Shown here: piece by piece, positions 1 to 46,709 of the stretch
Layout of the letters: each line of letters begins with the position of its first letter
Numbering within the stretch: position 1 is the first letter of the stretch
Assembly (NCBI GenBank): GCA_026709325.1
Contig: JAPOTF010000125.1
Location: 1-46,709, forward strand
DNA from: Roseovarius sp.
GTDB lineage: Bacteria > Pseudomonadota > Alphaproteobacteria > Rhodobacterales > Rhodobacteraceae
Direction: 5' to 3'
Length of the DNA stretch: 46,709 bases
Notes under the pieces: model-generated
Seen by the model: the letters and a program-made list of their open reading frames with translations, nothing else
Database searches by the model: none
What the model was told of the DNA's origin: nothing
Translations under genes and position numbers: made by a program

Positions 1-2
1 GC

Positions 3-71
3 CCGGAGGATCTCGTGGAGTCCTGGAAGCGGGGCCACCGGAGGCTCCAGGAAATGGAATCAAATGAATAA
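3..71 (+). CDS. C-terminal end of an unidentified protein (partial)
   Basis: The first bases of the window read as an open frame of 22 codons that ends in TAA and enters from outside the window. The peptide is charged and helical-looking (starts PEDLVESW, ends MESNE). It is convergent with the ABC-F gene that follows, with only 13 bases between the two stops, as expected for a real gene end. The piece is too short to assign a family. Confidence 0.45.
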   Translation, partial: PEDLVESWKRGHRRLQEMESNE

Positions 72-84
72 ATTTAATAACTAG

Positions 85-1740
85 TTATCTGCTGAATTTC
101 TTGTATTTAATCCTTTTTGGTTCAACCGCATTCGGCCCAAGCCGACGTTTCTTGTCTTCCTCGTAATCCTCAAAGTTACCAGCAAACCATTCAACGTGCG
201 CCTCGCCCTCAAAAGCGAGAATATGCGTGCATATCCTGTCCAGAAAAAACCTGTCATGCGAAATAACCACAGCGCAGCCGGCAAAATTTACCAGAGCGTC
301 TTCAAGCGCTCGAAGTGTTTCAACATCAAGATCGTTGGTCGGTTCGTCAAGCAGGAGGACATTGCCGCCCTCTTTCAGCACCCGGGCAAGATGCACCCGG
401 TTGCGCTCGCCTCCGGACAGCAGGGAAACCTTTTTCTGCTGATCTCCACCCTTAAAGTTGAAGGCCGAGCAATAGGCGCGGGAATTTACCTTGGCATCGC
501 CAAGTTCGATTATCTCGGCACCCTCGGATATCGCCTCCCACACGGTATCGCCATCTTTAAGTTTGTCGCGCGACTGATCAACGAACGCCATCTTTACCGT
601 GCTTCCATTTTCAATGGTTCCCTGATCAGGTTCAATTTGGCAGGTAAGCATTTTTAAGAGAGTCGACTTGCCCGCCCCGTTGGGTCCAATCACGCCGACT
701 ATGCCACCTGGAGGAAGCGAAAAAGAAAGTTTTTCAATAAGTTGCTTGTTCCCGATGTGCTTCGATAGCCCATTAACCTCTATCACTTTGGAGGCAAGAC
801 GCGGGCCGTTGGGAATAACGATCTGAGCCTGGTTCATTTTTTCACGCTCGGAGCGGCCGGCAAGCTCATTGTAGGCGTTGATGCGCGCCTTTTGCTTTGC
901 CTGCCTCGCCTTCTGTCCCTGGCGCATCCATTCAAGTTCACGCTCAAGGGTTTTGCGTCGCGATTTTTCCTCTCTCGCCTCCTGTTCAAGACTCTTCGCC
1001 TTCTGCTCAAGCCAGGATGAGTAATTGCCCTCGTATGGAATTCCCCTGCCGCGATCCAGTTCAAGAATCCATGATGTAATGTCATCCAGAAAATACCTGT
1101 CGTGCGTTACAACAAGTATCGTTCCCCTGTAATTTATAAGATGTTGCTGCAGCCACGCTATCGTTTCCGCGTCAAGATGGTTCGTTGGTTCATCGAGAAG
1201 CAGCATGTCCGGAGCTTCAAGCAGCAGTCTGCACAGGGCCACGCGTCGCGCCTCGCCACCCGAGAGCGCTGAAACAGCAGTGTCATCGGGAGGACATCGC
1301 AAAGCCTCCATGGACACATCCACTCTTGCATCAAGATCCCACAAATCCTGACTGTCTATCTCATCTTGCAAAGCCGCCATTTCCTCGGCAATTTCATCGG
1401 AATAGTTCATTGCAAGTGCGTTGAAGCGATCAAGCTTTGCCTTTTTTTCGGAAACGCCGAGCATGACGTTTCCCCGCACGTCAAGCGATGGGTCGAGATG
1501 CGGTTCCTGAGGCAGATAGCCAACCCTGATGCCGTCGGCGGCCCACGCTTCTCCTTCATATTCCTTGTCCAGTCCAGCCATGATTTTAAGCAGCGTGGAC
1601 TTTCCGGCGCCATTGACGCCGACAACACCGATTTTCACTCCGGGAAGAAAACTTAGATGGATGTTTTCAAAACACTTTTTTCCACCTGCATGGGTTTTGG
1701 CAACTCCCTGCATCTGATAGACATATTGATGATTTTTCAT
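85..1740 (-). CDS. ettA: EttA-type ABC-F ATPase (energy-dependent translational throttle)
   Basis: This cytoplasmic ABC-F protein has two ATPase domains and no membrane segment. EttA binds the ribosomal E site and gates entry of the first elongation cycles according to the ATP/ADP ratio. Two Walker A motifs are visible (GVNGAGKST near residue 42 and GPNGAGKST near 355), with two LSGGE signatures and two LLLDEPTN Walker B segments. The basic, helical interdomain linker carries the EWMRQGQKARQAKQKAR-type P-site tRNA interaction motif typical of EttA. Length (551 residues) matches the family. The start ATG is followed by MKNHQYVYQM, close to the usual EttA N-terminus. It is a single gene, divergent from nothing nearby and convergent with the partial gene at the window edge. 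Confidence 0.95.
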   Translation of the reverse strand: MKNHQYVYQMQGVAKTHAGGKKCFENIHLSFLPGVKIGVVGVNGAGKSTLLKIMAGLDKEYEGEAWAADGIRVGYLPQEPHLDPSLDVRGNVMLGVSEKKAKLDRFNALAMNYSDEIAEEMAALQDEIDSQDLWDLDARVDVSMEALRCPPDDTAVSALSGGEARRVALCRLLLEAPDMLLLDEPTNHLDAETIAWLQQHLINYRGTILVVTHDRYFLDDITSWILELDRGRGIPYEGNYSSWLEQKAKSLEQEAREEKSRRKTLERELEWMRQGQKARQAKQKARINAYNELAGRSEREKMNQAQIVIPNGPRLASKVIEVNGLSKHIGNKQLIEKLSFSLPPGGIVGVIGPNGAGKSTLLKMLTCQIEPDQGTIENGSTVKMAFVDQSRDKLKDGDTVWEAISEGAEIIELGDAKVNSRAYCSAFNFKGGDQQKKVSLLSGGERNRVHLARVLKEGGNVLLLDEPTNDLDVETLRALEDALVNFAGCAVVISHDRFFLDRICTHILAFEGEAHVEWFAGNFEDYEEDKKRRLGPNAVEPKRIKYKKFSR

Positions 1741-1825
1741 GATTTCCCATGCATTGCATTAAATTTCGGAACCACGCCATTTAACGGCGACGATCATGGC
1801 GTTCAAGTCCGCAATTAAATCCCGC

Positions 1826-2428
1826 TTATCCCGCTTTTTTCAAATCTTCGGTAAGCGCGTTTATATCGCCCTTTCGGCGCTCCAGCATGGCCGTGATCTC
1901 GGTTCGCTCCGTCAATCGCAAACTTATTCCTTCAATAATCATGTCAAAAAACAAATCCTTTCCCGACTTGTCAGAGACCAGGAACAGTACCTGAATTTTG
2001 GATCTTCCCCTTAAATAAACACCTGTTTTAACCTCATGCCATGATTTGACCTTGCGTATGCCCTCGATTTCAATGCGCCCGCCTTCGAATTCTCGAAATA
2101 CTTTGCTGTATTTTCTCGCCATGTAACCGCTGAAAGCCCTTGAAAACGCTCTAAGCTGGGCAGACGATGCACGGCGCGAGTCTCTTCCCAATGTGGTTTT
2201 GGCAATAATGTCCAAGTCGGCATAGCGTTTGAACAGTTTCTCAACATCTCCCGTTAAAGCTGCGCCCGATTTGCCGGAATTGATTATGGTGTTAATATCC
2301 GAAGCAACATTTTCAATAAGTATTTTTGCATGGTTTTCGCTCAATGCAATTACCCTTGACGGCAAAAGAAATCCAATAATCGCTCCTGCACCATATTGGA
2401 GCGACAGGCGACGCGAGAGTTTTTTCAT
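1826..2428 (-). CDS. mlaC: MlaC-type periplasmic phospholipid-binding protein
   Basis: This is a 200-residue member of the MlaC/Ttg2D family (toluene-tolerance Ttg2, PF05494). MlaC shuttles phospholipid between outer-membrane MlaA and the inner-membrane MlaFEDB ABC complex to keep outer-membrane lipid asymmetry. Residues 1-28 form a signal peptide (basic MKKLSRRLS, then a hydrophobic stretch). The mature part has the family's helical start with the conserved YADLDIIAKTTLGR-like region and the later YLRG...VLFLVSDKSGKDLFFDMIIEGISL strands. Its ATG overlaps the stop of mlaA by four bases (ATGA), so the two are translationally coupled. The MlaFEDB genes are not in this window. Confidence 0.85.
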   Translation of the reverse strand: MKKLSRRLSLQYGAGAIIGFLLPSRVIALSENHAKILIENVASDINTIINSGKSGAALTGDVEKLFKRYADLDIIAKTTLGRDSRRASSAQLRAFSRAFSGYMARKYSKVFREFEGGRIEIEGIRKVKSWHEVKTGVYLRGRSKIQVLFLVSDKSGKDLFFDMIIEGISLRLTERTEITAMLERRKGDINALTEDLKKAG

Positions 2429-3195
2429 TGATATGGATCCTCGTAATCGTCGAGATAACCGTCGGCATCATCTCTTGCATATCTGAATTGGCGGTTTTGC
2501 AGGTAAATCGTTCTCGATTGCGCATAGCTGTCGGCACTTTCATAGAGAACCGAATCGACCAAATCGGCATTTCGGCCTCGAGCGGAAAATGCATTCAACA
2601 GAGTCGCTGCAATGGATACGTAGCTTTGAGGGGTATTGAAAAGATAATTTAGCGGATTGGTGAGTACGGAACCAATTGTGCCCACCGCGTCACGCCCTGT
2701 TGATGGGCCAAGAAGAGGAAGTTCCGTATAGGCGCCGTCCTGAACTCCCCAAATATAAAGGGTTTCGCTTAAATTGGTGTTGGTGGCTTCGGCCATACCC
2801 ATATCGGAGGCCGCATCGAACACTCCCAGCAATCCAACAGTTGAATTGACCGCAAAACGGGTGGTGTCGTTCCATGCCCCCTTCATGTTGCCCTGAATCA
2901 AATTGTTTACAGCGGCGCCTGGAAGTGAAAGATTGGACACAAAATTTCCTAGACCGTCTTCAAGATCATCGGGGATTGCTTTTGTTACGCCCAGCCCTGT
3001 CGGGCGAACAATTTGCCGGTCCAGATCAACGTTAAATTCGTGAATTTCACGGTTTGTTTCCTCATATGGATCAAAAGGCTCGCCCGGCGGATGGGACTCG
3101 GGCATTTCTGTGCAACCTGACAAAATACTCGCGGTGGCAAGCACCACGGTTATAAACATGTGTTGATTTATGAACTTTTCAATCAAACTCGGCAT
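2425..3195 (-). CDS. mlaA: MlaA (VacJ) family outer-membrane lipoprotein
   Basis: MlaA sits in the outer membrane and removes mislocalised phospholipid from the outer leaflet, passing it to MlaC. The chosen ATG gives an N-terminus MPSLIEKF followed by a hydrophobic core and the lipobox LSGC, so the protein is a lipoprotein. Family signatures follow: DPYEETNREIHEFN, then ALNNLIQG-like VNNLIQGNMKGAW, GLLGVFDAA, LYIWGVQDGAY and LPLLGPSTGRDAVG. The mature C-terminus is acidic and aspartate/tyrosine-rich. The frame is open to a TTG at 3246, but the lipobox spacing favours the internal ATG; the next ATG at 3159 is also possible. It is first in a two-gene mlaA-mlaC unit. Confidence 0.88.
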   Translation of the reverse strand: MPSLIEKFINQHMFITVVLATASILSGCTEMPESHPPGEPFDPYEETNREIHEFNVDLDRQIVRPTGLGVTKAIPDDLEDGLGNFVSNLSLPGAAVNNLIQGNMKGAWNDTTRFAVNSTVGLLGVFDAASDMGMAEATNTNLSETLYIWGVQDGAYTELPLLGPSTGRDAVGTIGSVLTNPLNYLFNTPQSYVSIAATLLNAFSARGRNADLVDSVLYESADSYAQSRTIYLQNRQFRYARDDADGYLDDYEDPYQ

Positions 3196-3824
3196 GAATA
3201 TCTTAAAACTCCGTATTATTATTGCCGCCTTCGAAAGGGAAACCAAAATATTGATAGCGTGAAGTCAGACATATTTAAAGCCATAATTGGTGTTGTGACA
3301 CAATATTACAACACAATAAATGGAATTAAATTGCAGTAGCCTTATTATCCTATGCAATTCAGTGCATCTTTTCTTGTCGCCAATGTTCGCGTGCGCGGCT
3401 GACGTTTTCAATATTAATGCATTTGGCGATTGCGCGGGATGCGAACTATGATAAAATCTCGGAACTCGATCATAATGTCCCTAATTCCGCCATGAGACGG
3501 AATTCAATGAAACATTGAATTTTGCCGCTAAATATTGCACCGTGCAATTGACGTCATCTTGGGAAATTGGATGCCCGCAATGCCATTTTAATCGCCATTT
3601 TGCCTCAGCCTCGATGTGTCGCCAAGCATCGTGATCACATTGATTTCATATTCACGGCTTGCGAATTCTAAAAGCCGTTCATGATGCAAAAACGAAACCA
3701 GCCGCAGAGCCGCGTCGAACAGTTTGAGGTTGCGTTGCAAATCGCGCAATGATAGCCGGGTTAAAGCCAATTGGGGAAGTTACACGCAAGGCGGAAAATC
3801 CATATATCAGCAACGGAGAGCATC
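3196..3824. other. Intergenic region between mlaA and ridA
   Basis: This is a divergent gap of about 630 bases that is AT-rich near mlaA. It must hold the promoters of mlaA (minus) and ridA (plus). A 60-codon minus-strand frame at 3588-3770 has no recognisable motif and no strong ribosome-binding site, so it is not called as a gene. No RNA gene, repeat or riboswitch was recognised. Confidence 0.5.
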
Positions 3825-4286
3825 ATGGGCGAATATGAACAAAAACTAGCTGAAATGAATATCGTTCTTCCCAATGCGCCACTGCCTGCGGCAAATTACG
3901 TCCCATATGTTCAAATTGGCGATATGCTGTACGTCTCCGGACAGCTTCCAAAAGATGGCGACAGGCTTCTAACAGGTAAGCTTGGGGACGACATTGATAT
4001 ATCCCAGGGAGCCGAGGCGGCAAAAATATGCGCAATAAATTTGCTTGCACAGGTAAAAGCCGCCTGCGACGGTGATCTCGACAGGTTAAAGCGTGTCGTC
4101 AAACTTGTCGGCTTCGTAAATTCCACACCGGATTTTACAGAACAACCTCTAGTGGTGAATGGTGCGTCAGACCTCCTTGGAGAAGCTCTCGGGGAAGCGG
4201 GCAAGCATGCGCGAGCCGCCGTGTCATCACCCTCTCTTCCATTTGGCGTTGCCGTGGAGATTGAAGGAACATTTCAGATTTCATGA
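3825..4286 (+). CDS. RidA family (YjgF/YER057c/UK114) protein
   Basis: RidA-family proteins are small cytosolic trimeric enzymes. The archetype hydrolyses reactive enamine/imine intermediates released by PLP enzymes. This 153-residue protein has the family's features: the early strand YVQIGDMLYVSGQLP, the LLAQVKAACDGDLDRLKRVVKLVGFVN segment and the C-terminal RAAVSSPSLPFGVAVEIEG, which holds the position of the usual catalytic Arg (the RAAV here). The length and the extra N-terminal residues match the longer RidA subgroup common in Alphaproteobacteria rather than the 128-residue E. coli type. The start at ATG 3825 is preceded by GGAGAG. Its stop overlaps the next gene by four bases, beginning a coupled chain. 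Confidence 0.88.
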   Translation: MGEYEQKLAEMNIVLPNAPLPAANYVPYVQIGDMLYVSGQLPKDGDRLLTGKLGDDIDISQGAEAAKICAINLLAQVKAACDGDLDRLKRVVKLVGFVNSTPDFTEQPLVVNGASDLLGEALGEAGKHARAAVSSPSLPFGVAVEIEGTFQIS

Positions 4287-5062
4287 ACCGTCTGCCGGAA
4301 TCTTTTCTGAACAGGCCACTGGCCCATAGGGGCCTTCATAATCATTCTGAAGGAATACCGGAAAACTCACTAGCCGCGATCAAAGCGGCCATTCAAAAGG
4401 GATATGGAGTTGAAATAGACCTTCAATTGTCTGCCGACGGCCGGGCAATGGTTTTCCATGACGACGAAATGGAGCGAATGACGGGGATGCAAGGTTGCAT
4501 CCGGGAATGGACGGCAAAGCGTCTGAACGGCATCTATCTGAACGGTGGTTGTGAACAAATTCCCGCATTGGCAGAAGTGCTCGATATTGTTCAGGGGCAA
4601 ATTCCTCTTTTGATTGAATTAAAGGACCAGCAAGGCATGATGGGGATGACCTGCGGCACTCTTGAACAAGCGGTAGCTGCCGCGCTTGAACATTATTGGG
4701 GACCGACGGCCGTGATGAGCTTCAACCCTAACATGATTTATCTCTTATCCGATATCGCTCCCCACCTGACATGCGGTTTGACAACTTGCTCGTTCAATAA
4801 ACCCGACTGGCCCGCAATGGAAATCAAAGAACTTGACCGATTAAGGAACATTGCCGACTACGACCATTCGACAGTGACATTCATAAGTCATGAAGCAAGC
4901 GATTTAATGTCACCACGTGTTGCAGAGTTAAAGAAAGCCGGCGCGCAAATCCTTTGCTGGACAGTCCTAACACATGAACAGGAGAAGGTCGCTCGAAACG
5001 TTGCGCAAAACATTACATTCGAGGGATTCCTTCCGGATATCCCCGCACTGTTCCAAGCTTGA
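4283..5062 (+). CDS. Glycerophosphodiester phosphodiesterase (GDPD)
   Basis: The predicted enzyme hydrolyses glycerophosphodiesters to sn-glycerol-3-phosphate and an alcohol. It has no signal peptide, so it is probably cytosolic (UgpQ-like). The GDPD TIM-barrel motifs are present: HRGLHN near residue 15 (catalytic His), PENSLAAIKAAIQKGYGVEIDLQLSADG, which contains the metal-binding E-x-D, then VFHDDEMERMTG (second catalytic His), and later LLIELK. The 259-residue length is normal. ATG overlaps the ridA stop (ATGA), which implies translational coupling. The ridA-GDPD-acyltransferase order recurs in Alphaproteobacteria as far as I recall, though the functional link is unclear. Confidence 0.88.
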   Translation: MNRLPESFLNRPLAHRGLHNHSEGIPENSLAAIKAAIQKGYGVEIDLQLSADGRAMVFHDDEMERMTGMQGCIREWTAKRLNGIYLNGGCEQIPALAEVLDIVQGQIPLLIELKDQQGMMGMTCGTLEQAVAAALEHYWGPTAVMSFNPNMIYLLSDIAPHLTCGLTTCSFNKPDWPAMEIKELDRLRNIADYDHSTVTFISHEASDLMSPRVAELKKAGAQILCWTVLTHEQEKVARNVAQNITFEGFLPDIPALFQA

Positions 5063-5096
5063 AACCGCTTGACCGGAAATTACATTTGTTAACAGG

Positions 5097-6284
5097 ATGG
5101 ATGGCGGCACATTTAGTATAAAATTACATGGAGACCTGAAGGCCATCCACGAAAAGGAGTGGGACTGCTGCGCATGCCCGGAAACCGCCGATGGAGGGCG
5201 TCCAGAGGATCCGTTCACAACCTACCGGTTTCTCAAAGCTCTTGAAGACAGCGGATCAATAGGCCCAGGGACTGGGTGGCAGGCATATTATATTACTGTT
5301 GAACATGATGGAGAAACAATCGCCTGTGCACCTCTCTATGCCAAAGGCCACAGTCAGGGGGAATATATTTTTGATCACGTGTTTGCCCATGCCTACGAAT
5401 CTGCAGGGGGAAAATACTATCCGAAATTCCAGATTGCGGTACCCTTTACGCCAGTTACCGGCAGAAGGTTTCTAACCCGACCGGATTATGAAAACGCCGG
5501 AAGAGCGGCACTTGCACAGGGATTGCTGCAATTGGCGGACAAATATGAAATGTCTTCCGCCCATGTTACCTTTTGCACTTCTGAAGAGGCCCGCTGGGGC
5601 GCCGAAAGAGGATTTTTGCCTCGCCTTACACATCAGTTCAGATGGCTGAACAACTCATATTCGGATTTTAACGATTTTCTGGCGGGACTCAGTTCACGCA
5701 AGAGAAAAAACATCAAAAAGGAACGAGATCAGGCGCGCGGATTCGGCGGCAGGATTGAAGTTTTTCATGGCGGGGATATCCGGGAAGAGCACTGGGACGC
5801 CATGTGGCGATTCTATCAGGACACATGTGCAGCCAAATGGGGCAACCCATATCTTACAAGAGACTTTTTCATCATCGCACGGGAAACGTTGAAAGATGAC
5901 ATGGCTCTGATCATTGCATCACGGGAAACGGAATTGGTTGCAGGCGCGATGCATGTGATTGGACGCAACGCCCTTTTTGGCCGTTATTGGGGATCAAAGG
6001 AATATTATCCTTCAATGCACTTCGAACTTTGCTATTATCAGGCAATAGACTATGCCATAGCCCTTGGTCTGGAACGGCTTGAGGCCGGCGCTCAGGGAGG
6101 TCACAAGCTTGCGCGCGGCTACATGCCCTTCGAAACACATTCTCTGCACTGGTTCAGAAACAAGGGATTTTCAAATGCGGTTTCCGAGTATCTTGAAAGG
6201 GAACATTCCGCAGTTTCTGAAGACATGGAAGTGCTAACGGCCTGGGGACCATTCAGGAAAACCGAATACAAGGAGCAGATATGA
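5097..6284 (+). CDS. GNAT-fold acyltransferase of the DUF482/peptidogalycan family
   Basis: This 395-residue protein belongs to the COG3146 (DUF482, FemAB-like GNAT fold) group, whose substrates are unproven. Visible family blocks are [17 protein letters not shown] near residue 40, [61 protein letters not shown] near 200, [26 protein letters not shown] and [14 protein letters not shown] near 340. No signal peptide or membrane span is seen. It follows the phosphodiesterase after 34 bases and overlaps the next gene by four bases, so it belongs to the same transcription unit. Confidence 0.85.
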
Positions 6285-6583
6285 ATGAACTGGAAATGGA
6301 CAGAATGCCTCGGCAATTGCTTGAAGCTGGATGGGAACGGGTTGAAGGGCGTGATGCAATCCGAAAAACATTTGTGTTTAAATCCTTCATTGAGTCATTC
6401 GGCTTTATGACCCTTGTGGGATTCTGGGCGGAAAAAATGAACCATCATCCGGAGATGCACAATGTATACAACAAGGTGACGTTTGAACTTACAACGCATG
6501 ATGCAGGCGGATTAACTGAAAAAGACATCAAACTGGCCAATAAGATTGAGGATTGCGCAACTGGATCATTTCAACCGATTTAA
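6281..6583 (+). CDS. phhB: Pterin-4a-carbinolamine dehydratase
   Basis: This 100-residue PCD/DCoH-fold enzyme dehydrates 4a-hydroxytetrahydrobiopterin formed by aromatic amino-acid hydroxylases. In Alphaproteobacteria it may also serve molybdopterin or folate-type pterin metabolism. The active-site signature is complete: [11 protein letters not shown] with the paired histidines near residue 52, a Tyr in VYNKV, and the conserved [11 protein letters not shown] near residue 75. The ATG overlaps the preceding stop (ATGA). No phenylalanine hydroxylase gene is in the window, so the pterin substrate is not fixed by context. Confidence 0.9.
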
Positions 6584-6597
6584 TGAAAGGCGACCAG

Positions 6598-8703
6598 ATG
6601 AACGATAACGGAAAAAAGATTAGAGATTTTGTCTGGGATTTGAAAGAAGGACAAATCGTCACCTATGGACATATCGCGGAAAAATTAGAGGTGAAAGGGG
6701 CGCAGGGCGTTGGCGCTGCCATCAAGGCTGGATTTGACAATGTGCGGAATCCCGATTTTCCGTGTTGGCGTGTCATAGATGCAAATTTCCACCCGACGGA
6801 AGCAATGGGGCCCGGGGCGGCCAAGGAGAAACTTAAAAGCGAGAATTGGGAGTTTTTAGGCAATACCATTCATCCGTCTATGAGACATCTTGTGAATTGC
6901 GGAGATTCTGCCGGCAATGACGACTTTAAAAATTTACCGGAATGGGATCTTTCCGATTTATACAAATCCGAAACCGATCCGCAATTGGACCGAGATTTTC
7001 AATGGCTTGCTTCGGAATGCCGGGAATTTGCCGAGAAATACAAAGGGAAACTTGCGAAACTTGATGCAGAGGGTTTGCTTGAATGCATTAAGCGCAAGGA
7101 AAAAATCGACAATATATCTTCAAGGATAATGTCATTTGCCTTTCTTCGTTATGCGCAACTCTCAACCTCTCCGGAAAGAGCCAGCTTCAATACCGGCTGC
7201 ACGGAAAAAGTGAACGGCTCCACAACGCCTCTTGTGTTTTTTGGACTTGAGATCAACAGCCTTGAAGAAGAGCAACTAAATGAGATGCTGGATGAAAATC
7301 GGGAACTGGCGCGCTATGCGCAAGTATTGCGCAGAATGCGCGCATACAAGCCCCACCAGCTATCCGAGGAGCTTGAAAATTTCCTGCATGACATGAACGC
7401 GGTAGGAGCCGCCTGGTGCAATCTTTTTGATGAAACCATGGCAGGCCTCACCTTCAGATTAGACGACAGGGAAATGGGTCTTGAGTCCGCCCTTAATTTG
7501 CTAACCGATCATGATGAAGGCAAGCGTGAAGCCGCATTTCGAGAACTTGCGCGGATTTTCCGTGAAAATATCCGCATATTCTCCCGCATTCACAATACGT
7601 CAATCAAGGAAAAAGAGATTATAGACCGCTGGCGCAAGTTGCCCACCGCGCAGAGCGGGCGGCATCTGAACAATGACGTGGAACCGGAAATCGTTGAAGC
7701 GTTGCGTGATTCCGTTGTTAAAGCCTACCCTGACATCTCTCATCGGTATTATGAGCTCAAAAGAAAATGGATGGGCAAAAGGAAATTGCAAATTTGGGAT
7801 CGCAATGCCCCTCTGCCACTGGAAAGCGCCAAAACAATCTGTTGGGATGAGGCTGTTGAAACTGTTATGCAGGCTTATTCAGCGTTTGATCCCAAATTTG
7901 GAAAACTTGCCGAACCGTTCTTTAAAAATTTCTGGATTGATGCGGGAGTCAAAAACGGAAAAATGCCGGGAGCATTTGCCCATCCCACAGTCACAGATGT
8001 CCATCCCTACCTTATGCTTAACTATCTTGGAAAACCGCGTGACGTTATGACACTGGCTCACGAGCTGGGGCATGGCGTTCACCAGGTGCTGGCGGCAGGG
8101 CATGGCGAGTATTTGTCTGATACTCCGTTGACACTTGCTGAAACGGCAAGCGTTTTCGGGGAAATGTTGACATTCCAGAAGTTGCTCAATGAAACGGGTT
8201 CCAAAGACGAGCAAAAGGTTCTTCTTGCCGGCAAGGTTGAGGACATGATCAACACTGTAATCCGTCAAATTGCCTTTTACGACTTCGAATGCAGGCTGCA
8301 TTCCGCTAGACGGGAACGGGAACTTACGCCAGATGAGATTGGCGAAATCTGGATGTCGGCAATGAAAGACTCGCTTGGTTCTGCATTTGAGTATGCAGAC
8401 GGTTTCGAGGTTTTCTGGTCCTATGTACCGCATTTTATACACTCGCCGTTTTATGTCTATGCGTACGCATTTGGTGACGGTCTGGTGAATGCTCTTTACG
8501 CTGTCTACAGGGAAAGCCCCGATGGCTTTCAGGACAAATATATCGAGATGCTTAAAGCCGGCGGTTCAAAACATCACAAGGATCTGCTTGCTCCATTCGG
8601 ACTGGATGCATCCGATCCCGAGTTCTGGAGCAAGGGGCTATCGGTCATCTCTGATTTTATTGACCGGTTGGAGGCTTTGGAGGCCAATCAAAATCAAAGA
8701 TGA
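6598..8703 (+). CDS. Fusion: MGMT/ATL-like DNA-binding domain + oligoendopeptidase F (M3)
   Basis: A single uninterrupted 701-codon frame joins two families. Residues about 6-92 match the C-terminal domain of O6-alkylguanine alkyltransferases: a winged-helix segment (VTYGHIAEKL), then the active-site loop PCWRV at 55-59. Ordinary MGMT has PCHRV and alkyltransferase-like proteins have PWHRV. Here Cys56 is kept but the relay His is Trp, and the usual Arg finger is not seen. From about residue 115 (LPEWDLSDLYKSE) the protein is a full-length PepF/M3B oligopeptidase with the zinc motif HELGH at 488-492 and the downstream LAETASVFGEM glutamate. The ATG at 6598 follows GAAAGG at good spacing; an ATG at 6583 overlaps the previous stop. 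The gene ends the ridA-to-phhB chain. The peptidase should be active; the DNA-lesion role of the N-terminus is inference. Confidence 0.88.
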   Translation: MNDNGKKIRDFVWDLKEGQIVTYGHIAEKLEVKGAQGVGAAIKAGFDNVRNPDFPCWRVIDANFHPTEAMGPGAAKEKLKSENWEFLGNTIHPSMRHLVNCGDSAGNDDFKNLPEWDLSDLYKSETDPQLDRDFQWLASECREFAEKYKGKLAKLDAEGLLECIKRKEKIDNISSRIMSFAFLRYAQLSTSPERASFNTGCTEKVNGSTTPLVFFGLEINSLEEEQLNEMLDENRELARYAQVLRRMRAYKPHQLSEELENFLHDMNAVGAAWCNLFDETMAGLTFRLDDREMGLESALNLLTDHDEGKREAAFRELARIFRENIRIFSRIHNTSIKEKEIIDRWRKLPTAQSGRHLNNDVEPEIVEALRDSVVKAYPDISHRYYELKRKWMGKRKLQIWDRNAPLPLESAKTICWDEAVETVMQAYSAFDPKFGKLAEPFFKNFWIDAGVKNGKMPGAFAHPTVTDVHPYLMLNYLGKPRDVMTLAHELGHGVHQVLAAGHGEYLSDTPLTLAETASVFGEMLTFQKLLNETGSKDEQKVLLAGKVEDMINTVIRQIAFYDFECRLHSARRERELTPDEIGEIWMSAMKDSLGSAFEYADGFEVFWSYVPHFIHSPFYVYAYAFGDGLVNALYAVYRESPDGFQDKYIEMLKAGGSKHHKDLLAPFGLDASDPEFWSKGLSVISDFIDRLEALEANQNQR

Positions 8704-8978
8704 TTCTTATGGCGCGGTTAAGAAAAAGCATGGTGAAGAGTGGTTAAAAATCGAAAGGCCTTAACAATGGCACAATTATGTTTTGCGCAGCATAGTTGTG
8801 CCAACATCGAGATTAGATACCGTTTCCAAATCGGGTGTGAAACGGCACGCGAAGTAATTGTTGCCGCAAATCGTTGATAGCCAAATATCAGTGAGACCTG
8901 ATTGCATGCCGGAATTTTTTTGCCACCCCCACCGAATTTACGGAAAAGCAAGTAATCGCAAAAACGGGAATTGGGGCT

Positions 8979-9860
8979 TTATGCTTTTTCCTGATCAAGT
9001 TCTCGGATTCGATCAGCGAGTTTTTCCATAATTCTAACTTCTATCTGCCGTACGCGCTCACGGCTGATTTTTAACTGGCGTCCGATTTCATCCAAAGTAA
9101 CAGGTGGTTCATCAAGCCTTCGCTGAGTGAGAATTTTTTTCTCGCGCTCATTTAGAATTCCCATTGCTTCGCCAAGCAAGCTCTTCCTATAATCCAGTTC
9201 GTCCTGTTGTTCGAATTTAGCGGCATGATCGGCATCATCATCCGCAATCCAATCCTGCCATTCAACTGTGGATCCGTCATCGTTTCCAATACGGGCGTTA
9301 AGCGACGCATCACCGCCTGACAACCTTTGATTCATCGAAATTACATCATTTTCTCCAACGCCAAGGTCACGGGCAATCCTTTTTACATTCTCCGGGCGCA
9401 TTTCTCCATCTTCCAAGACACCAATTCTGGCCTTGGCTTTTCGCAGATTGAAAAACAGCTTTTTCTGTGCGCTTGTGGTTCCGAGCTTAACAAGCGACCA
9501 ACTGCGCAGAATATACTCCTGGACACTTGCTCGTATCCACCACATTGCGTATGTGGCGAGGCGAAACCCCTTGTCCGGATCGAAGCGCTTTACCGCCTGC
9601 ATCAAGCCCACATTGGCTTCGGAAATAATTTCGGCAGCTGGTAGCCCGTACCCCCGATATCCATTGGCAATTTTTGCCGCAAGACGTAGATGCGATGTAA
9701 CCAATTTGTGGGCGGACTCTCTGTCTTGATCCGCAACCCATCTTTTGGCCAACATGTACTCCTCTTGAGGATCAAGCAGCGGAAATCTGCGTATCTCTTG
9801 TAGATAATTATTCAATCCGGACTCTGGCGATGGTACCGGAAGGTTTGCATAACCGCTCAT
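8979..9860 (-). CDS. rpoH: RNA polymerase sigma-32 factor RpoH
   Basis: This alternative sigma factor directs core RNA polymerase to heat-shock and stress promoters. The 293-residue protein has region 1.2/2 (NNYLQEIRRFPLLDPQEEYMLAKRW), the core-binding YGLPAAEIISEANVGLMQAVKRFDPDKGFRLATYAMWWIRA and the RpoH box QKKLFFNLRKAK, which distinguishes RpoH from other group-3 sigmas. The C-terminal region-4 helix-turn-helix is VTLDEIGRQLKISRERVRQIE. A strong GAGGAAAG precedes the ATG. It lies downstream of rluD on the same strand, in the order often seen in Alphaproteobacteria. Some members of this group have two rpoH copies; only one is in this window. Confidence 0.95.
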   Translation of the reverse strand: MSGYANLPVPSPESGLNNYLQEIRRFPLLDPQEEYMLAKRWVADQDRESAHKLVTSHLRLAAKIANGYRGYGLPAAEIISEANVGLMQAVKRFDPDKGFRLATYAMWWIRASVQEYILRSWSLVKLGTTSAQKKLFFNLRKAKARIGVLEDGEMRPENVKRIARDLGVGENDVISMNQRLSGGDASLNARIGNDDGSTVEWQDWIADDDADHAAKFEQQDELDYRKSLLGEAMGILNEREKKILTQRRLDEPPVTLDEIGRQLKISRERVRQIEVRIMEKLADRIRELDQEKA

Positions 9861-9996
9861 GGTCTTTCCTCCTCAACGCTCAACCGAATTACATATAGGC
9901 ACTCTCAATTTATTTTCAAATTCACCGCCTGAAAATGTTATGGTCTGTTGCAGTAATGTGAAAATTTCTTTCTTCATAAACTTATGCTGATTTGTT

Positions 9997-11028
9997 TCAG
10001 TGTTGGCTTTTTATCGTTTCAGCAAGATTTGACATGTCATCGGGCACAGGTGCCGAAAACCGCATCCACTTCCCATTCACCGGATGCTCAAATCCAAGTT
10101 CTGAAGCATGAAGAGCTTGCCGGGAAAACCCGTCCACCATAGACATAACCGCCTCGGAAAACGCTTTTCGAGGAAGTCGGCGGCGAGTGCCATAAACCTG
10201 GTCACCAATCAGGGCATGACCCGCATAAGCCAGATGAACACGTATCTGGTGGGTTCGACCTGTTTCAAGACGACATTCCATCATTGATATAGCGGGCGGA
10301 TTGCCGAATATCTCCAAAACGCGAGTTCTTGTCACGGCATTTCTTCCACCGTCAAACACCACGGCCTGACGTTTTCGGCAATTTCGATGTCTTGCGATCC
10401 GCGTTGAAATTTTCATCACATTCCCGGCCTCAAAATCAATGCCCCGCAATCCTCGCAGTCGGGCGTCACCGGCATAGGGAACTCCGTGCGCAAGACAAAG
10501 ATACCTGCGTTCCACGCTGTGTGATTTGAACTGCTCCGCAAGGCCGCCATGAGCAATTTGCGACTTTGCCGCAACAATCACGCCACTGGTGTCCTTATCT
10601 ATTCTGTGAACTATGCCGGGCCTTTTTTCTCCGCCAATCCCGGAAAGGGAATCACCGCAATGCGCCATAAGGGCATTAACCAGAGTACCATCGCGATTCC
10701 CGGGAGCGGGATGAACAACAAGTCCCGCGCGCTTGTTTAAAACAATTATTTCACGATCCTCATATAATATATCCAATGGTATTTCCTGTGCCATCAGGGT
10801 CGTTTCACACAGCTCGGGAATGCTGATTTCAATAATATCCGCCTCGGCCACCTTAGCCGATATGTCTGTAGCAACATCGCCGTTTAACTTAACATGCCCG
10901 TTGGCAATCAGCTTTGCCAAACGAGTCCTTGACAGTGTCGCCTCTTCTGGGACATCCCTTGAAAGCGCCTTATCAAGGCGTTGCGGCGGATTTGCCGCAA
11001 TTTGGAATTTTAGCCGGGTGGCGCTCAT
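9997..11028 (-). CDS. rluD: RluA/RluD family ribosomal pseudouridine synthase
   Basis: The enzyme isomerises uridines of 23S rRNA (helix 69 in the RluD archetype). An S4-like RNA-binding domain occupies residues about 15-75 (TLSRTRLAKLIANGHVKLNG), followed by the catalytic domain with IVHRIDKDTSGVIVAAK near 140, which carries the conserved catalytic Asp. The C-terminal LETGRTHQIRVHLAYAGHALIGDQVYG is the second hallmark. The 343-residue length fits RluD. Its ATG (11028-11026) overlaps the ATG of the divergent DUF6476 gene in a CATG, so the two messenger 5' ends must overlap. Confidence 0.92.
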   Translation of the reverse strand: MSATRLKFQIAANPPQRLDKALSRDVPEEATLSRTRLAKLIANGHVKLNGDVATDISAKVAEADIIEISIPELCETTLMAQEIPLDILYEDREIIVLNKRAGLVVHPAPGNRDGTLVNALMAHCGDSLSGIGGEKRPGIVHRIDKDTSGVIVAAKSQIAHGGLAEQFKSHSVERRYLCLAHGVPYAGDARLRGLRGIDFEAGNVMKISTRIARHRNCRKRQAVVFDGGRNAVTRTRVLEIFGNPPAISMMECRLETGRTHQIRVHLAYAGHALIGDQVYGTRRRLPRKAFSEAVMSMVDGFSRQALHASELGFEHPVNGKWMRFSAPVPDDMSNLAETIKSQH

Positions 11029-11341
11029 GACAGAAAATCCCCAAACGCATCAGCCGGTTGACCCGAACCTCGTAAAATACCTTCGTGCAATGGTAACGGT
11101 CCTTACAACAGTGATGATTGTCGGATTCTTAATTATTGTATTTCTGTTTGTCACTAAATTTTCCAGCGCCTTCAGTCCCTCACTGCCCGATTCAATCACT
11201 CTTCCCGACGGTCAAAAACCAACAGCCTTTACTCAGGGAGACAACTGGTTTGCGGTTGTAACCGAAGATAACAGCATTGTTATATTCGACAGAAAAACCG
11301 GAGAGCCACTCCAGATAATGAAAATACTCGGCACTCCATAA
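11027..11341 (+). CDS. DUF6476-type single-pass membrane protein
   Basis: This 104-residue protein has an N-terminal Pro-rich start (MTENPQTHQPVDPN) and one strong membrane span (residues about 24-45, VTVLTTVMIVGFLIIVFLFV). A periplasmic-side domain follows, rich in short strands (FAVVTEDNSIVIFDRKTGEPLQ), reminiscent of a propeller blade. Small proteins of this type sit divergently beside rluD in Rhodobacterales, and the architecture agrees with DUF6476 as I recall it. The function is unknown. The frame is open further upstream, but the ATG at 11027 fits the family N-terminus and the divergent overlap with rluD. Confidence 0.75.
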   Translation: MTENPQTHQPVDPNLVKYLRAMVTVLTTVMIVGFLIIVFLFVTKFSSAFSPSLPDSITLPDGQKPTAFTQGDNWFAVVTEDNSIVIFDRKTGEPLQIMKILGTP

Positions 11342-11952
11342 AACCCTCCTCCGATTATATATCTTGATGGTTTTATGTTCTGACTTCGTCTCGAAATTGT
11401 TAATGTAAGCGTTTGGATATCCATATTTAATGATGGATACGATACAAGCCGGATGGAGTTCTAAATCGCTCGGAACTCATCTTAAAACGAATGGGAGTTA
11501 GATGGGGAATCGGCGCATTTGATGAATTTAATCCTCAAATCTTCTGTAATTATCGAATAAAAACTGAATGGGTTAAAAGCATTGACAAGGATGCAGATTG
11601 ATCAATCCGCTCTATTGCCCTGTGTATTCGTCTCCTGAACGACATTAGCGCTTCGCGGTCTTCAGGATATTCGTTGATGTTTTGTACACCTTTCATGTGC
11701 CCCTCAAAGACACCTCAATTGCGCTTAATGAGTTCTGGCATGGCACAGATATTCCGATATGCGGTCAATGTCTTTCGATACTATATGCTTGATCGGGATA
11801 TCAAAGCCTGCGCTGTAAAATTACTCAACATAAATTGCCAGGACGGTAATGGCAAATATTCTGCAACCTGATGATTTCATTACATCAAAGTTTTGGATTC
11901 CGCCCAACCTGCTGAAGTTATATCAGCTATAGTCACATGGCAATTTTAATGA
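11342..11952. other. Intergenic region, nothing recognised
   Basis: About 610 bases lie between the DUF6476 gene and tRNA-His. Short frames exist (a 65-codon one at 11674-11871) but show no domain, no good ribosome-binding site and no coding bias. No terminator with a clear T-run, repeat or RNA fold was recognised. Confidence 0.4.
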
Positions 11953-12029
11953 TGGTACCGCCTCCCCGGCTCGAACGGGGGACCTCTTGATCCACAATCA
12001 AGCGCTCTAACCTACTGAGCTAAGGCGGC
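11953..12029 (-). tRNA. tRNA-His (GTG), A73 type without G-1
   Basis: The minus strand folds as a 77-base cloverleaf with encoded CCA. Acceptor GCCGCCT pairs with AGGCGGT (first pair G1:U72), the D arm is GCTC/GAGC, the anticodon stem CTTGA/TCAAG encloses TTGTGGA with anticodon GTG, and the T arm CCCCG/CGGGG encloses TTCGAGC. The discriminator is A73 and the base before position 1 is T, not G. Most bacteria encode G-1 and C73. The A73, no-G-1 form is a documented peculiarity of many Alphaproteobacteria and co-evolved with a divergent HisRS. This supports the taxonomic placement. Confidence 0.95.
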
Positions 12030-12153
12030 ATTGGAACAAACACTAACCGCAACAGTTATCCATTGCAAGCATTCTCAAACACCCGACCACAAGAATTCTT
12101 GCCAAACTTTTCAAAGATCATTACCTGCCTCTGTAACATTGCTGGAGACTGTC

Positions 12154-12342
12154 ATGGGCATAAACACCGAGCGAAACATTGATGCAAGTCTGCGAATTGG
12201 CCCTACCGATAGAGGGATGGTCAGGTTGTTTGTTGTCGCCGACGGCAAGGAAATACCTATGGATTTCGACCCTGAAGACGCGCGTGAAATCGCCGAGGAG
12301 ATCCTTGCTTCCGCCAAGACCGCCGCAAATGGCAAATCATAG
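12154..12342 (+). CDS. DUF6324 family small protein
   Basis: This 62-residue acidic protein starts at an ATG preceded by GGAG. The sequence runs MGINTERNIDASLRIGPTD, then a strand-rich part (GMVRLFVVADGKEIPMDF), then a helix (DPEDAREIAEEILASA). This matches the pattern of the DUF6324 proteins found next to mmcB in Rhodobacterales as I recall it. The function is unknown. The frame is open upstream to 12031, but those residues would begin directly beside the tRNA-His and look non-coding. Its stop overlaps the 3' end of the convergent mmcB gene by six bases. Confidence 0.75.
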   Translation: MGINTERNIDASLRIGPTDRGMVRLFVVADGKEIPMDFDPEDAREIAEEILASAKTAANGKS

Positions 12343-12792
12343 TTTAGGATCAATGTGCATTTGCAGACGCATCGCCGCATGACGGGCAAATTTACGAACG
12401 AGCACATTGCGTCTGGCTGCGGATAGTTTTCGCCTGGAAGCCATGCGGATGATTTCGGCCCCGTAGGAATCGGCAATCATTATTCCCGTGTGTTCAGGAA
12501 GAAGATCCACGGGAAACTCCAGATCAACCGCCCAGAAATACCCATCGCACCAATCCAGATATTCATGCCACTTGTTGTCGGACATGAAATCCGCCCGACC
12601 CGATTTGCATTCGACAATCCATAATTCTCCCTTTGGACCAAGCGCCATTACATCAACTCGCCTGCCCTTTGCAGGTGCAAACTCATCAATGGTGGCGTAA
12701 TTGCAACTGCGCAGGTATCGGCAAACGCCACGCATCAAAAGCCGGCCCGTTTGCTGTCCGTTGCTTTGGAAATGGTAGTTCTGATCGATCAT
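12337..12792 (-). CDS. mmcB: MmcB-family DNA repair putative endonuclease
   Basis: MmcB is a mitomycin-C/UV resistance protein first described in Caulobacter, with a PD-(D/E)XK nuclease-like fold. The 151-residue protein keeps the expected core: GRRVDVMALGPKGELWIVECKSG, with Asp47 and the E-x-K of VECKSG around residue 63, then the D-F-x-x-D-x-K-W segment (DFMSDNKWHEYLDWCDGYFW) and PVDLLPEHTGIMIAD. The last 40 residues are basic. It is convergent with the DUF6324 gene with a six-base overlap. Caulobacter mmcB is LexA-regulated, but no clear GTTC-N7-GTTC or GAAC-N7-GAAC box was seen just upstream here. Confidence 0.85.
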   Translation of the reverse strand: MIDQNYHFQSNGQQTGRLLMRGVCRYLRSCNYATIDEFAPAKGRRVDVMALGPKGELWIVECKSGRADFMSDNKWHEYLDWCDGYFWAVDLEFPVDLLPEHTGIMIADSYGAEIIRMASRRKLSAARRNVLVRKFARHAAMRLQMHIDPKL

Positions 12793-13164
12793 GAATTTTC
12801 ACTCCAGCGGATGCGCCGTTTGCGCAAATTGATACCCGCCCCAAATGCAGCTCCAAAAAACGATGAACATGGGCGCTTTAGATTAACCTCCCATAGCATA
12901 GATCAATTAATGGCATCGAATATACTACTCATCGCACTCTGTAGATCGCATCAATAATATTTGCTCGCGATGAACCAGTTCACGAGATATCCTGTTTTTG
13001 CACCGCCGGATCAAATGACGTTCCATCAAACTGGTAATGGAATGAGGTTGACGGCAGATATATCGTCCTTTGCTTTTTAATCTGCAATCTTGAGAATGAT
13101 AGTGGTGACTGCCGACATCAACTTGTGCGTTTTTCACAACATTGTTCAGGCTCTTGTTTATGGA
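12793..13164. other. Non-coding stretch upstream of mmcB
   Basis: About 370 bases lie between the mmcB start and the end of a broken gene. A 70-codon minus-strand frame (12925-13137), rich in His, Arg and Cys, lies directly downstream of the broken gene but has no family I recognise. No RNA fold or repeat was identified. It presumably holds the mmcB promoter. Confidence 0.4.
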
Positions 13165-13497
13165 TTATTCCCTGATGGCTAAGGGTGTCGGACGTTTCGC
13201 GCGATCTCTCATGTCCGAATGAATGGCCCCACCATTAAACTTCCACCATTCGGATTCGAGTCTTTGCATGGCTGCGCCATGTTCACTGGCTTCTGCAGAT
13301 TTGCGGTCTGCGAATATGACAAGTCACCGCGAAAAAATTCCGCCGCTTTCATATTTGGAATTTATTGCTTTTCCCACTGCTCGCGGATGTGCAACTCCGA
13401 GTTCCTGCGCGACATACCCGCAAGTGACGACTTCCCCATATGCTAAATTCGACACGAATTCCATTATCTCCCTGCCTCTGCCTTTTTCGATGGGCAC
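13165..13497 (-). pseudogene. Broken stand-alone MGMT/ATL-like gene
   Basis: Reading the minus strand from GTG 13497 to TAA 13165 gives 110 codons with one in-frame TGA at 13326-13324. The first part has the winged-helix block YGEVVTCGYVAQELGVAHPR with AVGKAI. The second part runs HGAAMQRLESEWWKF then GGAIHSDMRD. Both halves align, with one two-residue gap, to the N-terminal domain of the peptidase fusion at 6598 (YGHIAEKL, GVGAAI, GAAKEKLKSENWEFLG, TIHPSMR). The TGA aligns with the Trp of the fusion's PCWRV loop, and the preceding two residues are Ser-Arg instead of Pro-Cys. Neighbouring genes use TGA as stop, so recoding is unlikely. A decayed paralogue, probably through TGG to TGA plus other changes, is the best reading. 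Confidence 0.6.
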
Positions 13498-14093
13498 TTC
13501 TTCCTCATTCTCTTTTCCGGACCCATTGTTCAGGGCATGACTGAAATGCCAACGCTAAACGATTTCGGCCGCGGCAGGTACCAGGATTTCGACCCAACAC
13601 TCGTCAATTGGCGTTGAGAAACAAAAAGCAACGATCCCAGCAAGTGGCGCAAACCGGCATACGCAACCGGATTTAAAAACATCAAATGCTTGCATGATTT
13701 TTTCACATGAATTATACGGCCATGTTAATGGCGGGTTCTGCCCTTCACGTGCCAGGTAAATATTCCAGTGGCCTTAATCAATTCCAAGGGAGTTGGCTCT
13801 GTTCGGATCGTGGTCCGATTACCTGACGCCCACCTGTTAAAGCAGGTCCTTGGGAATTAAAATCCACACGGATGCGCGCGGTTCCGCCAGTTTTATTCCC
13901 ATCAAAAGACCGGGCAAATCGAAACCGAAAATATGCATTCGAAAGTCTGGAAAATGATCCTTCAAAACATGGCGACCATTTTCCGAACGATATGAAAACG
14001 GGAAATATCTGGTTGCCACCAGTCGCGGGTTTATGGCATTTTTTGGCCTGCCGGACTATCAAATCGACTGTAATGCAATTTGAGGATAACCTG
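13498..14093. other. Region upstream of ribB
   Basis: About 600 bases lie before ribB. The ribB frame is open back to 13872, but those 74 codons lack family similarity and the family N-terminus fits ATG 14094. On the minus strand, 13837-14019 has a compact open frame (GFDLPGLLMGIKLAEP) that could be a remnant of a gene; it has no start signal and no family. I looked for an FMN (RFN) riboswitch ahead of ribB and did not find its conserved blocks. Confidence 0.4.
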
Positions 14094-15245
14094 ATGTCAC
14101 ATATCAAGGCATACGAGAGACCCGGTCCCGTTGAATTGGAATTGAACAAGGCAATCTCCTCGACGCAGGAAATAATCGAGGAGGCGCGTGCGGGCCGCAT
14201 GTTCATTCTTGTTGATCATGAAGATCGCGAGAACGAGGGAGATCTGGTCATTTCCGCTGAATTTGCAAACGCCGAAGTAATTAATTTCATGGCGACACAT
14301 GGTCGAGGTCTCATATGCCTTTCAATGACATCTGAAAGGATCGACCGCCTTGGATTGCCAATGATGGCCGCGCGCAACTCGTCTCGGCATGAGACGGCAT
14401 TCACCGTGTCGATTGAGGCCAGGGAAGGCGTGACAACCGGAATCTCGGCGGCCGATCGCGCATTGACCATTGCAACCGCGATAAATGAACAGAACACAAT
14501 GGCGTCTCTCGCCACACCGGGTCATATATTCCCCGTGAAATCCAGAAAAGGCGGTGTCCTGGTCCGTGCGGGCCATACGGAGGCGGCCGTGGACATTTCA
14601 CGACTTGCCGGACTGAACCCCACCGGCGTTATTTGCGAAATAATGAACAAAGACGGCACAATGGCCAGATTGCCCGATTTAATCGAATTCGCAAAAACGC
14701 ATGATCTTAAAATCGGGACAATATCCGATCTGATTACTTATCGGCACAAACACGACAACCTTGTTCAGGAAACGCGAAGAGAAAACGTCAATTCCTGCCA
14801 TGGCGGATCTTGGGTTATGCGCATTTTCACCGATCAGATTACCGAAACCGAACATGTGGTTCTTGTCAAAGGCGACATTGCCACCCCGGAGCCGGTTCTC
14901 GCGCGCGCGCACGCTTTGAACGCGCTTGAGGATGTGCTGGGAATTGGTCTGGCTTTGAATGAAACCCGACCATCGGGAAAACTGCCCCGCGCCATGGAGA
15001 TAATCGCCAGCGAGGGACGCGGCGCCATATTCCTGTTTCGCCAGCCCCGGCCCAGTCTTGCCCGCGAAATGGAGGAGGATGACGGTCCCAGGACGATAAA
15101 GCAAACCGGACTCGGGGCTCAGATAATGTCTACCATGGGTCTTCATGAACTCGTTCTGCTTACAGACAGCCCCGAAACACGCTATCTCGGCCTTGATGCC
15201 TATGGAATCAGCATAGTGGGAACACGCCCTCTCAATGACGGATAA
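14094..15245 (+). CDS. ribB: 3,4-dihydroxy-2-butanone 4-phosphate synthase with degenerate GTP cyclohydrolase II domain
   Basis: The N-terminal domain (about residues 18-220) converts ribulose 5-phosphate to dihydroxybutanone phosphate for riboflavin synthesis. It has the catalytic loop VDHEDRENEGDLV near 42, MATHGRGLICLSM, the HETAFTVSIEA block and RAGHTEAAVDISRLAG. The C-terminal 160 residues follow the RibA fold (MRIFTD, EHVVLVKGD, PVLARAHALNALEDVLG, RGAIFLFRQ, LGAQIMSTMGL) but lack the three zinc cysteines of GTP cyclohydrolase II. Cyclohydrolase activity is therefore not expected, as in other alphaproteobacterial RibB proteins with this layout. The start at ATG 14094 follows GAGG at eight bases. 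It heads a ribB-ribH-nusB unit. Confidence 0.92.
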   Translation: MSHIKAYERPGPVELELNKAISSTQEIIEEARAGRMFILVDHEDRENEGDLVISAEFANAEVINFMATHGRGLICLSMTSERIDRLGLPMMAARNSSRHETAFTVSIEAREGVTTGISAADRALTIATAINEQNTMASLATPGHIFPVKSRKGGVLVRAGHTEAAVDISRLAGLNPTGVICEIMNKDGTMARLPDLIEFAKTHDLKIGTISDLITYRHKHDNLVQETRRENVNSCHGGSWVMRIFTDQITETEHVVLVKGDIATPEPVLARAHALNALEDVLGIGLALNETRPSGKLPRAMEIIASEGRGAIFLFRQPRPSLAREMEEDDGPRTIKQTGLGAQIMSTMGLHELVLLTDSPETRYLGLDAYGISIVGTRPLNDG

Positions 15246-15250
15246 AAACC

Positions 15251-15745
15251 ATGTTTGAACACAATAAACTGGAAAGACTGGCAATTGACGGCCCAAAGAG
15301 TGTTCTTGTGGTGAAGGCCGGCTTTAATGAAGACATTGTAAACATGCTCCATGAGGGGGCGGAAGAGGAAATCGAGGCGTGGGGTGGCAAAAGTGAAGTC
15401 GTTACCGTTCCGGGCGCACTGGAAATTCCAACCGCCATAAGCATCGCCGAACGTGAATTGAGCTACAACGCCTATGTGGCCCTCGGATGCGTCATCAGGG
15501 GCGAAACAACGCACTACGAGACCGTGTGCAATGAAAGCTCGCGCGGAATAATGATGCTTGGCTTGCAGGCGGCATGCATCGGCAATGGCATTCTGAATGT
15601 GGAAAACATCGAGCAGGCGATTGCGCGAGCCGACCCCGGGAAAATGAACAAGGGAGCCGAAGCGGCGGCGGCGGCACTGTATTTGCTTCATCACAAAACT
15701 GAACTGATTAAACGCCGAAAAGCCAAAGGCGTGGTTCGGTTTTAA
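15251..15745 (+). CDS. ribH: 6,7-dimethyl-8-ribityllumazine synthase
   Basis: RibH condenses the ribB product with 5-amino-6-ribitylaminouracil in riboflavin synthesis. At 164 residues it has the expected active-site blocks: VVKAGFNEDIV, with the aromatic position after the first strand, VPGALEIPTAISIA near residue 56, LGCVIRGETTHYETVCNESSRGIM near 80-103 (catalytic His in THYE), and GKMNKGAEAAAAAL at the C-terminus. It starts five bases after the ribB stop, so the two are surely cotranscribed. The middle NEXXTG-like region reads IGNGILNVENIEQAIAR, a divergent form of the usual GxLTxExxxQA. Confidence 0.92.
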   Translation: MFEHNKLERLAIDGPKSVLVVKAGFNEDIVNMLHEGAEEEIEAWGGKSEVVTVPGALEIPTAISIAERELSYNAYVALGCVIRGETTHYETVCNESSRGIMMLGLQAACIGNGILNVENIEQAIARADPGKMNKGAEAAAAALYLLHHKTELIKRRKAKGVVRF

Positions 15746-15771
15746 CATGACATAAATCGTGACAGACCGCG

Positions 15772-16251
15772 ATGAGCAATCTATCAGGCAATCAGAAACG
15801 CAAAATGCGCTCCCTTGCGAGACTCTACTCGGTTCAGGCGCTTTTCCAACTTGAACATTCAGGGCAATCCGTTGACACGGTTTATTGCGAGTTCATTGAA
15901 CACAGGGTTGGACAGGAGATTGACGATGGCATCGTTATGGCTGAAGGCGATACCGGCCTTTTTTATCTTCTCATAAATCAGGCGGTAAACTGGCAGGCAA
16001 AGATTGACCAGATGATCGATCATGCGCTTGTGGCAAAATGGCCAATCAGCCGCATAGATCCAACTCTTCGCGCGCTGTTCAGGTCGGCAGGCGCCGAACT
16101 TCTTGAATGCGACACGCCACCACAGGTGGTCATCTCGGAATACGTCAACATTGCCAGAAGTTTCTATCCAGAAGGGAAGGAGGCAAAATTTGCCAATGCC
16201 ATCCTTGACCACATGGCTCATGAAGCAAAACCCGAGGCGTTCGCAAATTAA
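15772..16251 (+). CDS. nusB: Transcription antitermination factor NusB
   Basis: NusB with NusE/S10 binds boxA RNA and supports antitermination of rRNA operons. The 159-residue all-helical protein has the family's start (RSLARLYSVQALFQLEHSG), the middle DQMIDHALVAKWPISRIDPTLRALFRSAGAELL and the terminal PPQVVISEYVNIARSFYPEGKEAKFANAILDHMA. All match the NusB signature in order. It follows ribH after 26 bases, the common ribH-nusB arrangement, and is convergent with lipB about 50 bases on. Confidence 0.93.
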   Translation: MSNLSGNQKRKMRSLARLYSVQALFQLEHSGQSVDTVYCEFIEHRVGQEIDDGIVMAEGDTGLFYLLINQAVNWQAKIDQMIDHALVAKWPISRIDPTLRALFRSAGAELLECDTPPQVVISEYVNIARSFYPEGKEAKFANAILDHMAHEAKPEAFAN

Positions 16252-16300
16252 TGCACGACAAAAGAACGCGCAATTCAAATCGCGAAATGAGATAATACCG

Positions 16301-16951
16301 TCATGCACCAAAAACCTCGCAAAAGGTTTTTTTCAGCGCAACGTCAAGATCATCCATGGTTGCGGCAAGCCCCAGGTCAACAAGACTCGTCACTCCATGT
16401 TCAGAGATTCCGCATGGCACAATGCCACTGTAATGACTGAGATCAGGTTCGACATTAATTGAAATCCCGTGAAAGCTGATCCATTTGCGCAAGCGTATCC
16501 CGATGGCGGCTATCTTGTCTTCCCGCAACGCGCCCGTTGCGGTCGGCGGTTTGTCTTTTCTAACCACCCACACACCGATACGGCCTTCGCGAACTTCACC
16601 GATGACATTGAACTGATCCAGGGTGGCAATCACCCATTCCTGAAGCCGCCTTACAAACAGGCGGACATCATGGCCTCTTCGCCCCGCATCCAACATGACA
16701 TACGCGACTCTCTGACCCGGCCCGTGGTAGGTGTATTGCCCTCCCCGCCTGGAATTATGCACCGGAAACTTCAACGGTTCTATAAGATCTTCAGGCTTTG
16801 AGGATGTGCCCGCGGTATAAAGCGGCGGGTGCTCCACCAGCCATATCAGTTCACTTTCGCGGTTTTCCAAAATGGCGGAAACGCGGCGGTCCATGAATTC
16901 GCAGGCAGCGGTGTATTCGGTTAGGCCATTTGATTTTAAGAATTTCACCAT
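16301..16951 (-). CDS. lipB: Octanoyl-[acyl carrier protein]:protein N-octanoyltransferase
   Basis: LipB moves octanoyl from ACP to lipoyl domains, the first step of endogenous lipoate synthesis. The 216-residue protein shows [19 protein letters not shown], the [21 protein letters not shown] block, [26 protein letters not shown] with the conserved Lys near the active site, and [13 protein letters not shown] with the catalytic Cys. The ATG at 16951 is preceded by GGAG at eight bases; a GTG at 16981 in frame lacks such a site. It is convergent with nusB. lipA is not in the window. Confidence 0.92.
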
Positions 16952-17080
16952 TCTGATGGCTCCAGGACGCATTTCAGTCACTTATTTGGCCGTTTCCGTT
17001 GCAATTGTCAAAAATGCCATAAGTTTTCTCTTCACAACTGCGTATGAATCCCGTATACCCACGCAACCTGCCTATTCTTT

Positions 17081-17167
17081 GCGGCCGTGGCGGAATTGGT
17101 AGACGCGCAGCGTTGAGGTCGCTGTGGGGTAACACCCGTGGAAGTTCGAGTCTTCTCGGCCGCACCA
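17081..17167 (+). tRNA. tRNA-Leu (GAG)
   Basis: An 87-base cloverleaf with encoded CCA. Acceptor GCGGCCG pairs with CGGCCGC, the anticodon stem CAGCG/CGCTG encloses TTGAGGT (anticodon GAG, reading CUC/CUU), and a long class-II variable arm (TGGGGTAACACCCGT) precedes the T arm with TTCGAGT. A73 is the expected leucine discriminator. A decayed methyltransferase/IS region begins directly after it, so its 3' end may have served as a past insertion point, though no repeated attachment sequence was found. Confidence 0.95.
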
Positions 17168-17224
17168 TAAATTCAAAAAATCCTTTTTAACTCTCTGCTA
17201 TTAATGAATTTATCATTCTGGAGA

Positions 17225-17685
17225 TCACTGGGATCCGGAACGCGGGATCTCCCGTTCCTTAAAATCCCATCAGCCGGACGCATTCCCGGGGCATCAGACG
17301 GCATGGCCGCTGCACGCGCTTGGCGGATCAGTATCTCTGATCCGTCCTTGTTGTAGCGGGCCGAGAGCATACGCGTCACATCGCTCGGACCGAACACCGA
17401 GTAGCCAAACCCTTTGCAGGCGGCGCGATGGCGACGCTTTTAGGCTTTCAGATAGTCCCAGAGATGGGTTGTGGGGGAATATTTCGAATCTACTCGCCGC
17501 TCAAGGATGGTCCCGAGAACCGGTGGGGGACCGCTCGGTAGTGCCAGCCAGTCAAATCGGAAACCACTCGGCCCGCGGAAACCGACAAGAAAGATCCGCT
17601 CGCGTTTCTGCAACACCCGGGGCGAGGAGTCAATGATACGGGTCTGGACCTGATAGCCAAGGTCTTTCTCTAGTGCCGGAAGAGG
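17225..17685 (-). pseudogene. Broken DNA C5-cytosine methyltransferase (C-terminal part)
   Basis: Three minus-strand frames carry successive C5-methyltransferase blocks. Positions about 17680-17440 encode LEKDLGYQVQTRIIDSSP followed by LQKRERIFLVGFR and, at the end, TTHLWDYLKA. A second frame (17397 downward) has FGYSVFGPSDVTRMLSARYNKDGSEILI. A third, from about 17340, has RLMPRECVRLMGF, followed after a further slip by KEREIP. These are the variable-region and motif IX-X blocks of Dcm-like enzymes. At least two frameshifts break the gene, and everything upstream of about 17685, including the PCQ and ENV motifs, is missing and replaced by transposase sequence. It is non-functional. Confidence 0.75.
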
Positions 17686-18250
17686 ACTGGCGACGCGTGA
17701 AACTCGCCAATGTCGGGCGTAAATATCGCAATCCTCGGGTTCTTGAGACAATGGTCCGCATCTCCGGCCATCCTAGGGACATCGGCCAAATTGCCGTGCT
17801 TGATCTCTGCCATGAGGATCCAACATTGCCGCTGACAAACCAGATGAAGACCCCGCCAGACAACTGTTCGACCGATATGCCCGCGCATGGTGATAGAGAA
17901 CGCCATCAACGGCACCATCGATTTCTTTCACATCGACGCGCTATCCGCGACCGCGCCGGTGAAGATCGCTGTGAACCTGCAGCTTACGCTGATTGCGGGC
18001 GCACACTCTACCGGCCGCTCACCCTTGCGGGTCTACTACGGCCGGGAGATCGCGAAAACGGGGACGCTGTTCACGGAACCGATAAAGGCCACGACGGATA
18101 GTCGAGTTTAGGACGACCGTATCACCGTTGAGATCGGGAGGGACCAGCAATCCCTTCCACACAAACGCGCCGGATGCCACGACCTCGAAACCGCCGTCCC
18201 ATGGCTCAACAATCGCGCGCTGAAATTCGGGTTCGCACAAACAATAAAAC
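17679..18250 (+). pseudogene. Decayed DDE transposase fragment (IS4/IS1634-like C-terminal part)
   Basis: The plus strand reads WRRVKLANVGRKYRNPRVLE, then DIGQIAVLDLCHEDPTLPLT with NQMKTPP. A frameshift gives QLFDRYAR, another gives MVIENAINGTIDFFHIDALS followed by KIAVNLQLTLIAG. Further on, another frame gives DRITVEIGR and, at the end, ETAVPWLNNRALKFGF. The order and wording match the C-terminal third of DDE transposases of the IS4/IS1634 kind as I remember them; the exact family is not certain. It abuts the truncated methyltransferase at about 17680, which suggests the element inserted into, or recombined with, that gene and then decayed. No intact terminal repeats were found. Confidence 0.6.
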
Positions 18251-18599
18251 AAAACCAAAAACGCAATCAAGATTCACATCAATTATCCCATTTGGGAATT
18301 CAGGCCAGAGTGTCATTCCGAACAGTTGGAGTAAATCGCTTATGATGCCTCAAACCAAATCGAACCTCTTGAGAGCGCACTTGCGACCAGGGAACCGGCC
18401 TGTGTATGTCTTTTACAATTCATGCCGCGTAATCAGCATATGTTGCTACAGGCTAATACTTGGAAATATTGCCCATATCAGCCATTGCGGGTAAAGAGAT
18501 TCCCGTAATGTGACATAAGTTAAAACGTCGGAACGCATTATTAACACGCCTGGTTTTGCAACGTGCAAGATGGAATTAGGCCTTGAGAAGGAGACTGTA
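18251..18599. other. Gap before the acyl-CoA dehydrogenase gene
   Basis: About 350 bases after the transposase remnant contain no frame with recognisable similarity. The last 60 bases are AT-rich and presumably carry the promoter of the dehydrogenase gene. Confidence 0.35.
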
Positions 18600-19832
18600 A
18601 TGGATTTTGGAATGCGAGAAGGCAATCGCGAATTGCTTCAACGTGTAAAGGATATGATTCAAAACGACATTATGCTCCGCGAAGATGAATATCGCGATGA
18701 AGTGGATAAAATCGACCGGTGGCAGTTTACTCCAAGACAGCGGGATATTCTGGAAGGGCTGAAGGCCAGGGCCAAGGCCGCCGGATTGTGGAACTTCTGG
18801 CACACGGATGGAATGAAGGGCGCGGGACTTACAACCGTTGAATATGCGTATTTTGCCGAGGAGATGGGCAAAACCCCACTGGCCGCTGAAGTGTTCAACT
18901 GCAATGCCCCCGATACCGGCAACATGGAGGTGTTTCACAAATACGGCTCGCCGGAAATGAAGCGCAGATGGCTTGAACCGCTTCTCGAAGGCAAAATCCG
19001 CTCCGCCTATCTGATGACAGAACCGGACGTCGCCAGTTCAGATGCAACCAACATATCCATGCAATGCATTCGCGATGGCGATGAATATGTACTTGATGGA
19101 GAAAAATGGTGGGCCTCCGGCGCCGGAGATCCGCGCTGTGCCGTATATATCGTCATGGCAAAAACCGGCACTGCCGCCCCCAAACACAAGCGACACTCAA
19201 TGATAGTTGTTCCAGCCGATGCAAATGGAATCGAAAAACTTAGACCTATGCATGTATACGGCCATGATGACGCGCCCCATGGCCATATGCATATTCGCTT
19301 TACGGATGTTAGGGTGCCCGCAGAGAACATGCTATTGGGAGAAGGCCGCGGATTTGAAATAGCCCAGGGGCGTTTGGGACCAGGCCGCATCCACCATTGC
19401 ATGCGCGCCATTGGCCAGGCCGAAGCCGCGTTGGAATTAATGTGCCGCCGATCGCTTTCGAGACAGGCCTTTGGCAAGCCCCTGCATCAACTCGGTGCGA
19501 ATCACGATATAATCGCCGAATGCCGCATGGAGATTGAGCAGGCAAGACTGCTGTGCCTCAAAGCCGCCTGGATGATGGATCAGGGCAATGCGAGGGCGGC
19601 TGCCCCCTGGATACACCAGATCAAGGTGATTGCACCTCGAATTGCGCTAAAAATCGTTGACGAGGCCGTGCAGATGTTTGGCGCGCAAGGCATATCACAG
19701 GACAAACCTCTTGCGGCAATGTGGACGAATCTTCGAACATTGCGTCTTGCCGACGGACCGGATGCCGTTCATCGACGTCAGGTGGCCCGGGCGGAACTTA
19801 AAAAATACACGCAGGAAAATATAGTGGCGTAA
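18600..19832 (+). CDS. Acyl-CoA dehydrogenase family protein (ACAD11-like)
   Basis: This FAD-dependent dehydrogenase is predicted to introduce a trans-2 double bond into an acyl-CoA, passing electrons to ETF. The 410-residue protein has the three ACAD domains: an N-terminal helical part ([23 protein letters not shown]), the flavin-binding [17 protein letters not shown] near 145 and [14 protein letters not shown] near 172. The C-terminal bundle has [46 protein letters not shown] and [19 protein letters not shown]. This wording is typical of the ACAD10/11 branch, which prefers longer or branched chains. AAGGAG precedes ATG 18600 at good spacing. The true substrate is unknown, and it has no pathway neighbours. 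Confidence 0.9.
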
Positions 19833-20090
19833 ATCAACCGGCATGCCTGAATGGCCGTATCTACTGATTGTATGCCTTTTGTCCGGATGACTTTCAATTT
19901 GCCGCAATCCCGCCAGATAATCTCTCGTATCCGAATTAGACGGCATGCTGTTTTGGAATGGGCTTTAAACGGGACCTTTCTCAAATCGGCTTTAGGTTGA
20001 TTTGCCCGTTTAAAGCGCTATTTGAGCACTTTAAGAACCATCTGTTCAGTGTTAATGGATATACATGAAATCAATCAAGAGGTGCTTTCA

Positions 20091-20477
20091 ATGAAATATC
20101 TCCTTGCCGCATTAACCCTTGCATTCTCAGGATCCGCCGCTTTTGCCGAAGGAGATCCCGCAAAGGGGGAGAAAGCGTTCAGGAAATGCAAATCCTGCCA
20201 CCTGATCGCTTCTGAAAACGAGGTTTTCATGAAGGGTGGCAAAACGGGCCCTAATCTCTATGGCATTATTGGCAGTCAGGCCGGATCCGTTGAAGGGTTT
20301 AAATACTCAAAGATCCTTGTCGCAAGAGGCGAAGAAGGCCTTGTATGGGATGAGAAGTCGCTTGCCGAATACATCCAGGATCCAACAAAATTTCTCGGCA
20401 AGCGCTCCAATATGACTTTCAGACTTAAAAAAGGATCCGAGGATGTTGCCGCGTATCTAGCGACATTCTCAAAATAA
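20091..20477 (+). CDS. Class I c-type cytochrome (cytochrome c2-like), secreted
   Basis: This 128-residue protein has a Sec signal peptide (MKYLLAALTLAFSGSAAFA, cleavage near residue 19) and one haem-binding CKSCH at mature residues 17-21. A second-half axial Met lies in SNMTF. GPNLYGIIGSQAGSVEGFKYS is the classic cytochrome c2 loop around a conserved tyrosine. It should act as a soluble periplasmic electron carrier. The start is ATG 20091, preceded by AAGAGG; an upstream in-frame ATG would spoil the signal peptide. It is a single gene. Confidence 0.9.
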   Translation: MKYLLAALTLAFSGSAAFAEGDPAKGEKAFRKCKSCHLIASENEVFMKGGKTGPNLYGIIGSQAGSVEGFKYSKILVARGEEGLVWDEKSLAEYIQDPTKFLGKRSNMTFRLKKGSEDVAAYLATFSK

Positions 20478-20510
20478 AGTCGGGAATCGGCAATAAAGTT
20501 TTAAGATCTT

Positions 20511-20532
20511 GGCGCAAATGGTAAATTGCGCC
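20511..20532. terminator. Hairpin between two convergent genes
   Basis: A perfect seven-base stem GGCGCAA/TTGCGCC with an eight-base loop lies between the cytochrome gene and the convergent small membrane-protein gene. There is no long T-run on either side, so it is only a weak or Rho-assisted terminator candidate. Confidence 0.35.
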
Positions 20533-20556
20533 CTAAAGAGAAACTGACGGATTTTC

Positions 20557-20769
20557 TCAGTCGCCTTTATCGTTGCCATTTCGTATCGTTTCTTGCCATA
20601 CATCATAGATGGCAAGGGAAAGCACAACAATTACGATAATCCAGAATGGGAGACCGCCCCAAAACCCGGCGAACCCCGTTGATATGCTATGAGCGAGACC
20701 CACAACAAATATAGCCATCAGTAGTGTAGCAATGACTGCTGCGACTATTTTGTGATGCCGTTTGATCAT
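20557..20769 (-). CDS. Small two-span membrane protein
   Basis: This 70-residue protein has a basic N-terminus (MIKRHHK), a first hydrophobic segment at about residues 8-28 (VAAVIATLLMAIFVVGL) and a second at about 39-57 (GLPFWIIVIVVLSLAIY). It has a charged tail and no recognised family. It begins 18 bases after the amidase stop on the same strand and so closes the TRAP-amidase operon. A role in that transport or breakdown system is plausible only from position. Confidence 0.65.
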   Translation of the reverse strand: MIKRHHKIVAAVIATLLMAIFVVGLAHSISTGFAGFWGGLPFWIIVIVVLSLAIYDVWQETIRNGNDKGD

Positions 20770-20787
20770 TTTCCAGTCTCCTTGAAC

Positions 20788-22125
20788 TTATTCAGCCTCT
20801 TCGGATAGCTTCCGCAAAAGCCAGTTTGCGGTGCACAGCAGATTGTCATCGCGCTCACGCTCGCCAATCAACTGAACACCGACCGGCAGATCGTTTGCCC
20901 CTTTTAATATCGGCATGGCAACACACGGCAACCCGGCAAATGTCCACAGCGTGCAAAATGCCGGGTCACCTGTTCCCTCATCGAACATTGGAGCTTCACC
21001 AGGTGCGCAAGGAGATATGATGCCGTCATAGTCCTTGAAGAAAGCGTCAAAATATCTGCCGGAACCCGCCATGACCTCCATGGCTTTCCCATATTGCGAA
21101 TTGCTCAATTTCCACCCGGATTCAAAAGCCTCATGCAATGCCCCGCCCATAAGCTCCCAGTGGGTTTCCGCCTCATGTGCCATGTGTTCGCAAAGCTCCC
21201 ACTGGAAAACAATGCGATGCGCATCCATCATATCCAAAAAGCCCTTTGGGGAAGACACTCTCTCAACTCTATCCCCAAGTGCTTCCAAAAGCTCTTCAAA
21301 GCCTTCTCTCGAATCATCCGAAAGCCTATCGCCAAATGGCAGTTCAAACCATGCGAACAACGGTTCAATTGGCACCTGACGTCTTGCTCCTTGCAGCATT
21401 TGCGGCTTCGGACGGGTGTAGCTGGCCTCATCATTCGAGTCGTACCCGGAAATCGCATCTGCAAGCAGCGCAACGTCTTCAAGTGCCCGTCCGAAAACGC
21501 CAACCTGATCCAGTGATTTTGAAGTCCTCAACACTCCACGTCTTGATATGACGCCTCGCGTTGGTTTGAAACCAAATGTACCGCAAAAAGCCGCGGGCCT
21601 TATAACCGAACCGTTGGTTTGCGTGCCTATGGCCAGCGGCACCTGACATGACGCCACGGAAGCGGCCGAGCCGCTTGAGGATCCGCCCGGTGTGCGAGAC
21701 AGGTTGCGCGGATTGCGGGTTCTTGAAGGATTCATGAATGCGCATTCGGTAGATACCGTCTTGCCCAGAACCACCGCACCCTCTTCACGGAGATGTTCTG
21801 TCAGTGCGGCGTCGGATTTTGGCATTTGACCTTTGAATATCTCGCTGCCGCATTCCGTCGGAAGGCCTTTCGCATCAACAATATCCTTTAGACCAACCGG
21901 GAGCCCGTGAAGACTGCCCGTAGGCAGACCGCTTCGGCGAATCCGGTCCATCTCTTCGGCCTGCTGCCTTGCCTGATCAAAATCAATGTGCTCCCAGGCA
22001 TTTATACTGTCGTCGGTACACTCTATTCTGGATATGCATGCTTCAACCAGTTCCAATGAACCAACCCTGCCGGATTTGATTAAATCCAGAGCCGTTGATG
22101 CCGATATCTCATGCAGTTCCTCCAT
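20788..22125 (-). CDS. Amidase-signature family hydrolase
   Basis: This 445-residue cytoplasmic amidase has the Ser-cisSer-Lys triad: Lys80 in GLPVGLKDIVDAKG, the GGSSSGSAA loop at 147-155 (cis-Ser about 150) and nucleophile Ser173 in GTQTNGSVIRPA. The C-terminus holds GLPCVAMPILKGANDLPVGVQLIG, as usual. The family covers many C-N bond hydrolases, so the substrate cannot be read from sequence. Position directly after a TRAP transporter (14 bases behind dctM) suggests it hydrolyses an imported amide- or carbamoyl-containing carboxylate. The ribosome-binding site is weak, which fits translational coupling. Confidence 0.88.
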   Translation of the reverse strand: MEELHEISASTALDLIKSGRVGSLELVEACISRIECTDDSINAWEHIDFDQARQQAEEMDRIRRSGLPTGSLHGLPVGLKDIVDAKGLPTECGSEIFKGQMPKSDAALTEHLREEGAVVLGKTVSTECAFMNPSRTRNPRNLSRTPGGSSSGSAASVASCQVPLAIGTQTNGSVIRPAAFCGTFGFKPTRGVISRRGVLRTSKSLDQVGVFGRALEDVALLADAISGYDSNDEASYTRPKPQMLQGARRQVPIEPLFAWFELPFGDRLSDDSREGFEELLEALGDRVERVSSPKGFLDMMDAHRIVFQWELCEHMAHEAETHWELMGGALHEAFESGWKLSNSQYGKAMEVMAGSGRYFDAFFKDYDGIISPCAPGEAPMFDEGTGDPAFCTLWTFAGLPCVAMPILKGANDLPVGVQLIGERERDDNLLCTANWLLRKLSEEAE

Positions 22126-22139
22126 CGGGTGTCATGTCG

Positions 22140-23777
22140 CTACGGAATGTACTCGCCGAAGAGATAATCGGGAAGCCATAGCGCAATCCCCGGAAACTGA
22201 TACATCAGCACCATTGAGAATATCACAATGGCCAGATATGGAAGTATTCCCTTGAATATTTCAATCAGTTCAATCTGATTCTTTAACACCCCCTTGAGGT
22301 AGTAGGCGGACATGGCCATCGGAGGCGTCAGGAACGAGGTTTGCAAATTAAGTGCCACCAGCATTGCGAAGAAATAGGGATTGACGCCGAACGTGTCCAG
22401 CATGGGCAGGAATATCGGGACGAAGATGATGAGAATCTCGGACCATTCCAGTGGCCAGCCAAGCACAAAAATAATCAATTGAACAAGAACCAGAAACTGC
22501 CAGGGTTCCAGGTTCATTGCGAGGAACCAGTTTTCGATGACATCGTGGCCGCCAAGGTAGGAAAACACGGATGCAAAAGTCCATGACCCAACAAATAGCC
22601 AGCAAACCATTGCCGTTGCCTTGGCCGTTAAAAACACGCTTTCGGTGAGCGTCTTCCATAGGGCCTTATAGGAATATGGCATCGCTCCGACCCAGAGACC
22701 GAGAACAAAGCCCGTAAGCGGAATGCCCACAATCATGCGCGTAAGTACAAGCCACTGACGGTTTGCCTGCTCGTTAATCTCCATAGCTCCACCGTAGTAG
22801 TCGCTATAGAATTTCGAAACGGCGGACAGACCGCCCTGTCCGGACAAAGCAAGGAACACGCCGACAATTCCAATCGCCGTTCCAATGTACATTGCCGGGT
22901 TTTTGCCCTTAAAGGCGTCTCCGAATATCTTCTCGCTTGGCCCGAGATAAATTGTCGCCAGAAGCAAGCCGCCCAAAGCACCCATTGCCGCGGCTTCGGC
23001 AGGGGTTGCCAAACCACCCAATATGGATCCAAGTACAAGCATGATCAATATGGTAAGCGGAACAAACCCAACAAGCAGATTTATGTATATCTGCGCTTTC
23101 GAGGGTATGCTTTCCTCTTTTGGCACAGGAGCGATTGATGGATTTACAAAAACGCGAGCGAGCACGTAAACGATGTAGAGTCCCGCCAAAATCAATCCTG
23201 GAAACACCGCGGCGGCATACAGCCTAAGTGGCGACAATTCTGCTATTGCCGCATAGACAATCAGCATGATTGAAGGTGGAATGAGAATTCCGAGCGTGCC
23301 TCCCGCGCAAATCACGCCCGATGCAAATGTCTTGCTGTATTGGGCATTGGCCATGGCGGGAAACGCCAGCAGACCCATTAACGTGACCACCGCGCCAACA
23401 ATGCCGGATGCGGTGGAGAACACCGTGCATGTGATCAGTGCGGCTATCGCCAGTGAGCCGGGAAGATTCCGGGCGGCCATCTGAAGAGAATAAAACAGGC
23501 GGTCTACAATATTTGCGCGTTCAACCACATATCCCATGAAGAGAAACAATGGGATTGCCACCAATGTGTCATTCTCCATTACGGAATATGTGTTCTGATT
23601 CAGGAGATAGAATATCTGGTTGTTAAACAAATCGGAGGTTGTTGAAGGCTCAACGTAGTAGGCGAAGTATCCAAACGCCACACCCATCGCCAGAAGCGTG
23701 AATGCAATGGGAAAGCCAAGCAGCACCAGCAAAATAAAGAGGCACAGCATTACAATTGCGACTTCGGGATTTGTCAT
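22140..23777 (-). CDS. dctM: TRAP transporter large membrane subunit (DctM)
   Basis: DctM is the 12-14-span subunit that forms the solute and sodium path of TRAP transporters. At 545 residues it is longer than the usual 425, as in the mannitol/chloroaromatic-type (TakM-like) branch. The extra part is a loop around residues 305-340 (SVSKFYSDYYGG...EQANRQW). Family blocks are visible: PIAFTLLAMGVAFG, PLFLFMGYVVERANIVDRLFYSLQ, GIVGAVVTLMGLLAFPAM, CAGGTLGILIPPSIMLIVYA and ATPAEAAAMGALGG. It follows dctQ by 37 bases and precedes the amidase. Confidence 0.93.
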   Translation of the reverse strand: MTNPEVAIVMLCLFILLVLLGFPIAFTLLAMGVAFGYFAYYVEPSTTSDLFNNQIFYLLNQNTYSVMENDTLVAIPLFLFMGYVVERANIVDRLFYSLQMAARNLPGSLAIAALITCTVFSTASGIVGAVVTLMGLLAFPAMANAQYSKTFASGVICAGGTLGILIPPSIMLIVYAAIAELSPLRLYAAAVFPGLILAGLYIVYVLARVFVNPSIAPVPKEESIPSKAQIYINLLVGFVPLTILIMLVLGSILGGLATPAEAAAMGALGGLLLATIYLGPSEKIFGDAFKGKNPAMYIGTAIGIVGVFLALSGQGGLSAVSKFYSDYYGGAMEINEQANRQWLVLTRMIVGIPLTGFVLGLWVGAMPYSYKALWKTLTESVFLTAKATAMVCWLFVGSWTFASVFSYLGGHDVIENWFLAMNLEPWQFLVLVQLIIFVLGWPLEWSEILIIFVPIFLPMLDTFGVNPYFFAMLVALNLQTSFLTPPMAMSAYYLKGVLKNQIELIEIFKGILPYLAIVIFSMVLMYQFPGIALWLPDYLFGEYIP

Positions 23778-23814
23778 GGTTAAAACCTTCAGAATGTTAA
23801 TGCGTTTTCGTCAG

Positions 23815-24387
23815 TTACGAATCAGACCGTTCGGAGGCATGCATGAGTATCTCTTCGGTTTCATGTACATCTTTGAGCCGCTCCATCCACACGCCGGTTT
23901 TCATGGCGCGCCAGCAACGCATCATTTCCGCCAGTCCCTGCAACATCAGCATGAAACCCGCCAGAGGTATGAGCGTCTTGAAGAAGTATATCTGAATTCG
24001 GGCGGGACTGTTCCAGCTTACCTCCTTGTACCTCCAACTGTCGGCCGCGATTTCCCAGCCGTACCAGAAAAGCGCCATCATCCCGGGGAAGAAAAACAGA
24101 ACATATAGCGTGAAATCTATGCGTGCCTGCCATTTAACGGGAAACAGCCTGTAGAGGATGTCACCTCGCACATGCGTGTCCTGCGCAAGCGCGTACGGCC
24201 CGGCCATCAAAAGCAACGCTCCATACATCTGCACCATCATGTCGAAGGCCCAGACTGTTGGAGCGTTTAGCACAAATCTTACGAAAACCTCGTATGAGAC
24301 GGAAAACGTCAGGATCAGTATGCACCAGCCAAAGGCGCGGCCCGTCCAGACGCTCAGGCCTTCAATGAAATATATGATTCTGGACAT
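23815..24387 (-). CDS. dctQ: TRAP transporter small membrane subunit (DctQ)
   Basis: This is the four-span small subunit of a TRAP transporter. Its 190 residues include four hydrophobic segments (first GWCILILTFSVSYEVFVRFV, last LIPLAGFMLMLQGLAEM), the NAPTVWAFDMMVQMYGALLLM block and the DTHVRGDILYRLF motif typical of DctQ. A hairpin terminator separates it from dctP upstream, so its expression is likely lower than that of the binding protein. Confidence 0.92.
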   Translation of the reverse strand: MSRIIYFIEGLSVWTGRAFGWCILILTFSVSYEVFVRFVLNAPTVWAFDMMVQMYGALLLMAGPYALAQDTHVRGDILYRLFPVKWQARIDFTLYVLFFFPGMMALFWYGWEIAADSWRYKEVSWNSPARIQIYFFKTLIPLAGFMLMLQGLAEMMRCWRAMKTGVWMERLKDVHETEEILMHASERSDS

Positions 24388-24427
24388 ATATCACCATTTT
24401 TTGGGAATGAAACAAACCGGACCATCC

Positions 24428-24454
24428 AAAAAACGGGAGCCTGTCCGGCTCCCG
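24428..24454 (-). terminator. Rho-independent terminator between dctP and dctQ
   Basis: On the minus strand, a perfect eight-base stem CGGGAGCC/GGCTCCCG with loop GGACA is followed by TTTTTT. It lies 19 bases after the dctP stop and inside the operon. It probably ends most transcripts after dctP and lets some through to dctQ-dctM. Confidence 0.85.
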
Positions 24455-24472
24455 CAGGAATTATTGTCGGCA

Positions 24473-25570
24473 TTAACCGAAATGGTGTTGATACGCAAGC
24501 TTGTAATCAGGCTGGTTCAAGTTCAGATAGTTCATCACGTCTTTCGCATACGCTTTCTGCGAATCGATTACCTTCTTGAAGAATGCATCTTCCGCGGAAA
24601 GGCGCTCAACGACTATGTCCCATGCCTTTAGCTGTTCCGACATTACCGAATCCGGGGTGCGATATACGTTTACACCCTGCTCATCCCGCAGTTTCACAAG
24701 ATCTTCGGCATAGCGCTTGGTGTTGTGCCAGTAGAAGTTCGAGTTCTCGGCTTCGGACGCATGCTTGAGTATCGCCTGCAATTCGGAAGACAGGGATTCG
24801 AATTTGCGCTTGTTGAAGGTGATTTCAAAGAACTCCTGGCTCTGGTGGAACGACGCAAGATGATAGTGCTTGGAAACATCCTGCATGCCGAAATCACGGT
24901 CCGAAGTCGGGTTGTTGAATTCGGCGGCATCGATAAGACCGGATTTCATGGCCGGCTGAATTTCGCCTCCGGGCAGTTGAACAACAGACATGCCCATTTC
25001 AAGCAGAACGTCCGCCGCCAGACCAACGGTGCGGTATTTCAGGCCGACCATCTGACTGGCATCTTCGATTTGCTCCTTGAACCATCCGAGAGGCTGTGCC
25101 GGCATCGGGCTGTTGAAAAACGATACCACGTTCAAGCCCAAAGTCCCCATTAGTTCGTCAAAGAGTTCCTGACCGCCGCCGTAATGCACCCAGCCAAGCA
25201 CTTCCTGGCTGGACCAGCCAAAACACGGGCCGGTGCCAAAAAGAGAGGCGGTTTTGGACTTCGAATACCAGTATGCGGGCACATAGTGCGCCGCATCGAG
25301 AACGCCGCGGTGGACGGCGTCTTGCATTTGGCTTGTCTTGACAACGGAGTTGACTGGCAGAAGGTCGATTTTCAGTGCATCGCCGGCCATGGCGTGAACG
25401 CGGTCAACATAGGATTTTGCGTTCTCGAGAAAAATGCCGCCACCCCATGCGGCCTGCATTTTAAGAACGGTTTGCTCTGCGCGAGCAACTGAAGGCGCCG
25501 CCAGGGCTCCCGCGGCAACCAATGCGGAACCCCGCATGAACTTTCTTCGACTTACTTTCTTATCTGACAT
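24473..25570 (-). CDS. dctP: TRAP transporter periplasmic solute-binding protein, Tat-exported (DctP)
   Basis: This 365-residue DctP-family protein carries a twin-arginine signal (SRRKFM then ALVAAGALAAPSVARA, cleavage near residue 31). TakP-type features follow: QAAWGGGIFLENAKSYVDRV, the YWYSKSKTASLFGTGPCFGW block and GLKYRTVGLAADVLLEMGMS, which holds the Arg that binds the solute carboxylate. Next come LPGGEIQPAMKSGLIDAAEF and the C-terminal helix. The wording is closest to binders of 2-oxo or aromatic/branched carboxylates, but the ligand is not determined. Of two ATGs in MIMSDKK, the one at 25570 has GGGAG at the better distance. It is first in the operon dctP-dctQ-dctM-amidase-small membrane protein. 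Confidence 0.92.
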   Translation of the reverse strand: MSDKKVSRRKFMRGSALVAAGALAAPSVARAEQTVLKMQAAWGGGIFLENAKSYVDRVHAMAGDALKIDLLPVNSVVKTSQMQDAVHRGVLDAAHYVPAYWYSKSKTASLFGTGPCFGWSSQEVLGWVHYGGGQELFDELMGTLGLNVVSFFNSPMPAQPLGWFKEQIEDASQMVGLKYRTVGLAADVLLEMGMSVVQLPGGEIQPAMKSGLIDAAEFNNPTSDRDFGMQDVSKHYHLASFHQSQEFFEITFNKRKFESLSSELQAILKHASEAENSNFYWHNTKRYAEDLVKLRDEQGVNVYRTPDSVMSEQLKAWDIVVERLSAEDAFFKKVIDSQKAYAKDVMNYLNLNQPDYKLAYQHHFG

Positions 25571-26064
25571 TATCATTCTCCCAATGAGCAATGTTTCTTT
25601 GCATTTTTCATGCACCAGTGACCAAATATAGGCCTTGATCGCGAATATTCAAGTGGTCCCCGTCACTATTCAAACCGCAGTTCAAATGTTGTAGGGGTCG
25701 ATGTTTTTACACTTTTGCCAATAAACGCGGCATGCAGGCTAAACGAAAAAAACATTTTTCAAATGCGGCGCCGTTACGGCGGAATTGCCGATTTCCCTGA
25801 TGGCCATGCATGACAAGACGGGTTTAATCTTGATTGAATTGGCATGGGATCTGCACATCATCGCCTTGTTTGACGGCTATTGTCACGGTCGTTAATATTT
25901 GTATTATGATCTGCGGCGGCTGAAATTCCAGCATCTCGAACATTGAGAGCGATCTTTCAGCCCAAAGGCGGCATGAATTCGGCGCATGTTGAAATGCCGC
26001 ATGAAAATGGCCGGATCGCGCAGGTCCCGGCTTAATCTTATGGATGAAAACAGGGAGATCCTTA
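25571..26064. other. Divergent promoter region, dctP and sugar dehydrogenase
   Basis: About 490 bases lie between divergent genes. Minus- and plus-strand short frames show no family. No clear operator palindrome was recognised. It must contain the promoters of both units. Confidence 0.4.
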
Positions 26065-27315
26065 ATGAAACGACTTATTGCGGTTTCAGTGGCGGTTGCA
26101 TTTACATCCACCGCGGCTTTTGCCCAGTCACCCGCTCCAGACAATCTGGAAAAGCTGAGCAACTTCAAAACCACCGGTGTTACGGAATTCACCTATATTG
26201 AGCAAGATGGCGATTATGCCGATGGCATAAAGAAGACACTTGAAAGAATCACAATGCCGCCAGGTTTTAAAATAGGGCTTTACGCGGTGGTTCCCGATGC
26301 GCGCCACATGGCGGTTGGACCTCAGGGCATAGTCACGTTCGTTGGCACCAGAAAAGACAAGGTATGGTCGGTTACCGATCGCAACAAGGACCGTGTTGCA
26401 GACGAGGTCAAGGACTTTGCGCCCTCGCTTCAATTCGCAATTCCGAACGGACCGTGTTTCACAAAAGACGGGTTCCTTTTCATTGCCGAACAAAATCGCG
26501 TGCTCATGTATCCCGCCGCGGAATTTTTCTATGAAAGCCCCGATGTGGTTGCATTGAACGTTGTTAAGCAGGGCGATCTGATTCCGGTTGAAGAGGAAAG
26601 CTACAACCACACGGCGCGGGTCTGCAAAATCGGTCCCGACGGGAAGATCTACATTTCGCTTGGTCAACCGTTCAATGTCGCGCCAGCCGAAAAACTCGAT
26701 CTCTACAACGAGGTGGGGATTGGCAGCATCATACGCATGAACATCGATGGCTCCGAAAGAGAAGTTTACACCTATGGCGTTCGGAACTCCGTTGGCCATG
26801 ATTTCCATCCGGAAACAGGGGAATTGTGGTGGACAGACAACCAGGTTGACGGCATGGGCGACGACATCCCGCCCGGTGAAATCAACCACCAGACAGAGGC
26901 CGGACAGCATTTCGGCCATCCATGGTATGGTGGCGGATCAGTCAAAACCAATGAATATGCCAATGAGGAAGTTCCCGTGGAGGTGGTGATGCCCGCTGTG
27001 GAGACCGTGGCGCACGCGGCGGATTTGGGAATGACCTTCTACACCGGCAAGATGTTTCCGAAAAAATATAAAAACGCCATATTTTCGGCTCAGCACGGTT
27101 CCTGGAACCGGACCACGCCTGTAGGTGCGCGCGTTATGGTCACTTTCATTGACGACGATGGCAACGCAAGCATCGAGCCCTTCGCCGAAGGCTGGATTGA
27201 CGAGAACTACGAGTATCTCGGTCGACCGGTGGATGTGGCGCAGCTGCGTGACGGTTCACTGCTTGTTTCCGATGACCTGGCAGGCGCGATCTATCGCATC
27301 TGGTATGAGGAATGA
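26065..27315 (+). CDS. Periplasmic sorbosone-type (PQQ-dependent) sugar/aldehyde dehydrogenase
   Basis: This 416-residue beta-propeller protein of the glucose/sorbosone dehydrogenase family has a Sec signal (MKRLIAVSVAVAFTSTAAFA). Visible blocks are PPGFKIGLYAVVPDARHMAVGP, GTRKDKVWSVTDRNKDRVADEV, NGPCFTKDGFLFIAEQNRV, ARVCKIGPDGKIYISLGQPFN, YTYGVRNSVGHDFHPETGELWWTDNQVDGMGDD, EINHQTEAGQHFGHPWYGGG, AQHGSWNRTTPVGARV and the last blade RDGSLLVSDDLAGAIYRIWY. PQQ use is inferred from the family. Four bases overlap the next gene, a diheme cytochrome c, so electrons probably pass to that carrier. The start at ATG 26065 follows GGGAG. Confidence 0.87.
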   Translation: MKRLIAVSVAVAFTSTAAFAQSPAPDNLEKLSNFKTTGVTEFTYIEQDGDYADGIKKTLERITMPPGFKIGLYAVVPDARHMAVGPQGIVTFVGTRKDKVWSVTDRNKDRVADEVKDFAPSLQFAIPNGPCFTKDGFLFIAEQNRVLMYPAAEFFYESPDVVALNVVKQGDLIPVEEESYNHTARVCKIGPDGKIYISLGQPFNVAPAEKLDLYNEVGIGSIIRMNIDGSEREVYTYGVRNSVGHDFHPETGELWWTDNQVDGMGDDIPPGEINHQTEAGQHFGHPWYGGGSVKTNEYANEEVPVEVVMPAVETVAHAADLGMTFYTGKMFPKKYKNAIFSAQHGSWNRTTPVGARVMVTFIDDDGNASIEPFAEGWIDENYEYLGRPVDVAQLRDGSLLVSDDLAGAIYRIWYEE

Positions 27316-27881
27316 TGCGAATAACGGCATTGGTTCTCGGCGGGCTCATGCTCGCCGGAACCGCGCATTCCGGTGACGGCGAGGCCGGAAGAAAGGTGGC
27401 GGGCCAGTGCAGGACCTGCCATGGGATTGACGGGTTTGCCCGCATTCCCATTGCACCCCATATCGGCGGGGAGCCCGTGGAATATATCGCCTCTCAGCTA
27501 ATGGCGTTTAAATCTGGCAAACGCGAGCACGAAATGATGTCCCTGGTGTCGCGAATTCTTACGGATGAAAACATTGAAGATGTTTCGAAATGGTATGGCA
27601 ATCATACGGCCAAAGCGGTTTTGCCCAACGGATTTGATCCCGAACAGGCACCTGAATTGTGCACATCATGCCATGGTGCTGATGGCATAGCCGTTATCGA
27701 GAACACTCCTCATCTTGCCGCTGAAAGCGCAATATACATTGATACCCAGCTTAAAGCGTTCAGAAACGGGAAACGCGAGCATGAGATAATGTCGGAAATC
27801 GCGGCCAATATGAGCGATGAGGAAATCCGGGCCGCTGCCGACTGGTATGCCGCAATAGGACTTGAGATTGTCCCCAAATAA
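27312..27881 (+). CDS. Diheme cytochrome c (c4-like), secreted
   Basis: This 189-residue protein has a short signal peptide (MRITALVLGGLMLAGTAHS) and two tandem cytochrome domains with CRTCHGIDG near residue 34 and CTSCHGADG near 117. Each is followed by the same pattern (HIGGEPVEYIASQLMAFKSGKREHEMMS and HLAAESAIYIDTQLKAFRNGKREHEIMS), the Met ligands coming from the MMS/IMS segments. This is an internal duplication of the c4 type. The ATGA overlap with the dehydrogenase gene makes it the probable electron acceptor of that enzyme. Confidence 0.9.
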   Translation: MMRITALVLGGLMLAGTAHSGDGEAGRKVAGQCRTCHGIDGFARIPIAPHIGGEPVEYIASQLMAFKSGKREHEMMSLVSRILTDENIEDVSKWYGNHTAKAVLPNGFDPEQAPELCTSCHGADGIAVIENTPHLAAESAIYIDTQLKAFRNGKREHEIMSEIAANMSDEEIRAAADWYAAIGLEIVPK

Positions 27882-28163
27882 AATTCTCCGATGTTGCAGT
27901 TCGCCTTGCAACCAGACCGAACACAAGTGATGTACAGTTATTCTTCACAATGTATTTTTCTTTTGAGCTTCAGGGTGGTGACGCATTTGTCGCGTCGGAA
28001 ATTTATTTTAACGCGCAAAATTCAACTTCAAGAACGTATGGCCATCGACATTCTGGATTGTTCCATTTGCATGGCAAAGTAGTTTTTTTCAACTTCATTT
28101 GATTTGGCATACCGCGTGCCGCCAATCAGACTGCCACCCATAAACCTGAGAAGTTATACGTTA
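27882..28163. other. Gap after the diheme cytochrome gene
   Basis: About 280 bases with no recognised gene. A short inverted repeat GTTGCA/TGCAAC at about 27893-27912 follows the cytochrome stop but has no T-run, so it is at most a weak terminator. Confidence 0.3.
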
Positions 28164-28937
28164 TCAGCATGACCATTCCAGTGCTTTTTCGAACTTCGCC
28201 ACAAGCACTGCGCGCTGTTCAGCATTTCGCATATCCAGATTTCATTCACGCCAGCGAACTGCGGGTAGATCCCGGGCATTTAAAATATGCGGCAGGGACC
28301 AGTCGAGATTCCCGCGTTCGCATCCAAACAGAAACTGTCGGTTGCGTTTAACCTTCACGCTGCGGCACTCCATGAACAGGGTCTAAAAACGCCAGGGACT
28401 GAAATTTACCGCGCCTTCCGCCAGTTTGTCAGCTTGATCAAAACTTTCATGCCGAGGCAGGTAAACCAGCATTTCCAGATAAGCGCGCCCTGGACGTGAA
28501 AGCGTAACTTGCCAGTGCACGGATGTTGGGATTATGAGTCCATTGCCAATTTTGGAAAAACCTTGCGCTATTGCGATGGAAGAAGCGTTGCGGCAGGTCG
28601 AGCAGGGACGGTGAATTGTCGGGATCACAGAGACGGACGGTATAGACATTGCAAGCAGGATAGTAACCGGCACCATGTAATTCGGGCGTAGTGCGCCCCC
28701 ACCAACAAAAAGGATCCCGTCACGCATGTTCTGAAGCGAACAATCTAATGCGACAAGACCATCAATCGAGTCCGCGGGGATTATTTCATGGCGGGGCGCA
28801 CCTGCCATTTCCTTTAGGGAAGCTTCGATCTTGCGCCGGTCGACCGCACGTTCGGCGCGTGGTGTAAATTCCGCCTTTGCCCTGTCGCGATAGAGTTCAA
28901 CAATGCCTTCGGATGCAGGCGGTAGAGGCTCTGCCAT
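28164..28937 (-). pseudogene. Probable decayed gene, family not recognised
   Basis: A minus-strand frame runs from 28937 (MAEPLPPASEG) to a TAG at 28383 (ending DKLAEGAVNFSPWRF). It continues in the same frame through 28382-28164 with one more internal stop: ECRSVKVKRNRQFLFGCERG, then LDWSLPHILNARDLPAVRWR, TGA, NLDMRNAEQRAVLVAKFEKA. The last segment resembles C-termini of alphaproteobacterial hypothetical proteins that end in a PAVRWKL-N-L then KRAAL pattern, but I cannot name the family. The in-frame continuation past two stops favours a decayed gene over chance, though the first part could be noise. About 180 bases (28938-29113) separate it from pntB. Confidence 0.35.
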
Positions 28938-29113
28938 TGCCCTTTCAGCAACTCTATTGCCTCATCGGTTAAAAAAGGGGTTTTCCATTGTATGCAAACC
29001 GTTATCTTTAGGACGCCGTCTTTGCCGAATGACCATGCCATGCGTTTGCGAATTCCAATCTCGCATATTCAAGCGGACAATATCCCCTTCAGTCATTCCA
29101 TCGAAAACGGCAG

Positions 29114-30547
29114 TCATTCAACCATCGGCAGAAGCCTGGTCACGCTATCCTTGGCATCGCCAAAAAACATTCGCGTGTTTTCCTTGTAGAAAAGTGGATT
29201 CTCTATACCGGAATACCCCGTGCCCTGCCCTCGCTTGGATACAAAAACCTGTTTTGCCTTCCAAACCTCTAGAACCGGCATGCCTGCAATCGGGCTGTTT
29301 GGATCTTCCTGAGCGGACGGATTTACGATGTCGTTTGAGCCAATGACAATCACAACATCCGTCTGAGGAAAGTCATCGTTTATTTCATCCATTTCCAAAA
29401 CAATGTCGTATGGCACCTTGGCTTCCGCAAGCAGGACATTCATGTGACCTGGAAGTCGGCCGGCGACTGGATGAATGCCAAATCTCACAGTCTTGCCTCT
29501 GGCGCGCAATTTTCCGGTAAGCGCGCTGACCGCCTGTTGGGCCTGCGCCACGGCCATGCCATATCCGGGAACAATGATCACGCTGTCCGCATCATTCAGC
29601 GCGGCGGCAACGCCGTCGGCATCTATCGCGACCTGCTCTCCGTCAACTTCCATCGCGGGTTCGCCGGTGCCGCCAAATCCGCCGAGAATCACGCTTATGA
29701 ATGAACGGTTCATCGCCTTGCACATGATATAGCTTAGAATTGCGCCCGATGATCCGACTAGAGCGCCAACCACTATAAGCAAATCGTTGCCAAGCGAGAA
29801 GCCAATTGCCGCAGCCGCCCACCCGGAATAGCTGTTGAGCATGGAAACAACCACCGGCATGTCGGCTCCTCCGATCCCCATGATCAAATGGTATCCAATG
29901 AAGAAGGCCAGCAATGTCATAATCAAAAGAGGCGCAAGCGACCCGGAATCAAGATACCACGCCATGCAGGCAATCGATGAAATCGCGGCAACTGCATTCA
30001 ACAGGTGGCCGCCAGGCAGTTTTTTGGCCGCCGAACTGACTTTCCCGGCAAGTTTGCCAAATGCAATCACGGAACCCGTGAATGTAACCGCGCCTATGAA
30101 AACCCCAAGAAACAGTTCTCCCCGAAGTATGGAAATCTCGATACCGTCTTTTTTTGCCAGAGCCGCTGCAAAGCCATCTAGGGCGCTTCTTGCGGTATCG
30201 TCCATGACAAGCACCCGGCCAAGCTCAATATGGGCGTTTATGCCCACAAATACCGCTGCAAGACCCACCAGGGAATGCATTGCGGCAACAAGTTGCGGCA
30301 TCTCGGTCATCTGGACTCTTTGGGCAATGTAGATTCCTATAACACCGCCGGCGACAACCAGAATCGCGGACAGAAGCCATAGACCTGAACCCGGTCCTGC
30401 CAAAGTGGCAAGAGCGGCGAGCCCCATGCCAACAACGCCATACCATACGGCGCGTTTGGCTTTTTCCTGATTTGAAAGTCCGCCAAGGGAGAGTATGAAT
30501 AAAACCGCGGCCACGACATAGGCGGCGGTGGTAAATCCGATTTCCAT
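29114..30547 (-). CDS. pntB: NAD(P) transhydrogenase subunit beta
   Basis: PntB supplies membrane domain II and the NADP(H)-binding domain III of the proton-pumping transhydrogenase, which makes NADPH from NADH using the proton gradient. The 477-residue protein has many membrane spans in residues 1-260 and then domain III, with [15 protein letters not shown] near 310, [49 protein letters not shown] and [32 protein letters not shown] lies before ATG 30547, which gives the family N-terminus; the frame is open further up without support. It follows pntA by 13 bases. Confidence 0.94.
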
Positions 30548-30560
30548 GATTCGGGCCTCC

Positions 30561-32135
30561 CTATGATTTCTGGAACATTGCGAGCATGCGCCGGGTAACC
30601 AGAAAGCCGCCAAATATGTTTATTCCAGCCATAAACACCGAAACCGCGGCAAGCAAAAGCACCAGAAATGAACTGGACCCAATCTGAAGCAGCGCGCCGA
30701 TGATTATGATCGAGGATATCGCGTTGGTAACCGACATGAGCGGGGTGTGAAGGCTATGCGACACATTCCAGATCACCTGAAACCCGACAAACACCGACAG
30801 TGCAAACACTATGAAATGCTGCATAAAACTTACCGGCGCAACAAGGCCAGCGCCTAAAACCAGTGCGCCGCCAACAGTCAGCAGCGCGACCTGATTCCGT
30901 GTCTGCCTTTTGAACGCGGCAATTTCCATCGCCTTTCGCTCTTCGGGAGTTGGCGACGGAACTGAAGCGGTTTTCGCCACCTTCGCAATGGCCTGAATTT
31001 TCGGAGGTGGCGGAGGATAGGTAACCTCTCCCTTGTGCGCCACGGTCGCTCCGCGGATGACGTCATCCTCCATGTTGTGCACGGCAACGCCATTCTTGTC
31101 GGGTGTCAGGTCCGCCATCATGTGGCGTATGTTGCTGGCATAGAGAGAAGAGGCCTGTGCGGCCATTCTGCTGGGGAAATCCGTGTAGCCGATAATGGTG
31201 ACCTTGTTTTCGGTTGCAATTTTCTCGTCTGCGACCGTAAGTTCGCAGTTGCCCCCCTTCTCGGCGGCAAGATCGACAATGACGCTGCCGGGCTTCATCG
31301 CCTCAACCATGTCACTTGTCCATAGAATTGGGGCGTCCCTGTTGGGTATCAGCGCCGTGGTGATGACAATGTCCATATCCGGGGCAAGCTCGCGAAACTT
31401 CTCAAGCTGCTTCTCTCGAAACTCCGGACTGGATGGCGCGGCATACCCGCCCGTGGCCGCTCCGTCCTGAACCTGATCTTCAAAATCCAGATACACAAAC
31501 TCGGCGCCCATGGATTCTATCTGCTCGGCCACTTCCGGGCGCACGTCGAATGCATAAGTGATCGCGCCAAGCGATGTCGATGTGCCAATCGCCGCAAGTC
31601 CGGCAACACCGGCTCCAATAACCAGAACCTTTGCGGGAGGAACCTTTCCCGCAGCGGTAACCTGGCCGGTGAAGAATCTTCCAAAATTGTTCCCCGCCTC
31701 TATCACCGCGCGATAACCGGCAATATTGGCCATGGACGAGAGAGCATCCATCTTTTGAGCGCGGGAGATTCTCGGCACCATTTCCATCGCGACAACCGTT
31801 GCGCCCCTGTCCGCTGCCAGAGCCATCTGCTGTTCATTACCGGCTGGATTGAAAAACGAAATCAGTGTCTGCCCCTCGCGAAACCTTTCCGCCTCGGCGT
31901 CCACCGGAACCCTTACCTTGGCAACAATGTCGCAGGAATCCCACAACTCCCCGGCCGTGTCGACGATTTCGCAGCCGACCTCAATGTAATCGGAGTCGGA
32001 AAACCCTGAAGCCTCTCCGGCTTCAGTTTCCAGCACGCATGTATAGCCAAGTTTTTGCAATTGCCTTGCCGAATCCGGTGTCATTGCAACACGGGATTCA
32101 CCATCCATCACTTCCCCTGGTGTTCCAAATCTCAA
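30561..32135 (-). CDS. pntA: NAD(P) transhydrogenase subunit alpha (fused)
   Basis: PntA has the soluble NAD(H)-binding domain I and the first part of the membrane domain in one chain. Blocks seen are [43 protein letters not shown] (the nucleotide-binding GxGxxG), [20 protein letters not shown] and [16 protein letters not shown]. The C-terminus has three to four spans ([20 protein letters not shown] and others). I chose TTG 32135: it follows GGGGGAA at proper distance, gives the family's usual MRFGTPGE-like N-terminus and 524 residues. The open frame extends to a GTG at 32213 that has no ribosome-binding site, so the extra 26 residues look untranslated. Confidence 0.92.
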
Positions 32136-32666
32136 TTTAGTTCCCCCATTCGCTGATTGGGTTTTCGCACAAGGCCGGGAATCTGCATTACCGTCCTCAA
32201 ACCGCTTATTCACACAAATTTAATGAAATTGCGATACCAAAAGAGCAAATGTTAAACATGGCATCGCGCTTTGCGCAATTTTACGGCATCTGCCAGCCCA
32301 TATCTTAACATTTTCCCTCTGGCGATCTTTCCGATGTTCGCTGAAGCGCTGTCTCTGTCAAATGGCAATATAATCTTGCGCTTTTATCGATTTAGCGGCA
32401 AGCATTTTCCCGTGCCGCCAATTTGCCAAAGATTGGCGGCAAACAACGTGCGCAATCAGATGGCGACCCACACTCCAATAATCAACATCAGGCCTTTACG
32501 GAGATAAGGCGCTCAACTTCCCTCGGCAATTGCAAACCCGCAACTCCCCGATCATGCAGCCGCCATTTTGCGCTGAATATCAAAGACGGGCGATTTGCGC
32601 GCCATGCATGGTGAAATTGCATACATCATTTTTAAGCATTTGCTCCGACACCGCTGCAATGATGCG
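32136..32666. other. Gap between pntA and the MBL-fold gene
   Basis: About 530 bases upstream of pntA, partly an open extension of the pntA frame. No gene, RNA or repeat was recognised. It should hold the pntAB promoter and the 3' end of the transcript of the next minus-strand gene. Confidence 0.35.
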
Positions 32667-33611
32667 CTATTCCCACTCCATCTCCTCGTAAACGCGTCCC
32701 GCGTTCCTGGTTGCAAGCTGCTCGAACGTGTCAAGATGCGCCCATTTGGACTGATCGACATAATATGCACCCGCGAGGTCGCCGCCATTGTCTATGTGCT
32801 CGCGAATTTTGGCGCGAATGTCCTTAAGATAATCAGAGGTGTAGCGCCTGACCTGATCAATGTTGGTCGGATGACCATGCCCGGGAATCACATATGTTGC
32901 ACCAAGTTCCGTAAAGGGGCCGTCAAAGGTCTCAATCCAGCAGCTTGTACATGTGTCATCAAAGATGGGAGGCATGCGTTCGTGAAACGCCATGTCACCG
33001 GCAATTACCAGCGACCATTGGGGTATCCACACCTGTGTGTCTCCCGGACCGTGCGCGGGGCCAAGATAGAGAACATGGAAGGTTACCCCGCCCATCTCAA
33101 TGATCATTTCGTTTTCAAAACTCAGATTGGCCGGTACCACAGTTGTACCTTCCGCCCTGTCGCGATTGTAGCCCTCCATTCTCTGAAGGATGAAATCGCC
33201 TTCCTCCTCAACCTCTTCAATCGCGTCGACATGGGCAAGAATATCCACGCCCTGCTCGGCCCAGTAGGAATTTCCAAGCATGGCGTGACCTTGTCCGTTC
33301 TCGTTTATCACAAGTCTGACCGGCTGATTGGTGATGATCTTAATCTCGTCGTGAAGAGCCTCGGCCAGCCTGTAGGATGCGCCGCCATTCACCACCACGA
33401 CACCGTCTTCAGTAATGACAAAGGAAAGATTGTTGTTGTGACCGGCGTTTTCGTACGTCGGAGGAGCGGTCGCGCCAATGGATGAGAACACATGCGGTAT
33501 GAACTCAACGGGTTTCGAATACAATTCCGAATCCGGATATTGATCCGCTATGTCTTCGGAGGCATAAAGGGGCGGGGCCAAAAGAAGTGAAAGCAGGGCT
33601 AGCCGTTTCAT
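32667..33611 (-). CDS. Periplasmic metallo-beta-lactamase-fold protein with altered metal motif
   Basis: This 314-residue protein has a signal peptide (MKRLALLSLLLAPPLYA). The MBL fold is clear: FVITEDGVVVVNGGAS, then the position of the first metal motif, LYLGPAHGPGDTQVWIP with the third-motif His, VIAGDMAFHERMP with the bridging Asp, and VIPGHGHPTN with the last His. In the usual HxHxDH motif only the final His remains (NENGQGH at 103-109), and the strand-3 Asp is Asn. This resembles a SoxH-like/quinoprotein-associated MBL subgroup that carries the GQGHAMLGN wording, so it may bind one metal or none. It is a single gene; the function is unknown. Confidence 0.82.
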   Translation of the reverse strand: MKRLALLSLLLAPPLYASEDIADQYPDSELYSKPVEFIPHVFSSIGATAPPTYENAGHNNNLSFVITEDGVVVVNGGASYRLAEALHDEIKIITNQPVRLVINENGQGHAMLGNSYWAEQGVDILAHVDAIEEVEEEGDFILQRMEGYNRDRAEGTTVVPANLSFENEMIIEMGGVTFHVLYLGPAHGPGDTQVWIPQWSLVIAGDMAFHERMPPIFDDTCTSCWIETFDGPFTELGATYVIPGHGHPTNIDQVRRYTSDYLKDIRAKIREHIDNGGDLAGAYYVDQSKWAHLDTFEQLATRNAGRVYEEMEWE

Positions 33612-33672
33612 GAATGACTCCTTTTACAGATCATATTCATAATTCATTCATAAAATTGAATGTCAAATGCTT

Positions 33673-33687
33673 TTAACCATCGGTTAA
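33673..33687. promoter_or_regulatory. CtrA-like palindrome TTAA-N7-TTAA
   Basis: TTAACCATCGGTTAA matches the alphaproteobacterial CtrA box (TTAA, seven bases, TTAA) and is itself a perfect inverted repeat (TTAACC, three bases, GGTTAA). It lies 15 bases before the ATG of the bdhA-like stub, a gene that is now lost, and about 60 bases upstream of the MBL-fold start on the other strand. It could be a CtrA site or a local repressor operator. Confidence 0.4.
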
Positions 33688-33701
33688 ATCGAGGTTAATC
33701 G

Positions 33702-33737
33702 ATGCTTAAAGGAAAACACGCTCTCGTAACGGGAAGC
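33702..33737 (+). pseudogene. 5' stub of a 3-hydroxybutyrate dehydrogenase-like SDR gene
   Basis: ATG preceded by CGAGG starts a frame MLKGKHALVTGS, the exact opening of BdhA-type short-chain dehydrogenases (first strand and the beginning of the TGxxxGIG cofactor loop). After these 12 codons the sequence changes into IS5-type transposase. The rest of the gene is not found on the other side of the remnant, so the gene was lost by insertion plus deletion. Confidence 0.55.
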
Positions 33738-34344
33738 GGAACGGCGTCTTCCGGCGGTTTCGGCGCCTTGCGAGGAGAGGCGTTTTTCGACGCGTTTTCG
33801 ATGCGTTGTCGGATGACCCCGACTTCGGGCACGTTTTTGCGGACGGCGCGATTGTCCGGGCGCACCGTAAGGCGTCCGGCGCAAGGGGGACCTCGAAACG
33901 GGGCATTGGCCGCTCCCGCGGAGGTTTGACGGGCAGGACAGTGGCGGTCGCGGACGCGCCTGGCCATCTTGCGCGGTTTGCTCCTCTTCAGGGGCGGGCC
34001 CGCGATCTCGCCGGCATGCCGGATCTGCTCGGGGGTCTCGAGTTTGGGGCTCTAATTGGGGACGGGGCGCAGGATGCCAACTGGCCTGCCGGGGAGGTGG
34101 AGAGGCGGGATGTGCCATGGCGGTGATGCCATCGAGGCGGACCCGTTTGGTGCCGCGGGACCGCGACGGGGAGATGTGCAAATGGCGTCACCGGGTCGGG
34201 AATTTCCTTGCGAAAACCGGGGAGTTCCGGGCGATTGCGACACGCCGCGACAAGACCGGCGCGAGCCATGCGGCCGCGATTCATCTCGCTGCAGGGGTGA
34301 TGGCCACTAAACAGTTGTCAACGGGCCCTGGAGCCGGGCGATAG
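33724..34344 (+). mobile_element. Decayed IS5-family transposase remnant
   Basis: One frame gives NGKRNGVFRRFRR then RGVFRRVFDALSDDPDFG, with DGAIVRAHRKASGARG and IGRSRGGLTGRTVAVADAPG, then a motif-like ARDLAGMPDLLGGLEFGALIGD. After a frameshift near 34115 a second frame continues with RTRLVPRDRDGEMCKWRHRV, NFLAKTGEFRAIATRRDKTG and AAAIHLAAGVMAT. These are the DDE core and C-terminus of IS5-family transposases (IS427-like wording). The N-terminal third and both terminal repeats are missing. GC is clearly higher than in the surroundings, which indicates transfer. Confidence 0.72.
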
Positions 34345-34482
34345 CCATTTGCTTAATTACAACAAATTCGAGCGCATGCCCGGCATGAATTTTACAGAGA
34401 CCTGCGCATCTATCAAAATAGCGCATGGCGTCTTGCCATGAGAATTCACAAGGCTCTGGAAGATGAAAGGCATAACATCATT

Positions 34483-35541
34483 TTATCCCGTTGCAAGACG
34501 ATCTCCGGTTTCCCCGAATATATGCGCATCTGAAATGTCAAACCCGACTCCAACCTTTTCGTCTTCAGAAACGCTTGCACCTCCCGCAACGCGGACATTA
34601 ACGGAACTCATCCCCGAAACATCGACATGAATAAAGCTGTCGCTGCCAAGGTGCTCGGCAACCCCAACTGTGCCAGATAGAATCGCTTCGTCTCCGGATA
34701 CCAAACCGATGTGCTCCGGGCGTATCCCAAAATACCTGGGGGAACCTCTTAAACCGGGAACTGTCAGCACGACGCCATTTGAAAGCCTTACGCCGTTGTC
34801 CGCAGGTTCGCATTGAAGGATGTTCATCTTTGGCGAGCCTATAAATCCCGCAACAAAGAGATTCGACGGATTGCCGTATAGTTCCATTGGCGAACCCTGC
34901 TGCTGAATTACCCCCGCATTGAAAACCACAATCCGATCAGCGAGAGTCATGGCTTCAACCTGGTCGTGCGTGACGTAAATCATTGTCTTGCCGAGTCTTC
35001 GATGGAGACGCGCGATTTCAATGCGCATCTGAACGCGCAATGCGGCATCAAGATTGGAAAGAGGTTCGTCAAACAGAAACGCCGCGGGCTCGCGAACAAT
35101 GGCGCGTCCTATGGCCACTCTCTGGCGCTGGCCTCCGGAAAGCTCCTTTGGTCTGCGGTCAAGCAGTGGGCCAAGCTGAAGAATGTCCGCGGCGCGTCCG
35201 ACAGCCTCGTCCCTGTCCGAACGGGCCGTGCCGGCGACCTTAAGACCAAATCCCATGTTCTCGCGAACTGTCATGTGGGGATAGAGCGCATATGACTGGA
35301 AAACCATTGCAAGGCCCCGCTCGGCGGCGCCAAGCGCGGTAACGTCCCTGCCCTCGATCTCGATCTTTCCGCCGCTTACCTCCTCAAGGCCCGACACCAG
35401 TCGCAGCATGGTTGACTTTCCGCATCCGGACGGGCCGACAAAAACCACAAACTCGCCATCGCCAATCTGCAGATCAACGCCCTTTATAACATGAATGTCG
35501 CCAAAATACTTGTGAATGCCCGCCAATCCTATTTTGCCCAT
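34483..35541 (-). CDS. ugpC: ABC sugar importer ATPase (MalK/UgpC type)
   Basis: This 352-residue CUT1-type ATPase has Walker [10 protein letters not shown] near 36, Q-loop [16 protein letters not shown], signature [15 protein letters not shown] and Walker [17 protein letters not shown]. The H-loop [17 protein letters not shown] follows, with a C-terminal TOBE regulatory domain ([12 protein letters not shown]). It energises uptake through the two permeases encoded upstream. Its start overlaps the glycosidase gene end by 13 bases, so both are in the same operon. The symbol marks the ATPase type; the solute is not necessarily glycerol-3-phosphate. Confidence 0.9.
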
Positions 35542-36809
35542 CTGTCAAATCCCTCCACCTCGCCAAGCTTCCAGGCAAGCCAGACCGCCGCGGTCCATGA
35601 GAAGTTTCCGCCGCCGCAACCCTCCCCGCTCAAAGGGCTGAAATACTCTGTGAAACCGGCATTTCGAATAAGAGCCGCTGTATCCGAGCGCAAACGATTC
35701 GCCCACGCGACCTCGCCCACATCGGAAAGACCTCTGGCAATCATGAAATTTACATGCGCCCAAACTGGACCTCGCCAGTAGCGGCGATGGTCGAACAGCG
35801 GGCTGTGCGGATCAAAGCTTGGCACCATAAACTCAACCGAACGATCAAACTCTTCCAGTTGCCGAACGAGTTCGCCCGTTTTTTTGGTGACTCCGGCGTA
35901 GAGAGCGAGAAACCCTGCCGATGTCGCTTCCGCGGCATGTTTGCCCGTTCTGAGATCATATGCGCAATAGTTTTCCACTTCAGGATTCCAAAATCTGTCA
36001 AACCCGGATTCAAGTCTGGCAATGCGGTCCTCAACCCCGCAAACCGGCTCGTCCAAAAGCCGCCCCAGTGAGGCGAGATCGCGTTCGGATCTCAGCAGTA
36101 TCGCGGTTGTTCCAGGGTCGGCGACAAAAAACGGGCTTTCAGCGGAAATGATCTTTTGATTCCATTTGCGCTTGGCTCCAAAGCGCACCAAAGCCAGATA
36201 TCGATCATAATCCTCCTTGCCAGGCCGCATGTCGGCAACCACCATGTCGGTGTCCCTTCGGTTATAGTCTCCGACACCCGCGACATTGATTGCCGCGCCC
36301 GGAGCATCCCAGTCGGGAAGATTGTCGCGTCCCGATTCCCATGGATGCGTGATGGCGATTACGCCAAGTCCGTCCGGGTCGCGCGCTTCATGAAACCACC
36401 GATGCCATGCATCCAGTTTTCGAAGAAACGGTCGCGCCCGTTCCGGGTCCCTTCTTGCGAGATCCACTATGGCCGAGGCGGCAACCGGTGGCTGCGTGAT
36501 TCCGGAAGAAGACAATGGACCGTTATCCGCCTGCCAGACCGGCGGGCCGGGAAAGTAGCTCGGATTGTCTTCTCGAAAGACAATGTGCGGCAACATTCCA
36601 TCGGGCCACTGGGCCTCAAACAGCGTCGCCAGTTCGCGCCAGGCGCGATTCATGTCAAATTCGGCCAGACCGAGGGAGACGAATACGGAATCCCAGTTCC
36701 ACTGATATGGATACAGGCCGCTCGTGGGAATGGTATGCCCGCCACGGTCGTTGTCTCGCAGTATCTCGCGGGCCATATCGTCATGTGTTTGCAATACAAT
36801 GTCATCCAT
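35529..36809 (-). CDS. GH63-like glycosidase, glucosylglycerate/mannosylglycerate hydrolase type
   Basis: This 426-residue (alpha/alpha)6-barrel enzyme with no signal peptide is therefore cytosolic. Blocks are [13 protein letters not shown] at 31-43, [39 protein letters not shown] at 155-168 (Asp162 is the likely acid), [18 protein letters not shown] and [23 protein letters not shown] (Glu396 is the likely base). The order and spacing follow the small bacterial GH63 enzymes that hydrolyse glucosylglycerate or mannosylglycerate. Trehalose or another alpha-glucoside cannot be excluded. It sits between the permease and ATPase genes of an importer, so it should cleave the imported solute. Confidence 0.82.
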
Positions 36810-36812
36810 GGG

Positions 36813-38039
36813 TCAGCCTTTCACGCCGCCGGCTGCAAGGCCCTGGACAAGAAAGCGCTCGAACCAGAGAAATATTACCAGAACCGGAATTGTAACAATC
36901 ACCGCTCCGGCCATCAGATGCTGACGCGGCACTTCCGAAGAGTTGAGAGAAACAACCGCTCGGGAAAGCGTGAATATCTCCGGACTGTCGATAAACATGA
37001 ACGCAAAGAGAAACTCATTCCACGCGATCATGAACACGTAAAGCGCGACGGAGGCGATTGCGGGCAGAGAAAGCGGCAATGTGATGCGCCAGATCACCAT
37101 CAGACGCGAGCAACCATCGACCAGCCCGGCCTCTTCAAGCTCGCTCGGCAAACCCCGAAAATACCCTTGCAGCATGTAGAGAGATACCGGGATTGTCGTC
37201 GCGGGATAGACTATCAGCAGCCCAAGCAGGCTGTCTCGGAGACCAAGTTGGGAAAAAACCGCGTAAAGGGGAATTACCAGAACGATGGCGGGAACCATGT
37301 AGATCAGCAGTATTGAACGGGAAAAGGTTACCCGGCCGGGAAAACGCAATCTGCTGATCGCGTAGGCACCGGGGATCGACGCGGCAAGGGTGATGAAAAC
37401 CGTGGATACCGACACAAGCGTTGACACGAGAATAAACCGGCCAAAATCAAATGTGGTAAACAGCTCGATGTAGCTGGAAAAAAGCGCGGCGAAGCCCTGT
37501 GTCAGATTTATCGAATAATCAAGGGGATCCGTCAGCAGTTCGGCCTGTTTCTTGAAGCTGGTCATCAGCATGGCGTAAAACGGAAGAAGCACGATGCTTC
37601 CGAAGAAGACAAACCCGAGGCCTTTAAGCGTGCGCCCGACAACCTCCTCGATGCGATAGCGATTCAGGCTGCGCCAATCCTTTCCGTGAAACGAAATCGC
37701 AATGACTCCAATCGTCAGGGCGGCAAGAGTTGAAACAGTTGCACCTGAGGTTATCGGCGCATCAATCAGCGACAATCCAAGCGGCGCAAACCCCGTCAGC
37801 GCAAATAGAACAGCGGTAAATATAACCATTGCCGCAATAAACGATGATCGACCTCCAAAGCCGAAATCGCGAGCCAGCTGGTGTCCAACAGCAGCCGGAA
37901 TGCCGGCAATCATGGCGGCAGATGAGGTCATGTCCGTATTGACGCCAAAGACCAGAGTGGCGGATATTCCTGCAACCGTGGCGGTGACAAATCCCCAGAT
38001 TGCGCCGAGAACGGTTGCAAGCGCGAGACCCCGGGCCAT
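36813..38039 (-). CDS. ABC sugar importer permease (MalG type) with extra N-terminal membrane domain
   Basis: The C-terminal 280 residues are a standard MalG-like permease (from LPFYAMLMTSFKKQAELL on), with the EAA loop LEEAGLVDGCSRLMVIWRITLPLSLP and a glycine-rich end (AAGGVKG). The first 130 residues are extra: about four hydrophobic segments (such as LATVLGAIWGFVTATVAGI and AAMVIFTAVLFALTGFAPLG) that ordinary MalG lacks. I start at ATG 38039, which overlaps the upstream permease stop as TGATG. The extension might be regulatory or structural, with function unknown. It is part of the regulator-permease-permease-glycosidase-ATPase operon. Confidence 0.88.
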   Translation of the reverse strand: MARGLALATVLGAIWGFVTATVAGISATLVFGVNTDMTSSAAMIAGIPAAVGHQLARDFGFGGRSSFIAAMVIFTAVLFALTGFAPLGLSLIDAPITSGATVSTLAALTIGVIAISFHGKDWRSLNRYRIEEVVGRTLKGLGFVFFGSIVLLPFYAMLMTSFKKQAELLTDPLDYSINLTQGFAALFSSYIELFTTFDFGRFILVSTLVSVSTVFITLAASIPGAYAISRLRFPGRVTFSRSILLIYMVPAIVLVIPLYAVFSQLGLRDSLLGLLIVYPATTIPVSLYMLQGYFRGLPSELEEAGLVDGCSRLMVIWRITLPLSLPAIASVALYVFMIAWNEFLFAFMFIDSPEIFTLSRAVVSLNSSEVPRQHLMAGAVIVTIPVLVIFLWFERFLVQGLAAGGVKG

Positions 38040-39304
38040 CACATGCCCTCCTCTTTGGGAGCCAACCAAAAGTAGCAGAAGACAAATATCGAAAGCATGA
38101 AGAATATAAGCACCGCCACCGCGGCGCCCGCTCCAAGATTTGAAAGCGCAAACGCCTGCTCGTAAACATTGACGGTCAGTGTGCGGGTTCCGCTGGCACC
38201 GCCCGTGAGAAGAAAAATGTCGTCAAACTTGTTGAATGTCCATATGAAGCGCAGAAGAAACAGCGTGGACAATATTCCGACCAGCTGCGGAAGGGAGATG
38301 TACCAAAATCTTTGAAATGGCGTTGCACCGTCCATTTCCGCGGCCTCGTCAAGGTCCGCGCTCAATGACTGCATCCGGGCGAGAATAAAGAGAAATGCAA
38401 GCGGAAAGTAGCGCCACGCCTCAAAGGCGATTACCGTCCAGAGGGCGACACCGCGCTTGCCGAGAAAGTTGATTGGTCCGCTTGTCACGCCGGTCTGCTG
38501 CAAAATGGCGTTCATTGTGCCGGAAAATGGATCAAGCAGGAATATCCAGGTAAATGCCACCGCAATGACCGGAGACACGTATGGGAATAGAAAAAGTCCC
38601 CGCAGAAAAGCCCGTCCCGGAAAGGCCGTCATGAGAAGCTGAGCCGCAAACAGGCCCAGGAGCAGTGCGCCCCCCGTCCCGAAAACCGTGTAGACCATGC
38701 TGACCCACAGCACCTCCCAGAACTCGGAGGCATCAAATATTTTCCTGAAGTTTTCGAAAGTGAACTCCAGACTTGTCAGGGCATTGGGGGCATGTCCCGT
38801 GATCAGCGGTTTCGTGTCTTTCGGCGGATCGGCTCCCGATTCAAAATAAGATGGGGTTGCGGAAAGCGTAACCTTTATGCTCTGCCGCTTTTTTGGCTCC
38901 AGGGTTCCAAGATAACATTTTATCGTTTCGGCTTCCGTCATGCACAGAGGGTCGATTTTAACGACATTGAGACCTTTGGGAATTTTGTCGGTCAGCGCGA
39001 CGTCAAAGACGGGATCTTTTGGCGAGCTCGATCTTACGCGGTATTCAATCTGGTATGCGTCTCCCGCTTTTGCGACATCTCCGCTTGCCCGTTCCCGAAC
39101 CAGTGGCTTGGCCGCCCGGAGGTCCGCAAGCTCGACTGGCTTGACGCTGATCCAGAAATTGGCAAGCACCGGTATGAGAACGACAAACAAAACGGCGGCA
39201 ACGGTGGGGAACAGCATTGAATATGCGAGACGCATCTCACGCCGTGCAATTGGACCTATCCTTTTGGAAGCGTCAATCAATTCCGCATCCCTCTCTCCGG
39301 TCAT
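38039..39304 (-). CDS. ABC sugar importer permease (MalF type) with DUF11-like periplasmic insert
   Basis: This 421-residue permease has a first span at about residues 27-50. The rest from about 185 (ENFRKIFDASEFWEVLWVSM) is a normal MalF-like domain, with the EAA loop LDEAAEMDGATPFQRFWYISLPQL. Between them lie about 130 extracytoplasmic residues. The central part (YQIEYRVRSSSPKDPVFDVALTDKIPKGL..., ending CYLGTLEPKKRQSIKVTLSA) has the DUF11/Ig-like pattern: D-x-IPxGL, a Cys pair and G-x-L-x-P-x-x. The long MalF P2 loop of E. coli contacts its binding protein, so a docking role is a reasonable guess. ATGA overlap with the regulator gene. Confidence 0.88.
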   Translation of the reverse strand: MTGERDAELIDASKRIGPIARREMRLAYSMLFPTVAAVLFVVLIPVLANFWISVKPVELADLRAAKPLVRERASGDVAKAGDAYQIEYRVRSSSPKDPVFDVALTDKIPKGLNVVKIDPLCMTEAETIKCYLGTLEPKKRQSIKVTLSATPSYFESGADPPKDTKPLITGHAPNALTSLEFTFENFRKIFDASEFWEVLWVSMVYTVFGTGGALLLGLFAAQLLMTAFPGRAFLRGLFLFPYVSPVIAVAFTWIFLLDPFSGTMNAILQQTGVTSGPINFLGKRGVALWTVIAFEAWRYFPLAFLFILARMQSLSADLDEAAEMDGATPFQRFWYISLPQLVGILSTLFLLRFIWTFNKFDDIFLLTGGASGTRTLTVNVYEQAFALSNLGAGAAVAVLIFFMLSIFVFCYFWLAPKEEGM

Positions 39305-40368
39305 TTCGCCATCGTCCTTGGCGGTCCGGACGACTCCCGCACCACCAGCTTTATCGGCAGATTCACCGTGCGTACCGGAGAGTTTCCCATCGATTTTCGC
39401 TCAAGAAGCACCGAGGCAAGTTGCCGCCCGATTCCAACAGGATCGACGGCGACCGTGGTCAGCGGGGGCGACAACAGACGCGCATCTTCAATGTCGTCAA
39501 ATCCGGTTACGGATACATCACCGCCAACGTTCAGCCCGAGTCGTGAAAGTCCGAGCATTGCGCCAGCGGCCACGACATCGCAATTGCAGACTATTCCGGT
39601 GATGTCCGGATGCCCAGTCAGAAGATCAACGGTGGCCTCCATTGCGGCGGACTTGGTTTCAGCGCAGGAGCGGACAATTTCGGGTTTTACGCCAACTCTG
39701 AACATCGCGCTTGCGAACCCCCCAATTCTCTGAACGATGGTCTCCGAATTGTGATCCCCACCCAGAAATGCAAGACGCCTGTGCCCCATATCAAGCAGAT
39801 GGCGCGTGGCGAGCAACGCTCCATAAGTGGAGTCTATTCCAACATGATCAAATGGATGGTTGGGAATCGGACGTAAAAGCGACACGGTGGTCGAGCTTCT
39901 GGCAAGAACAAGATCAATTGTCTCTCTGTCGGTTCCCATGGACGGAACCCACAGCAGGCCGGCTGGAGATCCCGCCAGCATTGTTTGCAGATAACGCCTC
40001 TGGCGCACCGGATCATCAAGAGCGTCAAGCACGTAAACAAGGTATCCCTGTTCCTCAAGATATGAGTTCACTCCGACAACGACTTCCGCATTGAAGGGGT
40101 TTCGGATGTTGTGAATCAGAAGACCTACCTCCTGACTTTTGCCGGATCGCATTGCGGCGGCGCGACGGTCCTGCACATAGCCGAATTCATTTGCCACCTT
40201 AACCACCTTGCGTCTCGTGTCGTCGGATATCCGCCCCTTGCCGCGCAGCACCTGACTGACCGTGGAAATTGAAACGCCCGCCTTTTGGGCAACGGTGTGA
40301 ATCGTTGGCCGCACGGGCCTGTTTTGACCCGATTGCTTCTCGACTCTTCCATCGGTTGCCAATGACAT
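39301..40368 (-). CDS. LacI-family transcriptional regulator of the sugar-uptake operon
   Basis: This 355-residue regulator has an N-terminal helix-turn-helix (TIHTVAQKAGVSISTVSQVL then RGKGRISDDTRRKVVKVANE, residues about 22-62) and a periplasmic-binding-protein-like sensor domain (SQEVGLLIHNIRNPFNAEVV, LLATRHLLDMGHRRLAFLGG, ITGIVCNCDVVAAGAMLGLS and VTGFDDIEDARLLSPPLTTV). I chose ATG 40368 with GGAGAAG in front; the longer frame to 40464 has an unlikely N-terminus. It heads the operon and overlaps the first permease by four bases. Palindromes in front of it and of the divergent binding-protein gene are probable operators. Confidence 0.93.
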   Translation of the reverse strand: MSLATDGRVEKQSGQNRPVRPTIHTVAQKAGVSISTVSQVLRGKGRISDDTRRKVVKVANEFGYVQDRRAAAMRSGKSQEVGLLIHNIRNPFNAEVVVGVNSYLEEQGYLVYVLDALDDPVRQRRYLQTMLAGSPAGLLWVPSMGTDRETIDLVLARSSTTVSLLRPIPNHPFDHVGIDSTYGALLATRHLLDMGHRRLAFLGGDHNSETIVQRIGGFASAMFRVGVKPEIVRSCAETKSAAMEATVDLLTGHPDITGIVCNCDVVAAGAMLGLSRLGLNVGGDVSVTGFDDIEDARLLSPPLTTVAVDPVGIGRQLASVLLERKSMGNSPVRTVNLPIKLVVRESSGPPRTMAK

Positions 40369-40388
40369 GTCTTCTCCAAGCATAATTT

Positions 40389-40431
40389 GATATAACGATA
40401 TTTCAAATATGTTTGTCAATATTATCGTTTT
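40389..40431. promoter_or_regulatory. Candidate operators of the LacI-family regulator (proximal pair)
   Basis: GATATAACGATATTTC (40389-40404) and TTATCGTTTT (40422-40431) are imperfect inverted repeats with the CG centre usual for LacI-family sites, 30 bases centre to centre. They share AACGATA, on opposite strands, with each other. The first lies about 20 bases upstream of the regulator ATG, so it would mediate autoregulation. Confidence 0.45.
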
Positions 40432-40684
40432 GACAATATGTGCAAATAATTTCAGCAAAACCATTCACAAGCAATTTTCGTTAATTTTTTATCATGTTAT
40501 TCAGTTGCCCAAAAGAATATTTCGAAAAATTTCCTGGGCTTTCCATCTGGTTTTAAAAGGAATTTTTAGAATCATGCAGTAAAAAAAATCGTTTAATATC
40601 AGTTTTTTCATGGAGAAGGGGATAGTTTGCGAAAAGCGGAAACTGGCGGAAATGAATGACCACCCATATAATGGTGGTTGACAT

Positions 40685-40700
40685 GATATAACGTTTTATC
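40685..40700. promoter_or_regulatory. Candidate operator before the binding-protein gene
   Basis: GATATAACGTTTTATC is a 16-base near-perfect palindrome (one mismatched pair) centred on CG and shares GATATAACG with the site at 40389. It is about 90 bases upstream of the binding-protein ATG, in the promoter zone. Confidence 0.5.
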
Positions 40701-40791
40701 AGATAATATCCAAATCCAAGGCTCTTGCCTAATAAGAGGCCTGAGCCACGTCAGACAGTAGAACATTCAATCTGTTCAAAGGGAGAGGAAA

Positions 40792-42117
40792 ATGTCCAAA
40801 CTACCTGCAATAACAGCCTGTGCGGCGATTCTCGCCGCGCATATGGCCCAAGCCGAAACAATCACATTCTGGACACCCGAGGAACAGCCCGAGCGGGTTG
40901 CAATTCAGGAGGAGATGGCTGCGGCCTTTACAGCCAAAACCGGGCATGAGGTTCAGGTCGTTCCCGTCACGGAAAAGGATCTGGGCACGCGCATGACAGC
41001 CGCTTTCGCCGCTGGCGACATGCCTGACGTTGTCTATCACTCAATCCAGTATCTGCAGCCATGGGCGGAAGCCGGAATACTTGATTCAGGTGCCGCAACC
41101 GAAGTGCTTGAAGTGCTTGGAACGGACACGTTCGCCGCCCGGCCACTTGAGATCGCATCAGTCGGTGACGGTGAATACGCTTCCGTTCCGGTGGATGGCT
41201 GGACGCAGATGGTGGTCTACCGCAAGGATCTGTTTGAAGAGCACGGGCTTGCCGCTCCAGATTCCTACGCGAACATAGCGGCCGCAATCGACAAGCTACA
41301 TGATGGAGAAAACATGTTCGGCTTCGTCGCCGCGACCAAAATTGACGAGAACTTCATGATGCAGGTTCTTGAACACGTGCTTCTTGCCAACGGCTACTCG
41401 CCCGTGGGTGACGACAGCGACGGCAAACTGGCTGAAGCGCTTGAAATCTACAAGAAAATGGCCGCGGCTTCTCCCGAAGGCGAGCTATACTGGAAACAGT
41501 CTCGCGAGCTTTACTTTGCCGGCAAGGCCGCAATGATAATCTGGTCGCCGTTCATAATGGATGAACTGGCCGGATTGCGCGATGACACTCCACCAACCAT
41601 AAATGACGATCCTACCAGTCGCGAACTCGCTTCCAGAACCGGATTCGTCACGCGCATATCTGGACCGTCAAATCCGGATGGCGCGGGATGGGCAGACATT
41701 CGGTACATGGGCATAAGCTCAGATGCCGACACCGACACCGCGATCAAATTTGTCAATTTTGTCATGGATGAGGGATACGGCCACATCCTGCGCATAGCGC
41801 CCGAGGGCAAATTCCCTGTTCGTCGCGGCAATTCCGAAAACCCGGACGCGTATGTGAACGTATGGGCGTCGCTGCCGGTTGGCGTCAACCGCAAGGCCCC
41901 CCTGGCCGACATTTATCCTCAAGAGGTGATCGACAATATCGTTGCGGGATTGTCGACTGGCGACCGCTGGGGTCTCAGGGAAGGTGAACTGGCCCGCGCG
42001 TCGAAAATCGTGAATTCCCTTTTGTTTAACAGAGTTGTTCGCGAGTACATTGACGGGGACATTTCGATCGAGGAAGCCATGGCGAAAATCCGTGATGAGG
42101 TATCCAGGATCGATTGA
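40792..42117 (+). CDS. ABC sugar importer periplasmic solute-binding protein (family 1)
   Basis: This 441-residue extracellular solute-binding protein has a Sec signal (ACAAILAAHMAQA, cleavage near residue 22). The mature part starts ETITFWTPEEQPERVAIQEEM and has the family blocks AAFAAGDMPDVVYHS, LEIASVGDGEYASVPVDGWTQMVVYRKDLF, SRELYFAGKAAMIIWSPFI, GADIRYMGISSDADTDTAIK-like GWADIRYMGISSDADTDTAI and GKFPVRRG. GGGAGAGG precedes the ATG. It is divergent from the regulator-permease operon that it serves, an uncommon placement compared with the usual first place in the operon. The ligand is perhaps a glycosylglycerate or other alpha-glycoside, judged from the glycosidase. Confidence 0.9.
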   Translation: MSKLPAITACAAILAAHMAQAETITFWTPEEQPERVAIQEEMAAAFTAKTGHEVQVVPVTEKDLGTRMTAAFAAGDMPDVVYHSIQYLQPWAEAGILDSGAATEVLEVLGTDTFAARPLEIASVGDGEYASVPVDGWTQMVVYRKDLFEEHGLAAPDSYANIAAAIDKLHDGENMFGFVAATKIDENFMMQVLEHVLLANGYSPVGDDSDGKLAEALEIYKKMAAASPEGELYWKQSRELYFAGKAAMIIWSPFIMDELAGLRDDTPPTINDDPTSRELASRTGFVTRISGPSNPDGAGWADIRYMGISSDADTDTAIKFVNFVMDEGYGHILRIAPEGKFPVRRGNSENPDAYVNVWASLPVGVNRKAPLADIYPQEVIDNIVAGLSTGDRWGLREGELARASKIVNSLLFNRVVREYIDGDISIEEAMAKIRDEVSRID

Positions 42118-42159
42118 TTCAGATCGATTTTTGAAACAGCGGCAAAAACGCATCTTCTG

Positions 42160-42200
42160 CCGATGGCAGTATGTCATAGTACCACTGCCATCGGTTATTT
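42160..42200 (+). terminator. Probable terminator after the binding-protein gene
   Basis: A perfect 11-base stem CCGATGGCAGT/ACTGCCATCGG with a 13-base loop, followed by TTATTT, lies 43 bases after the stop codon. The T-run is short and the loop is large, but the stem is strong. Confidence 0.65.
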
Positions 42201-42448
42201 GCGCAATTCCGGCCTCTTGCACGCTTGGGCGTTTTACTGAAATCGTTCCGCAATTGCCCGAAAGCCTTAATGATGCCGCGAATCCGGCCTTGGCTTGAGC
42301 AGTTGACCGGTTTAACAATTAATGGCGACTTGCGCGGAACCGAATTCCGGAATTCGAAACAATGCAACACCTGAGGCCCCATACATACGCACAGTTGAAT
42401 CTAATCCTGGTCCAGTTGCACTCAAGTGACCGGTAAAAGGCGATTTTG

Positions 42449-42498
42449 CGCGAATGATTCCGAATCGGAAAACAGTCGTATTAAAAACGTCATTCGCG
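42449..42498. repeat. Inverted repeat in the 3' region of nadK
   Basis: A nine-base inverted repeat CGCGAATGA/TCATTCGCG encloses a second small palindrome TTCCGAATCGGAA. It lies directly downstream of the minus-strand nadK stop and may end or protect its transcript. The rest of 42201-42508 shows nothing recognisable. Confidence 0.4.
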
Positions 42499-42508
42499 AT
42501 TGGAAAGC

Positions 42509-43276
42509 CTAGACAAACTGCTCCCGGATTAGTCGCTCTTGAAGCCCGTGTCCGGGGTCAAACAATATGCGATGCGATATTCGAGACTCTGATCTTATTT
42601 CAACCCATTTCACGTTTTCAACCCATCTGCTGTCCGCGTCTGCCATTACCGGACGCTTTTGAGGGTGAACCACGTCAATTCTGACCACTGCCGATTTTGG
42701 AAGCAGCGCACCTCGCCACCGCCTGGGCCTGTAGGCCGCAACGGGAGTGAGCGCAAGCACATCGGAGTCGATCGGCAGTATTGGTCCGTGGGCGGAATAA
42801 TTGTAGGCCGTCGATCCCGCCGGCGTGGATACGATCACGCCGTCGCAAACAAGTTCCTCCATTCTAACCTTGCCATCCACCGAGATTTTCAGTTTGGCGG
42901 CCTGCGGACCCGCACGCAGCAGAGACACCTCGTTTATCGCCAGCGACCGATGGTGATTGCCGGACATGGTGTTCGCCCGCATCGACAGCGGGTTGATTAC
43001 CTCCTCTTCGGCAAGTTCAAGACGCTCAAGCAAATTGATTTCACTGTAGCTGTTCATGAGAAAACCAAACGTGCCGCGATTCATTCCATAGACCGGAACA
43101 TCAAGTTCCCGGGTCATGTGAAGCGTGCCGAGCATGAAACCATCGCCGCCCAGCGCCACAATCATATCAGCCTCTTCCTCCGCGACATTCCCGTATCTGC
43201 ATGTCAAATCGCTTTTTGCGGCCTGCGCGTCGGGCGAGTCGCTTGCAAGAACCGCAATTTTTCCCACTTTTAACAT
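42509..43276 (-). CDS. nadK: NAD kinase
   Basis: NadK phosphorylates NAD to NADP. The 255-residue cytosolic protein has the family's GGDG motif at 43-46 ([15 protein letters not shown]), [12 protein letters not shown] with the conserved Asn, the ALNEVSLLR-like [10 protein letters not shown], and the C-terminal [25 protein letters not shown] (second NAD contact). The frame is open upstream to 43333, but ATG 43276 gives the normal family start ([12 protein letters not shown]). It is divergent from glyA with about 170 bases between the starts. Confidence 0.93.
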
Positions 43277-43444
43277 TTGGCCATATCCCTGACATCCGCC
43301 AAGATAAAACTGCAAACCGCCAATGGCCCGCATTTTATCGATTTTCCGGCTCTATTTGCATGCGCGTCATTGTTTATGTCTTTTATGATAAAACTGTTTC
43401 TTATAGATAGCACACAAATTCCACCCCCTAATGGAGCATTGCAG

Positions 43445-44728
43445 ATGTCCGTCTCAAGTTTTTTTACACACAGCCTGTCCGCCCGCGATCCAGATGTCAA
43501 CAAAGCCGTTTCCATGGAGTTGGACAGGCAGCGCGGCGAGATAGAACTGATAGCTTCGGAAAACATCGTTTCCGCCGCGGTTATGGAAGCGCAGGGATCG
43601 GCACTTACCAACAAATATGCCGAAGGCTACGCCGGAAGCCGCTACTATGGCGGGTGTCAGCACGTTGATGTGGCGGAGAGGCTTGCAATGGAGCGCGCCA
43701 CGGATCTGTTCAACTGCAAACATGCCAATGTTCAGCCCCATTCAGGCTCCCAGGCCAATCAGGGAGTAATGCAGGCTCTGGCAAAACCCGGAGACACCAT
43801 ACTTGGAATGAATCTGGCTTCCGGCGGGCACCTGACTCATGGAGCGGCTCCAAACCAGTCGGGAAAATGGTTCAATTCCGTGCAATACGGTGTGCGCATG
43901 CAAGACAACCTGGTTGATTACGATCAGGTTGAGAAACTCGCGCTCGAACACAGGCCTCGCATTCTCATTGCCGGCGGTTCGGCGATTCCAAGGGTGATCG
44001 ATTTCGCTCGCATGCGGGAGATAGCCGACAAGAGCGGCGCATATCTCCTAGTTGACATGGCCCATTTTGCCGGACTTGTTGCGGCCGGGGAGCATCCATC
44101 ACCTTTTCCGCACGCCCATGTTGCAACAACCACAACACACAAGACGCTCCGAGGACCGCGTGGCGGCATGATTCTCACCAATGACGATAAAATCGCCAAA
44201 AAGGTAAATGCCGCCATCTTCCCGGGCCTTCAGGGAGGTCCGCTGATGCATGTGATAGCCGCAAAGGCGGTCGCTTTTGGAGAGGCGCTTCAGCCCGAGT
44301 TCAAGGACTACATCAGAAGAGTCCGCGTCAATGCCGATGCATTGGCCGATCAGTTGATCGCCGGCGGTCTCGACATAGTTACAGGCGGAACCGACACGCA
44401 TCTGATGCTTGTGGATCTTCGACCCAAAAGGGTGACCGGCAACATTGCAGACGCCGCACTGGGGCGGGCCAACATCACCGTCAACAAAAACGGCATCCCG
44501 TTTGATCCCGAAAAGCCAACCGTTACTTCCGGAATACGTCTTGGGACTCCGGCGGGAACGACTCGCGGCTTCGGGGAGGCGGAATTCAGGAAAATCGCCG
44601 ACTGGATTGTCGAGGTGGTCGACGGCCTTTCGGAAAACGGATCCGAAAAAAACGGAGACGTTGAGCGGAAAGTAAAAAGTGAAGTGTTGGATCTCTGCTC
44701 AAAATTCCCAATTTATCCAAATATCTGA
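43445..44728 (+). CDS. glyA: Serine hydroxymethyltransferase
   Basis: GlyA interconverts serine and glycine with tetrahydrofolate, the main source of one-carbon units. It is PLP-dependent and cytosolic. The 427-residue protein has [57 protein letters not shown] and [11 protein letters not shown]. The PLP-lysine block [19 protein letters not shown] holds the Lys near residue 230. Then come [32 protein letters not shown] and [20 protein letters not shown] 43445 follows GGAG; the frame is open to 43277 without support. It is followed closely by an alpha/beta-hydrolase gene. Confidence 0.96.
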
Positions 44729-44736
44729 ATCCGGAA

Positions 44737-45507
44737 GTGACGCAAGTGATTCTGAACTGCACAAAACATGGACAAGAGGAACGGGGCAAGCCGGGGCTGC
44801 TTATCGTGCACGGCTTGTACGGTTCCGCCCGGAACTGGGGCGTTGTCGCAAAGCGACTTTCAGATGCAAGACACGTGGTTGCCGTTGACGTTCGGAACCA
44901 TGGCTCAAGCCCCTGGTTTGAAACCCATTCCTATCACGACATGGCGGATGATCTTGCCGACTCCATCACATCGCTTGGAGGTTCATGGGATGTGCTCGGG
45001 CATTCGATGGGTGGAAAGGCGGCAATGGTCCTTGCGCTGACCAGTCCCGAACTGGTCAACCGCCTAATGGTGGCGGATATTGCTCCGGTAAAATACGGCC
45101 ATTCGCAGATACAGCACATCAATTCAATGAAGGGCGTGGATGTTTCCCTGGTAAAAAACCGGTCAGATGTCGCGAATCAGCTCTCCGGAACCATAGACGA
45201 CATGTCTCTGATTTCATTTTTTGCCCAATCATTCGACATGCGGGAGAAGGTCTGGCGCCTGAACCTTGACACCCTTGCGAGAGAAATGCCGAAAATATTG
45301 GATTTTCCATATCTCGAAACCGAATATTCAAAACCGGCGCTTTTCCTCTCCGGAGCAAATTCCGATTACGTGAAGCGCGAGCACAGGGAAATTATCAGGC
45401 GTTTGTTTCCGGCTTCCCAATTTGCCAAAATACCGGGAACGGGACATTGGCTGCATTCGGAAAAACCCCGTGAATTCGAGGCGGCGATTCGCGTTTGGCT
45501 TGGTTGA
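44737..45507 (+). CDS. Alpha/beta-hydrolase (YbfF-like esterase)
   Basis: This 256-residue alpha/beta-hydrolase has the oxyanion strand LLIVHGLYGSARNWGVVAKRL near 22, DVRNHGSSPW near 52, nucleophile elbow GHSMGGKAAMVLAL (Ser near 88) and SPELVNRLMVADIAP. The acid lies in the later strands (LFLSGANSDYVKREH), and the catalytic His is in IPGTGHWLHSEKP near the end. This matches the YbfF short-chain acyl esterase type, with no signal peptide. The GTG start at 44737 lies eight bases after the glyA stop, so cotranscription is likely. The natural substrate is unknown. Confidence 0.88.
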   Translation: MTQVILNCTKHGQEERGKPGLLIVHGLYGSARNWGVVAKRLSDARHVVAVDVRNHGSSPWFETHSYHDMADDLADSITSLGGSWDVLGHSMGGKAAMVLALTSPELVNRLMVADIAPVKYGHSQIQHINSMKGVDVSLVKNRSDVANQLSGTIDDMSLISFFAQSFDMREKVWRLNLDTLAREMPKILDFPYLETEYSKPALFLSGANSDYVKREHREIIRRLFPASQFAKIPGTGHWLHSEKPREFEAAIRVWLG

Positions 45508-45651
45508 CAGTGTCCCGCCAATGGATTCAATATGGCGTTAAACCTTGAATCTGACGTTTTCCGCATTTCCATGAAAAAGCACCCGTCAATTTGCGAAGCA
45601 ACGTTATTCCGTCAATGACGCCAATGAAAAGAGAACTGGGCGAGCACCTGA

Positions 45652-46605
45652 TCAGGGTCGACGACGATAGAGCCAGCGCATTAACAGGGGCGTCATAAAC
45701 ATCGGAAATTGATAGCAGCCGATAAAGGCAAGCAACGTGTCCGTTATCGAGCCCGGAAGCGCTATCAGATAAAGCGCAATGTTGCGACTGCCGGCCACAA
45801 TGCCAACCCCGGCCCTGTCACGGCTCGCAACCATTCTTCCCGGCCCGGCCCATGCCAAAATTTGCGCCACGACATTCACAAGGAACGCGAATGCGAGCCA
45901 TGCCAAAAATATCTTCGGACTGCCCAGCATCAACGGCCCCGCTTCAGACATCATGCCAATAACTGCAATGCCGAGAAGAATTGCCGAAATGCCGTCAATT
46001 TGCTGAATGCGTTCCGGTGCAAGTTTCCGGCCGACTGCATGTCGAAGCAAAAACGCCACGCCCGCCACTCCAAACACCAATAGCGTGAGTTTAAATGCGC
46101 TCTCCAGGACACCGCTTGCAGTTCCCACAACAGGTAGAAACAGAAGAACCGGCATCACCGTGAGTGGAAACATGGCCGTTCCAGCAAGAACAAGCCTAAA
46201 TGCGGCGGATGGATTATGTCCCATTAGCGCCGCTATATTTGGACTGCCTGTGATTGAAGGTGCAGACAGAACCAAAATTAGAGCCAATGCCGGCAATGTC
46301 GAGATAACATCAAGTTGCTCGCAGATAAAAATTGCGGTCAGCGGGGCGCCAATTTGATAAATCAGGACAATAACAACCGTTGTTCCCATGCCTTTCATGC
46401 CACCGAATGCCGCTTGGGGGCCTATGCGAAATGCGGAGACAAACAGCAGCGCCGCAATTACAACTGGCAAATGCGGTTTCAGAAACTTTGCAAGTGCGGG
46501 CAGCAACAGCCCCAACAGCAATCCCAGAATCAGGCACCACTGCCCATGCCTTGCAATGAAACGCAATCCTCGCAACAGGGCTGGAAATAGATTCCCAAGC
46601 TCCAT
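45652..46605 (-). CDS. BASS-superfamily (bile acid:sodium symporter-like) membrane protein
   Basis: This 317-residue protein has nine to ten hydrophobic segments throughout (for example LILGLLLGLLLPALAKFL, VVIAALLFVSAFRIG, LALILVLSAPSITGSPNIAALMG and the last ALYLIALPGSITDTLLAFIG). The order of spans and the broken-helix-like GVGIVAGSRNIALYL near the end fit the BASS fold, in which two discontinuous helices cross at the substrate site. Members move bile acids, pantothenate, pyruvate or other organic anions, so the substrate is not assigned. ATG 46605 follows GAGG; an upstream ATG at 46623 adds six residues. It is a single gene, convergent with the hydrolase gene. Confidence 0.75.
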   Translation of the reverse strand: MELGNLFPALLRGLRFIARHGQWCLILGLLLGLLLPALAKFLKPHLPVVIAALLFVSAFRIGPQAAFGGMKGMGTTVVIVLIYQIGAPLTAIFICEQLDVISTLPALALILVLSAPSITGSPNIAALMGHNPSAAFRLVLAGTAMFPLTVMPVLLFLPVVGTASGVLESAFKLTLLVFGVAGVAFLLRHAVGRKLAPERIQQIDGISAILLGIAVIGMMSEAGPLMLGSPKIFLAWLAFAFLVNVVAQILAWAGPGRMVASRDRAGVGIVAGSRNIALYLIALPGSITDTLLAFIGCYQFPMFMTPLLMRWLYRRRP

Positions 46606-46709
46606 TCTTTGCCATCCTCTCAAGCAATCATGACATCTCGTATTGGATGAATAGTCGTAAATATATCGCTGTATGCCGAGTGTATGCGTCGGTATGGAAT
46701 GAACATTTC
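46606..46709. other. Window end, upstream of the BASS-like gene
   Basis: About 100 bases with no recognised gene. They should contain the promoter of the preceding minus-strand gene. Confidence 0.3.

Follow-up and report, generated by a model that had tools for sequence, protein, structure and literature searches.

The window analysed here, a stretch of 46,709 nucleotides from Roseovarius sp., contains one frame of 701 residues without an internal stop (6598-8703, forward strand) that joins an ATL-like domain to a complete M3 family 3 oligoendopeptidase. We consider this probably to be a lineage-specific fusion of a housekeeping peptidase with a non-catalytic domain of DNA-binding type, in which coupling of the two halves would not have been selected. 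The features of the gene and its surroundings are:

3771-6583, forward strand: run of presumed RidA, GDPD, GNAT (395 aa) and PCD genes, directly upstream of the fusion
6586-6590, forward strand: ribosome-binding-site-like AAAGG, 7 bases upstream of ATG 6598
6598-6888, forward strand: ATL-like domain, residues 1 to about 97 (Pfam DNA_binding_1, AlphaFold model and fold match to Atl1 with DNA)
6760-6774, forward strand: loop PCWRV (CCG TGT TGG CGT GTC), residues 55-59
6889-6933, forward strand: junction, residues 98-112 (leader comparison)
6934-8703, forward strand: M3 family 3 oligoendopeptidase, residues 113-701 and the stop codon (TIGR02290)
8059-8073, forward strand: zinc-binding motif HELGH, residues 488-492
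8979-11028, reverse strand: downstream of the peptidase, genes presumed to encode an RpoH-like sigma factor (8979-9860) and an RluD-like pseudouridine synthase (9997-11028)
13204-13479, reverse strand: broken ATL-like copy sharing 38% identity with the domain of the fusion; the loop is lost and a TGA interrupts the frame there

Three Pfam domains passed their curated cut-offs in the 701-residue protein: DNA_binding_1 (residues 7-79), Peptidase_M3_N (218-286) and Peptidase_M3 (302-681). DNA_binding_1, the part of O6-alkylguanine transferases (AGTs) that binds DNA, scored 33.2 bits in the full protein and 38 bits with the domain alone, against a cut-off of 27. The codon-usage score, trained on trusted genes of the window, was 0.245 bits per codon for the ATL-like domain and 0.252 for the M3 half; it fell below zero in the remaining forward frames, and one reverse frame gave a lesser signal. 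Since codon usage is equal on either side of the junction, both halves look like genuine coding sequence of the host genome. The AAAGG has a duplex energy of -3.0 kcal/mol, within the range of other genes in the window, and translation from ATG 6598 would yield one 701-residue chain. Single-sequence structure prediction of the full-length protein gave an unusable model (pLDDT 37.5), and we therefore make no claim on the relative placement of the two halves.

The AlphaFold model of residues 1-100, based on 26 sequences, had a mean pLDDT of 93. Its closest solved structure is that of S. pombe Atl1 with DNA (3gx4; Foldseek E 9.3e-5, Z 12.3, 94 residues, 2.1 A), which ranks ahead of the AGT structures (Z 5.8-11.7). 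Cys56 lies at the AGT nucleophile position and Trp57 at that of the relay histidine, so the Cys-His-Glu relay of AGT/MGMT proteins (PCHRV) is absent from the fused domain, which also missed the cut-off of TIGR00589 (ogt; 17.1-21.8 bits vs 46.4). Because the relay histidine is replaced by Trp57, AGT chemistry is not expected, and by its residues the ATL half is non-catalytic as a transferase and predicted to be incapable of moving alkyl groups. The E. coli ATL reportedly gained no transferase activity after a Trp to Cys change (PMC10779285), indicating that a Cys at the nucleophile site is insufficient for activity. Tyr23 of the TYG motif is retained, as is every position invariant in the subfamily, and Gln36 aligns to the arginine-finger site of many AGTs and ATLs, where the ordinary Firmicutes AGTs aligned alongside also have Gln. 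The ATL half probably still binds DNA via its winged helix.

The peptidase is complete over residues 113-695. It scored above the cut-off of TIGR02290 (M3_fam_3; residues 115-694, 587.3 bits vs 561.7) and matched the PepF equivalog TIGR00181 below cut-off (304 bits vs 490.55). The HExxH motif (HELGH) is followed by E515 (bases 8140-8142), which we take from M3 family knowledge to be the expected third zinc ligand, and both are invariant in the M3 alignment. The nearest free-standing M3 relatives are 60-68% identical, and a scan of viral contigs, run for alignment depth, gave no M3 relatives. M3 enzymes act on short peptides, and the M3 half is predicted to be the host's single housekeeping oligopeptidase, which would cleave short peptides in a zinc-containing cavity as its relatives do. 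These results bear out the preliminary description of this DNA, which had read the gene as one frame carrying an MGMT/ATL-type domain, in which Trp replaces the relay His, and a complete M3 zinc peptidase, and had called for the comparison with MGMT and ATL on DNA in which Atl1 ranked first.

A query with the whole protein found matches in 48 of the 61 genomes of a sample of relatives and in 190/289 genomes of a class sample, the host being included in both. Among the matches listed, the alignments from other genomes mostly begin at residues 90-114, and none of the peptidase matches listed from other genomes in the two samples spans residues 1-55. The same two-domain order was found, among the matches listed from the 61 and 289 genomes, in the host only; within the samples searched, the ATL-M3 fusion thus appears to be known from this genome alone. 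Homologues encoded by separate genes predominate, which the preliminary description had named as one part of what would mark the fusion as an artefact.

The gene lies at a break in synteny. In nearly all of the 11 relatives examined, the RidA-GDPD-GNAT-PCD run (putative names, PCD being presumably pterin-4a-carbinolamine dehydratase-like) is found at a separate chromosomal place and ends at the PCD gene, and the order M3-RpoH-RluD occurs in several relatives. In the host the two runs sit side by side around the ATL-like domain, and since they are normally separate we attribute their adjacency to a rearrangement that joined them. We propose that this rearrangement would have placed the RidA-GDPD-GNAT-PCD run, along with an accessory ATL-like gene, upstream of the M3 gene, and that the ATL-like gene would have fused in frame with the 5' end of the sole housekeeping M3 family 3 oligoendopeptidase gene, the ATL half being carried along as a non-transferring domain of DNA-binding type. 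The repeats near the junction are short, chance-like pairs that give no sign of a mobile element.

The broken ATL-like copy lies 6.5 kb from the fusion, within 2.8 kb of sequence (11029-13871) where the coding signal is low, and indicates that the ATL-like domain was present more than once in the region. That the unfused copy decayed while the fused copy is intact is weak evidence of selection on the latter, and the retention by the fused copy of its subfamily invariants and of normal coding bias would fit such selection and speaks against a fusion without selected coupling. The same may be said of the occurrence of the domain at the N terminus of two other proteins (see below), on the basis of which the fusion may not be accidental. 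The host also encodes an Ada-like protein of the ordinary kind, in which an AraC-type part is combined with an AGT part (loop PCHRA), and is therefore not dependent on the fused domain for alkyl transfer.

A one-genome-per-species search recovered proteins whose relay His is replaced by Trp from Rhodobacteraceae (L039, L040, L041, L043, L046, and also L034) and from Actinobacteria (L042, L047, L048, L052, L053, L054, and L063). The loop is PWWRV in every rhodobacteral relative recovered and in the actinobacterial proteins L042, L047, L048, and L052-L054, and the window protein is the sole Cys bearer found. In a tree of 31 domains, built on about 90 columns, with moderate support and with long branches flagged by the program, the Trp-for-His proteins group into a single clan, set against the PxHRV and PCYKV proteins (support 92/84), and the window domain falls among its rhodobacteral members (89/90), where it pairs with the broken copy (91/91). 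Since TGT (Cys) and TGG (Trp) differ by a single base, PCWRV is most simply a derived variant, and Cys56 has more probably arisen anew than been kept as a nucleophile. Its retention as an AGT nucleophile was judged less likely, all nearest relatives carrying Trp there. The suggestion that PCWRV might represent a third functional type did not hold in that form, since the loop is not isolated and belongs to a Cys-bearing member of an otherwise PWWRV group. A further loop variant, PCYKV, in which His is replaced by Tyr, was seen in two ATL-like proteins of Bacillota (L049 and L056).

A profile of this group matched strongly in 5 of the 395 family genomes; the match in G183 is to an ordinary PCHRV protein, which leaves the P[CW]WRV form in 4/395, host included. 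An order-level profile search (E 0.001) gave mostly weak matches common to ordinary AGTs, which were left out of the counts, and the wider phylum sample yielded stand-alone PWHRV or PWYRV proteins only. In one relative (L040; G029, MAG Aestuariivita CAR2_bin_10; 4986-6440) a PWWRV domain leads a 485-residue protein whose remainder has a sub-threshold match to HEPN (PF05168; 14 bits vs 22) and is otherwise unassigned in function; its gene adjoins one that we take to encode a MobF-like relaxase. In another (L041; G472, MAG Rhodobacteraceae CAR3_bin_1; 4986-6290) the domain leads a 435-residue DUF2971 protein, downstream of which are genes that are presumably SMC/PHP-like ATPase and AlbA-like; this neighbourhood appears to be an accessory, perhaps defence-type, cluster. 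The domain stands alone in L043, L034/L046, and L039. In two Rhodobacteraceae a stand-alone PWWRV gene keeps a conserved place next to a metallo-beta-lactamase-fold gene (L046:4968-6516 and L034:176-1800).

Genes near the P[CW]WRV domain include those we take to be relaxase-like, transposase-like, helicase-like and SMC-like ATPase genes, and by its distribution the domain is rare, accessory and modular. A reading as a defence system was rejected, as PADLOC (E 0.1) matched no model to the window fusion or to the L040 and L041 fusions. Among the viral contigs and phages searched there was no relative of the domain, and the plasmids searched gave one weak match, from Paenibacillus, so a phage or plasmid origin is without support.

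Among the alternatives to a fusion without selected coupling, we regard as unlikely a functional coupling in which the ATL half would dock the peptidase on damaged or modified DNA, for example for trimming peptides after the breakdown of DNA-protein crosslinks. The closest fold being a DNA-bound ATL, the retained subfamily-invariant residues and the fusion of the domain to other C-terminal partners in related bacteria are consistent with such a role, as is the placement of the free M3 gene in two relatives (L101 and L109) next to genes that are presumably like those for an ATP-dependent DNA ligase and the exonuclease associated with it. Against it are the lack of a second M3 fusion among the matches listed from the 61- and 289-genome samples, the coincidence of the join with a rearrangement, the use of short peptides by M3 enzymes, and the composition of the domain, which is not basic (12 K+R vs 13 D+E). 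The DNA-tethered or damage-sensing peptidase raised in the preliminary description accordingly finds no support beyond the fusion itself, neither a second fusion nor a conserved linking neighbourhood having been found in the samples, and the join coinciding with a rearrangement.

Free-standing M3 relatives have a variable leader of about 20-25 residues ahead of LPEWDL, and residues 104-112, approximately, of the fusion protein (SAGNDDFKN) resemble the end of this leader, which places the junction at about residues 97-103. Two candidate internal starts, ATG 6880 (M95) and GTG 6892, are found close by, and it is conceivable, though improbable, that two products are made, an ATL-like protein from ATG 6598 and the peptidase from one of these starts, with the read-through fusion minor or incidental. 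M95 lies 18 residues from LPEWDL, compared with the 20-23 at which relatives start, and is possibly a remnant M3 start; an ATGA context is also present, and genes of the upstream run overlap likewise. However, there is no stop between the halves, ATG 6880 has no ribosome-binding site (+2.0 kcal/mol) and that of GTG 6892 is weak. Moreover, Met-Arg is seen in the broken paralogue too at the site matching M95, and M95 may consequently belong to the ATL domain.

It is doubtful that the fusion is an artefact in which a base error or false join merged two adjacent genes during sequencing or assembly. The source genome is a draft assembly of 196 contigs, the fusion was found in one genome only and the join sits at the synteny break, all of which would suit an artefact. 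Nevertheless, the flanking M3 and GNAT genes are single-copy in the host and resemble their counterparts in the family, codon bias does not change across the junction, the nearest paralogue of the domain lies on this contig too, on the side of the peptidase, and the frame of the fused domain agrees with that of this broken paralogue to residue 96. We give little credence to the proposal that the P[CW]WRV clan is its own functional type of ATL, reading damaged or modified bases and forming a mobile targeting module at the N terminus of unrelated proteins (M3, DUF2971 and HEPN-like), which here would direct a peptidase to DNA.

The literature searched, which covered few subscription journals, gave no mention of 'PWWRV', nothing linking oligoendopeptidase, fusion and methylguanine, and nothing linking DUF2971 and defense. 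If real and expressed, the protein would be an ATL-type fusion with a non-endonuclease partner, a kind absent from the review consulted. The ATL-M3 fusion gives a module of a known kind a new partner and is of modest interest alone. The better lead is the P[CW]WRV clan, which turns up repeatedly at the N terminus of accessory proteins in Rhodobacteraceae; binding of PWWRV proteins to alkylated or modified DNA would bear on ATL-type recognition outside nucleotide excision repair.

Like the ATL proteins S. pombe Atl1, E. coli ATL and V. parahaemolyticus 2kif, the fused domain is a single winged helix of AGT type, with the fold of the AGT C-terminal domain and no AGT N-terminal domain, a fold match over the whole domain, conserved TYG and RV motifs and an incomplete Cys-His relay. 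Unlike them, it is joined to a peptidase and has Trp for the His that they keep; in ATLs the nucleophile Cys is replaced and the loop is typically PWHRV, whereas it is PCWRV here and PWWRV in close relatives. ATLs characteristically bind DNA that carries O6-alkylguanine and leave the lesion unrepaired. With AGT/MGMT/OGT proteins it shares the fold, the Tyr of TYG and a Cys at the nucleophile position, but it lacks their N-terminal domain, relay His and GYxGG lid. The PWWRV proteins of Rhodobacteraceae and Actinobacteria belong to the same clan and share the Trp for the relay His, but have Trp rather than Cys at the first position and are alone or fused to DUF2971 or HEPN-like partners. The M3 half resembles other family 3 oligoendopeptidases (TIGR02290; solved relative PDB 2qr4) in being full-length and above cut-off, with HELGH and the region of the third ligand invariant, and differs from them in its N-terminal ATL-like extension. 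The AGT-EndoV and ATL-EndoV fusions of archaea set a precedent for the AGT/ATL domain as a fusion module (PMC10779285), although they pair it with a DNA repair endonuclease and the window protein pairs it with a peptidase.

Follow-up and report, generated by a model that had tools for sequence, protein, structure and literature searches.

Minus-strand positions 13165-13497 of the window (the whole 46,709-nt stretch of Roseovarius sp. DNA that was analysed) very probably hold a pseudogene of a small stand-alone alkyltransferase-like (ATL) protein of the PWWRV type, the sister copy of which is now fused to a peptidase. As summarized in PMC10779285, ATLs bind DNA that contains O6-alkylguanine and flip this base into a pocket, after which the site passes to nucleotide excision repair; the alkyl group is not removed. 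The same review gives the working parts of the protein as a Tyr, an Arg finger, and a PWHRV motif. The two copies and the lesion in the broken one are located as follows.

13165-13497, minus strand: putative decayed stand-alone ATL (PF01035) gene, with GTG at 13497-13495, internal TGA at 13326-13324, and terminal stop at 13167-13165
13324-13326, minus strand: TGA in frame, in place of the second Trp of PWWRV, the family motif
6598-6900, plus strand: sister copy, an ATL-like domain (PCWRV) that is intact and forms the N-terminus of the fusion gene product
6598-8703, plus strand: ATL-M3 oligoendopeptidase fusion gene, with TIGR02290 over residues 116-695 (translation from 6595)

Homology of the broken frame and the fused domain

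Translation of the frame from 13497 to 13165 gives 110 codons and a stop, with a single internal TGA as codon 58. A preliminary description of this DNA had claimed one TGA in a minus-strand frame, coinciding with the Trp of PCWRV, in a broken copy of the ATL-type domain, and each of these points is borne out. In the pairwise alignment the TGA (13326-13324) stands opposite the Trp of PCWRV in the fusion, and local alignment of the broken frame with fusion residues 1-110 scored 143 against shuffled controls with a mean of 26.4 (sd 4.6, maximum 50, 2,000 shuffles). When the window was scanned in six frames as 1,692 chunks of 110 residues, scores above 44 arose only where chunks overlapped the fusion domain or the broken frame. 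The copies are identical at 35 of 90 aligned residues (39%), and the homology spans the first ~97 residues of the fusion. The claimed whole-length alignment therefore stands as homology and fails as to extent, as ~residues 8-97 of 110 are covered and the last 13 lie outside; the claimed distance of about 7 kb is more precisely 6.3-6.9 kb.

Genome-wide, PF01035 has three matches. The broken frame reaches 24 bits (E 9.5e-5, under the 27-bit family cut-off), the fusion domain 37.5 bits, and a match on another contig, presumably a true methyltransferase, 111.9 bits. As in ATLs, the 110 codons of the broken frame contain PF01035 (the AGT C-terminal DNA-binding domain) without the N-terminal domain.

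Predicted structures are in keeping with this assignment. The fusion domain was modelled with a pLDDT of 93; its best PDB match is an archaeal methyltransferase, with the S. pombe ATL fifth. The read-through relic was modelled with a pLDDT of 78, and its three best PDB matches are all ATLs (3gx4, 3gva, and 2kif; E 6.2e-5 to 8.2e-4), namely S. pombe Atl1 in two entries and V. parahaemolyticus 2kif. Since the TGA was read as Trp and an alignment of relatives was used, the relic model indicates compatibility with the ATL/AGT C-domain fold and no more. Like E. coli ATL, S. pombe Atl1, and V. parahaemolyticus 2kif, the relic has ~110 aa, PF01035 without the AGT N-terminal domain, the predicted fold, and the Arg finger; unlike them, it has Cys for the flipping Tyr, SR*LV for PWHRV (the asterisk being the TGA), and an in-frame stop.

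Divergence as a coding sequence and probable later decay

Identical bases at codon positions 1, 2, and 3 number 52, 60, and 38 of the 90 aligned codons, and none of 1,000 runs of a neutral simulation was as biased by codon position; the alignment was built on protein similarity, which slightly favours positions 1 and 2, an effect outside the simulation. The codon-usage score of the broken frame is 0.232, as compared with 0.285 (sd 0.073, 74 pieces) for window genes in frame, and was attained by 1.9% of 370 wrong-frame pieces. Downstream of the TGA the score is still high (0.262), and the values both before and after the stop lie within the range of window genes. Taken together, codon-position bias and codon usage indicate that the copies diverged mostly while coding and that the TGA was acquired late. 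The stretch is thus a formerly coding sequence (bias of 52/60/38) with a disrupted frame (TGA at codon 58), as pseudogenes are.

One stop and zero frameshifts occur across the 110 codons. The neutral simulation left one stop or none in 20-24% of runs, which makes the stop count alone weak evidence, and the lack of frameshifts is strong evidence only given the indel rates that the simulation assumes. There was no sign of separate selection on a truncated 57-residue product in the counts of identical bases before (28/33/18 of 50 codons) and after (23/26/20 of 39 codons) the stop, though a recent stop could not have left such a trace.

The damage goes beyond the single TGA. In place of PWWRV the broken copy reads SR*LV, with P, W, and R gone and Cys absent, and so has no PxHRV-type motif of the kind that marks ATLs, in which Cys is replaced, usually by Trp. 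The base-flipping Tyr, another ATL mark, is also altered: its column holds Cys in the broken copy and Tyr in the 7 other alignment rows, which likewise retain P, R, and V. A third mark, the Arg finger, is retained in the broken copy although the fusion has Gln there, a point that counts against the proposed explanation. The loss of key residues suggests that the broken copy would yield no functional product.

The fusion domain has an unusual hybrid motif, PCWRV, in which Cys is kept and the His of PCHRV is replaced by Trp, combined with Gln at the Arg-finger column. According to PMC10779285, changing Trp to Cys in E. coli ATL does not confer transferase activity. Judged by that review, the broken copy would not be a methyltransferase, and its PCWRV sister probably is not one either.

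Sister relation of the two copies

In a 22-row tree (support 95/95) and in a 15-row tree (96/97), the broken copy pairs with the fusion domain as its sister. The smaller tree omits L014, L015, L020, L028, L079, L083, and L086 of the larger one, mostly long or outgroup rows; outside both trees are L075, L076, L078, and L082, near duplicates of retained rows, and the majority of methyltransferase-like profile matches. The broken copy has branch lengths of 3.05 and 3.16 changes per column, as compared with 0.4 and 0 for the fusion, and this very long branch, for which the tree program warns of long branches meeting, makes its exact placement less certain. With the fusion removed from the 15-row set, the broken copy remains within a group of six family rows (96/94). 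Both copies lack a two-residue segment (mostly YG) after the start of the recognition helix, and towards the end they have E-x-W-x-F and IHxxMR in common, features absent from the six other alignment rows.

Given the sister relation, duplication within the lineage is the best reading, and at 39% identity the duplication would be old and not a recent local copy. Of the duplication, fission, or fusion history proposed earlier for this locus, duplication is upheld by the sister support (95/95, 96/97) and fission is not. Of 101 genomes, 86 (own included) have an M3 peptidase, and none of the 85 others has an ATL front end on it; none of their matches starts before residue 75, and most start near 100. 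No peptidase remnant was found after the broken copy in the frames of 12793-13164. The fused N-terminal domain is like the broken copy in being its sister (39% identical), and unlike it in being intact, in being joined to a peptidase, and in carrying Gln at the Arg-finger column along with PCWRV. A literature search for a fusion protein of oligoendopeptidase and alkyltransferase found nothing.

Distribution of PWWRV-type ATLs

In Rhodobacteraceae, PWWRV homologues are found stand-alone (L010, L069, L072) and fused (L070, L071). The former belong to the same tree subfamily as the broken copy and, like it, have stand-alone frames; they differ in being intact and at other genomic places. These relatives, together with the start region and stop of the broken frame itself, agree with the earlier proposal that the domain once existed as a stand-alone protein of ~110 residues. 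As for the fused homologues, the PWWRV-type ATL domain of L071 (2986-4290) is in frame with a DUF2971 protein and that of L070 (2986-4440) with a protein of no other Pfam match. ATL domains in the family seem prone to join unrelated proteins. Archaeal ATL-EndoV fusions, described in PMC10779285, are a precedent for such joining; the partner there is a DNA-repair nuclease, whereas the sister's partner here is a peptidase and the relic is unfused.

Searched with a profile of four ATLs (E up to 1e-5), 18 of the 394 family genomes gave a match, which was strong (<1e-28) in 4 of them, own included; most of the remainder look like ordinary methyltransferases. At order level only the own genome matched (1 of 390, E up to 1e-10), and at class level 8 of 385 did, namely the own genome and 7 distant ones. 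A scan of named contigs yielded 11 loci, the nearest being the stand-alone ATL of a Rhodobacter MAG (L069; 46% over residues 8-77). A mobile or viral origin was considered and rejected: tblastn with the fusion domain gave no match among 72,556 plasmid records and 50,697 phage records and none confirmed in viral contigs, and the interval around the relic occurs only once in the genome.

Genomic context of the relic

The relic lies between the following features.

12337-12792, minus strand: mmcB (PF06319), downstream neighbour of the relic on the same strand
12793-13731, no strand: expanded mmcB-6S interval of 939 nt, containing the relic
13732-13888, plus strand: 6S RNA (RF00013; 44.8 bits, just below the gathering score of 46.4), the relic's other neighbour

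Of the 29 relatives' mmcB loci, 19 were scanned for 6S RNA together with the own locus (20 loci, E up to 0.01), and the gene lies beside mmcB in the own genome and in 11 of these 19. In the 11 relatives the interval, with the beginning of the mmcB match as its end point, spans 102-299 nt in 9; the other two have 635 nt and 904 nt, so the 939 nt found here include extra sequence. The 904-nt interval, from another genus, contains an ArsR-AHSA1 gene pair (L041, 645-1420). With a short interval in most relatives, ArsR-AHSA1 in one, and an ATL gene here, the site appears to take different inserts in different genera. It had been suggested that relatives be searched for an intact stand-alone gene beside mmcB; intact genes do exist at other places (L010, L069, L072), and none is at mmcB in the 29 relatives' loci or in 20 wider windows, which are mostly from the same genomes.

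M3, rpoH, rluD, DUF6324, and mmcB form a block conserved in many relatives, and the two ATL copies sit at its outer edges, pointing inwards. In 14 of 16 relatives' windows with mmcB, nusB and ribH follow mmcB on the same strand; here the rib operon (ribB, ribH, nusB; window 14092-16251) is on the opposite strand. Compared with the best matches in those relatives' windows, identity is only 28-36% for the ribB product and mostly 53-69% for those of ribH and nusB. The inward-facing edge copies and the flipped rib operon could be explained by a chromosomal rearrangement that left the copies as inverted duplicates, one captured as a peptidase domain and the other decaying. As a search for repeats marking an inversion or insertion gave only weak short pairs and no evidence of a breakpoint, this stays a suggestion, to which we give little weight. 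If true, the locus would be an example from nature of a duplication after which one copy was fused and the other lost.

Alternative explanations

The two ATL genes might instead have been gained horizontally and independently of each other, which we consider unlikely. Such gains would suit the patchy occurrence of the PWWRV ATL (E < 1e-28 in 4/394 family genomes, own included) and two copies just 39% identical at separate places, but they are opposed by the sister support of 95/95 and 96/97 and by the missing segment, E-x-W-x-F, and IHxxMR that the copies share and the six other rows do not. Slightly harder still to accept is that the cell has an intact gene, with the TGA either introduced in sequencing or assembly or translated as an amino acid. 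A single stop without frameshift is explained by recent loss, though a sequencing error in a living gene would explain it too, and the coding signal persists past the TGA. Against an amino-acid reading, genome-wide recoding is rejected because TGA terminates 7 of the 20 scored window genes and is thus a stop here, and selenocysteine is disfavoured because selA (TIGR00474), part of the machinery it calls for, has 0 matches in the 97.7%-complete own genome. The TGA may be a sequencing error; correcting it would not restore the motif, and with P, W, and R beside the TGA and the flipping Tyr lost, the protein would lack at least the ATL function.

That the sister copy is fused today also invites the thought that the relic derives from a duplicated ATL-peptidase fusion and not from a stand-alone gene. 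We regard this as very improbable, given that no peptidase-like frame follows, that the relic has its own stop with mmcB 372 nt further, and that the ATL-M3 fusion is unseen outside the own genome (0/85). Nothing beyond the stop codon favours a chance resemblance of an intergenic frame, a reading that the alignment score (143 as compared with a shuffle maximum of 50), the independent genome-wide PF01035 match, and the codon-position bias lead us to reject as practically negligible.

Proposed history and implications

From the homology, the sister relation, the coding past, the disrupted motif, and the extra sequence at the site relative to relatives, we infer an order of events, a loss of function, and a route of gain. 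An ATL gene of the PWWRV type, which is rare in Rhodobacteraceae and patchily distributed there, would have been present in the lineage and then duplicated. One copy would have come to lie upstream of the M3 peptidase gene, to which it is now joined in frame. The other, probably a free-standing protein of ~110 residues encoded between mmcB and the 6S RNA gene, in this scheme as an insert at that site, may have evolved fast while coding, lost its lesion-pocket motif and base-flipping Tyr, and gained the TGA.

Taken alone, the relic is one more decayed gene, and the locus offers a modest gene history and no new kind of system. The ATL domain now on the peptidase is nonetheless a member of a small family whose proteins are free-standing, and a free ATL copy that existed and died in the same locus would provide a plausible history for the odd ATL-peptidase fusion.
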